A DNA stretch of 64,000 nucleotides, taken from assembly GCA_028583605.1 (NCBI GenBank), contig CM053328.1, forward strand, positions 15,807,107 through 15,871,106, written 5' to 3'. The notes under the pieces were generated by a model. It searched no databases, was not told where the DNA came from, and saw only the letters and a program-made list of their open reading frames with translations. The stretch is from Dastarcus helophoroides. Lineage: Eukaryota > Arthropoda > Insecta > Coleoptera > Bothrideridae. The first letter of the stretch is position 1. Each line of letters begins with the position of its first letter. Of this stretch, positions 1-64,000 are shown one piece after another. The position numbers and the translations under genes are program-made.

Positions 1-345
1 ATTGCTATTACATGTTATTTAGGGGGTGATTCAATTTCACATCACACATTTAAATTTCGATATTTTTGATACCAATACTGCAGAACAAAAATCGGAATCG
101 CGATTTATGGCAAACGGGCGTGCTACATCTTAGTCTTCAATATTCTTTAAGTGGAATTAAAATTTCAGCTTATCTTCCGACCTGAGCTTATCCATTTCAG
201 TTATTGCCAGCAGTACCAAAGATTTTGAGAATTGAATTTCTGATGTTTGCAACTTTTTCTCAATTCGACTTCGTTTTTTTCGGTCATTGGCAGTAGTACC
301 ACGAATTTAGCCCCTGTAGTCTGCGGTGTTATTTTTTGTGATTTC
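1..345. other. left flank without recognised gene
   Basis: Two similar stretches near 200-225 and 283-302 share a word like TTGSCAGYAGTACCA, suggesting a small old duplication. No coding segment could be supported. The stretch ends in a good polypyrimidine/AG acceptor (TTTCAG, ending at 347). Confidence 0.3.
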
Positions 346-347
346 AG

Positions 348-589
348 CTTGTCGTTATTCGGCGGCAATCCTGTCAATTAAAGCGCCGAAGTTTGAGAAA
401 TGTTGTGCTTGCGATGCGTTAAAGCTGTATCCTTATGCCAACGACTCGAGCTGTAGAAAGGACGAGTTCACAATTCCTTTGCCATTTTTCGACTGCAAGA
501 TGAAACCCCACACCTTGGCATTACCCTTCCTGAGGTGCCCCTTGCGAGGGGTAGATAAACCGAACGCAGGATTCATCATATTAAAGTAA
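348..589 (+). CDS. possible Cys-rich exon or decayed coding fragment, unrecognised
   Basis: Directly after a strong acceptor (TTTTTTGTGATTTCAG, ending at 347) one frame stays open for about 80 codons to a TAA at 587-589. It is rich in Cys and Pro (for example EKCCACDALK and LPFLRCPLRG). Codon use looks less A/T-driven than the flanks. It could be an upstream exon of the plus-strand membrane-protein gene that resumes near 1980. However, the obvious donor (GTAGAT at 551) leaves the wrong phase for that junction, so a further exon or another explanation is needed. It may also be a transposon remnant. No domain was recognised. Confidence 0.2.
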
Positions 590-647
590 ATATTAATTTT
601 GAACTAGGCGTTAGTATCGAAAAACTATTGCTACAGCTTTCGATATA

Positions 648-1839
648 CAGTGGAACCTGGATAAGAGAGACTTTAAGGGACCTGAATGTTTTTCTCGCTT
701 ATAGAAGTTCCTCACTTAGCCAGTTTCTCACTTATAAGAGGTACGGGAGTGGTTTCTCTCACTTACAGATGTATGAGGAAACATGGGGGAATTATTTATT
801 TAGTTCTCTATTTATATTTAATTTAAAAGTTTTTATTTGTTTACTTAAAGAAATCTGCAATTTTTTTTAACTAAAAAGGTGAACTATTTTTAGAGCTAAA
901 GCATTTAGATTTTCTTGTTTCTTTCGAATGAGTAGCATTGCTGTATCCAAACTTTCCAAACCCCTGTTTGCTTGATCATTTTCATATGAACTGTCATGTT
1001 TGTTTCTAAACATGTTCTTACAATTCTTAAAAATGTCAACAGTCTTATGTTCTCCAGCAACAGCCACATATCGTCGACTGCTCGTCGTCAACGTAAATAA
1101 AGTCTTTTAAAATATTTGCCTCACATACGTATTCTGTGATTAATCAGGTTCACTCTTCATTGTTAGGATCAAAGTCAAAATTATGTTAATATTCTGAGAG
1201 CACTACATATCTTCCTTAGCAATTAAGCTTTATCAAGTATTTTAATAAGGAGTACAGTCGACTCCCGCTAAAGTTGCGCCCTTTAAAGTTGTCCGCTCGT
1301 TAAAGTTGTGGGGATATTCCCCCACTCTAATTTTCGAACAACGGATTGGACTTCCTAGTTTAAGTCCCACATTTGAATAACCCACTCAACTGCGCCAGGG
1401 GCAATAAAACGTATATAAAATTATACTTAATCGGTCGATCCAGTTATCACCACAGTAATGTTCACTAAAAGACGGCGGTCAAAGGAACGAAAGTTTCGGA
1501 ACCGCGTTAAACTACCAAAGAACCATGATGATGGTCGATCCAGTACGGTGAGACCAACTTTAGCGGTAGTCTCCTGTAGATTGCAGTAGCGACACATTTT
1601 TGGTCGTTTCAACAAATTTATAAGCTACATTTCAATAATGATGTAAGCAAACAAAGAAGATTGATTTACGTTTGTTTATAAAACTACTGGGTTTCACTTA
1701 TAGAGGTTACAGGTTCGGAGGGAGTCTCAGTTATAGACGTTTCTACTTTTTCATTTATAGAGGTTTTAGGGGGTGAAAATGAGAGGATGTGGCAATTACT
1801 CTCACTCATAGAGCTTTCTGGCTTATCCAGGTTCGACTG
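648..1839. mobile_element. pogo/Tigger-like DNA transposon remnant, about 1.2 kb
   Basis: The ends are inverted: CAGTGGAACCTGGATAAG at 648 and, as its complement, CTTATCCAGGTTCGACTG ending at 1839. TA lies on each side (646-647 and 1840-1841), the target duplication of Tc1-mariner/pogo elements. Just inside both ends are repeated words like CTCACTTATAGAGGTT, typical of subterminal repeats. A 74-codon minus-strand open frame (867-1091) lies inside and may be a transposase scrap, but no catalytic motif was visible. A second element of related type is inserted in it. Confidence 0.7.
1255..1576. mobile_element. nested 322-bp pogo-like MITE
   Basis: It is bounded by CAGTCGACTCCCGCTAAAGT at 1255 and the near-complement ACTTTAGCGGTAGTCTCCTG ending at 1576. 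TA dinucleotides flank both ends (1253-1254 and 1577-1578). It sits inside the older 648-1839 element and has its own different terminal repeats, so it is a later insertion. No transposase is visible inside, so it is non-autonomous. Confidence 0.7.
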
Positions 1840-1979
1840 TATTGATATCGATTAAAACGTTATGTCAGTCAAATCAATTTTAAATTATTAAAAAAGAATT
1901 CAAAAAAAAAAATATCTACCCATCTCTCCTAAGCAAGTGTCACAAACTTGATTTCTGCTGAATAGATTGGAACTTCTAG

Positions 1980-2542
1980 GTACTACGTCATATCTCAGAA
2001 ATGCCTGATCTGCAAGCAGTCCAGTCCGTACGTAATGGAAAGTTTCCAAAACGGTCTTCTGTCCTGGATAGAAGACGAAGTTTTCCCCAGATTCAACGAC
2101 GAAAGATTCTACTCTGCCTTTGGTGGTGTCCTTAGGGTCCACGATGCTCTAAAACGCATCGGTCGGTATTTTTTTTTACATGAGCGAATATTAACTTATT
2201 GTTTTCAGTGCAGGTGCTGCAAGGGTCGACGTTTTTGCAGCCAGACGACGGTACAATTACATGTCGGAGACCTACGGGATCGACCCATTTTTCGTATGTC
2301 GCACTTTCTTGATAATGCATATAAATATTGGCGATTTCTAGGTGAGTCCTTGGAAAATTATTCTGTTGATTCTGTTGTTGGTGCTCTTGATGGCGCTCTT
2401 AATTTACTGCTGTTGCAGAAAACGTAAGAAGCGGAAGGAACAGGAGAGTTCAGGTATTCGCTAACTTGTGGTGGTACTGTTATGTTACGTGTGGTTTCAG
2501 AGGAAGATTATCAGACAAGATGGCCGTCGAAATTACGTTCAG
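1980..2542 (+). CDS. four exons of a single-pass membrane protein (juxtamembrane, TM helix, basic tail)
   Basis: Exons 1980-2165, 2209-2293, 2342-2453 and 2501-2542 are separated by GT-AG introns of 43, 48 and 47 nt, and all junction phases agree. The extracellular part includes FPRFNDERFYSAFGG and ends YGIDPFF. Then come VSPWK, a helix of about 18 hydrophobic residues (IILLILLLVLLMALLIY), CCC and a strongly basic stop-transfer stretch RKRKKRKEQE. This is type I topology (outside to inside) if a signal peptide exists upstream, outside what I can see. The DPFF before the helix and the Cys/basic stretch after it loosely resemble alpha/epsilon-sarcoglycan, and some cadherin-like proteins also fit; I do not name it. 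The first acceptor (ending at 1979) is weak. The minus strand has long open frames here but no matching splice sites. Confidence 0.6.
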
Positions 2543-2669
2543 GTCACAGGTCGAAGTTTGCACCTTCGAACGCATGCACTTGTTTCGAGTACCTCCTACC
2601 AACTTACGCTGATTCCAGGAGCACTAGTACTGATTATTTTTCACCATATATCAGAATTTACCGAAATGA

Positions 2670-2905
2670 AATTATTTGATTGACTGTGATTATTTGATTA
2701 ATTCTGATTATTTGACTCATTCTGATTATTTAATTGATGATTTTGCTTATTTGATTAATTTTGATTATTTGAGGCATTCTGATTGGTTATTATTTATTGT
2801 GATTATCTGATCAATTGCAAATTATTTGACTCTGATTATCTAGTTTGTTTTAATTATTTACTTAGTCTTAATTAGTTGATTGATTTTAATTACTTAATTA
2901 ATATT
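2670..2905. repeat. degenerate tandem repeat, about 18-20 bp unit (TGATTATTTGATTAATTC)
   Basis: The word TGATTATTTGA with a variable tail recurs roughly ten times between 2670 and 2890 with point changes, then fades into TAATTACTTAATTA. It lies in the inferred intron between the exon ending at 2542 and the one starting at 3053. It is flanked by inverted copies of TTTACCGAAATGRAATT (about 2657 and, reversed, about 2988-3003), so it may be the body of a small foldback insertion. Confidence 0.6.
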
Positions 2906-3052
2906 GAGAATTATCTGTCAGTCAAAGTATCATAATTAAATATAATATTTCACCTACGCCTAGATTTAGCTGTTATTAATCAAAGAATTCCATTTCGGTA
3001 AACACCTGTTTAAAATGCCTGTTTAGAAAAAATTATTGGAAGCATGTTTAAG

Positions 3053-3260
3053 GAGCTCGAATATCCGATTGGTGGATGCAAACTTTTGGTGGCCCTCGTA
3101 AGTCTGAGGATGAACTGTCTTCGAAGCAAACTGAAAGAGGTATTAAAAATTTATAACTGTTTTATTTTTAAATTGTGTTCTTCCAGACGTTGTAGAGCGT
3201 AAATATGAAAAAAGACCAAAGCAGGAATCAGTGGTCTCCAGTGCTAAGGTCTACAAGTAA
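3053..3260 (+). CDS. two further exons of the membrane-protein gene (cytoplasmic tail)
   Basis: Exon 3053-3139 and exon 3187-3256 (or to the TAA at 3258-3260) are separated by a 47-nt GT-AG intron (3140-3186). The frame entering at 3053 needs one base from the previous exon, exactly what the exon ending at 2542 supplies. The product is hydrophilic and charged: ISDWWMQTFGGPRKSEDEL, then DVVERKYEKRPKQE and SSAKVYK. At the end there are two readings. Translation may stop at TAA 3258-3260, with an AATAAA at 3333-3338 as poly(A) signal. Or the perfect GTAAGT donor at 3257 may be used, in phase with the acceptor at 8295. No family was recognised. Confidence 0.55.
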
Positions 3261-3419
3261 GTTTTGCTTAAAATTGATGAGTTTTTTTAAGTTAAATCCA
3301 CTGGCAAAGGAGCACTGCGAGTTGGATGTGGAAATAAAGAAAAATGGCGCTGAACAGCTCTTTTAAAAAGGAATACATTGTAACATTTGGGGAAAATTCT
3401 GTTCTATAGTTCTATAGAT

Positions 3420-4060
3420 TCTAGACGGAAGTTCTCACGGTGCCAAGCTGGACCGCATAGCGGTCTGTCGTTTTCGACTATCTTGTCTGTCTCAAGAAAT
3501 GCCTTTGGAGAGATTAGATCCATCAGTTCCTGCGAGCATCTCCCATGAAAGTACTTGTGGAAAAGACAAGTCGCCAACCATTCTCATGTGCTTCAATGTT
3601 TCGAAAAAATCGGTGAAACTCTTATCATGAGTTAGGCGAATCGCTCTTCTTTGATTGAATCCAAAAGAGTCAAAGTGTGCTTTGGGGCTAAACTCCAAAC
3701 ATGAGTAAAGTATTTTAGTGTTGGTTAACTTGCTTGTGGAGCTTTGTGGAGAGTGATCAGCTGATGAGATGTGGAAAGTGAACAGCTGATGAGATGTGGA
3801 GAGTGAACAGCTGATGAGATGTGAAGTACTTTTTAGCTCTAAACAAAGTCCAGTTTCTGAGAGGCGGATTTGGGAATGACGCTCACATGGTCGTTTGAAG
3901 AGAAGTTAATGCTCGCTTTAACTCCTCTGAGACACGGATTACATCTGATAGGGAGAACTTTTACTTTCCATAAGGATGTTGGTTGCATTATCCCTTGATG
4001 TTTCCTCACGTAAAAAAGGTGTACTTTCTGAAAGTTGATACGAGCAACCGTTTCCAAGAT
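3420..4060 (-). pseudogene. Jockey/CR1-type non-LTR retrotransposon, RT C-terminal remnant
   Basis: On the minus strand the order matches the conserved end of Jockey/CR1-type reverse transcriptases. SINFSSNDHVSVIPKSASQK (usual family form: NxSWxxHVxxIAKxASQKLGFL) lies near 3840-3910. A degenerate RAKKYFTSHQLFTL region follows near 3780-3835. EFSPKAHFDSF and NQRRAIRL with VGDLSF lie near 3540-3698. Stops and frameshifts separate the pieces, so it is dead. A triplicated 25-bp unit expanded inside it. Confidence 0.65.
3745..3819. repeat. 25-bp tandem triplication inside the RT remnant
   Basis: Three head-to-tail units, TGTGGAGAGTGATCAGCTGA plus TGAGA and close variants, occupy 3745-3769, 3770-3794 and 3795-3819. 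Single-base differences separate the copies. The unit is part of the reverse-transcriptase fragment, so the expansion happened after insertion. Confidence 0.8.
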
Positions 4061-4075
4061 ATTTGCCTTTAAAGC
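4011..4075 (-). repeat. copy of a repeat that recurs inverted at 4787-4858
   Basis: Read on the minus strand this segment carries AAGGCAAATATCTTGGAAAC, GGTTGCTCGTATCAACTTTC and ACCTTTTTTACG. The plus strand at 4787-4858 has the same order with point changes (AAATATCTTGAAAACGGTTG, AATACCTTTTTTCG). The two copies are inverted and about 0.7 kb apart, likely untranslated parts of the same element family as the nearby RT fragment. Confidence 0.6.
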
Positions 4076-6182
4076 TTGACGTCCCTTGGTTTTAAATTAC
4101 TAAGATATTAAATTTTCGAAGTAGGCTTAAAAAAGAGTAATCAAAGACAGCTTTACTTCGCTGATAATATTATTACCTAAATTTTAAAAATCTCACTAAA
4201 GAAAATCCAAAAAATTAAGACGTAATTTATTTTCTAACATAGAGATGTGAGATATGATCTCTGAGTCCGCACAAGAAAATTTTAATAGTCTGGGTGGTCA
4301 AAGCAGATATTTGGAGATGAATTTCAATAAAAGACAGCCAGATTTTTAATTGTTTACAATCCCTTTACAGGAAAAAGGTCATTTCCCACATACTTATTTT
4401 TGAAAATAAATTTTGTTTTGATATTTTATTTAAATTTGCTTTAGAAATTTAAAAAACATGTGTAATAATGCCAGTAGAGTAATATTTAATATTGTTAGAA
4501 ACTTTATATATCTTTTGAATTTAGCGCATTAAAGCAAATAGGAGCATCGAACAATCAGTCATTGATGCGTGGGCTTACGCATCGACTGCGTGTACGAGAG
4601 CTAGATGTAAAACTCTTCAAACTGTTCATGCGTAACTCTGTTCTATTAATAGATCAGCCGCCAAGCTTAAATATTTTTAAGAGAATCTAACAATATAAAC
4701 TATTTTAGAGTCAGTTTTATTACTTTTATTTTGAAACCTACTGCGAAAAATTCACATTTACATAACTTAAAATAAACGTACGGCAAACTTTGAAGGCAAA
4801 TATCTTGAAAACGGTTGTTGGTATTAACATTTAGAAAGAATACCTTTTTTCGTAAAAAATGTAGGTAAATAAAAATATTTGTTTAAAATAAGTGTACATG
4901 AAGGCATAAAAAAGTTATGATGCTTTAGAATAGCGCAGGTGGCGTCCCCTATGAGTTACTGACAACCATTAGCAAATTAGAAATTCTTGACCAAAGAAAC
5001 CTCCCTATGCCAAATTTCTTGTCTATAGTGAAATGTGTTCATCAGTTATGAGAAAAAAATCACAATTTTTTTTCAACTTTGACGCCCTGTATCTCTGTTA
5101 ATATCAACTTTTGGCATAAGGTAAATGTGGCTAAAACACGTTATTTTTATACGAAAATCTACTCTTGCTCTATGTACCATTATTTATGGTCTATCATGTA
5201 TATTTGGGCCATAACGGTAAAATAATATCTACAAGCCGGATTTTAGATAAAATCCTTGATCCTACCTTTTCACCTTTTTCGGCGTTTTTGATGCGTTTAT
5301 TGCCTAAATTTCAATTTTGCTTGGTTTTTGTGCTTTTATACATGATTTGGACCTATTTTCAAAAATTTTCCTGTCTATTTATTCTTATCTATGTATTTTC
5401 CCAAGTACATTGTGACACGCTTCTGAAGAATTTCAGCAGAACTAGGTACTTGATAAAACAAAGCAATAAAATGGAAATTTACTCTTATGACACACCCAGC
5501 CCCTTTAATATTTTGTCTGTCATTATATTATACTTGTTTATTTATCTGAATTTCTAACTAAAACAGATGTTCGGGTAAAATGATAACATTATTGAAAGGA
5601 TAATCCTTGTCTGACTTATCTTTGAACTACTTTGGGTAAGTGCACTTGTGTATAAAAAATGGCCCCATAAAGACAAAGTGCTCTATTTAAACACTTAGTT
5701 TAGAATAATTGTTTAGTTGTAGATATCGAAAAACTTTTTGTAATAATTTAAATTAAATCACAGCAAACATTTTTTTCAGTAAAACCATTGTACTCCTTTC
5801 GATTAAATGCAAAAAAAACCTTGTGTTACGAAGCATCACATTCGCAGTTAATAAAAAAAAATAATAAAAAACAATAATAGTGGTAATAAAAACAAATCTA
5901 TCAGGCAATCTCTTTTAAAAATGGGATTGTAGAATCTACTGTAAATATTTTCATTAGAATTCTAGATAAATTAAGTAGTTCCAATATTTGTAATTCTTTT
6001 GGTGCAAAAATATACGGAGGAAAAACTACTTAAAAATATGCTAACAATAAACACGTCTATACTTTTTATCGTCAAACTAATATGCTGCATTATTTTTTTT
6101 CTCCCTAAAATAGTCATATTAAAGAAGATGTACGTTGTTTTCCAATGTCATTATTCTTAAAAAAATAAAGACTAGCTACGTT
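4076..6182. other. A/T-rich stretch with old element fragments, no gene
   Basis: It contains the inverted repeat partner at 4787-4858 and, near 5040-5160, moderately complex sequence (GACGCCCTGTATCTCTGTTA) that reads like retroelement leader or UTR debris. A 130-codon plus-strand open frame at 5165-5557 is rich in F/L/Y/I, as random A/T DNA would give, with no recognisable domain or splice context; I do not annotate it as a gene. Confidence 0.5.
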
Positions 6183-6445
6183 CAGGGTCGGTTCTAGCGT
6201 TTTTAACGCTCCGGGCAAAACAAAATTTGGCGCCCTTTCGTACAAGAATATACAAATTTACTGCAAATTAAAAAAAATAGTAAAAAAAGACAAAAAATCA
6301 GAATTACACATTAAAGATAAAATAATGAATGTAAAAAAATACTTTATTTCTATATCGGCGCCCCTCAAAATTTGGCACCTCGGGTAGTCGCCCGGCTTGC
6401 CCGCCCCTCCGGCGGGCAAGCCATTCACCCATCCATCCGGCGCTG
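6183..6445. mobile_element. hAT-type MITE, 263 bp, with 8-bp target duplication
   Basis: An exact 8-bp duplication GCTACGTT flanks the element (6175-6182 and 6446-6453). The ends are CAGGGTCGG on the left and, as complement, CAGCGCCGG on the right, which is the short imperfect hAT terminal repeat. The interior has GGCGCCC blocks at both ends and a perfect 12-bp-arm hairpin, GGCTTGCCCGCC facing GGCGGGCAAGCC (about 6393-6421). There is no coding capacity. Confidence 0.85.
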
Positions 6446-6453
6446 GCTACGTT

Positions 6454-7090
6454 CACGCTAATGGTGAAAGCAATAGCGCGTTACCGAATAATGTAATTTG
6501 GAAATTGTCTGTTTATGTAGAGAAAAACTTTCTAAATTGCTGTAAAAACCCAAACATTTGAGAGTAGAAAATATTGAGAGATATTTCATTTGCAGTTGGA
6601 AAAAACGTAACTTTCAAAATTGACAATAAATGTTTTTGTTTTTAATTGAAATTTTGACCTTTTAATGCCTTTTTTAGAGTATTTTGCCTTTTCAGTGCCT
6701 TTTTTAACTGTTTGTTTTTGCCCAATTTAACATTTTGCTCACATTTTTACCTTTTATTTGATTGTGTCTAAAATCCGGTCTCTAATAATAACTAACAATA
6801 TAATAACACATATGGGGTTAAATAGAAATGAAAAAATATAGGTTGCAAACAACATAAGACATATTTTTAATTCTCTATACTTATCCTAAATTTGGAAAAA
6901 TACATGCACTTTTCCAACGATTGCGAAAATTACTAACTTGCAGGGTAATAACCGAATTAAATGACTACTAACGCTCCTCTATGAATTAGTAGCGAAAGTA
7001 ATAGTATCCAGGTAATTGTAGACAAGCTACAAAATCTCATAAATATAATTTTGTTACCGCAGAAAATAATTTTATTTGGTTTGTTCCTAA
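6454..7090. other. A/T-rich stretch, nothing recognised
   Basis: Low-complexity T-rich words (CCTTTTTTAGAGTATTTTGCC near 6660-6700, with similar words nearby) suggest a short degenerate repeat. No exon, RNA gene or transposon end was found. Confidence 0.4.
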
Positions 7091-7383
7091 AATGACCCAA
7101 GGTGCATCATCGGTGGTTATACCAGCATTTTGTTTAGCCGTTGTTATGCTAATAAGCTCCATGGATCAGACTCCTACGAATATTCCGTCTAATCCGAATT
7201 CTCGTCCAAAACTTCAGTGAGAGGCGTGTTCAGTAGACCAAGCTCCTCGGTCATAAGTGTAAATTGACTAGATTGTAAATATTTGTAAATTTCTATGGCT
7301 TCTAAGACATTAAGTTTTTTAGTGTTATTATAAATATGTAATACTTCTACTGTATTCGCGCATGTAAGTTTTTTTGCCTTCAT
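7091..7383 (-). pseudogene. retroelement C-terminal fragment, probably Penelope-like
   Basis: A 64-codon minus-strand frame (7383-7189) reads NTVEVLHIYNNTKKLNVLEAIEIYK and later LMTEELGLLNTPL (motif split here for length: NTVEVLHIYNNTKKLN, then VLEAIEIYK). The pattern of a VLH block, then K-K-x-N-V-L-E-x-x-E-I-x-K, then LN near the end is what I expect after the GIY-YIG domain of insect Penelope-like elements. The flank 7091-7210 is also present in inverted orientation at 36550-36665, so this is dispersed repeat DNA. Confidence 0.4.
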
Positions 7384-7984
7384 GACCCATGGGCCAATAA
7401 AAAGTTACACCTAAGGAAATACCCTACAACTTTTTAGCAACAATTTCTTTGGAATCGATTTAGTCGTACGTGAGATTCAACCGATTAAATAATGATTCAT
7501 CCATCAGAAGGTTCCAGTTTTGTCACCTAAATATTTTAATTATAAATGTAATAATCTGCTTAGTAAAAATGTTTGTATTTGAGCCCAATCTGATAGCAAT
7601 TGTTGAAAAAAAAATTACTATTCTCAATTGTCTAAAAAAATGTTAGCTGCGTTTTTCATAGAGAATTATCTGATTATAAAATTTATTTACAACTATTTCT
7701 GCTCTATACTACGCTATTTAAAAGATATTTGAGATATACTGATGGTTGAAAGATTTAATGTAATGAATTGTAGCAAATTTCTAAGGCTAAAGAATTTTTA
7801 GTTGCCTCATCAAATGTCATTTGACAGCATCTTATGTAGACGTCGCTTTTAGTCATAATGATTTACAAATAGTAATTCACACTTTTTTTTTAGTGAATCA
7901 CCATTTCTCCCGGTAGCATATGTAAGTGGTATTCTACAGAACTTTTTTTGCTTATTTGATTTTTTGTTGGTGGAACGGACTGGC
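7384..7984. other. A/T-rich stretch, nothing recognised
   Basis: No coding, RNA or terminal-repeat signal was found between the retroelement fragment and the Penelope-type inverted repeat. Short open frames near its right end overlap the inverted repeat and look accidental. Confidence 0.4.
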
Positions 7985-8228
7985 CCTTGGTGATCTTCAA
8001 AAATTAAAATACAAAACTTGTCCCCTAAAACCAAGAAATATTAAAAAACACAACAAAGGTTGCTCTAACGCGTTTCGGCAGCCAAGCCATCACCTTCAGA
8101 GAGATACTCACTCTGAAGATATCTCTATGAAGATGATAGCTTGGCCGTCAAAACGCGTTAGAGCAACCTTTGTTGTGTTTTTTAATCCTTCTTTGTTTCA
8201 GGGGAAACTTTTTGTATTTCAATTTTTG
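7985..8228. mobile_element. Penelope-type inverted-repeat fragment (pLTR palindrome), family A
   Basis: Two arms of about 110 bp face each other around 8110. Key words on the left are AACACAACAAAGGTTGCTC, TAACGCGTTTCGGCAGCC and CACCTTCAGAGAGATA. The right arm has their complements with small changes (GAAGATGATAGCTTGGCCGT, AAAACGCGTTAGAGCAACC). The same words occur at 10985-11130 beside a Penelope-like endonuclease tail, which ties them to that class. The GAAGATG...CGAAACGCGTT order resembles hammerhead motifs known from Penelope-like element pLTRs, but the core here departs from the consensus. Confidence 0.65.
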
Positions 8229-8295
8229 CTTATTTGATGCTTAATTTTTTTTCTGTCGACGATAGGGTTAACGAAATTTTATATTTTTGTATTAG

Positions 8296-8739
8296 GAAAC
8301 AACAGAAACGACACCTGACGGCACCAGCACAATTGGTACGTTTACTGGAGTTACCATGGCACAATCCAGGTATCATTCAATTTTATCCATTGATAGTACA
8401 ATCAAATACGCTATTGATAACACTGTATTACATCCATGGTCCTAGGCTTGCTGCAATAATGTGAATTGTTTTTTATTTATCTTTATTTATTTAGTTAATT
8501 TTTTCAGCAGAAGTGATACAGCAACCAAATACATTCGTGGGCGTAACGCGAGCGTATCCAGAAGTTCTAGCTCTTCGAGTCAGACGCCCGATTTCAACAC
8601 CTCCACAACAAAAGGTAAATCTCCACCGCTTTTTTTTCACCACTTATTCCGTCAGTTTCAGCACTGGGCGCCTTTAGACCGAAAAGATCGAAATCAAACT
8701 GACCTATTTTATAATTATATCTTACGCTGTATTAAGTGA
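8296..8739 (+). CDS. three terminal exons, probably of the membrane-protein gene
   Basis: Exons 8296-8369, 8508-8614 and 8662-8739 have GT-AG introns of 138 and 47 nt. The frame that accepts two bases from the donor at 3257 stays open through all three exons. It reads KQQKRHLTAPAQLVRLLEL, then EVIQQPNTFVGVTRAYPEVL and RRPISTPPQQK, and ends RCIK at TGA 8737-8739, with a poly(A) signal 13 nt later. A second frame is also open (Ser-rich, ending PKRSKSN) but does not fit the upstream phase. The product would be a hydrophilic cytoplasmic C-terminus. Linking it to the 2-3.3 kb exons is inference from phase, strand and spacing. Confidence 0.5.
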
Positions 8740-8751
8740 GCTTTCTGATCT

Positions 8752-8757
8752 AATAAA
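8752..8757 (+). terminator. poly(A) signal AATAAA after the plus-strand gene
   Basis: AATAAA lies 13 nt after the TGA at 8737-8739 and just before the hAT element end at 8802, consistent with the 3' end of the plus-strand transcript. Confidence 0.5.
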
Positions 8758-9059
8758 ACTACATTTTTGTCAAGTTTTTTATTAGACATAATATTAGAAA
8801 TCAGTGGTTCCCAAACTTTTTCAGTTGGGGGCGCCCTTTCAGGAAGAATATTTTGTTACGGCGCCCTAGTTGAAATTTGTCCACAGCCGTGTTGAACAAA
8901 ATGCTCTACTTGCAAAGTTTGTGCTTTAGAATCTGCTTACGGCATAGCAGCAAAGCACAAATATTGTACTTGTACTTCTTTGAACACTAGTTAGGTACCA
9001 GGCATAGAAATGAAAATGAGGCTCATATATTTAATTTACACAAAAGAATATACATATTA

Positions 9060-9680
9060 TTATTTAAAAAATAGGGGAAAAATTTAATGTGACGCATGAG
9101 GTTTTTCAAAATGAAAAATAAGGCTTGACATTATCACTCTTATTTCTTGCTCCAAGTCGATCTTTGAGAGATATTTGCTCTTTATTACAGCTACAGCTAA
9201 AAATCCGGCTTTGCACAAATATGATGTTACAAAGGGAATGAGTTCCTTATAGCTTTTCAGCTTGGAGTTGGATATTCATTTTTGACGGTTATCCAAACAT
9301 CCACCAAATCGGAATAAGCGAATTTTGTTTAAAGGCTGTTGTCACAATGAGACTTTCTTCTTCTTGGGAATATAATACTGGTGGAGCTTAAGTATGAAAA
9401 GGGACTTGGATCCACACAATTTTTTCGACATTTTCCTCTGGAAAGTATTTTGCAAACCATTCAGCGAGGTTCTAAAGATATTCCGTGAAAAGAGACACCA
9501 AGGGAGACAATTAGCTCATTAGAAGTTGCCTATTAAAGCAATTCTGGGAAACAATCTTGACTGCCATTTTCACGAATTTTTCTTTCCCACAACTGCAGTT
9601 TTCTCCTAAACGCCCCGAGATTCTCCAATAGTTTCAAATGTGCATGACAGATTCAAGACATTCACTTCACACAAAAACTT
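9060..9680 (-). pseudogene. hAT transposase C-terminal half, decayed (ZBED5/Charlie-like)
   Basis: Read on the minus strand in order: HLKLLENLGAFRRKLQLWE, two stops, then NLAEWFAKYFPEENVEK and KSYKELIPFVTSYLCKAGF with LAVAVIKSKY and IDLEQEIRVIMSS. The FVTSYLCKAGF...IKSKY pattern is the hAT dimerisation region (family form: LPFPTTYLCExGFSALxxIKTKYRNRL). In-frame stops and frameshifts show it is dead. The rest of the protein lies about 2.7 kb away at 12335-12480. Confidence 0.75.
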
Positions 9681-9899
9681 TAGGTTAAGTTTAATTTTTT
9701 CTATAATATCGAGCTTTTACTCCAAAATTCGACTTTTTTTCAATATTAAGGATGAACAAAGTTAACTGAATAAATATTGTAACAACTTTTTTAAAAATCC
9801 AATGATGAATTAGTACACTTACTTCAAAAGTCTTCCACATAAGTATCAGCTACGAAATGTCAATCTTGGAAGGAGAGAAATAATAACAAAAAGGTTTTC

Positions 9900-10855
9900 A
9901 AATTAATAACGAGTTTTATGAACAACTTGAGGGCGCAGCCATGGGAAATCTTTTGTCACCTTTCATGGCGTAGCTTTTCATGAGTGTATTTGAAAATCAT
10001 CTTAAAAATAAATGCAGTTTGTTTCCTAGGGTATTGGTTAGATATGTAGATGACATTTTTGCTATTTGCGTAACAAAAAAACAAAGTTTAAATAATTTCA
10101 TGGATGTATTAAATTCCTGTTTTCCAACTTTAATTTTCTTAGCCATCGCCTTCTGAGTCTTCCTCTTAATAGAGAAAGATTCGGAAATGAGTTGAAGACA
10201 ATTAAACATATAGCTGAAGTCAATGGGTTCGATCCAAATATTACTTATAAAATTATTAATAAGATAATATTGGTAAATACCACGACTTTCCGAGCTAAAG
10301 AAAACCAAAGTTGTAAGTTCGTCTCACTTCCATTTAAACCCTCGCTTTCGCATTGTTTAAGTGGAATTTTACGAAAACAGGGCTGCCGGGTTGTTTATAG
10401 CTCTAACGGCAAATTAAATTCGCTTTTGGGTAGTTCGAAGGATAAAGTAGAGCAAACGGATAAGTTCGGTATTTACCAAATTTCCTGTAAAGATTGTCCC
10501 CAAAAGTACGTCGGCAGACTAGACGATCTCTTAAAATCCGACCGAAGGAGCATTTGGCACATTCGAGGTATGGAAGAACTGAGAAGTCAAGTGTGGCTTG
10601 ACATGCTTTTGACTTAGATCAGAGGATAGATAATAATATTAAACTGCTAAGAGTAGTAAATAAGAATTCTATGTTAAATGTATGTAAAAGCTTAGTCATC
10701 CATAAGGCTGGAGACAATCTTATGAATGGTTGGCTTTTAAGTTCACTAAAAATAGTTAAGGTTGATAGATAAGGAATTAAGACACTACGACGTGTATGAT
10801 TAGATGCGCATGCACGTTCGGATGCGGTCGATCATGCACGAATATTCTTAGTATA
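9900..10855 (+). pseudogene. Penelope-like element: RT end plus GIY-YIG endonuclease, broken
   Basis: The plus strand shows GAAMGNLLSPFMA near 9933-9970, then RYVDDIFAI at about 10040-10066 (the YVDD reverse-transcriptase centre). A linker FGNELKTIKHIAEVNGFDP follows, then a Cys-rich endonuclease start, FGIYQISCKDCPQKYVGR (about 10462-10520). GIYQI...YVG is the GIY-YIG signature of Penelope-like elements. Frames are interrupted (for example a TAG after SPFMA, and loss of frame after 10617). The downstream part (10545-10855) is repeated inverted at 11150-11474. It is inserted in the hAT element. Confidence 0.8.
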
Positions 10856-10984
10856 CAGGGTGGGCCAAGTTGAACACTATGGCCTCTAGGAGCTATAAGA
10901 TAAAATATTTTTAAAAATAAATAGTATGGTTGGGCTGTTGGGATTTACATGTTAAAAATAAATATACAGGGTGTTCCAGAATTT
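10856..10984. repeat. short insert bounded by CAGGGTG words between two Penelope-like arms
   Basis: This segment begins CAGGGTGGGCCAAGTTGAAC and near its right end has TACAGGGTGTTCCAGAAT. Such CAGGGTG-starting ends are common in short Tc1-mariner-type insect elements. It separates the plus-strand Penelope-like tail from the inverted one. No coding sequence. Confidence 0.4.
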
Positions 10985-11474
10985 TTTTTTGACGGAACGG
11001 ACTGGTCCTTGGTTATCTTCAAAAATTGAAATACAGAACTTCTTCCCTGAAACCAAGAAAGATTAAAAAACACAACAAAGGTTGCTTTAACGCGTTTCGG
11101 CAGCCAACCTGTCATCTTCAAAGAGAAACTAACATCTAATCTTAAAATTAACCCTTATATACTAAAAATATTCACTTCGTGCATGATCGGCCGCACCCGA
11201 ACGCGCATCCAATCATACACGTCATTGTGTCACAATTCCTTATCCATCGACCTTAACTATTTTTAACAGAGATGAATGGCCTAAAGGCCCAGCGCAACCG
11301 TTCATAAGGTTGTTTCCAGCCTTATGGATGGCTAAGCTTTCACATGCATTTAACATATAATTCTTATTAACTACTCTTAACAATTTGATATTATTACCTA
11401 TCCTATGATCTAATTCAAAGGCATGTCGAGCCACACTTGACTTCTCAGTTCTTCCGTACCTCAAATGAGCCAAA
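10985..11474 (-). pseudogene. second Penelope-like tail, inverted (endonuclease C-terminus plus pLTR)
   Basis: A 77-codon minus-strand frame (11473-11240) reads AHLRYGRTEKSSVARHAFE, LDHRIGNNIKLLRVV and NACESLAIHKAGNNLMNG. This is the C-terminal part of a Penelope-like GIY-YIG endonuclease. It is the inverted counterpart of 10545-10855, with several differences. Beyond the stop (10985-11235) is the element's 3' flank, with TAACGCGTTTCGGCAGCC and AAAGGTTGCTTTAACG, shared with the hairpins at 7985, 28908 and 54356. This copy shows that those hairpins derive from a Penelope-like element. Confidence 0.75.
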
Positions 11475-11479
11475 TGTTT

Positions 11480-11870
11480 CTAGAGTAGACTACTCTAACA
11501 AATATTTAATGTGAGAACCATTTTGTTCTAAAAAAGCCTTATTCTTTTCTCAAGAGCGTTCTTAACCTTTGTTAAAATACTTTCGTCAATTGTTTCAAAA
11601 GCATTCCGTATTCGATTTTTCATCTCCTTGGGTGGTAGGGAAAACATTGTATACAATGTTTTTTACATATTCCCCATAGGAAAAAGTCCATTGGGGTTAG
11701 GTCCGGCGGTTTGGGTGGCCAGTTATGAGGACCGCCTCTTCCAATCCATTTATTTTGAAATTTCGTATTTAAATATTCCCTTACAGAATTGTAAAAATGA
11801 GCAGGACCCTCGTCTAATTGACTCCACATTTTTTGTCAACTACGGTCAAATGTTATATTGGGTATCCGAT
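11480..11870 (-). pseudogene. Tc1-mariner-superfamily transposase, C-terminal fragment
   Basis: The minus-strand frame 11829-11620 reads LDEGPAHFYNSVREYLNTKF, WIGRGGPHNWPPKPPDLTPMD and FFLWG (motif split for length). DEGPAH stands for the family DGAPAH (second catalytic Asp) and PDLTPMDFFLWG holds the third acidic position. A shifted frame continues with PKEMKNRIRNAFETIDE and KVKNALEKRI (about 11520-11620), the usual C-terminus. The N-terminal half and ends are missing. It is inserted in, or adjoins, the Penelope-like arm inside the hAT element. Confidence 0.8.
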
Positions 11871-11874
11871 TAAA

Positions 11875-12334
11875 AGCGGCACAATTCGTCAAAAATGGGT
11901 TTTATCTCCCAAACCATTGAAATTAGGTATAAGAAATGCATATCATCTGAAAACTAATAAAATTTTTTAGTATTTAAAATAAAAAAAATACTGGATATTC
12001 CATTTAAATTAACAAAGAACTTGGAGTCCGAATTTTGAGTAAATGTTTCGGTAAATTTGAAATATCCTATTATAAAGTTAGGTATTTATCGCAATTGCCT
12101 TTTTTAGCAAGAGGTAAGGCAAATAAAAATTTGAAAACGCCACTAGCAACATTTCTTACTTTCAGGAGTAAAATTTACTTTTTGAAAATCTTGTGTTTTT
12201 TAAAAAAAGCTGATTATCTTAAAAAGAGTAAGGTTTTATTATAGGAATACCTTAATAAGATTGACGTTATTTTTTGCAGTGAATTTAAAAATGAAAAGAA
12301 AAACATATTTTATATGAAGCAATAGGTCCACATA
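11875..12334. other. A/T-rich stretch inside the hAT element, nothing recognised
   Basis: It contains a TTGGGTATCCGATTAAAAGC word and GGATATTCCATTTAAATTAA near 11993-12012, which look like worn mariner-type ends (CAGGGTGTCCCATTTAAA type). The 69-codon plus-strand frame at 12035-12244 is Lys/Leu/Phe-rich and looks accidental. Confidence 0.35.
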
Positions 12335-12480
12335 GCATGTAGTGCTTTTTTACATGTAAGCACTTGCAATCTTCCATATCGGCCAGACATTGATTGAGCA
12401 CCATCAGTACATACTCCAATACACTTTTTCCACTCTAAATTATTTTATGTTATAAACTTATCCAGAATTTCAAACAAGTC
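12335..12480 (-). pseudogene. hAT transposase middle fragment with CTDGA motif
   Basis: On the minus strand the frame reads EWKKCIGVCTDGAQSMSGRY then GRLQVLTC. W-K-K-C-I-G-V-C-T-D-G-A is the hallmark around the second catalytic Asp of ZBED5/Charlie-like hAT transposases. It belongs with the C-terminal part at 9060-9680. Together they show that one transposase gene on the minus strand was split by later insertions. Confidence 0.8.
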
Positions 12481-12639
12481 TTGAGCCTTTGCTCATAGTT
12501 TTGCAGAATGAATAGTTTCTACCCGCAAATATATTTAAGTAAACTTAGATTTCATTAAAAAATAGGAGCATCTCGTGGCGGCCCTGGTTACTCTTCACGG
12601 CGCCCCAAGGCGCCGTGGCGCACAGAGTTATAAACTCTG

Positions 12640-13000
12640 AATATTTGTATTAGAATCTGCGCTCTCTGGATTGGCATAACAGTCAAATAAACTTAATAAA
12701 CTGCTTATAGTGTCCTCCGAAAATGCTCTAGAATTCAAGATTTTCGAGGCATCGTGGAATTTTACTTTAAAAATTAAACGAAAAAGAAACTTTTACAAGT
12801 CAAAATATAAAGGTAAGTGTCAATTTCAGAGTACAACTTCAGGAGTATTTTCAAAATAATCAGTAAAAGAGAGGTCCAAAGAGTAAGTTTGAACAGATGG
12901 TACAACCAAATGTCTATATTACAGTCAAATTCATTATTTTGTAATTGATATAATACTATATCAAATTTTAGCATCACATTAAAACGCTTTACTTTTTAAA
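12640..13000. other. A/T-rich stretch, nothing recognised
   Basis: No exon, element end or RNA gene could be supported between the hAT right end and the duplicated block that starts near 13000. Confidence 0.4.
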
Positions 13001-13480
13001 ACAAACAAGAAATAAACATTTGCAATGCCAAAATATGTAAAATTGGCATCCATATCATCTCTTCAAATTGACTGTAAATGCTAAAGTTTAAATAGATAGC
13101 AATACCATTTAAAAGACCAAACGTGGATTTATCAACCTTGAATTAATAAGTGTGCATTATTATATCAAATAAGCCTACATTTTATGGTAAAATAAACAAA
13201 AAATAAATACTGACAATACCGTAATATGTAAAAATAGTGTTTTTAACTGCTGTTGCCTGCCTTCTGTTCAAATTTTTACAATTATTCAGCTACGGTTAGG
13301 GTCAATTTAAATGGATGACAGCACCAAATGCAAAGACAAAAATTGAATTTACGCCTTTATCAAATTTTTAATGAAGATATGTATGTAATTATATCAAATT
13401 AAGAATCATTGCTTTTCCAAATTAATGAAACAACGAACACTCCTAATACCAAAATATGTGATATTTGCATAAACAAATGG
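13000..13480. repeat. three degenerate copies of a roughly 190-235 bp unit
   Basis: Related words recur near 13001 (CAATGCCAAAATATGTAAAA), 13215 (CAATACCGTAATATGTAAAA) and 13445 (AATACCAAAATATGTGATAT). Each is preceded by an AAAYAAMVAAMAATAMA-like run and followed by TTGCAT/GGCAT-like text. The spacing between copies is about 190-235 bp. Heavy divergence suggests an old tandem amplification. Confidence 0.5.
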
Positions 13481-13639
13481 TCATCTGTTGGAATTTATTC
13501 GAAATATTAGAGTCCTTATTTTTAATTTCAACCAGTTGTTTTAGATATTTTTTGATTGCCAGCAATAAATGAGTTTTTTCTTTAATATTTATAAGTAAAT
13601 TATTTTGACAGCAATAAGAATTCGAGGTGATTAAATATG

Positions 13640-13950
13640 TACAGTTTAGTAGTAAAAAACTTTCAAACTTGTCGAGTGTATCATTAAGCGTTATTTCATA
13701 TATTAATTTTTCCTTTGTAAATGATTCCGCTCATTTTTGTTGCAAATTCATGTACTAATTGCTCCATTACCAGCAAAAATAGACAACAGAATATTTCTTA
13801 AATGTCAATGTACAGTTAGTAGGAATAAAAAGTTGGGGCCTACAAAGTTTTGAGTGTACCATTAAGAGTTATATTAATTTTTGCTTTGTAAATGATTTCG
13901 GTGATTTTTATGTCTAACATTTATGTAATTATTCTATTATTAGCGAATGT
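13640..13950. repeat. diverged tandem duplication, about 165 bp
   Basis: 13642-13785 and 13808-13950 share order: GTACAGTTTAGTAG then AAAAACTTT / GTACAGTTAGTAGG; GAGTGTATCATTAAGCGTTA / GAGTGTACCATTAAGAGTTA; TTTGTAAATGATTCCGCTCA / TTTGTAAATGATTTCGGTGA; and a closing ATTACCAGC / ATTATTAGC. No coding potential is visible. Confidence 0.65.
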
Positions 13951-14216
13951 CAAAAACTTCACTTGACAACTTGGCAACTTTTGACATAAAACTGGTAATT
14001 TCTTGGGTAATTTTGCACCAAATAAGTTATAATATTGATTTTTGTATAGATCAAAGTTCCTTCTAAACAACGATATCATTTGCTGTATTTAAAAATTACG
14101 ATTAACTCTAAAATTCGCCATTTTGTATTCTTGAGGGGTTGAAAACTTGATGTTGCGGTTGGAGCTTTTGTAACTATATTTTGGAGAAAATAAATAAAAG
14201 CTTCAGTGAAAAATTC

Positions 14217-14222
14217 TTTATT
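14217..14222 (-). terminator. TBL2: poly(A) signal AATAAA of TBL2
   Basis: TTTATT on the plus strand (AATAAA on minus) lies 37 nt beyond the TBL2 stop codon (14262-14260), a normal distance for the 3' end of the transcript. Confidence 0.7.
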
Positions 14223-14259
14223 AAAACACAGAATTAAGTATAAAAATCAGTCGAAACGA

Positions 14260-15682
14260 TCACTTCACCTGGACGGTTTCTAAAAATTTCTCACTGTCCA
14301 ATATGATCTGCTGAAGACGCTCTTTAGTGGCAGAAGTTTGATTTTCCTTCAACTTCTCCTTGGCACTCTCTATCTTGCATTTGTACCCCGGAATGTTATG
14401 AAATACGTGAACTTGCCTTTCTCCTCCGGCCAAAAGAAAATCTCCAGAAGCGTCAAACATCAGGCACGTAACCTCACCTGAAATGCGCTGTACAGTCATT
14501 GCCCCACGGTATCACTTCACAAACTTACCCTCATAAATATTCTCAATGGTGTTATCTAATTCGCCCGACAACGTATTGAAAATCTGGATGCAATCCGCAC
14601 TGGCCACCGCCAGAACCTCAGCGTTTGGAGACAGCGCGACCAAAGCAGAAGCTCCCAAGAGCTTAAAGGACGCATTGCGTTTTAAATACGGACTTTGACC
14701 TTGCTTGTAGTTAACTAAAAAACAATGAGGATGCTGAAAATGTCAATCCACTATCCGCCATCTTACTTTTAGTGTCGTACAATCTCCAGGTACCGTCTTT
14801 GGAAACGGTGGCCATATGGGAGCTGTCTACGTCAAAAGCAACGTCGAAAATCCCCGAGGAGTGACCCGTTAGTTCGAAGGCTCTCTTTACTTCTTGCAGG
14901 GTTCCGTCTTTGGCGAAAACAACCTCCCATACTTTGGCGTCAGGGGCAAAGCCTGAAATAATACGGGGTGAGATGAATTTTGCTGCGTCCTGATGTTCTG
15001 TGGATTTACCTGAAGCCACGACGAATTTTCCGCAAGGGGATACTTTGGCGCAAGTCGTGTTTATCAGGTAAGTGTCCAACTTCTCTAGAATTTGGCCTCT
15101 CAGATCCCAGATGGCCAAGTCGTTTTTGTTGGAGCAGGTCATTATGAATTTGCCGTTGCTGGATATTGACATACCGACCACGTCGTCTTCATGCACCTTA
15201 AAGAAACCAATAGAGAAAATTGCAGACGTGTCATTCATACAGTTGGCGAGTTTTTTTAGGTGATAAAAAGAAAGTTGGAAGCAAATTTTTTGTTGGGAAA
15301 TAAAAGTGTTCCTTAGGGAAAATTCGCTCCGAATGAAGTCCCTAAGCAAAGTTTTTTTACGGAAACAGAAGTGGTACTTAGGAATTTCAACCTTCCTATC
15401 TCAAAGCGAATCCTAAACTCTGATAAAATAGAGAATAAAATTTTGCTAAGTTCTGTACCTTTGGGAAGGTTAAAGCTTTTGTCGTGTGACCCAGCGAGCC
15501 ATCTTTCTTTTTTTCCACTTTGAACACTTCGACGGCGTTTTGGTTGAATTTGTGGATGAGGAAAGCTTTTGAATCGGGACTCCATTTGACGAAGTTGGCG
15601 TAGTCGAACTCAACGTTGACTCTTAAAGATTTATGGCCCTTTTTGCCCAGGTCCTTGCAATCCCACAGAAATACGGTTCGAT
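14260..15682 (-). CDS. TBL2: TBL2 exons 3-7 (WD40 body and C-terminus)
   Basis: Exon 3 opens DRTVFLWDCKDLG and carries FVKWSPDSKAFLIHK. Exon 4 has GKFIMTCSNKNDLAIWDLRG and AKVSPCGKFVVAS. Exon 5 has GFAPDAKVWEVVF, AFELTGHSSG and ATVSKDGTWRLYDTK, the TBL2-typical hallmark. Exon 6 has LVALSPNAEVLAVASAD. Exon 7 has GEVTCLMFDASGDFLLAGG and FHNIPGY, then a charged helix containing KERLQQIILDSEKFLETVQ (split for length) before TAG/TAA-type termination at 14262-14260. The intron 15009-14953 is 57 nt, a multiple of three, and has no in-frame stop. Exons 5, 6 and 7 are separated by introns of only 52 and 51 nt. Confidence 0.95.
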
Positions 15683-18600
15683 CTGAAAATGAAATATTGC
15701 GTGTGAATTTTTTCTTAAAGAAATGGACGTAAAGAAAAGGACCTATAATATTATATCCTCAGACTGCTTTTTGATAGAATTCGTTATAATCAGTAGAAGT
15801 CTTTTTAGGAGTTTAGGTGTGTTTATCCAGGGAGGTACTGACTCCAAATTTTGTGGCGGGCTACCTCACTCAGCGTCCCTGGGAAATAAGCGTCCTGTTG
15901 TGAGAGAAAAAATAATTGGTCACCAGCTATTATTTATTTATTATTTTTTTTCTTAAAACGGGATGCATATTTCCCTTATATTTACCAATTAATAAAAATA
16001 TTAGAAATGAACATACGAAAATAATAATTAATGTATACTGTTTTATGTTTTCTGAAGAGTATAATTTTTTATTTTTTTTAGAAATGTAGAGCATTTCCAG
16101 AAAATTTCGAATTGAAACTTAAAATTTTAAATTAATTTCGTTGTAAATAACGGTAGTAAATAACAAGAAATCAATTATATTTATTTTTTACATTCCGCGC
16201 ATAAACTTAAAATTTTTATTTTAATCCCAAATGGTTCGACTCTTAAATTTGAACTTGCGACATTTCTAGAGATTGTTCATTATAGACTTTTGTTGGTCGG
16301 AAACTGGGTCGCAGAAATGTTAAATAAAACATTTTTTGAGATTTTCACCTTTTTTGTGACAGTGGCACTTTAAAATCGAAACTATGACTTGCTTGATTTT
16401 TTTTTATTTCTAATACCTTTTTTAGACTTTATGGAAAATTTTGGCTTTTTCTAAATATTTCGAATTTTTAAAAGTGTGGTTATAATTTAGAAATATTTTT
16501 TTTAAATTTCGAAAATTAAAACCTGAAAATCACGCCTATAAATTTTCAGATTTTTTCAAAATTTAGATTCTGTTCCCAAAACAAATTAAAATTTTTTAAG
16601 CTTTTTCCCAAAATGACGTAGAAATTAAAATAAAATGTTTTAAATTAATCTAGTTATAAATAACACAAGTGAATGAATTTTTAAAATTTTCTGTTTAAAC
16701 TGATGATTCTTAGTTTTTTTTTCCAAACAAATTTTATTTTAGTTTAGATATTTCGATATTGTTCTACAGTATTGGAAATGGGGTGTGTATGAACTATTTA
16801 GTTCAATGAAACACCACACTTTAATTATCGAGACTTTATTTATTCAAGAGGTCTCGGAAGGTGTGTGTTGTCGCGACGAAATTATAATCTCAACTTCATA
16901 GTCGAAAAGGAATCTTTTCGTAATATTTCCAAATAAATCTGGTATATTTCATGATACAGTGCTAATATACATGTCAACGTTAATCCCTTAAAACCTATAT
17001 TCAGAAAAGGGACTGACCAGCGTTCTTAGAATTAATCATCCACCTAAGAGTGTTCCAAATAAGTTGAAGTACCCGTATCAGGTTTCACTTCGTAAAAGAT
17101 ACAGCGAAACTCATAAAGCATTCGAGGGTGTCTAATATTTTACTTTAAAATAAGTACCGATAGATTTTTGCTCTCACGTTTTGAACGTGATTTTCAACAT
17201 ACAGTTTTTCATTTTCTTGAAATGTATATTTTGTTAAAAATTTCGACTTTACGTCTTCAGATCAGTGACGGTGCCAAGGACTGGAAGGGCACAATGTGGC
17301 ACATATTTTTTAAAGTGGTTGTTTTGAAGAAAAAGTACCTATCCAATCTGTGTTATTTTGAAAGGAGAAAAATATGTGTTTATAATTAATTTAAAAAATC
17401 ATAAGAAATAATTTATTAATACAAAATTATACATAAGTAATTTACAATAACAAATAATATATTTGGTGAGTAACAATATAGTTAGGGTTGCTATACATCC
17501 CCTATATATGGAACTGTCACCGTATTTCACGACCTAGTCCCGTATTATCGCTTGTCCCGTTTTTATCCTTTAATTCCTCAAACTCTGCGAGAAATCTTTA
17601 TGAAAAGTGAACAGCTCTATATTCCGAGCTTGTTACCTAATCTATTAGATTTTTCAAAAATGTCAAAATGTTCTTTTTTTTCTTTATCTGATCTACAAAT
17701 ATTTTCGACGAATTTGCGAAGAGCAAGATAATGCCTTTTTTAGCCATTTTCTTCAATTTTATTATTTCTTTAAAAGCTGAAGAGCTTTTTTTGTCATCAA
17801 ACGAAACTCGACCATCAATGATTTCGAAAGCGAAAGTTTTTTGAAGTTGAAATTTTCTGATAGGCCGATTTCAATTTTTTTTAGAATTTCCATTTTCTTT
17901 CGAAATTTTGACTTGTTTGAAAACTCAGACTTTTTGACAAACTACCCTTTTTTAAAATAATTTTAGCCTTTTCTGAAACTTTTGACTTTTTTTACATTCT
18001 ACCTACCTCTCGATCCATTTTAAATATTTCAACTTATTCAAATATATTTTTTTTAAGTTTTGTTCTTTAGAAGGATTTAAAAAACTTTTAATTTTTTTAA
18101 AAGTTTGACATTTTTCTGAAAATTCGACTCCGAAAATTTCGACATCCCAAAATTTCTGTACTTTTCAGATTTTTTGAAAATTTTGAATTAAAGAAAGCTT
18201 TCCAAATTTTGGGGTTTTATTGAAATTTTGACTTTTTTTGTAAACTTTGTCACATAATTGAAAATTTTGATTTTTCGACTTTTTTAAAAATTTAGATTTC
18301 TAAAGTTTCTACTATTTTAAAAACTTTGCCTTTTTTGTAAAAATCTTCTTTGGATAAAATAAAAAATTTTCATCTTAAAAGCTACGACTTTTTTTTTAAA
18401 TTTCGACTTTCAAAATTTCTATCTTTTAGAAAATTTTAAAGTTTTAAAAATTTGGTTTTATTTTTTGAGAGAATCATTTTCTCTCAAACATTAGACTTTT
18501 TTTGAAAAAAAATCATTTTTTTAAATCTCTAGATTTCTAAAAATTATTTTTTTTTGTTGAAAATTTCGATATTTCCAGGATTGCTATTCTTTGAAAATGC

Positions 18601-21600
18601 CTATCGTTTTTTCAAAATATCTAGTTTTTGAAAAATTAACTTTTCTACCATATTGGTTCTTAATAAAGTATTCAATTTTTTGAAAACCTAAACTTTCCTG
18701 GAAATTTAAATTTGTTCTACTATTTTGGCTTATTTGAAAATTCTCTTGAAAATTTCGACTTTTTTGAAACCTACACATTTTGACTCTCACAATTGTGACC
18801 ATTTCAATTTTTTTGAAATCTTTCTTCTTTTTTTAAAGTTTCTTGCTTTACCCCAAATGTTGACTTTTATAAAGTTTTGTTCTTCAAAATGTTGGCTCAT
18901 TTCAAAACTTATCATTTTCTTAAAAGCTTTAAATTTTTAAAATTTTGTCTTTTTTAAAATATTTGCTGTTTTTTTTGGAAAATTTCACTTTTTTTTAATT
19001 TCGATTTTTTTAAAAATTTATACCGTTCTCAAACTTTTCACCTCAAAATAAAGGATGAAAATTTAGAGTTTAAAATCTTAACTTAATGATTCCAATCGTA
19101 GTTTCGAAAAAAAGTCAAAATTTGAAAACATTGAACAATATTTTAGAAAGTTTGCGCATGTTTTTAGCAATATTAAATTTAAGACAGCAATTATAAAGTA
19201 TTGTTGAAAATTTTGACTAGAGTTGATAATAAAGTAAAATTTTGTTGTTCTAAATTTTGAGGTTATGAAGTCGAAACTTCCAGGAAAAAAATCCAAATTT
19301 TAAATTGAATTCGAAATGCTTGATATTATGATTTTCAAGCCAAAATTTCGATAAAAAAGACGAGACAAGTTTTTTTTAAATTAAAACCTTCAAATTTCGG
19401 TATAACAGTCGTAATTTCTTTTCAATCCCATTATTTCTTTAGAAATTTTGACTTTTTTTACTCGGTTTTACTCTTAGAATTTACAAAATGAATTCTTCAG
19501 TTTTCTAATTAAAAAAAATATCATTAAACTATGGATATAAAATAAAGATTCAAATTTCAAAAAAATTCAAAATTAAAAAAAAAAAATTTTGAGTTTTACC
19601 AGGAAATTTCAAGAAAAAATCAAAATTTCTATAAAATATTGACATAAAATTCTTAAACAATGGAGTTATTTTGTTTAAACTGAGAAATTTGATAATATAT
19701 TATTCGACTCTTTTCCATTTATACGTAATAATGCACATATCTGTTAAAAAATTTGGTTGGGCACTTGCGCCAAAAAGGGGGGACATTTGTCCACCCTCGC
19801 CTTGCCTTGGCGCCGTCCGTGCTTCAGATTTTACTGTCCTATTTTCTTTTTAACGTCAAAATGGTTTCTATTTTTGAGATTTTATGTTTAAAATCGAAAA
19901 TTTTCAATGCATTCTAACTTTCTTTCGAATTTTTGACTTTTTTCTCAGAAATTTCTTTAAAATGTCGACCATTTCGTAACATTTACCTTAATTCTTAGAA
20001 TTTTCAATTCACTTGCAATTGCATTACGGGGTATTCATTTTTAGTTTACTAATGATTTGTACTTTTCTTCTCAAACTTATTGACTTTTCATCCAAAATTT
20101 AACTTTATATTTTAATTTTTCCTTTTTTAATTTAAATTCAAAAATTCGATTTGTTTCTTAAAATTTACTTAAAACTTAAAATGTACAAGTTTTTCTACAA
20201 ATTTCGGTTCTTGAAATTTCAATTTTTTTCTGATTTTAAGTATTACCATTTTTATCTTTTTTTCTTTCTATCGTTTCGATATTCAAGTTTAAAACTCAAA
20301 ATTTCGAAAGAATGAAATTCCTACACAAGATTTAACTCGACTTCATTTTTATAAATGTTATTTCTTTTTCTATTCAAAGTTTTGAATTTTTTCTTAAAGT
20401 TTCCTAAATATCTTAATTCAGGATATCGCCTTACTTTTTTCTAAATTTTTGATTTTCATCTCAAAATTTTGCCTTTGTCTAGATTTTTCTAGGAATTAAT
20501 CTTTTTTTTTAATTGTGAGTTTAACGATGAAATTTCAGGTTTAATCTCGAAATTTTGAAATTTCTCCTAGGTTCGAATTTAATCTCAAAATGTCTACATT
20601 GTCTTAGAAACTGCGGTTTCATAAGTACCTTTTCTAAAATTTAAGGAAAAAAATATAAATTTCCAATTTTAATTTGAATTTTAAAGAAAAATATCCAAAT
20701 TAGAAAAATATTTTGTAGACAACTCGATCTGACTTTTTATAAAATTTGCCGTGTAAAGTTGAAATATCTAAAGAAGTTATAAATTTCGAAGCAAAAGTGA
20801 ACATTTCGAAGTTAAAGGCAAAATTTTGCAACAAAAAATCAAAATAATTAGAAAAGAATTAATATATCGCATTTAAAGGCAAAATTTTCAATAAATAGAC
20901 CTGAGTTTTTGAAAAAAAGTTATACTCAAAATTTTAAAAATAAAAAGCTTAAATGGTTGAGATCTTGCTTAGGCTTTGGGAATAAAAGTACAAAATAAAG
21001 TTTGAATTCTGCGATTTGAAATTTCGAAGAAATCCTTAATGTAAAAGAATGCTCCTTAAATTACCAGAAAACAGTTGATGCTTCGAAATCAACAAAGAAA
21101 TTTCAAAAAAAAACATTTTGAATTTTATATTCGCTATTCTCTAAAGACATAATATGGTTGTTGTGCTTTGCTAATCGATTGAACCTAAACGAATTAAAGA
21201 CATATTTCGAAATTTAGAAACTAAGGTCGAAATTATGAAAAAAAAATTTTTTTTTAGATAAATATAAAATTAAATGTTTAAATTCGAAACTTTGATAAGT
21301 TTGGTAGTCTGAAGCTTGAGAAAGGGTGAAAATTGTGAGTATAAGTAACATTTTGGTGAAAATAATTAAAAATTGAAAGATTAAATGTAAAATTTTGCGA
21401 AAAAACAACAATTTGAAGAAAATATTTCAAAAATATTTTCCTAATGCGATTTATTGGGTTAAATTCAAGAAATTCATGTTTCAATTTCGAAAAATAAAAA
21501 TTTCAATTTCTATAAAGTTAAAATCGAAGTTTTAGGAAAAAAAATCAAGAAATGTGAGTTTGATGTCGATGCAAAAAATAAAAAAAAATGAAAATTTTAT

Positions 21601-24600
21601 ATGAAATTTGAGATTTATAAAAATACACCGATAAGGTAGTAATGAATAATTACAACATGAAAATATACAGATTAAATTTAAAATTTCGATAAAACTAAAA
21701 TTTATTTCTTCTTCTTCTTCATGTGCCACGTCCTCATCGAACGTTGGCTGTCATATTCGCTATTATGATTTTGTTGACAGCATCTGTAAATAGTGTTGCA
21801 CTTGATTTTTTGAACCATTCCCGTAGTTTTATGATGCAGACGCATCATATGAAAAGTATAAAAATTAAATACCACTATTTTATAAAGTGATATTGAAGCT
21901 ACAATTTCTTCCAATAAGATAATTACTACACAACGGAGTTATCAAAACTGCAATATTTACATTCAACTAGGAATTAGGTACGGTCGAGAATATGTAAGAA
22001 ATGGGCGTAAATTAAACACTCAATCATGACGTCAAAACCTACCAATTGGAACGCTTGTTTCTTGCCCGGTTCTGTAGTCCAGAGGCAAATCCAATACACT
22101 TCCCGTAGGTTTCGAAGCCAGGATGTTCTTCTCCGACCAGGTCCTCTCCTACCCTCTATTTTACCTTGCATAATTAAGTGAAGAGTAGTGCAGCGCTCAG
22201 GGTGTCATACTACATGCGTAAAATATTCTAATTTTTTTGATTTTAATAGTTTTAATTATCTCGGATTGTCTATGTATCCGACGTAGAACCTTCTCATTAC
22301 GGACCCTATCGAGCCAACTTATGTGTAGCAATCTGCTGTACACCCATATCTCAAAAGCTTGGAGTTTCTTTATTAGTGTCTCCGTGAGTGTTCAGCTTTC
22401 TACCCCATACAGTAAAGTCGAAAAGATGTAGCATCTTGCGAGTCTTAACTTCAGTTCCATGTTAATATTTCGACTAGATAACACTTTTTTCATTCAGAAG
22501 AACACGGTTCTAACTTTCTCTATTTGGATTTTAATCTCTTTGGTCTTATCCCAGTTGCTATTAATGTTGGAACCAAGGTAGGTAACATTGTCAACTTGCT
22601 CAAGTTCGACATCATAAGCTGTTATTGCTGGGGCATTTACAGGGTGTTTACTTACAGCCATAAATTTCGTTTTTAGAGTGTTAAGCGTTAATCCATATTA
22701 AGCGCATACATTTGTAACTTTATCTAATAGCAACTGCAATTCTTCCAGACTACTGGCTAACAGAACCGTATTGTCAGCATATCTGAGGTTATTGATGCTA
22801 ACTCCATTTACCTTGGTACCGCAATCAGCTTCATTAAGTGCCTCTCTAAAGATGTGTTCGGAGTATAGGTTAAAAAGCAGCGGTAACATAATGCAGCCTT
22901 GTCTTACACCCCTACAGATTGCCACTGATTCCGAGATGTTTCGGCCAATTTTGATGTTTGCTTCCTGGTTCCAATAAAGGTTTTTAATTATATGGAGGTC
23001 CTTATCGTCAATGCCTGTCTGTTCTAAAATCTTGACCAATTTGTCATGTTTAATCCTGTCGAACGCTTTTTTAAAGTCAATAAAGCACAAATAGACAGGA
23101 TGTTCGACATCTCTGCATTTTTGAACGAGAACCTGGATGCAGAATAGTGCTTCTCTAGGTTCCAAGATTGTTGGTAAATATTCTGGAGTGAATTATTCGA
23201 AGAAAGGTTTTAAGAGTATGGCTCATTAAGCTAATAGTTCTGTAATCGGAATATTTCTTTGCATTTCATTCTTAGGAATCCTCACAAATGTTGATTTTAT
23301 CCAGTCAGTTGGTATACTGCCGGTTTCATATATTTTACTAAATAGTTATAGGAGCGACTGTTTCCATTTACTATCAAGGCATTTAACTATTTCAGCTAGT
23401 ATTTCATCTGATTTTGTTGCCTTTCTAATTTTAGCAGTTCTTATAGCATTCTCCAGTTCGTTTTATCATAGGACCTGTAGTGAAGGGTTGTACTTCATTA
23501 CTTACTCTCTCGTCATGGAATAAATCTTCGATGTATTCTTCCCATCTTTTCAGTTTGTCCAAGTCATTTATGCTGTCGTTGTCAACTAGGTTTTGAGGTT
23601 TGTTGTTGCATATACCAGCTAACTCTTTTACTTTCCTTGTGTAAATTGAAAGCGTCATGTCTTCTTTGTAATTCCTAAACATCTTTACAGTTACTTTCAA
23701 ACCACGTTTCCTTTGTAGCTCGTAATTTTTTTCCGATTTCTTTATGAAATTTCAAGGTGTTAGTAATGTTAAGATACCTGTTTAATAAAGATTTGTTTTT
23801 TTATTTTGTATCACAATTGTATGATATCTTCTGAACTTTACAAACCAATAATTGTTTATATTTAAAAATCAGCAGACTATTGGCACGTTAATTTTTTTGT
23901 TTAAAATAAATATTTTTAAAAGATGGTCCTCATCGATCTGGGGACATTTTGCCTTTCGTATAAAACTGCTCTGGCAGTCCAAGTGTAATTTCACACAGCG
24001 GCGAGCGGCTATTAAATAATGGGCATCGGCCTGCAAACAGCCCTGGAGACAGCACTCCGGCGAGCTTAGCCCAGCAGCCCGCCGCGCCAGTCCGTCATTG
24101 TGTTTAGCCCAAACTAGAAAATATCTAATATGAAAATTTCGACCAAAATTTACTTATCTAGACTTGACTCAACTCCAAATTTCTACTTGTGTTCTCTCAA
24201 AGTTCCAACCTTAAGTAATGATGACAAAAGTTGAAAAAAAGCTGGATTTTTCATTTTGGTGATGATTTGAAATCTATAGAAACAATAAAACCTGGGCCTT
24301 TAAATGTTTTGTAAAACTTTGATCAATAGGTCCGGAAAAAGCTTTCGATGGATTCACTTAAAATTTTACCCGACTATTGTCGGGACATTAATTTCTAAAA
24401 GATCTAGAAACACCCATTCATATTTGTAGTAATCCTTAAAAAATTAAAGTTATTTTATTCTCAATATTAATTCTCAATGTTATTCTTCAAATTGATATTT
24501 AAATATTAATTAATTCTTCAAATTAATATTGAGAGCAAACATTTTTTTTTAATCATTGAAGTGTTCTGGAGTACATTTATTTGAATTTTTATTTGAAAAT

Positions 24601-27600
24601 GTACCCTATTTTGGGGTAGTTGGTTGTTGAAATACAGAGGATCAAAGATACAAGCGGATATCTCAGCAAAAAATCGATGCAAAGACACCAAAAAAATAAA
24701 CAGGCTGAAGCTAAATAAACAAGGTAACTGACAAATGCATTGGTTTAATAAAAAAAAACCTGTAACCTCTGGACATCTTGTTTCGCTCTATTTTTTATAA
24801 TTTTGCACAATAACAGTAGCTTATAAAAATGTATCAAAAGATTTCGAACCTGGAAGCCTGAAGCACAAAGCAAGTAACAATAGTTGTTATATATTTTGTG
24901 TCTGAAGCTTAAAAGCGCTTTTTTAAATTTCGATAGGATTATTTTTCACAAACATGCAGATGTCCAAATAATACCCAAAAATACTTATAAATCGTGTATG
25001 TTATTAATTTTCTATATTAGTGTATTATCAATTTTTACAGCTTCCAGTTTTGTCTTTTTTGGAATTCACAATTTGCAAGAGTTATTTGAATGGTTTAAAT
25101 TTTTGGAAGAGGACGAAAACCTAAGGTTAACCAATGACCTACTAAATTATCTGGCTCAAGAAATGCATGCTACGTTTTATCGTGGCCCGAGAAATGCATT
25201 TTTACCGTACATCTTAACGTGTCATTATTCCAAGTTCTGTTACTTTAATCGCCAACCTTATTTCCATAACGGAATTCCGAACTGAACGTTCTGCAACGAG
25301 TCATTTATGAAATTGTGTGGTGTATACTATGTATTCAAATTCAAAGTAGCGTGCATATTAATAATTTACAGAGTGGTAAAACACAGTTTCCATCATGTCA
25401 GCTGATGTGGACATTGGGAAAGATGACGTGGACGTTATTAAACTAATTGAACGACAGAACTGTTTACGAGAAGTTTTATTCGACGATAATAAATCAATAA
25501 GATGTGAAATGCTCACTCTAATCATCATTATTAATTAGGAATTTTTTGAAAACGACAATAATTTTCTTCTAACTTTGATTAATAAAAGCTAAAATGAAGT
25601 GTCTTAGACATACAGAAAGTTGTTCCAATTTCAAAAAATAGATTAATTCTAGAATTAATTTTCAACCCAATTAGTTCCGATTCGATGCTATAAGGATTAC
25701 ACTTCCTAACGCGAGATTCACATTTTTTTGTATTAGGGATGTAACGAATGTTGATTTTGCCACATTTGCGAATGCGAATATTCATTTCCAAAATTCGCGA
25801 ATGTGAATGCGAATGGAAAATTTTATGAAAAAAGACGCAATTTCCAGAATAAATCGAACTTTGAGAAAAAAAAAAACAGTTTTTAAAAATATTTCTCTCA
25901 CAATTTTTATTTTCATTTAAATGTTGACATAATTCAAAATTTAAAAGAAAACTTTGTCTCTAAATGTCGTGAAAATTTATTCTCAAATTTTTTTACATTT
26001 CTCTAAAAATCTTATCCAAGTCGAATTTTGGATAAAAAGCTCAATTTTAACTAGAAATTTTCAGAAACCAGGACATAATTTCTATAAAATATTCAAATTT
26101 ACGATACAGTTCAATTTTGAGAGGAAAAAGTAGAAGTTTGAGTATAAAGTCGTAATTTAATTTTCAGAAAATCAAATTTAAAATAAAAACCTAACCTTTT
26201 GGAAACATTTAAAAAATGACGAAATTACGAGAAAAAGATGATTTTTGCAGTAAAAATTGAAAGTTTTGTATATTCAAATTTTGAAAAAAAAAATCAAAAT
26301 TTGGAGAGAAAGATCGACATGTTGAAAAAGAGTCAAATTTTGTCGAAATCTCAAAAAAGGTGAAATCCCGACTCAATACTTATTTTTTAACGATTGCTTG
26401 AGCGAAGGACAAGCTCCACCACTCGGTCCCATTGCAATGTCATAAAATATCGACTATTGAGATAAATGTCGAAATTTTGAGAAATTGAATTGGAGTTTCA
26501 ATTATCTCAAATCTTTTCTTTTTACAAAAATTCAAAATTTTCAAAAAATTTAAAATTAAAAAAATATATTTCAATATTTCCAGATAAATTAATACTATTC
26601 TAAAATTGTTTACTGTTTTATCAAAAGATTTACCAAATTTCGAGAAAAGGACAGTTTGATAAATCAGTCGAAATTTGCAGAAAATCGAATTTGAAAAAAT
26701 GTCGAGATTTTCAGAAAAACTCGAATTTTGAGAAATGAATAAGTTTTGAAAAAAAAAAAACATGAATTTTGAAATGAAAATTAGAAATTTTGAGAAATTC
26801 GGATTTTGATAAAAGGGGTCGAATTTTAAAATAAATTCGAAATATTCAAAAGAAAAATAGACATTTTATGAAAAAAGAAGGATAGTAAAGAACTAATTTT
26901 CAGGAAAAATGGAAATTTCTGGAAAAGGTTCCCGCAGTTGAGAATATAAATTTATGGTTGGCTGTATAAACCAGGGGAGAGCAAGCGTCTCACGCTGCCC
27001 TATTGCAACTAGCTAGTTGGAAAAAAAATATGGGAATTTAAATATACTTTTTTATTAGGTATGGCTGGATAAATTGTTGCATTAGTTATTATCTTAATAA
27101 ATGTTGTTAGGTACGCTACCCATGGACCCCCGACACTCATGATATGGATCCCTCAAGGCTCCATGAACCAGAGGTTAAGAAACCCTGCCTTAGTAGTTAC
27201 ATTGTTATTTCCTAAATTTATTTGCATAATTTCTTTCGAATGCGAATATTAAAAAATATGCGAATCTTCGCATTTTTTTAAGTACAAGTTTATACTTAGA
27301 TTTTTTGTTTGAAAATTTAGAATTGTTTTCATTTGAAAATTTTGAATTGTTTTCTCATAGTTTCCTTTTTTTAATTACAAGTTAAAACTTAATTTTTTTA
27401 TTTGAAAATGTTGAATTGTTTTCTTGAAACTTCCTTTTTCCCCAAAATTCCACGTTTGATTACAGTTTTTTTTTTAAAATTATGGTTTCTTCACGAAACT
27501 TTCAATTTTTATTCTATCATTATTATTACATTATTACTTTTTCTTGATAAATGCCTTTTCTTTAGAAATTTCAGCTTTTCTTTTTAAACTTACAATTTTT

Positions 27601-30600
27601 GTTCCCTTCCTCCACTTATTTTAGTTTAGACTTCTATTTTTCTAAAATTTTGCGTTAAATCTTTCGAGTGTAAACCCAAAATACCGAGAATTTTCTAATA
27701 TTTCGATACCAACAGAATGGTTTGTTTACTACAAAGTATAGTTTTTTGGATGACGTTTTTCCAGAAATTTGGAATTCTTTCCTCGATTACAAACTTAAAC
27801 TTCGACTACTCCTAGGAAAGTTGACTCTATTTTAGGGGTTTTAACCTTCATTTCTAAATTTCGACCGTTTTCTGTCAATTTGGGCTTCGACTTTTTTCTG
27901 TGATGAGTATGAGCTTATCCGGAATTTTCAATTTTTTTCTAATGATTCCAAGTTCATAATTAACAATTAACCCCTTCTAAAATTTTCCCACATTTTCCGA
28001 TTTTAAACGCTATTTTGCTTATAAATGTCTAATTTTTAAAAATGTCTCTTTTTTAATAAGTAATTCTATCTTAACATTTTTGATGTTTATTTTTTTTCTA
28101 AGATTTCGATTGTAAACGTAGTTTTTTTGTAAATTTTGATTTTTCTGCTTGGATTTCTCAATATTTTAAGGTTAAACTCGAACTGTGAGTTATTCCGAAA
28201 TAACAAAGTTTTTCTGATCATCCCAGTTTCACATTTTGAATTTTGACCTTAATCTCGAAAAGCCTACCTTTTTTCTGAAGATAACAGTGCAATGTTAATT
28301 TGTTTCTAAAATTTTGATTTTAAAATAAATATTTTTAAGTAAACACTTTAAATTGTTACTCTTTTTTCTAAAACTTCAATTGTAAACGTAATTTAAATAA
28401 CATCCGATTTTATCGAACTTTTTTCGACTTAAATTTCGGATTTTTTTCTAGCTATTTTGAAGCTGAACTCCAACTTAGATTTATAAACTAGATTGGTTCC
28501 GAAATAACGAGGTTATTCTCATAATTCAAGTCTTCTTTTCTTTTGAAATTTTAACTTTAAATCCGAAACTTCTACTTCTTTCATAATTAAGAATTGTTTT
28601 TCGAGCTTTGTTCGACTTTCAATATTCTAATTTTCTACTCAACATTTCGAGGTTAAACACTTTATTCATAAACTCTGAGTTTTTCACAAACAACGAATTT
28701 TTACTCACAATTGCACTTTTAACTTTTTATTTTTTCCATCCGATTTTAAGCGCAAATAACTTGATAAGTGTTTTTTTTTCCAAAAGAAACTCAAAATTTC
28801 GACATTTTTGTCATAATTCTAAATTTCGGTTGGTTTACGTTTTTCTTTTTGGTTATAAACGCTGCTTCGAAGTTTCCAGCTGAATTTCGAAAATTGGACT
28901 TTTATTAAAAATGGAAAAACAAAACTCGTCGCCTGAAACCAATAAAGATTAAAAACACAACAAAGGTTGCTCTAGCTATCATCTTCAGAGAGATACTGTA
29001 CCAGTATCTGAAGATGTTAGCTTCGCTGTCGAAACTCGTTAGAACAACCTTTGTTGTGTTTTTTAATCTTTCTTGGTTTCATGGGACAAGTTTTGTATTT
29101 CAATTTTTGAAGATAACCAAGGGCTAGCCCGTTCTACCAAAATTATCGACTTTTATTATCAATATTTTGAATTCAAATTTAAAATTTGGTTACAAATTTA
29201 AAATTTGCTTACAAATTTTCAATTTTGTTTCTCTATCTTTAAGTTAAATTTTCCGTCTTATAAGTTTATTTCCAAAGTTATAAGTCATACATCGAAATGT
29301 TAAGGTTCCTTTCCTAAAATATTGAGTAAGGTGTCTTATAAATTCAGAATCTTCTATTTTTAGTCCAACATTAATACCAAAAGTTCTTTTTTAAAAATCT
29401 AAATATAAAAGCTTTTTATACAGTAGAATTTTTGGTTTAAGCTATTTTTTTAAATTGTGCCTCGAGATTTCGATTGTAAAGGCGAATTTTTCATAAATTT
29501 TGAATTTTTTTCAAATTTCGACTGTTTCTCAGTTTTCAAGGTAAGACTTTCCAAGATACTTATAAATTGCTACTTTCTTCTATTCGATTATAAGCAAGAA
29601 TTTTTTAATTCCAACCTTTTTTCTTAAAATTTTGAGTGTTTGAAATTTCGATAATAAGCCAAAATAAATTGTTTGATTTTTAAAAGAAGTCACAGTTTTT
29701 GAAAAAGTCTGAGTTTTGAGAAAAAGGAGTAAAGCGAAATTGTTAGAGAAAAACCTAAATTTATTATTTGGGGAAAGGTTTAAAAAAAATAAACTTCGAA
29801 ATTTTCAAAAAAAAAATCGTTATTTAAAGAATCAATTACCAAAAGTTTTCTTAGGTAGATATTTAAAAAAAAAGTCGAATATTCGAGTTTAAAGTCAAAA
29901 TTTTGTGATTAAAATGAAAATTTTACGAATTATTTCACAGCCACATAAATTTCTGGTTGTTTTTTTTTCTCGAAATTTTGATTGTTTTCCCAAAATTCGA
30001 AGTTTAAGCTTAAAACAGTTATTTTGAGTTATAATTCAAAATTTCGAGAAAAACATCTAAGCTTATAGGTTCTACAAAAAGTCTAAATTTTCAGTCAGTC
30101 AAAAGTCTTTAAAAATACGAATTTATCAAAATTTCAAATTTTCAAGTTTTCTAAAGTTTTTCAACTTTTGACCAAAATCTTGAATTTTCCAGGTTTTATT
30201 AAAATTTTCACTTTAAATTTTACATTGTCAACTTTTTTAATTTCGAATTTTTAATCGAAATTCGAGAAAATCATGTAATTTAAAAAAAAAAGAAGTATGA
30301 CAATGAGACTACTGGCTGAAGTGAAAACTTGAAGGTAGGAAGTAGCAGAGCCTATATACTCGTAGTGTGGTCGAAACCCACATTTGTCACAAACTGACCT
30401 ACCTTTTTATATTTGTGGTTTGGAGTCGTGTGGAAACAAATCTAATTTTATTTATTTATAATGAAATACACTAATACACTTTGCACTCTTTTTATTTATT
30501 GCACGTAATATTCAACTTATTAGTACTCTTAGGATAAAAATGTGATTTTTGTGACAATAAATTTACGACGAGGTCATTGCTATATGACACATTTTGTTAA

Positions 30601-33600
30601 ATTATTTCCAAATGCTATTTTTTATTAGTTAATTCTTTTCATTTTTCAATTCTTATATTTGTTTTAATATACAAACTTGGAGCTTTAATTTTTTTAGGAG
30701 AAAAAAAAGGATAAAAGTTACAATTTTTCGACAATTTCTAGTGAAAACATAAATCCAGATTTATTAAAAAAATTGTTATTTCCATTTCAATCTCGAAAAT
30801 TTGACATTTGTAGAACTTTTTGAATTCTGAGTAAAAAATCTAACGTTTGAAGATTTTAATTAAAATGTCCATTTTAAAATTGAAACTTGGTTATTTTTTT
30901 TTCAAAAATTCCGATTTTTTGCTCAAAATTTCGTATTACAACTGAGCTTGAAATTTTTAAACTTAAAATATGAGATTTTTTATAAGTTTTACAATTGCAG
31001 TCGCAAAAGTTTTAACTTTTAAAACGAATAAAAAATAAAGTTTAATCTTATTAAATTCTTTCCAAATTTCGACTTTAATTTCAAAATTTGGACATTTTCT
31101 ACTTTAAACTTCAAACAAAAATCTTTACAAATCAAAACCTCGAAAAAACATTCTAATATTCTTGGATCTTCGAACATTAAAACTGAATAAACAAACTGAC
31201 TGCCGAGTGCAACTAAAAAAAAATTCCCAAGTTCGTGGACCTAAAAGAAAAATTGTACTTCGCGTTATTTCTTAAAATTACGCAATAACCGCAGCTCAAA
31301 AAAAAAATTCTGCTTAAAAGATTTCGAAACCAAAAATTGAAAGCTTCGGAATGTTCTTTAAATCCCAATACGACTATTTTTTACAGATACAGATCTTTGA
31401 AAGATATATAAAAAAAAACTGTTCTCTTAATTTTTTGGAGTTGTGATTACACTTTATGAAAACGACAAAATATTTTTAGTTCTCATTTGTGGAAAACATC
31501 GTCATATTTCGGTTATTTTTTTTGTGTGTTTTTTATCGGGTTCTTAAGGCGATCATTACCCTAAAAACGAGAAATAATAATAACAGCCGACGATGTTTAC
31601 TTCCGCAAACAGTCGGCGTAAATGAAATATTTTCGCGCAGAGAAGTTTAAATTTTATAGGAAATTTCGGTGTCTGCCTCGTTAATCACCACGTCAGATGA
31701 ACGGAGAAATAATTTCATTAGGGACTATTAAATGCGATTGTTACAGTAGCAGATCATGGGTTAACTTTCTACTTTCACTAGTTTATCATATATTACATAT
31801 GTCTCATAGCCTGAAACATGACTAGAAGAAAGTGATTGTGAAATGTTACTCAATTAGTGTAGTCTGGAACGAGTCAGCTTTTTTATTGTTATAAAAAAAA
31901 CGTCTTGAGACTTGAAACTTTATTAGTGATGCCACCACAAAGTAAAAAAATACATGAGACCCTTAAAACAATACGCTTTTATTATAAATGAACATTATAT
32001 TTTAAACAGATTTAAACAGTTTTAAAAATATTATTTCTTAAATATATATTTGCTGTCATTGTTCTTTTAAAATGGATCTTGTCGTATTACTTTTAAATTG
32101 TACTCGTCGTTTCAACACACATTTCTGTTCGTGTTCACATCGACCGTTAATTTCTTTGTCATTTAACGCGACAAGAAGTGAAAGTGACGGAGAAATTTCG
32201 TACAACACGCTTACGTCGTTGAGTAACAGCCGTAAGCGCACATAACAGTTATTATGTGTGTTTGGCAACTGGAGCTCCTTTTGCAAAATAAATAAAAACG
32301 CCACACTGCTAGTTTCAAACGTCCGCGTTACACAATTGAAAATCGTAATTAACAAGTCTAATTGGGGGTATTTGTCATTAGCTGGCTATACCAGGCCTAT
32401 TGAGAAGCGCCCAGATTAAAGTTGAAATTCTAAAATTTTTTGACTTTTGTTTTTAAGTACAAAATTTTGATAACTAAAATGCTGGCCGCATAACTAAGGC
32501 TGGCCGCACAGATGTAGATATTCAGATTCAGAATTCAGTCGCTGGCCGCACACGCACGGATTCCTAACGTTTCACAGAAATGCGTTTATTTATTGCTCAA
32601 ATCTGAACTCCTAATTCGGAATCCGAATCAGGATTCCGTATGTGTGCGGCCGGCCTTAATTTTTTTCGAGATGTCGAAACTTTGTGATCAAAGTTTTGAC
32701 TTTTTTGACGTTGAGAAAAAAATTTCGACAGACGACTCCCTACCTTGACAAAACAAGTCGAACTTTTGATCTACTTGCCGACATTATGAGTTTAGAATCG
32801 ATATTTAAAAATTTTAGTTGACGAGGTCGAAATTCTGAGCTATTTCTGGATTTTGACTGAAAACTGAAAAGACAAAATGGAAACACTGAATCGGATCGAA
32901 CTGCTGAACTACTTTCCAAAAGTTTGTGATTAAAGATTTGTGAATTTTTGTGGAAGCTTTAATATCGAAGTCGAGTCAGAATTTTAATTTTTTGCTGAAA
33001 ATTTGAAATTATGAGGGAAAAGTAAAATTTTGATCTATTTTCCAAAAGCTTTAAAGTCGAGATTTAAAAATTTTAATTCAAAAGACCATCTAAATTTGAA
33101 GACATTTCTAAAGTGAACAACTCGTAATTTTTAGAGACATAGAATTGGGATGAATTGTTGATCTACTTCCCAAAAGTTTTTGATCGAAAAAATTCACATG
33201 TATCTAAAGTTTGGAGAAAAAAGCGACATTTCGAGGTTAGTCCTAAAATCCAAAAAAATCACATACTTTCACGTGAAAACTCTGAAGATTTTAAAAGGAC
33301 CTATAACTGACCTGAAAAATAACAGTGTTTTGGTATCTTGTTGGAGCTACTCCAAAAATTAAAGGCGGAAATACTATAAAAAATTTTATTACTTCTAATC
33401 ATTAATATATAAAAATAGATTGCTCTGTAACTTTTTATTTACATTTCTCGACTTGGGTCACAGAATTAAATGTAAAATTACAGCCACTTAATCACTACTT
33501 TCTACTTATCAACTACATACATAAGAATTGAGCTTAGGTCTAAGCTAAACGTCCCCAAGTGGGCAAGTCACTTAATATATGTACAAAAAAAAAACAGTCA

Positions 33601-36600
33601 ATATTTTGTTACTTAATTTTCAATTTAGTCAAGTATCACAATACCTCACTAGAGGTTAATATCACCTGTTTAACAATTAGAGATTCGAAAATGCTTAAAG
33701 CTAAGAAAAAGGAACACTAATATAGTGAACACAAAAATGTAATGAATGCAAGGTGAGAAATTAGGAATGTGCTCCAATGTTATCGTTGTATATTGAGTCC
33801 TTTAGGTTCCCGTAGTCAATTAAGTAACAAACATTGTTTAGTGAACTAAAATTTTTATGAGTTTTCGTAAGTGGTGCGATCAATAATTTTGGAACACACC
33901 GCTGTTGTTTTACGACTGGATCATAATTGAAAACTAAAACAAAATCGACGGAAATGCAGAAACACTATTTGCCAAATATAAAAATATGCGTTATTTCGTA
34001 CAACGCCCGATTAAAAATCAGAACTGAATGATTAGAGACAGAGTCGAAAACTTCGTAACTAGACTTACTTTCCCCAAGAGCAAATTGAATAGAAGCAAAA
34101 TTTGTTTTAAATGAAAGCTTAGCCTTTACTAAAGAAATGAGGCGTCGATAAAGGAATGTTTCCAAAATAGTTGAAACAACTCAAAAATGACTTAAATTAA
34201 GACTTGAATGTTTCAGTGTAGTCACTTCTGAGTATGTAACTAACTGAAATAAATTCAGTAACACTAAACAAAACCAGATTAGTTATCCACAGGACCACAG
34301 GGATAATGAAAAACCATATTTATCCAACAAATTCTGAGGGTGAATTCAGGCTTGTCAAATGTTGTGAATTGTGGCAACCGCTCTCAGGTTAGAATGGCAA
34401 CTTACTGATTGCGCCTGGTAGTTAAAACGGAAATATTTTGCATTGTTAATTGCGAGCGTAAGATAGAAATTGCGCAATTCCAAGCGTTATTTAACAATTT
34501 CTCCTTATTATTTATTAAAGTGACTTTCCTTTCGCGTTTTAAAGAAAGAACAAAACTGAACGTCGTCAAATTAAAGTAAAATTTCTTTTATTTTAATCTA
34601 TCATGTTTTAAAGCTTAACATAGTTAAATGTTAGACCGCGCAGTTTGAATCTCCGAAATTCACACCTTGCATTAGACGGATTTATGAATGCGCAAATAAA
34701 TAAAGGCGTATGAGATGAATCGTTTCGTACTAATAGTTATTGTACTGAAGGCAATGTCTAAAGTCTTTTCGGACCCTCCATAGCATGAGTTCCATGCAGG
34801 AGGCTGCGTCTTCGTAACTGTCGTGGCCATTGGGACCGTTTTGGATGCTGCGTTTTAGAATTGTCGAAGTCAAATTCTTCAGGGACCTCTTGTAAGGTAA
34901 ACCATTGTGATGGGGAAACGAATATGCAGTGTCTACAATCGAACCGTGTACGATCCTAAGGGCCCTGAGATCGTTCTCTAGCGCATGTCCAATGAGAATG
35001 GTCTTGGCACTGATGAAACTCATGAGATCATTTTGCACTTCTCGAAGAGATTTCACGTTTTTCCCGACGAGATCTTTCGCTGTTATCCCGGAAAAACGCG
35101 TGTTAAAGTCCACGATTTCATTCTCCGGTCGCACAAAACTATTATAAACCAGACGCCCATCCATCCCCACCACAGTCACTTTGGTACACTCGAGCCCCCG
35201 CGCAGTGTAGCACATCTCGCAGTCCAACGCGTACACTCCGTAATTACCATCGATTGCTACACTCCTCCGCGACTTAGTTCTTATGTAATCGTCAAAAGGT
35301 CCATTTAACCCATTCATGACGCCGTTCCAAACGTGTAATTTGCTCGTGGTGCATCCCCTGGTGTTCGCCTTCCCCCGACAGCAGGTAAATTCTTGCGCGA
35401 GGCCGCTTCCGTCCTCCTGCACCCGCAAGTGCAGCCGCCCCCAGTGAAACACGCACCGCTCGTGAGTTAAATACTCGTTTTTCGCCAAGAAGAAACTGCT
35501 GCCGCAGCGGGCGCACGGTATCTCGAAGCTGGAGCCGTTGGTAGCATCGTATCTGGCGAAAAGCGAGTGCTTCTGCTCGATATGTGACTCCTCCGAGCTA
35601 CAGGCCCCCGAACTTACGCTCGAACTCCTACCGGACGACTCATCTTCTTCCAAAATCTCTCCAGAGTCGCTCGAACTACTAGACACTTGTCCTCCGTTGC
35701 AATCATTCCACATCGGACGCATCTTATACGGCACGAACTCCTTCGCGTTCACATCGAATTCCTTCCCTGGAAATCGCTCGCTCCTGAATATAACCGCCTG
35801 ATTATTATCGGTTTCCACAGGATACCCTAGGCTGAGCATCTGTTCGTGTGTTATCATGTAACTGTGCAGAAACTCCACGAATTTGCTTTCAGGGATGTTA
35901 AGTTTTTGGTACTGGCGAAGTATGGGCATCGGATCGGCTTTCATGCACTCCACCTTTTTCGGCTTTTGCTTTTTCTTGTCGGGCGGCGATGCGTCCTCTC
36001 GTCTTCGGTTCTTCCGCTGCCTACGCGACAGGCCTTTTGTCTGCGGACTGGATTCGATGCTCGACGGTTGACTGTTTTCTTTGTTGCTACTTTCATCAGC
36101 TATGACACCTCCTGGGTCAGGATCCTCTGCACACAAAAAACACCGATTAATAAAACACCAACACCACATCACCCCCACTATCACTAGTTTCAGATTTCTA
36201 TGCCAATTCAATCGATCGGTTATAATTTTGATGTTTTTAGGATACCCCACCTTAAACACATAAGAAATGATTTAAGCATAACGTTAGTGTCCCAAATTTC
36301 GCAACCTTGCGAAATTCTACTAGGAACTCTGACATTAAATATGAAATGTTATTATTATCCTTAGATTTAATTTCATTCACTGATGAATTGTTATGGTTAT
36401 AAATTTAAAGTTTTTGGCATATCTGAAACAAATGTCCCAAAATAACCCAATTTGCGAAATTCTATTATGCACCCCGACAATAAATCTGGAATTTCAGCAT
36501 CACATTTGAAATTTGTGCCTCACGTTCGAAAATATAATAATAATAATTAAAGCTTTGGCCGAAAATTCGGATTAAACGGAATATTCGTAGAAGTCTGTGA

Positions 36601-38436
36601 TCCATGGAGTTTGCTCAACAAATTGCTGGTACGACCGCTGATGATGCAGTAATGGGAAATCTGGTCCAGTGTTAGCAAATTTTTATTGAAACATTGTAGG
36701 ATTTTTAATATATGTTGCTTTTTATTCGTTAATAAAGTTTATTAGTTATGAATATAGGTTAAATTCAAAATTTAGAGGTAAGTTGAAAACTCTGAGTCAA
36801 GTTCAAAAGTAGAAAAATTTTACTCGAGTTCAAAATTCTCAGTCAAGTTCAAAATTCATATTCCTGAGCTAATAGTAAGTTAAAATTTCTGTTATATTCA
36901 AGTTCAAAAATTCCGGGTTGAACCCAAATTTCTGAGTTACCATTCAGGGCCAGTATTGTTTTCGCATATGATGCGAAAACGTAACGGAACGAATGGTACA
37001 ATAATCTAGGTTAGTAAAAAATTCTGTAAGTTACAATCTTGATGTAAAAGTATAAAATTTTGATGCTGTCATTATAGTTTTTTATTTACAATTCTCTCCA
37101 CAAACGTGTGATTTCGCCTTCCAAAAATAACTCTCACCTTAAATACGGAGCCTTCTTTCTATTGGAAATTTGAAAAGTTAAATGCAATATATTCAACTAT
37201 CAATATGATGGGTTAAAATTCGATTAAAAAAATCATCATTTTAATTTATGCCAAATACCCCATTTTAAGCTAAATATAAGGAAAAATATCTGCGTATTTT
37301 GGCTACAATTTAATTTAAAATAAGGAATCAAATGCAGATGTAAGAATTCTACATCTGCGTTTCCTTTAATTATTACTTCAGTGTAAGTGTCTAAAACGCG
37401 TCTCACTTCAATTATGATATTTTTAATAATTATAATTAGGGGCAACATTTACCATGAATGCGGCAATAAATAAACCGTCGCAATAATCAGGTTATTGTTC
37501 GAAGATAATGCTTTATAAAACGTGAGTTTGACAAAGCAGAGCCAAATTTTCTAAATCACCCCGTAGTAAGCTCGGACGCGACCTTAAACCTAACCTCACT
37601 TCTGTACCGGCTTATCTCGTGAATGAAACCAAAATACGCTGATAAAATGCGATTACAAACTCACCATCACCGCAAGTGGCCAGGTATTTCCCGTTGCTGG
37701 AAAAGTCCATGTCCAACACTTGACCGGTGTGGCCTTTGAACGAAGTTAAAAGCCAAGGATGCGAAAAAGCCTGTTTTTCCCTGTTTAACCACTTATTATC
37801 CGCGCCTTTCTTTTTAGATTTAGTCGAGCTCGCGTTAGATATCACTTTCTTTTTTTCAGCGTGGCGGACGGAAATTTTTTCATCTGCAAAAAAGGAACAA
37901 CACAAATTTAGGATGTTCATTTTTGAAAATGTCAAAGGGGTACGATTTCTAATTTGATATGATGGAACTATTTAAGCTGCCTACTTGCGAATCTATGTAT
38001 AAATTCACAAAGTATTACCACTTGAAATGAAGTCGCCAAATCCTAATTTTTGAAAATGTCAAAAAGGCAGGATTTCTAAATTTGATTTGATTGAACTATT
38101 TAAAATGCCTACTTGCGAATCTATGTATGAATAATTCACAGAATATAACTACTTAAAATGAATTTACCAAATCGGGCATTTAATGATTCACTAGCATGCT
38201 GGTTTTAAATCATAGTAAATCAAGCGGTCATTAGTTATAAATAACCTCGAAAGCACGTGCTTTAGGGATACGTCACCGACTGCATATTATATCAACTTAC
38301 GTTTAGTTCCACTGTCCCTTCCGTATCTGAACGAATTTATCACATAAAGAAACACGAAAGTGAAGCCTGCCAAAAAAACTAGAGTCAAAGTTGCCGGATG
38401 CAACAGCACTTCACTGGCGATATACCGAAATTCCAT
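14260..38436 (-). CDS. TBL2: transducin beta-like protein 2 (TBL2), complete, seven exons
   Basis: The coding exons on the minus strand are 38436-38301, 37883-37665, 15682-15459, 15196-15010, 14952-14767, 14714-14529 and 14477-14260. They sum to 1356 nt, 451 residues plus stop, with every junction in phase; human TBL2 is about the same length. TBL2 is an ER-membrane WD40 protein that binds the stress kinase PERK and RNA in mammals; that role is family knowledge. The sequence shows an N-terminal hydrophobic anchor, a basic linker, WD repeats and a charged C-terminal helix. Introns are 417, 21982, 262, 57, 52 and 51 nt. The giant second intron separates the anchor and first WD strands from the rest and contains another gene (REXO1-like). 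No frame damage was seen. Confidence 0.95.
15683..17630. other. start of TBL2 intron 2: A/T-rich, no gene recognised
   Basis: Loose TTTTCGAAATTT-type words appear from 16050 on. At 16780-17160 there is more complex sequence (GAGGTCTCGGAAGGTGTGTG, TTGTCGCGACGAAATT) that could be a worn transposon end, but no matching partner or target duplication was found. Open frames at 15723-15956 and 17168-17389 have no domain and no splice context. Confidence 0.4.
17640..21690. repeat. A/T-rich degenerate repeat tract (TTTTGAAAATTTCGACTTTT family)
   Basis: Words such as GAAAATTTCGACTTTTTT, AAATTTTGACTTTTTT and TTTCAAAATTTCGA recur about every 17-25 bp with heavy substitution. From 17640 to about 20500 the C-containing orientation (CGACTTTT) is on the plus strand. 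From about 20600 to 21690 the complementary orientation (AAAATCGAAATTT) becomes common. A G/C-rich patch interrupts at 19755-19830. No coding sequence; the short open frames are low-complexity F/L/K/N strings. Confidence 0.75.
19755..19830. mobile_element. small G/C-rich element remnant within the repeat tract
   Basis: A block with GGGCACTTGCGCC, AAAAAGGGGGGACATTTGTC and CCTTGGCGCCGTCCG stands out sharply from the A/T tract. The GCGCC-type words resemble hAT-like MITE interiors seen at 6183 and 12590. Its ends could not be defined. Confidence 0.3.
21974..23760 (-). pseudogene. RTE-type non-LTR retrotransposon, decayed reverse transcriptase
   Basis: On the minus strand, 23700-23431 gives the pre-RT part (LKRWEEYIEDLFHDERV, TTGP). 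A frameshifted stretch 23430-23170 gives IPTDWIKSTFVRIPKN and ALKTFLRIIHSRI. Frame 23165-22698 gives REALFCIQVLVQKCRDVEHP, LCFIDFKKAFDRIKHDKL, ICRGVRQGCIMLPLLFNLYS and LRYADNTVLLASSLEELQLL. 22171-21974 gives QGKIEGRRGPGRRRTSWLRN. The order is that of RTE-like elements. YADN replaces the catalytic YADD, and there are several frameshifts and stops, so it cannot be active. It lies in TBL2 intron 2, on the same strand as the gene. Confidence 0.9.
23990..24105. other. G/C-rich island in the A/T-rich intron
   Basis: About 115 bp of high-G/C sequence (GCGGCGAGCGGCTATTAAAT, CAGCAGCCCGCCGCGCCAGT) stands isolated in A/T-rich DNA. No open frame, terminal repeat or hairpin of note was found. It could be an element remnant or a transcriptional element of the host gene. 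Confidence 0.35.
24120..24880. other. A/T-rich stretch, nothing recognised
   Basis: It contains self-complementary A/T words around 24455-24540 (TCTCAATATTAATTCTCAA and AATTAATATTGAGAGC), so a weak foldback is possible. No gene. Confidence 0.35.
24884..25285 (+). CDS. unrecognised 133-codon open frame in TBL2 intron 2
   Basis: The frame stays open for 402 nt in DNA where stops are frequent. The first third is hydrophobic (LLIFYISVLSIFTASSFVFF). The second part is more protein-like, with ELFEWFKFLEEDENLRLTN and LLNYLAQEMHATFYRGPRN. A possible acceptor (ATTTTTACAG, ending near 25040) precedes the protein-like part, so that part could be an exon or a transposon piece. It is antisense to TBL2. 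No family was recognised. The listed start is a TTG, so the true start is unknown. Confidence 0.2.
   Translation: MLYILCLKLKSAFLNFDRIIFHKHADVQIIPKNTYKSCMLLIFYISVLSIFTASSFVFFGIHNLQELFEWFKFLEEDENLRLTNDLLNYLAQEMHATFYRGPRNAFLPYILTCHYSKFCYFNRQPYFHNGIPN
25395..25538 (+). CDS. small 47-codon open frame, unrecognised
   Basis: ATG near 25395 opens a short acidic frame (SADVDIGKDDVDVIKLIERQ, then NCLREVLFDDNKSIRCEM) ending at TAG. The LIERQNCLREVLFDD pattern vaguely recalls the start of MADF-type DNA-binding domains, which would suggest a transposon-related fragment, but the match is too short to rely on. Confidence 0.2.
   Translation: MSADVDIGKDDVDVIKLIERQNCLREVLFDDNKSIRCEMLTLIIIIN
25735..27290. repeat. 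dispersed A/T-rich repeat copy bounded by GAATGCGAAT words
   Basis: The block begins near 25760 with TTTGCGAATGCGAATATTCA and ends near 27240-27275 with TCGAATGCGAATATTAAA and ATGCGAATCTTCGCAT. The first 400 bp after the left boundary align in order with 63570-64000: TTCCAGAATAAA, TTTATTTTCATTTAAA, GAAATTTAGTCG/GAAATTTTCAG, then GTAGAA..TTTGAGTAT.AAGTCGTAA. The interior is the TCGAAATTTTGAGAAAAA-type repeat in minus orientation. This makes it a longer dispersed family, not only a simple satellite. Confidence 0.6.
26935..27180. mobile_element. transposon end remnants inside the repeat copy
   Basis: Near 26970-27010 is CAAGCGTCTCACGCTGCCCT followed by ATTGCAACTAGCTAGTT. A loosely similar block (CACTCGGTCCCATTGCAAT) lies at 26405-26440. 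At 27160-27179 the sequence CCAGAGGTTAAGAAACCCTG is the complement of a typical hAT end (CAGGGTTTCTTAACCTCTGG). No second end was located. Confidence 0.4.
27290..28907. repeat. A/T-rich degenerate repeat tract, plus orientation
   Basis: The TTTCTAAAATTTCGA / AAACTTCAATTTT word family recurs throughout, with CGACTTTT on the plus strand, opposite to the block just before it (25735-27290). Several short F/L/N-rich open frames (for example 28608-28883) are products of this composition. Confidence 0.65.
28908..29140. mobile_element. Penelope-type inverted-repeat fragment, family A, second copy
   Basis: Arms of about 100 bp face each other around 29010. Left-arm words are AACACAACAAAGGTTGCTCT and ATCATCTTCAGAGAGATACT; the right arm has AGTATCTGAAGATGTTAGCT, GCTGTCGAAACTCGTTAGAA and CAACCTTTGTTGTG. 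It matches the hairpin at 7985-8228 and the Penelope-like flank at 10985-11130. The left arm has lost the CGCGTTTCGGC segment. The right arm ends GGGCTAGCCCGTTCTACC, close to the GGAACGGACTGG end of the other copies. Confidence 0.65.
29141..31200. repeat. A/T-rich degenerate repeat tract, mixed orientation
   Basis: Plus-orientation words (CTCGAGATTTCGATTGTAAA) dominate to about 29650. Minus-orientation words (GTCGAATATTCGAGTTTAAA) follow at 29690-30120, then plus again. A more complex patch at 30300-30450 (CTACTGGCTGAAGTGAAAAC, GTGGTCGAAACCCACATTTG) is not of this family and was not recognised. Confidence 0.6.
31201..32490. other. intron 2 stretch of higher complexity, no gene recognised
   Basis: 31560-31760 and 32080-32340 look like single-copy DNA. 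The first contains a stem-loop (GCCGAC...GTCGGC with inner TGTTT...AAACA, 31585-31617). The second contains a 99-codon minus-strand open frame (32355-32056) without any recognised domain, splice signals or good codon pattern. These are the least repetitive parts of the intron and could hold regulatory sequence. Confidence 0.4.
32496..32658. mobile_element. MITE with GGCTGGCCGCACA terminal repeats
   Basis: The left end is TAAGGCTGGCCGCACAGATG (32496) and the right end TATGTGTGCGGCCGGCCTTA (ending at about 32658), inverted copies. Inner words GGATTCCTAACG and GAATCAGGATTCCGT are also partly inverted. Extra copies of CTGGCCGCA occur at about 32483 and 32541. TAA/TTA flank the ends, which would suit a PIF/Harbinger-type 3-bp target, but the class is uncertain. 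Confidence 0.6.
32659..33370. repeat. A/T-rich degenerate repeat tract
   Basis: Words such as TCGAAACTTTGTGATCAAAG, AAAATTTCGACAGACGAC and ATTTTGATCTACTTTCCAAA alternate. The unit looks longer here (GATCTACTTYCCAAAAG recurs near 32909, 33036 and 33162), giving an apparent period of about 125 bp. Confidence 0.5.
33371..34586. other. stretch downstream of the REXO1-like gene, nothing coding recognised
   Basis: Moderate-complexity A/T-rich sequence lies between the repeat tract and the poly(A) signal of the REXO1-like gene. The 66-codon minus-strand frame at 34165-33965 has no recognised domain. Part of this may be 3' UTR if a distal poly(A) site is used. Confidence 0.4.
34587..34592 (-). terminator. 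poly(A) signal of the REXO1-like gene
   Basis: TTTATT on plus (AATAAA on minus) lies 138 nt beyond the stop codon at 34732-34730, a normal 3' UTR length. Confidence 0.55.
34730..36126 (-). CDS. REXO1: REXO1-type RNA 3'-5' exonuclease, main exon, nested in TBL2 intron 2
   Basis: After an acceptor (TTTTTTGTGTGCAG, ending at 36127) one frame runs 464 codons to the stop at 34732-34730. The N-terminus is Ser-rich and basic (KGLSRRQRKNRRRED). A conserved block follows (residues 61-115, YMITHEQMLSLGYP), then a PAM2-like FDVNAKEFVP (123-132) and an acidic Ser-rich linker. Next is a Cys/His motif (CARCGSSF, HERCVFHWGRL, CCRGKANTRGC) and the exonuclease domain (298-464). The DEDDh residues are present: D301 and E303 in LDCEMC, D385 in HALENDL, and H434 and D439 in GHDSYED. 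REXO1/GOR-type enzymes trim RNA 3' ends in the nucleus (family knowledge). The frame continues upstream only to a GTG and crosses the acceptor, so the first exon and start codon are elsewhere; in-frame ATG at residue 61 is a fallback start. Confidence 0.92.
36550..36665 (-). repeat. dispersed repeat, inverted copy of 7091-7210
   Basis: On the minus strand: TGCATCATCAGCGGTCGTAC, CAGCAATTTGTTGAGC, TCCATGGATCACAGACTTCT, ACGAATATTCCGTTTAATCC. The plus strand at 7091-7210 has the same series with point changes (TGCATCATCGGTGGTTATAC, TCCATGGATCAGACTCCTAC, GAATATTCCGTCTAATCC). It is probably a retroelement flank. Confidence 0.7.
36775..36950. repeat. degenerate tandem repeat AGTCAAGTTCAAAATTC
   Basis: GAGTCAAGTTCAAAAGTAG, GAGTTCAAAATTCTCAGTC, AAGTTCAAAATTCATATTC and CAAGTTCAAAAATTCCGGG follow one another with a spacing of about 20-40 bp. 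Confidence 0.6.
37665..38436 (-). CDS. TBL2: TBL2 exons 1-2 (ER anchor, basic linker, first WD strands)
   Basis: Exon 1 starts at ATG 38436-38434 and encodes MEFRYIASEVLLHP followed by a hydrophobic anchor (roughly residues 16-34: LTLVFLAGFTFVFLYVI) and a short basic stretch. Its donor is GTAAGT at 38300. Exon 2 (acceptor TTTTTTGCAG) encodes a Lys-rich linker (HAEKKKVIS, TKSKKKGADNKW) and then the first WD element, SFKGHTGQVLDMDFSSNGKY LATCGDG, ending at a GTGAGT donor (37664). The start was chosen because the hydrophobic anchor follows at once, as in other TBL2 proteins. Intron 1 (38300-37884) is 417 nt and contains a tandem-like repetition of TTTGAAAATGTCAAARGG words (near 37922 and 38046). 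Confidence 0.93.
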
Positions 38437-39370
38437 TTTTCCACGACAAACTGTGTGCAATCGGTGCCCGTCAAAACAACTACTGTGCGAATTCTACGGC
38501 AGAGGCCAGATATCGACACATCTGTCTGCCATCACGTAACTGCGCGAAATTTGAAAAGTCCCACCAGTTTTAGGCCAATCGCTCATTGTTAGAAAAAATT
38601 TCAACGTATGACCCATTCGATTGAGGTGATAGCACAAAACAGAATGAAAGTCTAGTCTATAGGATGGTTCGAATCGAACTGTGAATCTGCGAATTAAAAC
38701 GGGTTTAAATGAATTCCCGTACTCTGACGATTGCGCTTGTGTTGTTCGGCATCACCTTTCTTGTAACACGTAGTTTTACTGAAATATTCATTACTACTTT
38801 ACTACAGTCTCAGATGGAGTAAGTAAATGAATGAGTCGTAAAAGTATCGCTTCGTAATTGCATACAGCGAGCGCGATAAGAAGCTTGATTAATTTTTGGA
38901 TGACACACGCTTTATTTCTTATTAAAACGTAACGGGTTATGATGCAAGGTTTTTGAAAAACTCATCATATTCTTGGAAATTGATGTTTGTTAATTGCCAT
39001 TCGATTAAATACTAATAAAGTCAAATCAAAGTTTATTTATAAAATGCATGTTCGTATTTCCCCAACAAATATGGAATTGTCCATAAAAATTATCAAAAAA
39101 AATATATCTCAGAATTTTGACATTTCTGACCATTTTGAACTATTTTGAAGGAGGACTATTGGAACTATTTTAAAAGTGCATTTTTGGTTTCGACGATAAA
39201 ATGGAAAGTGCTGCCGAAATTTTTATTATTTATTGTGTTGTCGCAAGTTTGACCTAAACAACGCAATTTTTACTTACCTCGTGGTTGATGTAAAACGCTT
39301 GATTTTGATAATAATAATAATGATCATAATTTCAGTTTAACCTGCTTCAATAGTCGCAATTCTGATTTTA
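38437..39370. promoter_or_regulatory. 5' flank of TBL2: UTR/promoter region, no other gene
   Basis: Relatively complex, less A/T-rich sequence extends to about 38880 and should hold the TBL2 5' UTR and promoter. I see no clear TATA box or initiator at a fixed distance. The overlapping plus-strand open frames at 38391-38592 are shadows of TBL2 exon 1 and its leader. Confidence 0.4.
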
Positions 39371-40080
39371 ACGTTGACTTTAGTTTCAAATTTGAAATTT
39401 TGACTTTCCGTTCACATATTAGGTTTAAATTCGCAGATTTGGATAAAAATTAAACATAAAAATATTGACATTAAAATCAGAATTTCCTATTTGTAAATAA
39501 ATAGACATTAAGACACTTGACAACACATGCCGATATATTTTGACATGTGACAAAAAATTTAGGATTTGGCAACAAATTTTGACATTCGCAATAAAAATAT
39601 TTCATATAAAATTTCAACATTTCCTGCCAAATTTTGGTATTTACAGTGAATTTTAAAGCTTTCAGCTAGTAAACAAAATTTCAGCTTAAAATCGATTTAT
39701 GACATTAAAAAAGAAATTACGTTAAACCAGAATTGATAGAGGTGTTAAAAATTGTAAATTCTACTTTGATTTCAAATTTTGAGATGAAAGGTGAATTTTG
39801 ACACAAAACTCAAATATTAAGGCCACAAGTTGACAGTAAAAAAAGTCAAAAATTTAACATCAAAGTCAACATTTAACAGTAAAGTCAGGGTGTGACATTA
39901 AAGGAAAAAGTTTGTCATGCAAATTTAAATTTGATATTCGAATCAAAATTTGACAGTGAAATCAAAATGTTAGAAAATGTCAAAAATTGGCAAAAGGGCA
40001 CAGAAGCACAGTTTAAAGTAAAACATTAGAAAAAATTAAGAGCAAAACTACAAAGTTTAAAAAAAAGCACAAAATTAAAG
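39371..40080. repeat. A/T-rich degenerate repeat with GACATT/CAAAATTTGA words
   Basis: Words such as AATTTTGACATTCGCAATAA, TTTGACAGTGAAATCAAAAT, AGTCAACATTTAACAGTAAA recur. This is a variant of the family seen elsewhere, in which GACA replaces CGAC, so it may be a separate subfamily. Confidence 0.5.
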
Positions 40081-40084
40081 AAAA

Positions 40085-40435
40085 ATTAAACTGCGATATG
40101 AAGGGTTCAAATCCCTCGCAGTCGTGTTGTGTGCAACAGCAAGGCCTACTGATACCGATGGTCTTATCAAAGTCGGTGGAACTCAAAACAAACGAACGTT
40201 GATATTGTCGTAAACAATAGATTGTTTATTTTACGCAGTAAAGGTCGAACTCTGGCGAAATATTAAAACAAACGACAACCGCAATCAGAGATTACAACAA
40301 TATTTTGCGCGCAATTAAATTAAACGGGACACTTCCCACATCAGATTACATTATCGATGGTTGACAGGTGGTGGCCTAATTGCACCCACACATTCGGGCC
40401 AGAGGTCAACCGTGAGTTTTTCCAAGCGGTTGGTC
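40085..40435. mobile_element. possible solo LTR or tRNA-related element
   Basis: A 350-bp block of normal complexity interrupts the repeats. It begins near GAAGGGTTCAAATCCCTCGC, which matches a tRNA T-arm/B-box (GGTTCAAATCC). It continues with TGTGTGCAACAGCAAGGCC and ends near GGCCAGAGGTCAACCGTGAG. On the minus strand the T-arm complement would lie just after an LTR-like end, where a primer-binding site belongs. There are no target duplications I can define, and no full tRNA fold. Confidence 0.3.
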
Positions 40436-42890
40436 ATTCAGCAAGAGTGTATCAAGCTAGTCGAAATAGAAAAAAGTAACAATTGCAGATTTAAAGTAAA
40501 AATCTTTGAATGAAATTCTAGAAAAAGAGCAATTTTTAAACTTAAGTGGAAGTCGATAAAAATGACAACAAATATAAATTTTGAAAAACAAAAATCGAAA
40601 TTTGCGGGAAAACCCAAATTTCCAAAAAAAGACGAAATTTCCCAGAGAAAATAATATTCAAAAATTCGAAGAAAAAATTGAATATTCGAGGTTACAGCCG
40701 AAGTCATTAAATTGGAGTCGAAAATTTTGGAATAAACCCACAAGCTGTTGTTTCACCAATTTCTTGTTCTTCTCTTACTGTTTATTCCTCCTATCTTGTT
40801 CTTGCCTGCAAGAACAATACAAGAAATTTGTTAGCAATGAACAAGACAAGAATTTCTTTTAGCAAGAGCAAGATTTCTTGTCAAAAAATTAGCAAAAAGC
40901 AAGATTTCCTGCTCTTTTCAAGATTTTCTTAAAACAAGTTCTAGAACAGGGTTTTTGAACCTTTCTGAGTACACAATCCCTTTACAAGTAATAAATTCTG
41001 GCGACCCCTCTTAAATGTGGAAAAAATAAAATTTCAGAAAATATTAAGATTAAAAGAAAAAGTTCAATGCTCAGTTTTTTCTCAAAATGACACTATTTAG
41101 GTATCCAGAATTTAAGAAAAAAATTAATTGTTACTTAAATTAAATTTTGTTTTTTTCAGAAAATTTAAAAGTTTCCTCGACTTGTTAATTTTATTCTCCG
41201 AATTTAAATTTTCATTTTGATATTTCGATTTTATTCTCGAAATTAGAATTTTTATAAAAACATTTTGACTGTGACTACGATTTTTTTCTGAACACTTTGA
41301 CTCTGACTGCTAATTTTTCGAGAACTCAATTTCGATGTATTATTTATTAAAACTTGGAATTTTAATCTCAATAATTTGAATTTGAACTGCCATTTTTAAA
41401 ATTTTGATTTTTAAATTCGAAATTTGGCTGAAAAGTACAAATTTATAGACAAAGTCGAATTTTCAAAACTGAAAAACAAATTTCAAAAAAAAAATCGCAA
41501 TTTTTGGATTAAATTCGAACACTTGTTTCGTTAATATATTTTACAACTTTTTCCAAAACTTCTAATTTTAACATCGAAATTTCGGAGATTTTTCGGCTTT
41601 GGAATAGATATTTTGACTTTTTTTCGCAACAGTTATATTTTTAAGTCGAAATTACAAGATTTTTTTTTTTAAATTTCGAGTTTAATCTTCTAATTGTTGA
41701 CACAATTTCTTCCAGATTTTTGCTTGAATTTCGAAAAACATTTTTCAAAGGAATTTCGGAAACAAAATCGAAGATATAAATTTAAAGTCGAAGAAGTCGA
41801 GTCAGATGTGAAAAATTAGGTAAACATATTACACTAATTTAAAATCGAAAATCGAGAATTTGAGTCAACGAGTTAACATTTTTTGAAAAACTCGATTTTT
41901 TCTTAAACTATTGAAATTTTTAGTTTCAACGTAAAGTTTCTGAATTTCTTAAAGCATTTCGAATTTTCCAGATTGTTTTATTTTTCCAAAAACAACAGGT
42001 TTTTTGTTCAAATTTTTCTATTTGAGTTTTTCCTCGAAATTGCGAAATCAACATTTGCATACTATTGATGCACGAAGAACAAAATCTAAAATTTGATTGC
42101 AACGTCGAAAAATTCGAACTTTAAGTTAAAAATTTAACTGAAATTTAGAAAAATTAGAAATTTCAAAATGTCTAAATAAAACGTTAAGTGTTTTCTTGCA
42201 ATTGGTATTTTTTCAAATCTTTATTAATAAAATATTGAAATTTGCTTGAAAAGTCGAAAATGATCTCTTGTAAATTGAAATTTTAAGTTTACACTGAAAT
42301 TTTGAAATAGGTCCGTGCAGTTAATCTTCTCAGTAAGATGCAACTCTTCCAAATGCCGCCCCATATATTTTTTTTTTAAACAAACATATAAAAGCATTTC
42401 TATTGTGGGTTAAATGATCGCTAAAAAGTTAAGTGTAAGCTTAAAGGAGAACTGTCAAAACATGTGTAGCAATTATTTCAGTTTCAATTAAAATATTCCA
42501 TTTTTTGGTAATATCGTATAATACAAAATATGGAAATCTATGTCGAAATTATAGTGTCCTTGCGGCAATTTCAAATTTGATTTTTTGCTCAGATTCTGGC
42601 TTTAAATTCGAAATTTCGACTTTTTCTCAAAGATTCTAGAACAGTTTTTAAACTTAGATTTTTATTTCAATAATTTTATTCTTAAAATTACAAAAATAAT
42701 AAAAATTGAAAGCGAAAAATATAGATTATAGACATGTTTATGTAAAATTTTAATTTTAATATCTACTAGACTTATTTTACCAAAATTTTAGTTAGAGTTT
42801 TTTGTTCTATAATTTGTATTTTAGTTTCAATATTATTCTCGAAATTTTGGGATTTTTTATTTATGTAATATTTATATCGCTTGTGGTCGA
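40436..42890. repeat. A/T-rich degenerate repeat tract, mixed orientation
   Basis: Both TTCGAAGAAAAAATTGAATA-type (minus) and TTGATATTTCGATTTTATTC-type (plus) words occur. Orientation changes near 41100 and 41800. A CAAGA-rich block sits at 40765-40945. The open frames here have repeat composition. Confidence 0.6.
40765..40945. repeat. CAAGA/TCTTG-rich degenerate block, copy 1
   Basis: CTTGTTCTTCTC, CTATCTTGTTCTTGCCTGCAA then AGAACAATACAAGAA, AACAAGACAAGAATTTC and AGCAAGATTTCTTG are packed in 180 bp. The first half has the TCTTG strand and the second half CAAGA, so the block can fold back. The same vocabulary occurs at 47095-47265. Confidence 0.6.
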
Positions 42891-42894
42891 AATT

Positions 42895-43157
42895 CGACCC
42901 AAACCCAATATATCGTCGTTGCCGTGGAAAAATCTTCTGTGCTGAAATGTAAATTTTACAGGAGAGTAGAAAAACCTATTTATTTCGAAAGGGAAGAGAC
43001 ATTCAATCCCCATCAGATTACGAAACGAACCTATTTTTATAAAAAGGTGCACATAAAAAATGTTTCCACTGCAGCGACGATTTGTTTTTTTGCCCTCCTT
43101 TAAAATTTATATTTTAACACATAGACGATTTTTCCACGGCAACGACGATATGTTTTT
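42895..43157. mobile_element. foldback element with ATATCGTCGTTGCCGTGGAA arms
   Basis: ATATCGTCGTTGCCGTGGAA at about 42908, with AAAATCTTCTGTG, is repeated inverted at 43112-43155 (GATTTTTCCACGGCAACGAC, GATATG). A partial inner copy (GCAGCGACGATTTG) lies near 43072. Arms are about 75-110 bp around a short centre. The 63-codon minus-strand frame here is incidental. Confidence 0.65.
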
Positions 43158-43229
43158 ATACAATTCTCAATTCTTGGCTTGATCATTTGAGGAAAGGAGT
43201 AGAAATATAAAAAATTCTGCTCTTTTTGA

Positions 43230-45700
43230 AAATGTATCATTTTTCATCGACAATTTTGATCTGTTTAAAAATGTCTACTTTTTTGAAAATCTCAATTTTT
43301 TCTCAGAATTTTGACTTTTCCTTGAAATTTCGACTTTTCTTTTGAATATCATGCATTCTTATTGTTAAAAATTATGAATGTGTCACTTTGTTCAAATTTC
43401 AGCTTAAGAAAGAACAGCATCTTTGGTAACTTCAAATTTACTCTTCAAAATTTAAATACTCTTTAACTTTTAAATTATTTGAATATGTTCACTTCATAAT
43501 TGGGCTCTTTTTGAACATTTTGATTTTTTTCATATTTCGGTTTTTTTTTCGAAATTTTTATTTTGTTATAAATTTAGACTTTCTTTCAAAAATTCTGCTG
43601 TATTGAAAATCTAGGTTTTTTAAAAATGTTACTGAAAATTTCGATTCTAGAATTTTTGACCTTTTAAAAGTTTTGAATTTTTTAAAATCTACTCATTTTT
43701 GAAAATTTTGTCTTTAAACAATTTCCACCTTATTTAAAAGATTTGACCTTTTCGATAATATTCTACTTTTTTGGAAATATTCAAAGTTTTGACCTTTTTG
43801 AAAACCACAACTTTTTTAGATATTTTCATTTTTTTTAAATTCAATATTTTTTCAAAATTTCTACTTTTTTTGAAAAATGTCACCTTTTATGAATATATCT
43901 ACATATTTTAAATTTTCGATATTTTCGAAATATCTGCTCCTTTAGAGATTTAAATTTTTTTTTTCGAAGTTTTGCCTTTTTGAATTTTTGATTTTTTTTG
44001 ATTTTTAAAATTCCTTTTTTTTAACTGACTTGAAAATTTCGATTTTTGCAAATGATGGCAGTCCTGCTGAAAATTTCAAATTTCGATTTTCAGTTTTTTT
44101 ATAAATATCCAGTTTTCTAATCAAGACTTTTTCTCAAATATTAGATTATTTTGATCTTCGATTTTAACTTTCGAAAATTTAAATTTTTGAAAAATGTTAC
44201 TTTTGCAAATTTTAACTTTATTCACAATCTTTTTTTACTTTTCTCAAAATGTTGACTTTTTCAAAAAATTCTACTTTAAAAAAATTGAATAAAGATGTTT
44301 ACTTTTTGTTTCAATTTCGATATTTTTGAAGTTCAAATATTTCCAAATTCTGACTTTTTTCAGGATTTTGAGTTGCTTCGAATACTTCTAATTTTGCTCA
44401 GAATTTTTATTTTCCTAGTTTACTGTTTTAGAGGAATTTCGTCTGTTCTGAGATTGTGATTATATCGTAAAATCTCAATTTCCAAAAATTTCGCAATTTT
44501 TTTTTAGTAATTTCCATTTTTTGAAAAATATCTATCAATTTTCAAACATTTGAAGTGTACTCTCAGTTTTTACATTACTTGGAGATTTTGACTTTTTGAA
44601 AATTTTTACTTTTTCCTAATCTTTTGATTTATTAAAATTTTTACTTTTTGTGGAATTCTTTAATTTTTAAAACTTTGAATCTTAATAGATTTAATTTTTT
44701 TTCAAAATTTTTGTTTTCTCAGTATTTTTGATTTTTTTTTAAATTTCGAATTTTTTTCTTAAAAATGTCTTTTTTCTCAACGAATTCTAAAATTTTTTCT
44801 CGGTAAGTTTTTTATAATTTTTATTTTTTCAAAATTCGTCTTTAAAAATCTTGTTCTTGAAAATTTTCACTTTTATCAAAAATTTCAATTATTTTTTCAA
44901 ATTTTGACTTTTTCTTTGATAGTTATAACTTATTTTCAAAATTTGCACTTTTGCTCTACGTTTCTAATAATTTTTTTTAATATTTCGGGTTTTTAAAGTT
45001 TGAACTTTTTTAAAGTTCTGTCTTGGTTTTTAACTTTTTTAAAATAACCACTTTTTTTAATTTACCCTTTTTCAAAATTTTGGTTCTTGAAGGTTTTCAT
45101 TTTAATTTTAAATTTTGACTTTCAAAATTCGTCGTGTGGAGCCGAAATTGTTTTCGAAAACTTTATTTTTAGCTTATAAATTATTAGTTCTTTTATTTTG
45201 TAAATGTTGACCTTTTCTATGGATTTTAATGGATTTCAGTTCCAATTTTCACATTTCGAATTGAAACCTGAAATATTGGCTTTTTCTACAAATATTCAAT
45301 TTTTCCTCAAAATAAAAAATGTATGTCTTTTATAAAGAGAGAAATTTATTTTTCAATTTAATATTATTCTAAAAATGTTGGCATTTTTTTATATATTACG
45401 TAAATTATTATTTTTTTTTTTAAATTTTGATCTTTTGCGGATTCTAATTTTTTAGTTTTAATTGTCACATTTTTTCTGAAATTTTGACTTTAGACTTGAA
45501 ATATTGTACTACATTCTCGAAATTTATTTATCTTTGATCTCAAAATTTTCAAAGATATTTTTCAAATTTCGATTCTTTTTCGAAATTTTTAGGTTAGTTA
45601 ATAAGAATTTTAAAATGTAAATTCAGAATTTTGAAAAAAAATATGAAAATTTCGAGAAAAAACTTTACTTTTATGAAAAAACTATCAAACTTATTGTCGG
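43230..45700. repeat. A/T-rich degenerate repeat tract, plus orientation
   Basis: Long uninterrupted run of TTTTGAAAATTTCGA, TTTTTCAAAATTTTGACTTT and related words, CGACTTTT on plus. Period roughly 18-30 bp. It ends with a few minus-orientation words (AAAATTTCGAGAAAAAAC) near 45640-45665. Confidence 0.75.
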
Positions 45701-45772
45701 TTTTTTTCTTTTTCATGAACATAACATAATCAAGAGTTATAAAAAAAGTTCTGAATTTATAAACAAACAAAA

Positions 45773-46003
45773 TTGTTAATTACGGAATGGCTCAAATTAT
45801 ATTTTGATTTAGGTGCTTATGCAGGCTCTTTAAGGTGCCGCCTGATGGGGTTGCTGCTTTGCATCATAGCAGGTTTTGCCGATAAGGTCAATATTGCGGA
45901 AAAAAAACATGAAATTATTAAGGGAGACTGGGGTATGGATAGTCTTTATATTTTGGCTAAAAACTGGCAAAAAATATTTTCTTCTGAAAATTTCAAAACC
46001 TAA
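45773..46003 (+). CDS. unrecognised 76-codon open frame of non-repeat composition
   Basis: The frame reads ITEWLKLYFDLGAYAGSL, LMGLLLCIIAGFADKVNIAE and KKHEIIKGDWGMDSLYILAK before TAA. Composition is protein-like and unlike the flanking repeats. It has no ATG start (a TTG begins the frame) and no family was recognised. It adjoins a transposon-like block (46090-46800), so a transposase fragment is the simplest guess. Confidence 0.25.
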   Translation: MLITEWLKLYFDLGAYAGSLRCRLMGLLLCIIAGFADKVNIAEKKHEIIKGDWGMDSLYILAKNWQKIFSSENFKT

Positions 46004-46089
46004 ATAACCTCTCTTTGGGTTGCAGCAGTTTAGTAAAATTGTATTAAATTATATAACTTATATCAGTTAGCGCAAAAAATGCATTTTTG

Positions 46090-46800
46090 CGATTTTGAAA
46101 AATGTCAGGGAATTACGGACCACTTTGTAAATCAATTAAGAAATGGAAAAATATGGTAAAAAAAACCTTTTATTTTTGATTATAAGTGACAGAAGATTTA
46201 GTATGAAAAAGAAACAAAGTGAGTTGAAGTAAGAAATGGCAAAGAACATCATTTGGAAACGAAATTGTTATCGTACCAAAAATTGCCGAAAAATAATGTT
46301 GTGTTGAAAATTTACATGAATAATCTCTTATATGCATTAAATTCACGAAGTTAGCTTGTGAAATGGAAAGAATTGAGTGATCCATAATTCCCCGACAAAA
46401 GTGGTCCATAATTTCCTGAACGTAATTTTTTACAATATGGCAGCATATGAGTAACCAAATACAAACTTCCTTGAAAATTTCATGTTTGTGTCGAAGATTT
46501 AAGATTTCGCGAATATTATGAAGATATTTACCTGAGTTGGTTCTCGAAAAGTGTGGTTAAATTAGAGGAAACTGAAAATGAAAAAAAAAAAAATTCGAAT
46601 ATTCACATTTCTATTTGGTATCAAAGCGTTGTAACGGTTCATGTACACAAGACGAATACTGCAAATAAAATGAGCTTAACATGAGGTGAGCTGACGACAT
46701 TTATTTCTAGCTGTCAACCACTACTAAACAAAAAAATATAAAGCTAGTCCTCAATTCCCCGTGGTCCAGAATACCCCAGCCCTCCCTACTAATAACAATG
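46090..46800. mobile_element. unclassified element fragment with internal repeats GAATTACGGACCAC/GTGGTCC
   Basis: GGAATTACGGACCACTTTGT (46108) is matched by its inverted form near 46385-46420 (ACAAAAGTGGTCCATAATTT) and again near 46755-46780 (CCCCGTGGTCCAGAATACCC). Such repeated termini mark a mobile element or a composite of short copies. No transposase motif was recognised. The 79-codon minus-strand frame 46409-46170 has no known domain. Confidence 0.35.
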
Positions 46801-47094
46801 TTTTTAATTTGAAGCGTTTTCAACTTTTTTTCTCAAAATATTTAGTCTAAAAAAAAACTTAAAGTTAACGAAGATTATTTGTTAATTTTATTTTTTTTCG
46901 AAATTTCTATATTCATCTAAGTAAATTTCGTTTTTTTAATAAATGTTGATTGGGTTTCCGTTTTGAGAGCCCACGTCTCCAATTTATCGTTTTATTTTGT
47001 CTTTACATCTTTTATATATGATGTACTTTTTAAATTTAGCGTGTCGCAATGAATTCTGAATCTGTTTTGTTGTTGCTCATGCGCAAAACAAACG
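46801..47094. other. A/T-rich stretch, nothing recognised
   Basis: Repeat-family words with no gene or element boundary. Confidence 0.35.
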
Positions 47095-47265
47095 AGCCAG
47101 CAAGAACAAGAAAAGGCAAGACTATTGCTAGCAAAACAAGAATCAAACCGTCAAAAAATTGGTAAGAAAGTAAACAACAAGTAAAACAACTTTTTGTCTT
47201 GATCAGCAAGACAAGACAAGAAGTTAGCTAGCTAGCAAGACAAGAAATCTTGCTTTGTGTATTAT
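47095..47265. repeat. CAAGA-rich degenerate block, copy 2
   Basis: CCAGCAAGAACAAGAAAAGG, CTAGCAAAACAAGAATC, AGCAAGACAAGACAAGAAG and GCTAGCTAGCAAGACAAG occur in 170 bp. It is related to 40765-40945, but most copies are on one strand here. Confidence 0.65.
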
Positions 47266-47640
47266 TAACCCAAACACTTACCAAATTACGAGAGTGCTAC
47301 CTCAAGATTCCGAGATTATATCTGCAGTTACCAATTTCTCTCTCTAAAATCTAACGAAATCTAGTTATGGACTTGGCCCCAAAGTCTTAAGATTTTTCGA
47401 AATTTCTAATTTACACTCGATAACTGGATAACATAACAATCTACATAAAAAATTATAAGAAATATTCTTCTAAATAAGGGATGGAAAGATTTCCACGTTC
47501 AAAGTTGGTAAAAGTACTTCCTTCTGGTATTCATCGCATCAAAGAATTACGTTTCACCCACCATTGTAAGAGATTTATTCAGAAACAAATCAAAATACAA
47601 AAAAAATAGGAGAAAATTTATGAAAAAAAAAACACTCAGA
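47266..47640. other. stretch without recognised feature
   Basis: Moderate-complexity sequence with no exon or element signal. Confidence 0.35.
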
Positions 47641-47644
47641 ACGG

Positions 47645-48030
47645 ACAGTACTTTAGTATGTCAACCATATTCAAAGTGAAACTCTTCCAAAATGAAAAAT
47701 CGTACAACAGACAGGATTGTTAAAGACAGGAAGGCACCATACGTCAGGATATCAACTATACTAGAGGCGAAATTCGTCCGAAATAAAAAATTCAGAAATT
47801 TCGAAACAATGAATATCGGACAAGATGGATACGATAGAAGACCACGGTCATTCAGTTGGTCAAAAATACCAGAGGCGAAACTCTTCTTAAATAAAAAATG
47901 GCACAAAAGAAAAAATAGATACGATAGAAGAGCATGGTAACTATGCTGAGTTACCGTGCTCTTCTGTCGTATCTATCTTTTCTTTTGTGTCACTGTCAAC
48001 CATACCAGAGGCAAAACTCTTCTACTGGAA
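47645..48030. repeat. roughly 100-115-bp tandem repeat with a 40-bp-arm hairpin
   Basis: Copies begin near 47659 (TCAACCATATTCAAAGTGAA), 47752 (TCAACTATACTAGAGGCGAA), 47860 (TCAAAAATACCAGAGGCGAA) and 47998 (TCAACCATACCAGAGGCAAA). Each contains an ACTCTTC/ATTCGTC and AAATGAAAAAT/AAATAAAAAAT part. Two also contain GATACGATAGAAGA. At 47900-47985 a near-perfect inverted repeat, AGATACGATAGAAGAGCATG facing CGTGCTCTTCTGTCGTATCT, interrupts the series. The unit length explains the open frames on both strands; I do not consider them genes. Confidence 0.7.
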
Positions 48031-48650
48031 TTGATTTTTGTAACAGCAGAGCGCAAAACAGTTTATTTTCTGAATATAGATTTTATAGTGAAATAAAATG
48101 CAACTTACCAAAACGTTGAGGTTGGAGATATTTTATGGGGTACACCATCACGTATACGGGTCGCAGATAATATATAGGACATATCTTTACACCCCACGGA
48201 CGCTGCATCGCGATCAAACAAACTCTTTCCTGGCTAGATGATAATAATTTGGAAAGCGACTTGAAGATACTAACTTTTAGATTGAGTCAAAAAGCTTTTA
48301 GTAGCCACTGAGAAAGGGGAATGGCCTGCACCCTAGGGTGCGCAATTTTAATTCTTACTCAAAAATTGCTCATTTAATGATATCTACTGTCTACCTGCTT
48401 TACAGTTGGCTTCTACCTTGCATTATCCACCAAATTTTCTCTGTGGTTAGAATTAATGGGGGGCATTCGAATAAAATTAGGACATTATCAATTCATTTTC
48501 TTAATTGATTGTGTTTATTTACTACATAAAGTTGTCAAATACTTAAAGAAAGTTAAGTGTGTTGAACATAATTTATATTATCAGTGTTTGTCAACCCAAG
48601 CACTGTCACCCAGTCACCCTCATCAATCCCTATAGATTGAACTGTAGAGT
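48031..48650. other. stretch of normal complexity, nothing recognised
   Basis: It includes CACCCTAGGGTGCGCAAT near 48331 (a small palindrome CACCCTAGGGTG) but no coding or transposon signal that I can name. Confidence 0.35.
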
Positions 48651-51150
48651 TACATTTTTTTAAATTCATCCCGGATTTTAGTTTAATCCCCAAATTTTAC
48701 TGTTTCTTGCCTCTATTATATCCTGAAAATAAAATTGAAATTTGCACCTGAAGCAATTAAAATGAAAATTTTAACATTGATTATAAGCCGAAAATTTTAA
48801 TGTTTCTATACAGTTTTGATTGGTCATAATTTCGTTTTTCTTTATAATTTTTCAATTCGTTTTCTCAAAATGTTGACTTTTTTCCCAAGATAAACCTCCA
48901 AAGTTCGATCTACTTCCTAAGCTTTTTTATTTGTTCTGAGATTTTCTCTAGAATTTCGATTTTTTTTTCAAACATCCCTGTGTACATTTTCAATTATTTC
49001 CTAAAATTTCTAGGTTAAAATTAAGATCTTGACTTCCCTAAAGCTTCGACTTTCTTCGCAACCGAAAATTTTAATTTTACCAGAAATTTTTAAAGTTTAG
49101 CGAGTTTAGACTTTTCTTAATTTTGTTGTTTTTCTAGCATTTTTCAACTGATTTTCTCAAAATTTCAACTGTGTCCTTTATATTAACTTGAAAGGTCCGA
49201 CCTATTTTTCAACTTTTTGTCCTAAAACTAATTTTTTAAAGGTGATCAATTTTGTTTACAAATTTTAATCCTTTTTTGAATGTTTGTACATATTTGAGTC
49301 AACTAGAAGCAAAACTCTGTATTTGACTTCTAAGTAATTTTGAGTTATCAATAAAAAACCTGCATCTCTTGATTTAACGTAACTTTCTAAGTAATCATAT
49401 TTATTTCGTGATAAGTTTGTGTTACTTGCGTTAAAACAACATTTTTTTCTTCCAAATTTGTTAATTTTCTTAAAAAATTTAAAAATTTAATACAAATGCA
49501 GATTTCTGTAAGTGAAAAATGGAAATACAGATTTTTGCGATGATATTTCAGAAAATATTATTCTTTGTTTCTGAACTTTTGTACAGATACAGACAGTTAG
49601 TAATGGGCGTTTTAATATTTACATGCAAAATCAGTTTGCGAATATTCTGCAAATACAGAGTTTTGCTTCTAGTGTATTCATTTAAAACATTTCCTAAAAT
49701 ATCTGGGATACAATTAAGACTGACTTTTCTCTGAAAATATCGGATGAATCCAGATATTTCGAATGTGATCTAGAAACTCGGGTTGTCAATTTCAAGAAAA
49801 AAGTGGAATATTCCAGTTTAAAGTAAATTTAAAATGATTACCATTTTGTCAAAAATTACTAGTTTAAACTTCCTTTACATGTTTACCCCAAGATTTTATT
49901 ATCATTTAAAGCTTTGAATTGTTTCTCAACATTTCGACTTTAATCTCAAAATTACGAACCACTTTTTGGATTTTTTGGCTTTAAAAGCCAATTGATTTTT
50001 GTGAAATATCTCACTGTTTGTCATAAAATATTAATTTTATAATTCAAGCTATTTTGTTAAAGTTTTGAGTAGTAACCTTCGAAATTTTCTTTCTTTCCTC
50101 GAACTTTTGTGCTAAGACTGGATTCTGTTATAAAACTGCAAATTTCTCGTGTTTTCGATTTTTCTCCTGTAAACTTTTTAGTCAAAATTGGAAAATTTTT
50201 ACTTTGTTTCTAAAATTTCGACATCAACATAGGAAATTTGGACGTTGTTCCCGAAATTTTGTCGTTGATCCCCATATCCCAGTTTTTATCTAAAAAATTT
50301 ATATAAGTGGCAATTACGTTTTTTTAGACCTCTTCACGTTTCACGTCAAAATTTCTATTTATTCTAATAAAAAATGTCGAATGTTTAGTCCAAATATTCA
50401 CATTGCCAAAATTTAAATTTTGATTTTCAAAATTCCAAGTTTAAACGCGAAAGTTTATTTTGTTATTTTGAGTTTTGATTCGAATCTCCAGAGAAAATTC
50501 AAATTTCAAGCCGGTTGGAATGGTTCTCTACTGAATTTAAACATGAACTCGAAAATTTCAAGAAAAAAAGTCATAATTTCTAGAAAAAGTATTTTGATGT
50601 CGAAAACTTAAACAAAACATTGCAAGTTAGTAATTTTGAGTAAATGTAAACGTTCGAAATACTCTTTATAATTCGTCTGTTTCTAGAGATATTGAGCGAA
50701 ACAAAAAAAATGAAATAGTTGAGTCAATATTTCTCTAAATTAAACTAGAAATGTTGAGAACTTTTTACCTAAATCTTGGTTTTTTGTTTGAAGCCTTGAC
50801 AGTTTTGAAAATCTCGCGTTAAAATTCCATATAATTCTTGTTTTGTTTGTGAACTCGAAACTTCTTTAAATTAAATCAAAATTTAGGGAGAGAAAAATTT
50901 TTTGAGTTTAAATTTGGGGACAAAATATTATATGAAAAACCAACATTATTAAAAAATAATCCATGTATATCTCCAGATTTCGAATATTCTAGAAGAAAAT
51001 AACAATTTACTTTTGGCCATTTTTCAAAAAATTCACATAATTGACTCCCTGTACAAATAATCTGGAATCAAACTTTTAACTGATTTTCAGAAGGTTTCAC
51101 TTGGAGAAAAATGGTCGAGGAGAAATAAAGTCCTAGAGAAAAATAAAAAA
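48651..51150. repeat. A/T-rich degenerate repeat tract
   Basis: Words of the AAATTTCGACTTTTT family are more diverged than in other tracts, with a more complex island at 49290-49600. The open frames 49519-49734 and 50420-50611 show no domain. Confidence 0.5.
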
Positions 51151-52677
51151 ATGCAAATTAAAGCTTCAGTTTTCTGGTTTTCAGGTACTAAGTATAACAT
51201 TTTTTTAGCGCTATACGAAAATCAGGAGCCGAAAATGTTTCCAAATATGAGGAGCTGGCGGGAAGAACGATGAAAGTGCATAGCCTTGAATAACGCTTTT
51301 GATTTTAAGAACTTTTACCACTTTTTTAAAGAAAAGTAAACATAATCATAAGTAAGTGTTGACAATAGTGTAGTCCTGTGCTTTAACAATACCAGCAAGA
51401 ATAATGTGGCAGAAAAAAATTTATTGTTGTCATTTGTATTTTATTTTATTATTTTTTTCATGTTAAGCATAACCACATTATTGAGATATTTTGGTTATAG
51501 TTTTTTTTAAGATTTCTATTAAATACCATCATTGTTTGCTCAAATAATAGTTTAAAAAAGGTGCAGCATCCCTAATTATCCAAGAACCCTCCAAACAAAA
51601 AGTACAGGATGCCCCATTTTTAGGACTTTTTCAGGAGATATTGGACTTATTATTAAAAATAAAGACTGTCATACTTTTTGATCAGATAAATATTCCAGTG
51701 TACAGGGTGATTTTTAAAATCTTGGCTCAACGGTATTCTATCAAACGTAACGCACACTAATCGCTTTTGTCATAAACGTCAAAACAATTTTTCGGCATAT
51801 AACATATGTATGAGAAACTATCAACGGTTTATTTGCAAATGTTACCAGATACATATATAGTACAATAGTACATGCAAAAATGTATAGATTGAATTATCTA
51901 TCTTGATTTTTAAAAAAATGTGCACCCTCATCGTTCTTCCTGTTACATCCTCTAAGATTAATTTTAAAAAGATCCATGGAATTCAATATTTTGTTTCTAG
52001 TGATTCCATGATAAAACTCTTTAAGATAACTTAATCTCTTTAATTTGAGAGGTTTTCGAGTCCTCCACGATGATTTTTCGCTGAATCATCGTAGTTCAAA
52101 ACAAAAAAGTCATTTTTGACTTTAGCAATTAATAAGTCTGGAAATAATAAAAGTACTTTCTGAGAATCATAAGAAAACACAAAATTGCTTTCATCTAAAA
52201 CAGTTTACGGAATCCAATACATATTTTCCAGAAATCGCATCAAAAAACTATTTTAGATAATTTAATATTTTTTAATTTGTTTCTGGGAAACGGAAAGGTA
52301 TTGAGGCGATGGTCAACTTACTAATTATTATAACTCATTGGGCTAGATAAAGGATTACTGCGGCAGTAATCAAATGATTATAAACTCAGAGGGTAGTAAT
52401 TGCATTTTACTAATGAAAGGTAAAGATTTTTTACAAAAGGGACCAAAACGCTCCCATTGAATTAAAATAATTATATCGTTTAATTAAATTGTTTACAATT
52501 TTTGTCTATACATCAGTATCTATTTTATAATACAATGCTGTTGGTATATAAAATGAAAAATAGTTTGCTGCCTGATCATTTAAAATTTAAACGTGTGGAG
52601 GAAATTCATTATTACAGTACTAGAAATGTCACGAATTATTACATTACAAGAGTAAATAAGGAAAAATTACAATATTA
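51151..52677. other. mixed stretch with mariner-type end remnants, no gene
   Basis: TACAGGGTGATTTTTAAAAT near 51702 and AGTACAGGATGCCCCATTTT near 51601 look like worn Tc1-mariner-type ends. GAACGATGAAAGTGCAT (51266) is partly complementary to GCACCCTCATCGTTCTTCCT (51921), so the two may bound a 0.65-kb insertion. No transposase was seen. The 68-codon frame 52502-52708 looks accidental. Confidence 0.4.
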
Positions 52678-53312
52678 TAACATCTTTGGAAGCTGCACAA
52701 CTTTTTGAATACAATGCACCAAAAAAAAGTGATTTTTAAAGGATCGAAAAATTTTTTGGTCCCATTTTATTTTTTAACCTAGAAGGCTATGACTCATTAA
52801 AATTAACTCTAATGGACCACATTAACCCTAAAAAAATTAAATCACGTGAAAAAAGGAATATTTCATTCTTTTCTTACGTGATAAAGTTAACAAAGATGGT
52901 TTTTATGTCATAACTTCATTTGCTTAAATGGCACCATATTGGTACTGTGGCTACCACCAAAAATTAATAATTAGTGGCGAAACTAACCATATTTTCAATT
53001 TTGCTACGAAATCAATAGAACTGAAGTTATAGCCAAAAGAATTCAAAATATTCGCGTTCAATTTATTTGAAGAGTTTTTCAATAAGAACATAAGGTAGCT
53101 GTGAAAAACAAATTTAGAAAACATACACTTTCTAAGTTTTCCTAATTTCATTTTTTTGCAGCACTCATATGGTCAGTTAACGTTAATTAGAATGAGTCAT
53201 GACCTTCTAGGCTGAAAAATAAAATGAGACCAAAAAAAATGTAGATCCTTTAAAAATCACTCATTTTATGTGTATTGTATCCAGAAAATTGTGTAGATTC
53301 TAAAAATGTAAT
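52678..53312. mobile_element. foldback/MITE-like element with about 180-bp inverted arms
   Basis: The left arm (52678-52860) and right arm (53110-53312, inverted) share ACAATTTTCTGGATACAATA / ACAACTTTTTGAATACAATG, GTGATTTTTAAAGGATC, CCTAGAAGGTCATGACTCAT / CCTAGAAGGCTATGACTCAT. The centre (about 250 bp) is unique A/T-rich DNA. Long arms and no coding sequence fit a foldback element; I saw no clear target duplication. Confidence 0.7.
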
Positions 53313-53489
53313 AATATACATGCTGTTCCATTTAAAAATCAAAAGTTGGTATTAGTTTTAGCAAAAGTGACAGCAGTAGGAATGTCAATTTTAAGTCAAA
53401 ATTTGATATTTCATAAATACATCAAGTATAGCAACTCTGAAAATTTTATCTTCGTAAGTAAAGAAAAAATAGGGGGTGTACCATGATTT

Positions 53490-55300
53490 GGTTACACCTG
53501 ATATATTGACTATCAGATGTCATCCGTTCCCACTTATTATTTTCTTTATCGTGTATAGATTTTTTTTAAATTCGGCATTTTTCCACAATTTCTACATTTT
53601 TTTAATAATTTTACAATTTAAACTTTCCTTTTTTTCTAAAATTTCGACTTTTTTTTAAATGTTTACCTTCATTTACACACCCTTGCCTTTGGAAATTCGA
53701 TTTTGAAAATTTCGATTTTTGTTTCAAATTTGAAATTCTTTATAATTCCGAATATTTTGAAAATATCGAGTTTTTTAAATGGTTGAACTTTTCTGAAAAT
53801 TTCGATGACATTTCAAAATTTCGAATTTTTTATCAATATCAAAATATTATTTAACCGTGAAAAAGGTAAAAATTTATTAGAAAATGTTCGAAAGTTTTGA
53901 AAAAATTGCGACATTTTTTAAAATTTTAACTTCTTATAAAATTTCGATGTTCTTGAAAATTTTGATCTTTCTGACAATTTTGACTATTTCTAAAAGTTCG
54001 AAAAATTCAGATTTCTCTTGAAAGTTGACCAAAAAATTTTGTTCAGATCTAATCTTTTTAAAGGTTAGATTTTTAAAAATTTCAATTTTATTAGAAAACT
54101 TAGACTTTTGTCAAAACTGAGCTTTTTAAGACTTGAATATTTCAACTTTTTTCAAAATATTGACTTTTTTGAAAAGTTCGACTTCTTTAAGTTTCCACTT
54201 TTCCGAAAATTTTTATTTGCTTTGAAAATATCAATTTTTTAAAATTTTAATTTTTCTGATAATTTTCGCATTTCTTCAATAATTTACGGCATCTTAAAAA
54301 TTTATCGTCAATTCTTTTCAAGTGATGGAAACGATATCCTTGTTATTCAAAATGAAACAGACTTGTCCCTGAACCAGACCAACAAAGTTTCTTCTGAAGA
54401 TGCAGCTTGGCGTCGAAACGCGTTAAGCACCTTTTTGTTTTTAATTTTTTGTTCAAAAAGTTCTGTGTTTCAATTCTTTTCAATTTCGACATTTTTTTAA
54501 AAATTTTGACTATTTTTGAAAATTTTGAATTATTTTTCAAATTTTTTTTTTTTTAAATTAAATTTCAAATAATTTTGAATAGTTTAACATTTTTCTAAAT
54601 TCTCGAAAATTTCTGCTTGTTTTAAAACTTAAAGATTTATCAATTTTCTTAAAAAATTTAAAGTTTTTTTGAAAATTTCGACGTATTTTCAAAATTTTCG
54701 ACTTTTTTGAAAATTTAAATTTTTTGCAAATTTCAACCTCGAAATTTCGTCTGAAAATTTCAACAACTATTTTCCAAAATTTCAAATTTTTTTGAAAAAG
54801 TGTAATTTTGTTTTAAATTTCGTTTTGTTTTCAAAATTTCAGATTTGATTTTTTTGGAAAAAATTTTTCTTTGAAATTTTGACTTCAGTTTTTTTGGAGA
54901 TTTTGTAAAATTTCAAATTTTTCTGAAAATTTTAAAATTTTAGACAAATTTGGACTGTTTTTTGGATATTTTGTGAAATTTCAAATTTTTCTGAAAATTT
55001 TAAAATTTTAGACAAATATGGACTGTTTTCAAAATTTTAACCATATATTTCTTTTTTCAAAAATTTTAATTTTTCATGAAAGTTTTCCTTCAAAAATGTT
55101 TGCGAATAGGTCGTAATTTTCTACAAGTTTTGCCCATTTTCAAATTTTCAAAAAAAACTTCTTTTTTTTTCAAAACTTTAATTTTGCAAAATTTTGATTG
55201 TTTTTGGAAAAATTTTGACTTTTTCAAATTTCTATTTTTTAAAATATATCTTGCAAATTTTTTTTCTGAAAATCGGTTTTAATTTCGAAAAACTTCTTTC
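53490..55300. repeat. A/T-rich degenerate repeat tract, plus orientation
   Basis: TTTTTGAAAATTTCGA and TTTTGAAAATTTTGA words recur. A local tandem duplication of about 75-90 bp is visible at 54890-55035: GATTTTGTAAAATTTCAAAT / GATATTTTGTGAAATTTCAA, each followed by TTTTTCTGAAAATTTTAAAA. A Penelope-type single arm is inserted at 54356-54480. Confidence 0.75.
54356..54480 (+). mobile_element. Penelope-type single arm, family A
   Basis: CTTCTGAAGATGCAGCTTGG, CGTCGAAACGCGTTAAGCAC then CTTTTTGTTTTTAATTTTTT and CTGTGTTTCAATTCTTTT follow the same order as the right arm of the hairpins at 7985 and 28908. Only one arm is present, inserted in the repeat tract. Confidence 0.65.
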
Positions 55301-55575
55301 AGCTGTTGCAGTTGCAAACGGATGCGAAACGTTTTGTATTGTCAACTTTTGGGCGCCCACTTAACCCGGGAAAAAAGAGATCTCTTTTTAGACCTAATTT
55401 TTGAAGTGAAAACTTCTTTAGGCAGGTTTGGCACTTTTTTATGTAGGGAAGTACGGTATACGAGTTTAAGTGAGATTATGGATAACATTATATGAATTTT
55501 TGCTTACATACATTGGGGGCCGCTGGGGCCCCCTATCATTGATACGGCTGATACGACGTTAGCTACGCCCTTGGC
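55300..55575. mobile_element. short element remnant of normal complexity
   Basis: GGATGCGAAACGTTTTGTAT, GGGCGCCCACTTAACCCGGG and near the right end GGGGGCCGCTGGGGCCCCCT with TACGACGTTAGCTACGCCC stand out from the repeats. GGGGCC-type words near an end recall hAT-like MITEs, but no inverted ends or target duplication were found. Confidence 0.35.
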
Positions 55576-56875
55576 TTTTTATTTTTTTTGCCAAAAATAT
55601 TGCCTTTAAAACCGAAATATGACGTTCCACAAATTACCATTTTTTTTCAAAATTACGACTTTACAATCAAAAGTTGACTTTCCTGAAAAGTTGTTATTTC
55701 TGACACTATAAAAATTGACATTTTGTTCTATTGCAAAATTCGAAGCTTTGACGTACTCGAAATTTAACCCTTTTTGAGAAATATATATTATAATTCATCT
55801 AGAATTCTAGAATTTATCAATTCATCATCATTTTGACTCCAAGATTTAAAAAATCGCATTTCGAATCGAATTAAAAAAAAAAAACAGTCGAAATTTTAAA
55901 GTTTTAGGGTAAACATGTAAAAATTGGAAACTAAATTATGAATTTTGAAGTTTACTTTCAAAATATAAACCTTAGTGTGAAAATTTTGGTATTAAGGTGA
56001 AATAAATATTTTCTTTTTTCTTGGCTTTCAAACTGCAACCCAGAACTAATTCGAAATATCCATCAGATTTAAGTCGCCATTTAAAAAAGTTAATATTCTT
56101 GATATTATGTAGAAATTTTGGGAAAAAAATATTTTAAATGTAGCTGCAAAAGAAGTCTAAAGAACATCTTAAAAAATAGGAGCTTGAGAAATATGTCAAA
56201 AACATAATTTAATCTCGAGAAATGGTGGACATTTTGAGAAAATAATTGAAAAATTGCAGAAAAAACATAATTAAGATCTCTGCGCTGGTTTAAAGGTATA
56301 ATTGGGTTATTCTTTGCAAGTGGATTGAACATAAAAAATTGAATTTTCAGATTGAGGTCGAAATTTTGGGAAGAAGTCGAAAATCACTTGATGGCATTTC
56401 CGATCTGGATACGGATAGGGATATATTGCGAATACTACATCGATATCTTTAAACTATTTTTGTTAATCCAACAGAAAAGATCCTCTAGTTATATCTATTT
56501 AATAAAACTCTAAACACTCATTGACAGACAACACATAACCTAAACCGATCGGTTTAGAAGCATGAAGGATTTTTAAAAATTCGTCCTGCAAGAGTGTTAA
56601 ATAGATGAAAAAAAATTGTATTATTGTATGAAAGCTTCTTCATTTTTAAAAATATGAAAATTGGTATTTAGACTTCAGTTTATGAAAAACAGTTAATGAT
56701 TAGATACAGATGTCTTAGTTTTGTGAATTTATGAGGGAAATGGGTAATGCTGTCGGATTTTTTAAAAACTAATGTTGTATAGAATCATTTTTTTTTTCAC
56801 AAGTGCAACAAACTCTCAGATAATTCGGTATTGGTTTAAGGAAGACAAGCACTTAGGTATTCCTCCAAATACACA
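55576..56875. repeat. diverged repeat DNA and A/T-rich sequence, no gene
   Basis: Repeat-family words continue to about 56370. 56390-56460 has a GATCTGGATACGGATAGGGA stretch, and the rest is unique A/T-rich sequence. Confidence 0.4.
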
Positions 56876-56879
56876 TGTA

Positions 56880-59800
56880 AAATTTTGAAAAATAGTCACG
56901 ATTTTTCAAAAAAATTCGATATTAAAAAAATCGAAAATTTGAAATAATTAATTTTAACAAAATGGAATGTTTATAAAAGAGCCCAAAATTTGAAAAAGTC
57001 GACATGAAAAAATATCAAAATTTTGAAATATAGAAACTCTTCAAACAGTTGAAATTCGAAAAATGTTGAAATTTTGAAGATATATTTTTAAAATAAATAA
57101 ATATTTAAAAATAAGCGATAGTTTTCAAAAAATTCCAAATTTTCAAAACAAGTCGAAATTTTGAAAAAGAGACCAAATTGTGGAGTCTGTATTTTCAGAA
57201 AAATAAGAAATTTTAAAAAGTCGCAAATTGTGTGAAAAAACTTGATAATTTAAAAAAAAACTTTAAGTTTTGATAAAGGCTAAAATTTTGAGGTTATAAT
57301 TTTCAAAAAAAGTCGAAATTTTGAAAAAAATTAAAAAAGAAATCTGATTTGTGAAAAAAAATCAAAAAATGTCGTAATCTTGAAAAAATCGTCATTTTTT
57401 AAAAATTCGTGAATTAAACAAAAAATTTCAAAAAGTTCGAAAGTTGAAATTATGAATAAGTAATCTAAAATTTCAGAAATAGTCAAAATTTTGAAAAAAA
57501 TTGAGACTTAAAAAGTGCTCTATCAAATTTTTAATAAAATCCAAAATTTTTGCAGCCTAAATATTAATTAAATAATAAATACTAATTAAATTTTTAGAAA
57601 AGTCGATCTTTTAAAAAAAAATCGAAGTTTTGAAAATTAAAAAGTTTTGGAAATTAATTTAAAAGAAAATCGAAATTTACAAACGTCTTTATTTCTAAAA
57701 AAGGTTAAAATCGAAAAAAGTCCATATTCTGAAAAATTATAGGAAACAATTTTTAAAAAATTGACCCTCAAAAAAGTTACAATTTGAACAAAAGTTGAAC
57801 ATTTTTAACTTAAGTCGATTATTTAAAATTACTAGAATTAAAAAAGCAGTCAAAAATTTGATTTTTTAATAAAAATTACAGTTTTCAAAAAAATTTAAAT
57901 TTAAAAAAAATTGTGAAATTTTTAAGAAAGAAAGGATTTTTAAAAATTAGGAATTTTGCAAAAAAGTCGGAATTTTCAGAAAAGTTGTTATTTCCAACAA
58001 AAATGCAAAATTTTAGAAAAACCCTTTAGAAAAAACTTCGAAGTCGAAATTGGTAAAAAAAATCGAAATTTTCAAAAATGCAATTTTGGAAAAAGTCAGC
58101 CCTTCCAAAAACTCAAAATTATCAAAAAATTTTATTGTTAAATTTTCAAAGAAATTTGATCTTCGCGAAAAGTAAAAGTTTTGAAAAATGTCGAAATGTT
58201 TAAAAAGACAAAATTATAAAAAGCAAAATATTTGAAAAATCTAACATTTAAAAAACCGAAATTTTGAAAAAAGTGAAATTTTGATAAGAAAGTTGAAATT
58301 TTTAAATGAAATCAAAATTTTGAGAATAATTCATATCTTCACAATAAGCCAAAAATGAAAATATTAAAAATGTAGAAATTTAAAAAAAAATCGAAATTTT
58401 GGAAAAATGTTTAAATTAAAAAAATCAGTTTATTAAAACGTTATTAACTAGTTAATGAAAAAAATCAAAATCTTCAAAAAGTCGACATTTTAAAAAAAAT
58501 CGTGAATTTGAAAAAAAGGAAAATTTGAATTAATAAATTTCAAAAAAGTGGAAATTTTTAAAAAGAGTCTAAAATTTGAAAAAGTCAACATGAAAAAGGG
58601 TCAAACCTAATGTCTTTAAAAAGTTGAAATATTGAAGATATATTTTTAAAATAAATAAAAATTTAAAAATAAGTCAGTTTTCAAAAAATTTCAAATTTTC
58701 AAAACTAGGTGTCGATATTTTCAGCAAAATTAGAAATTTTAAGAAGTCACAAACTGCGTGAAAAATTCGAAAATATTAAAAAAAGGTTAAAATTTTGACA
58801 AATGCTAAAATTTTGAAGTTACTATTTTCAAAAAAAGTCGAAATTTTGAAAAATGTCGCAAATTTTCATGAAGCTAAAATTCAAAAAATCTTGATTTTCA
58901 CAAAAAGTCAAAATCATGAAAAAGGGGACATTTTCAAACATTCGTAAATTTAAAAAAATAAAAAAATTTCAAAAGGTTCAAATTTTTTAAAAGTTTAAAT
59001 TTTCAAAGATAATCTAAAATTTCAAAAGAAGTTGAAATTTTGAGAAAATTTAAGATTTTAAAAATGCTGAGTCAAAATAAAATCCAAAATATTCAAGAAA
59101 ACCAAAATTGTCAGTAAAGTCGACCTTTTCAAAAAAAATTCCAAATTTTGAAGAGTAGAGTTATGGATAATTAATTTTATTAAAAGAATTCTAAATTAAG
59201 AAAAGCTAAGATTTCTAAAAAAGGCTAAAATCGAAAAAAGACGACATTTTCAAAAAGTCGAAAATTTCAAAACAAAATCACAGGAAAAATTTCAAAAAAG
59301 CTACACTTAAAAAAGTTGCAGTTTAAACAAAATTTTAAAATTTTTAAATAAAGTTGATAGTTTAAAATAACTAGAATTAAAAAAGTAGTCAAAATTTTGA
59401 TAGCAAAAAGTCAAAATTAAAAAAAAAAATAATTTAGAGAAAAAGATGGAATTTTGCAATACAGTCGGAATTATCAAAAACGTTATTATTTTTAACAAAA
59501 AATGCTAAATTGTCGAAAAAACCCAAACCAAGAAGTCGAAATTGGTTCAAATAAATCAAAAATTTCAAAAAAGTAGACATTTTTGGAAACAAATGAAGCA
59601 TAAAAAGTCGAAATTTTCAAAAACAGTAAACATTTTTAAAGAGAGCCCAAATTTTGACTAAGAAATCTAATTTTTGCAACAAGTCGAAATTTTTAAATAA
59701 AATCGCATTTTTGGAAAAATCAACCCTTCAAAAAACTCAACATCATTAAAAAATTTTATTATTAAATTTTCAGAGAAATCTGAAATTCTCGAAAAGTAAA

Positions 59801-60230
59801 AGTTTTGAAAAATGTCGAAATGTTCAAAAAGACAAAATTTGGAAAAGTAAAATATTTGAAAAATCAAACATTAAAAAAAACCGAAATTTTGAAAAAAGTT
59901 AAATTTTTGATAAAAAGGTGACATTTTAAAATAGAGGTCAAAATTTTGAGAAACAATTCATATCTTTACGATAAGCCAAAAATGAAAATATTAAAAATAT
60001 GGAAATTTGAAAAAACATTCAAATTTTGGAAAAATATCTAAATTAAAAAAAATCAATTTATTAACACGTTATTACATTTTAAAATAGAGGTCAAAATTTT
60101 GAGAACAATTCATATATTTACGATAAGCCAAAAAATAAATTTCAAAAAAGTGGGAATTTTTAAAAAGAGTCCAATCAAATATTTGAAAAAATCAAAATTT
60201 TGAGAAAAATTTATATTCTTCATGGTGAAC
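56880..60230. repeat. large tandem duplication, about 1.5-1.6-kb unit, of AAAAGTCGAAATTTTGAAAA repeats
   Basis: Long-range order repeats once. GATATATTTTTAAAATAAAT occurs at 57079 and 58638; TTTTGCAAAAAAGTCGGAAT at 57954 and its variant near 59452; TTGTTATTTCCAACAAAAAT and TTATTATTTTTAACAAAAAA follow; AAAGTAAAAGTTTTGAAAAA at 58160 and 59786; TTCATATCTTCACAATAAGC at 58329 and TTCATATCTTTACGATAAGC at 59950. A third partial copy starts at about 60075. All words are in minus orientation (GTCGAAATTTT on plus). Offsets between pairs vary from about 1.49 to 1.63 kb, so indels accumulated after duplication. Confidence 0.75.
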
Positions 60231-60495
60231 TCTTATTGACCCGAAACATTATGTTTTTTAATTTTATTTAACATTTCTTTGGCCCAGTTTGGAAATATTT
60301 AAATTTTTATTGTTTGTTGACAATATTCTAAAACAGTTTCTGAAATATGACTACGTGATATTTAAATTTATTTAAAACGTCACCTCATGACAGTTGACAA
60401 AATAAGAGAAATAGAAGACCAAAATTCGATATGAAAAGAAATTTTGTTTTTTTGATAAATTATGAAAATATAAAAAATGCATAAAAAAGGTTGTA

Positions 60496-60542
60496 GCACT
60501 GGACATCGATGTTTCGCTCTCATTTGAGCTCGTCAGGAGTCC
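60496..60542 (-). ncRNA. hammerhead ribozyme copy with broken stem I (minus strand)
   Basis: The complement of 60542-60496 reads GGACTC, CTGACGA, GCTC-AAATGA-GAGC, GAAA, CATCGATG, TC, then CAGTGC. The catalytic core and stem II are intact and stem III is a self-complementary CATCGATG. The 5' strand of stem I is GGACTC, not the GCACTG needed to pair with CAGTGC, so two of six pairs, including the one next to the core, are lost. Activity is probably weak or absent. Confidence 0.6.
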
Positions 60543-60549
60543 ATGTTAT

Positions 60550-60597
60550 GCACTGCTGACGAGCTCAAAGGAGAGCGAAACATCGAATGTCCAGTGC
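60550..60597 (+). ncRNA. minimal hammerhead ribozyme (complete core, all three stems paired)
   Basis: In order: stem I GCACTG (60550-60555); core CTGACGA (60556-60562); stem II GCTC / loop AAAGGA / GAGC (60563-60576); GAAA (60577-60580); stem III CAT / loop CGA / ATG (60581-60589); T-C (60590-60591), giving a GUC cleavage site; stem I partner CAGTGC (60592-60597). Every conserved hammerhead position (CUGANGA, GAAA, NUH) is present and stem I pairs 6 of 6. Cleavage is expected between 60591 and 60592. Very short stem III with small hammerheads is known from Penelope-like elements and retrozymes, which often work as dimers. Cleavage itself is predicted, not shown. Confidence 0.85.
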
Positions 60598-60889
60598 TAC
60601 AACCTTTTTTATGTATTTTTCATATTTTATATTTTCCTAATTTATCAAAAAAAAACAATTTTTTTTTCATATCTAATTTTGGTCTTATATTTTTTATTTT
60701 TCCTATTCTATGTAAAATAAACTAACCTCTTATCTTGTCAACTGTCATGAGGTGACGTTTTAAATAAATTTAAATATCACGTAGTCATATTTCAGAAACT
60801 GTTTTAGAATATTGTCAACAAACAATAAAAATTTAAATATTTCCAAACTGCGCCGAAGAAATATTAAATAAAATTAAAAAACAAAAATT

Positions 60890-62690
60890 CATATACAAAA
60901 AGCTAAAATTTACAAAAATGAAAATATTAAAAATGTGGAAATTTCAAACAAAAATCGAAAGTTAGAAAAAATGTAGAATTTAAAATAAAAAAGCAATTTA
61001 GTTGCACGTTCAAAAAAGTAGTTAGTGGCCGCGGCAATAACGAGTAAGGTCAGTCAGGTGGCGTACCAATAACTTTATCGTCGACTGAAATTAGCAAATT
61101 TATTTCAAATAATCTCCGAAATTATCCGATTGTCGGTTTCGGTTACGGATTCGGATATTTTTTTTATGTCGCATATCCGATAGTTTCGGTTACGGAGCTC
61201 CATAACATTCCTAATGTCCATCTTGTGTAATAAAATACTTAAATTACTTACATAAATTTAAAAAACTGACAGATTTGTGAAAAAACTATTGTTGTGTATA
61301 TTTAAATGTCACATTATTTAAAAAATCAAAGTAATTATCATTTTACATCAAATAGTTCAAAAAAATCATTCATAAGAAAGTCGAAGTTATAGTTAACAGT
61401 TGGTTAGGAAACAACAGCACATAACAGAGGTAAAAAACTGTAGATTTTGGCAATTAAACTAAAAAATGGGAGTATTTAAAAACTGTAACTCTACAGTCAA
61501 AACTGTAGGGTTGGGCACAGTGCTGGCAACGCCAATTTCCTGTCAAAATTTTGTCATAGTTTCTGAAATAATGCATTTTATGATCAGGTAGTTCTAAGGC
61601 TTCTAAAGTAAGTTTTTGCATTTTCGCGTTTTTTGCTGGTAATAGTGACAGGGAAAAAACAATTTTTAACAGTCATATCATCCAAAGTGAGATAAGATCT
61701 TGTGGTTTTCCAATTGACTAACTCGGCACTTAAGAGTACTTATTATTAGAACAGATTATAGAACGAATTTCTAGTTTCCTGGAATTTAAAAATATTGTAG
61801 GAGGTTAATTATTAAGTTTTTTTTAAATATCATTAGGCATTAGCAGGTAAGAGATCGTTAAATGTTTACTTGCCCCCTGTTGTGACGAACACTATTGTTT
61901 AAGAAGTCTCTGGCCATGTTTTTGCAGGTGTAGAAAAATCCGGGCATTCGGCTTTATTACTAAACGCTTTTTCTTCTTTAAAAAGAACAAAAAACTAAGG
62001 TAATGTAATTTGTTTTTTTGAATTTGTTAACTCACTAAACACTTGGTGAAATATTATGAAATTGCATAAGAGGTTATGTTAATTATTACTAGATAACTTT
62101 TTCGTTATCCATTTTTTCGAAAAAATATGTAAATTGTTTAAATAATTTATAGCTATTGACAAATTACCAAACAAAATGTTTTGATTCTCACGTGTGATTA
62201 ATGCGATATTTAAAAAAATACTTCAAATGTCACTACATGTGTCAATGAATTAATTAGGTTAGATTCTACATAGAAAATAAAAAAAACATCGATGTCAGAA
62301 AATCAAAGAAATAAAACATAGATAAAAGCAAATAATGTATTTGATAAAAAATGTGAAAAGTTGATCAAAAATCAAAATTCACAAAATTTTGCCACCTACT
62401 AAGCTGATTTTGTTCAGTCTTAATTGTTTTTGGGGGGAAATAGGAATGCTGTATTTTTCTATATTTTAAGTCGATTACATTTTAAAGATAATTAAGCAAT
62501 AGTCGATGAAAATATCAAAAAAATCGAACAAAGTATTGCCTATTATTTATAACAGGTTTATTTTACCGATCGCACTTAAAAAATAACAATAAATTAATTC
62601 CTACTTATATTTTAATACTTTCGATCGAATGGGAGTTTCAATCAGATAGTTAGAATAGTAGTTTATGGTAAATGGGGGCCACACGAAGGC
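60890..62690. other. stretch right of the palindrome: repeat words, then mostly single-copy A/T-rich DNA
   Basis: Repeat-family words reach about 61010. At 61100-61200 a TTCGGTTACGGATTCGGATA stretch with CATATCCGATAGTTTCGG forms an old TTCGGA-type microsatellite with inverted parts. The remainder shows no exon or transposon end that I can support. Confidence 0.4.
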
Positions 62691-62697
62691 GTCTTAC

Positions 62698-62751
62698 CTC
62701 ATCAGCGGGATATTTCCTTGGAAACACAAATGAATTCTTCCGAAATTCCAT
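62698..62751 (-). CDS. candidate first coding exon of an unknown minus-strand gene
   Basis: On the minus strand an ATG (62751-62749) opens 18 codons reading MEFRKNSFVFPRKYPADE and runs into a consensus donor, GAG|GTAAGA (exon end 62698). The flanks are of normal complexity. No partner exon was found, and the phase (0) does not fit TBL2 exon 2 or the REXO1-like exon, both of which need one base. It could be chance. Confidence 0.2.
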
Positions 62752-62759
62752 CCGCACTC

Positions 62760-63560
62760 CAATTTTTATTCCATTATCGAAACAAAGACACCAAAGTGGA
62801 CAATAGTGAAAACGGAATACCCAATTAAAATGCAAATAACGGGAGTGGGACACAACACATAACAAAAGATTGTTGTTACTTGCACCATGTCGAATGGATA
62901 TATGCTGATAATATTCATATTTAATGATTCTGAGTGTTTAGTGACTAATTATGACGCATAGGGTATTATATGGTGCCACGGTAAACGGTAAAACCAGATG
63001 GGAAATAGTATTGTTCTATTTAAATCGGCTTATTGCCAAGCTTGATATCGATGTGTGTTTACAAACACGTACAAATTTTGATAGCTTATGAATTCACGTA
63101 ATCGCAGTTTAATTCTATTAATATGCCAATCTATTTGATAATTGCTTTTTGGATTCGCAAATCGCAGGTTGAATGTTGAATTTATCGATAAAATGCATAA
63201 AAAGCGCGAATTTGACTGAAATAAATGTCGCGCTCGCAATTTCGATGTGTGAACACTTTTTTTTTTGAAAGTTAAATTAAATGCTATTAGGGAATACAAT
63301 TCCGCAATTTCCGGTATTTGCAGGATCGAGAATACTTTTTCTCTCGAGACCCAGATATTCGGGGGGTTTCCAGAGAACGCCGAAAGATCTAGTATAGAGT
63401 GTCTAATCTAGGAAATTCATGCTCGCACAGTGACGGCGCCAACCTCTCGTAATTGGGACGGCACTACATATATGTAATACTTCTATATGGCGTGTTGTGT
63501 ATGATCGCCAGTGCAAATGATTTTGTTCAAATGATGAGATGAAAGTATACGTCTGTCTCA
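62760..63560. other. stretch of normal complexity, no gene recognised
   Basis: 63300-63500 is unusually complex and G/C-richer (GAGACCCAGATATTCGGGGG, CGCACAGTGACGGCGCCAAC) and may be a promoter-like or single-copy region. The 89-codon minus-strand frame at 63299-63030 has no recognised domain. Confidence 0.35.
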
Positions 63561-63564
63561 TTTG

Positions 63565-64000
63565 AAACATTCGCGAATGCGAAAACGAATGTTGGCTGTT
63601 TCACTACCACTTGGAGAATTTTGTGAGAAAGTTTTCCAGAATAAAATATACAGCTTTTATTTTCATTTAAAGCTTGACATCATCTCGTAATTTACAAGTA
63701 ATATTTTTCTTTAAATTTCGTAAAATTATTCTCAAAATGTTTATGCTTTTGTTAAAATTTGAATTCAATTGTAAAAAATAAATATATTTTAAGAAAATTT
63801 TCGAAATCGAATTTTTGGTTATAAAGCTCAATATTAAGTAGAAATTTAGTCGAAACTTCCAGAATAAGGCGAATTTTAAGAAACAGGTTGAAATTTCCAC
63901 ACTCAAAAATTTCGAAAAAAACGCTGAAATTTTTATAAAATATTTTAAATTTTAAGAGAAGAAAGTAGAATTTTGAGTATGAAGTCGTAATTCAGAAAAA
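63565..64000. repeat. second copy of the GAATGCGAA-bounded dispersed repeat (runs off the window)
   Basis: It begins ACATTCGCGAATGCGAAAAC and then follows the same order as 25780-26190: TTTTCCAGAATAAAATATAC, TTTTATTTTCATTTAAAGCT, AATTATTCTCAAAATG, TTATAAAGCTCAATATTAAG, GTAGAATTTTGAGTATGAAG, TCGTAATTCAG. Same orientation as the other copy; the right part is outside the window. Confidence 0.6.

Follow-up and report, generated by a model that had tools for sequence, protein, structure and literature searches.

The DNA analyzed here was a 64,000-nt stretch of the Dastarcus helophoroides genome, referred to as the window. It contained a palindrome of about 630 bp (60253-60882) in which two pLTR-like units were arranged head-to-head, and a hammerhead ribozyme motif was located at the head of the right unit. 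Sequences of Penelope-like elements (PLEs) were present in other parts of the window. The features are listed below; M, the reference for the unit alignments, is L195:4709-5470, and L192, L195, and L205 are loci fetched from the genome.

60550-60597, plus strand: complete type I hammerhead motif in the right arm, with predicted cleavage at 60591/60592; matches Rfam HH9 and belongs to the 31-nt core family
60546-60882, plus strand: right pLTR-like unit with the ribozyme at its head; 60540-60884 aligns to M371-715 at 86%
60253-60544, minus strand: left pLTR-like unit, head-to-head with the right unit; 60214-60544 aligns to M379-755 at 78%
60496-60542, minus strand: degraded hammerhead relic in the left arm; HH9 score of 20.6 bits, E 1.9 over the window
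60217-60252, minus strand: optional 3' tail of the left unit, absent from the right one; aligns to the L192 tail at 88% over 41 nt
60205-60216: left copy of the candidate target-site duplication, AAAAATTTATAT; 12 nt, with one mismatch to 60883-60894
60883-60894: right copy of the candidate target-site duplication, AAAAATTCATAT; adjoins the right end of the palindrome
60600-60607, plus strand: CAACCTTT, shortly 3' of stem I; a minus-strand twin begins at 60493, and the window's PLE pLTRs have the sequence at the same place
7959-8228: head-to-head PLE pLTR palindrome with hammerhead-like cores at its center; 89-92% to the L205 pLTR
9887-11486: decayed PLE, with a reverse transcriptase motif and an HTH/GIY-YIG region on the plus strand, and an inverted endonuclease end and one pLTR copy on the minus strand
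28907-29142: second PLE-pLTR palindrome with hammerhead-like cores; matches L205
54386-54478, plus strand: PLE-pLTR fragment with a hammerhead-like core; matches L205

The 48-nt motif at 60550-60597 consisted of GCACTG/CAGTGC (stem I), CTGACGA, GCTC/GAGC (stem II), GAAA, CAT-CGA-ATG (stem III), and the cleavage dinucleotide TC. This arrangement, which had a CUGANGA / GAAA / UH core, three helices, and an open stem I, is that of a complete type I hammerhead, and self-cleavage is predicted; the sequence-only reading had placed the core and all three helices exactly. In energy calculations, the hammerhead fold was at -11.1 kcal/mol versus -12.8 kcal/mol for a different, unconstrained minimum. The covariance search that the sequence-only reading had proposed yielded a match to Rfam HH9 (RF02275) over 60541-60614, with a score of 43.6 bits and an E value of 1.2e-9 in 1 kb or 7.5e-8 over the whole window. 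Although these E values supported the reading, the score was below the gathering score of 52 and a default Rfam scan therefore does not list the ribozyme. The motif shared with HH9 its core, the stem II pairing GCUC/GAGC, a 6-bp inner stem I, and UAC in internal loop I, but its stem III was unlike that of HH9.

Motifs with stems I, II, and III of at least 6, 4, and 3 bp, respectively, were absent from 300 first-order Markov sequences with the same composition as the window, and 15 motifs in the same 300 sequences reached looser stem limits. The motif scan by itself was not decisive, since the real window also returned an unsupported hit near 17769. Specifically, this second hammerhead-like arrangement (17769-17885, plus strand) had stems I, II, and III of 8, 6, and 3 bp, long loops, and no Rfam match, and it is probably a chance occurrence in A/T-rich DNA. 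At the level of sequence, stronger evidence for a hammerhead came from a 31-nt pattern (one base free) that spanned the core and stem II and left stem I outside. This pattern matched 1,058 times in the surveyed genome (538.9 Mb in 50 contigs), and the reversed control matched 0 times. A chance likeness to a hammerhead would be in keeping with the hit near 17769, which passed the same scan, but the HH9 E value of 7.5e-8 and the count of 1,058 against 0 make such a likeness extremely improbable. The claim that the motif was not to be expected by chance thus held, and the same 1,058 core copies refuted the claim that it sat in a stand-alone palindrome.

The arms of the palindrome joined at about 60545, immediately 5' of each ribozyme, and were 97% complementary across the outer 160 nt. 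The relic in the left arm had C-C and G-G mismatches in stem I, its stem III strands CAT and ATG were only 2 nt apart, and its hammerhead fold was at -3.6 kcal/mol. At the left end of the palindrome were 36 extra bases, followed by the 12-nt candidate target duplication. Random local pairs equaled this 12-nt, one-mismatch duplication in 343 of 20,000 cases, and the candidate match would be weak if taken alone. When the central 118 nt were folded as one RNA, the predicted energy was -94.6 kcal/mol (z -17.6) and the ribozyme was hidden; a read-through RNA is thus predicted to bury the ribozyme in a hairpin, and for this reason the window copy is probably inert or a source of dsRNA. Rfam matches to mir-3160 and MIR5048 were located on palindromes, had scores far below gathering, and were rejected. 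A separate hairpin at 47899-47992 (44-nt arms, 91%) had a weak MIR2871 match that was also well below gathering. Another inverted repeat, at 52672-53317, had 165-nt arms (79%) that were 316 nt apart and a total length near that of the ribozyme palindrome; the ribozyme element, compared with the window by BLAST, did not match this repeat.

A genome search with the ribozyme tip produced 816 candidates, 40 of which were scored; these yielded 82 matches, and 20 loci were fetched from among the best. One locus, L195, contained a direct tandem of two copies, whose ribozymes were located at 4385 and 5089, for a period of 704 bp. The family monomer was a non-coding sequence of 704 bp; its pLTR-like unit had the ribozyme at the head, and the remainder was an optional tail and a body. 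When aligned to this monomer, every one of the 20 fetched loci contained a pLTR-like unit in which the ribozyme was close to the start. In 13 of the 20, the sequence extended upstream into the body; an inverted partner was located upstream in 13 and was usually 5'-truncated, at varying points; and 14 had a tail of at least 33 nt. Three loci (L197, L198, and L199) were palindromes like the one in the window; in them, the two units had 5' ends that differed by no more than about 25 nt in family coordinates and lay at the ribozyme. The window locus is a damaged, folded-back member of the family and is ordinary for that family.

We also examined neighboring copies among the first 100 listed of the 1,058 ribozyme places; these 100 were all on contig C1. 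Eleven pairs were within 5 kb of each other; 10 were inverted, all 10 of them head-to-head, and the sole direct pair had a spacing of 709 bp. Target duplications were analyzed at 17 element edges, namely those of 16 of the 20 loci (L187, L189, L191, and L200 were left out) and that of the window. Exact duplications of 12 to 16 nt were present at 10 of the 17 edges, and 1 to 8 of 300 random pairs matched such lengths. At the other seven edges, the window's among them, the exact duplication was only 6 to 10 nt.

The 630-bp palindrome in the window with its 97% outer arms, and the three fetched palindromes like it, resemble what a DNA transposon or foldback MITE carrying a hammerhead by coincidence might leave. 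However, the other fetched loci were asymmetric, the inverted partners were truncated at variable 5' points, the tail was variable, a direct tandem was present, and the duplications were not uniform but 12 to 16 nt long. MITEs and foldback elements characteristically have constant terminal inverted repeats and a target duplication of constant length; neither was found in the family, and we regard this origin as very improbable.

In the monomer body (L195:4823-4866), AGCGGTTAGG and GTTCGACCC look by eye like Pol III A and B boxes. This likeness is only a lead because ARAGORN (6 of the 20 loci) and Rfam (L195) showed no tRNA, and a tRNA-derived body was rejected. The exact ribozyme pattern had no matches in viral_contigs. 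A looser core pattern matched at least 120 stretches in viral_contigs and 55 in genome_contigs; among the best 20 BLAST matches between the element and these stretches, at most 36 nt were matched, mainly in the core.

For the ribozyme, 26 copies were aligned; L191, a near-duplicate of L190, was omitted, and copies lacking CTGANGAGCTCAAA were left out. In this sample, which was chosen by ribozyme, 18 of the 26 copies had an identical 47-nt ribozyme, and stem III of 22 of the 26 contained CATCGATG followed by TC. Mean column agreement was 0.98 in the ribozyme versus 0.91 in the next 319 columns, a comparison with a bias, since the ribozyme itself was the means of finding the copies. With its flanking A and T, CATCGATG forms the self-complementary sequence ACATCGATGT. 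Alone, ACATCGATGT made a poor stem III of three pairs around a 4-nt loop; between two ribozymes, it is predicted to form a 10-bp duplex at -12.9 kcal/mol. Such a self-complementary stem III could suit cleavage as a dimer. In the case of the right window copy, a 1-nt insertion created CAT-CGA-ATG, and this version was found at one place in the genome, the window itself. The 3-bp, CGA-closed stem III reported in the sequence-only reading is therefore real at this locus but private to it, since the insertion occurs once in the genome and 22 of the 26 aligned copies have the self-complementary form.

Both ribozyme copies of L195 scored 39.2 bits with HH9, which is likewise below the gathering score of 52, and RNAfold gave the L195 copy an extra 3-bp outer helix across the internal loop of stem I. 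At L192:7682-7728, a family copy had GCAAAA in place of GCGAAA and an altered stem III and cleavage site; judging from the sequence, these core changes would be expected to abolish activity.

In Pfam searches with the window PLE pieces, the only match was to RVT_1 (E 0.0021, below cut-off), the GIY-YIG piece was empty, and a first protein search gave no match. When the three pieces were combined into one query, they matched proteins P0121-P0125 (E 6.6e-45 to 2.4e-28), which had RVT_1 and/or GIY-YIG domains by Pfam, not all of them above the curated cut-offs. No source names P0121-P0125 Penelope, and the putative PLE assignment is based on the pairing of RVT_1 with GIY-YIG, a domain pair described for a PLE (PMC11167929). 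A separate reverse transcriptase fragment at 22698-23192 (minus strand; RVT_1, E 1.2e-21) was distinct from the PLE remnant, and a REXO1-like exonuclease gene at 34730-36271 (minus strand) encoded a protein whose first named relatives were proteins of the beetles Callosobruchus and Leptinotarsa (51-54% identity).

In the genome, 114 PLE frames were scored of 5,011 candidates, and the open frames were up to 824 aa long. The intact PLE with the 824-aa frame, L205, was arranged head-to-head with arms of 2,071 bp at 99.9%, and its DNA was 83-95% identical to the window PLE remnant and to the window pLTR copies at 8 kb, 11 kb, 29 kb, and 54 kb. The L205 pLTR contained a hammerhead-like core, CTCT-CTGAAGATGACAGC...GCTGTCGAAACGCGTT-AGAG, located 122 nt downstream of the ORF, which Rfam did not recognize. 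The sequence CAACCTTT followed stem I in both the L205 pLTR and the ribozyme family; it occurred eight times in the window versus 4.4 expected under a Markov model, and seven of the eight were beside hammerhead-like cores. Beyond CAACCTTT and its position, the ribozyme-family unit had no real DNA similarity to the L205 pLTR. A second PLE family (L204) had an 802-aa frame followed by a divergent stretch that was hammerhead-like by eye and had no CTGANGA.

We found no reverse transcriptase or GIY-YIG ORF within the window element, nor between the units of L192, where two same-strand units were about 3.3 kb apart and no ORF of 100 aa was present. The sequence-only reading had noted no visible reverse transcriptase; this was correct for the element itself but not for the window, which contained PLE protein remnants and pLTR palindromes. 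The window PLE sequence, the degraded minus-strand ribozyme, the palindrome of about 630 bp, and the one-copy nature of the CGA stem III had been overlooked. In a comparison that took in 17 of the 114 PLE matches and 100 of the 1,058 ribozyme places, all 17 PLE places in the covered range of C1 were at least 19,850 bp from any listed ribozyme place. Based on this partial survey and on the absence of an ORF in L192, the ribozyme family looks non-autonomous.

These data also bear on whether the family consists of the pLTRs of an autonomous PLE that has gone unrecognized, with the 704-bp form as an internal-deletion derivative. The pLTR, the tail, and the head-to-head architecture are all PLE-like, and hammerheads in PLE pLTRs are known (PMC7761336 and PMC11167929); the sequence-only reading had rightly placed the motif with the kind known from PLEs and retrozymes. 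But L192 had no 100-aa ORF, and no PLE was within 19 kb of the C1 places listed (100 of 1,058), and we consider this origin unlikely.

The family resembled PLEs in the location of the ribozyme, close to where a pLTR-like repeat has its 5' end, and in its optional tail, head-to-head inverted copies, target duplications at 10 of the 17 edges, and, at the window locus, an A/T-rich site. According to PMC3846280, inverted PLE pLTRs are mostly head-to-head, their palindromic junctions are read as the result of self-priming, and a 31-bp optional tail and target duplications of 8 to 10 bp are part of PLE anatomy; in PMC11167929, where a purified Anolis PLE protein was studied biochemically, the targets are described as A/T-rich and reverse transcription as starting internally. 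The family differed from PLEs in that no reverse transcriptase or endonuclease ORF was found, its duplications were 12 to 16 nt rather than the 8 to 10 bp reported in PMC3846280, and its core was the canonical CTGACGA, unlike that of L205. Solo-pLTR captures in Adineta vaga, as described in PMC3846280, similarly have PLE-ORF-free sequence between pLTRs, target duplications, and palindromic head-to-head junctions, but the words ribozyme and hammerhead do not appear in the text of that paper.

Metazoan non-LTR retrozymes are the other point of comparison, and the family may simply be a classical member of this group, in which tandems are transcribed, cut by the hammerhead, circularized, and reverse transcribed, and the inversions are incidental. 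The type I hammerhead, the non-coding unit with low G+C, and the direct tandem at 704 bp are as in such retrozymes, and insect retrozyme-like repeats have been reported, with PLEs proposed as helpers (PMC7229834). The basis of that proposal was that PLEs and retrozymes both have type I hammerheads and tandems and that the genomes analyzed contain both. On the other hand, the 704-bp monomer exceeded the approximately 170 to 400 nt given for animals in PMC7229834 (which also describes ribozyme-flanked circRNAs of 150 to more than 1,000 nt), the tail was PLE-like, and direct tandems were a minority, with 1 of the 11 close pairs among the first 100 listed places versus 10 head-to-head. We view a classical retrozyme as a substantial but minority possibility, and one that overlaps with our preferred explanation and does not exclude it. 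In the open-licence literature searched, we found no published description of this ribozyme family, and nothing matching for a hammerhead with a palindrome or MITE, a retrozyme in a beetle, or a hammerhead with a SINE and Pol III.

The explanation that we prefer, and consider probable, is a non-coding retroelement family of high copy number, apparently non-autonomous, in which the ribozyme stands at the head of the pLTR-like unit and insertion relies on machinery of the PLE type. Such a family would be retrozyme-like with PLE-type integration and would lie between PLEs and metazoan retrozymes. Its starting points were all observed, namely the motif, the core count, the 704-bp tandem, the head-to-head sample, the tail, the duplications, and the co-resident PLEs. 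We suggest that transcription would run through tandem units and that every ribozyme would cut the transcript, possibly while two of them were paired as a dimer by the self-complementary stem III. A PLE reverse transcriptase with its endonuclease would then act in trans to copy the family RNA, and 5' truncation together with self-priming or template jumping would give rise to tailed, inverted copies in head-to-head order. In this scheme, the window locus would be an insertion of which just two pLTR-like units are left, joined 5' end to 5' end at the ribozymes.

The insertion marks are circumstantial, and they are more direct support for a PLE helper than the earlier proposal had. It is nearly, but not quite, an even call whether the PLE insertion signature in the family amounts to direct structural evidence that PLE reverse transcriptase copies hammerhead retrozymes in trans, with the ribozyme marking the junction; at the listed places on C1, no PLE protein was tied to the ribozyme family, which speaks against the link.

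For the mobility of retrozymes, the family makes the PLE-helper proposal testable, given about a thousand exact cores and non-coding units that carry PLE-type insertion marks and reside beside PLEs with long frames. It also provides a large natural set for the question of whether a palindromic stem III acts as a dimer.
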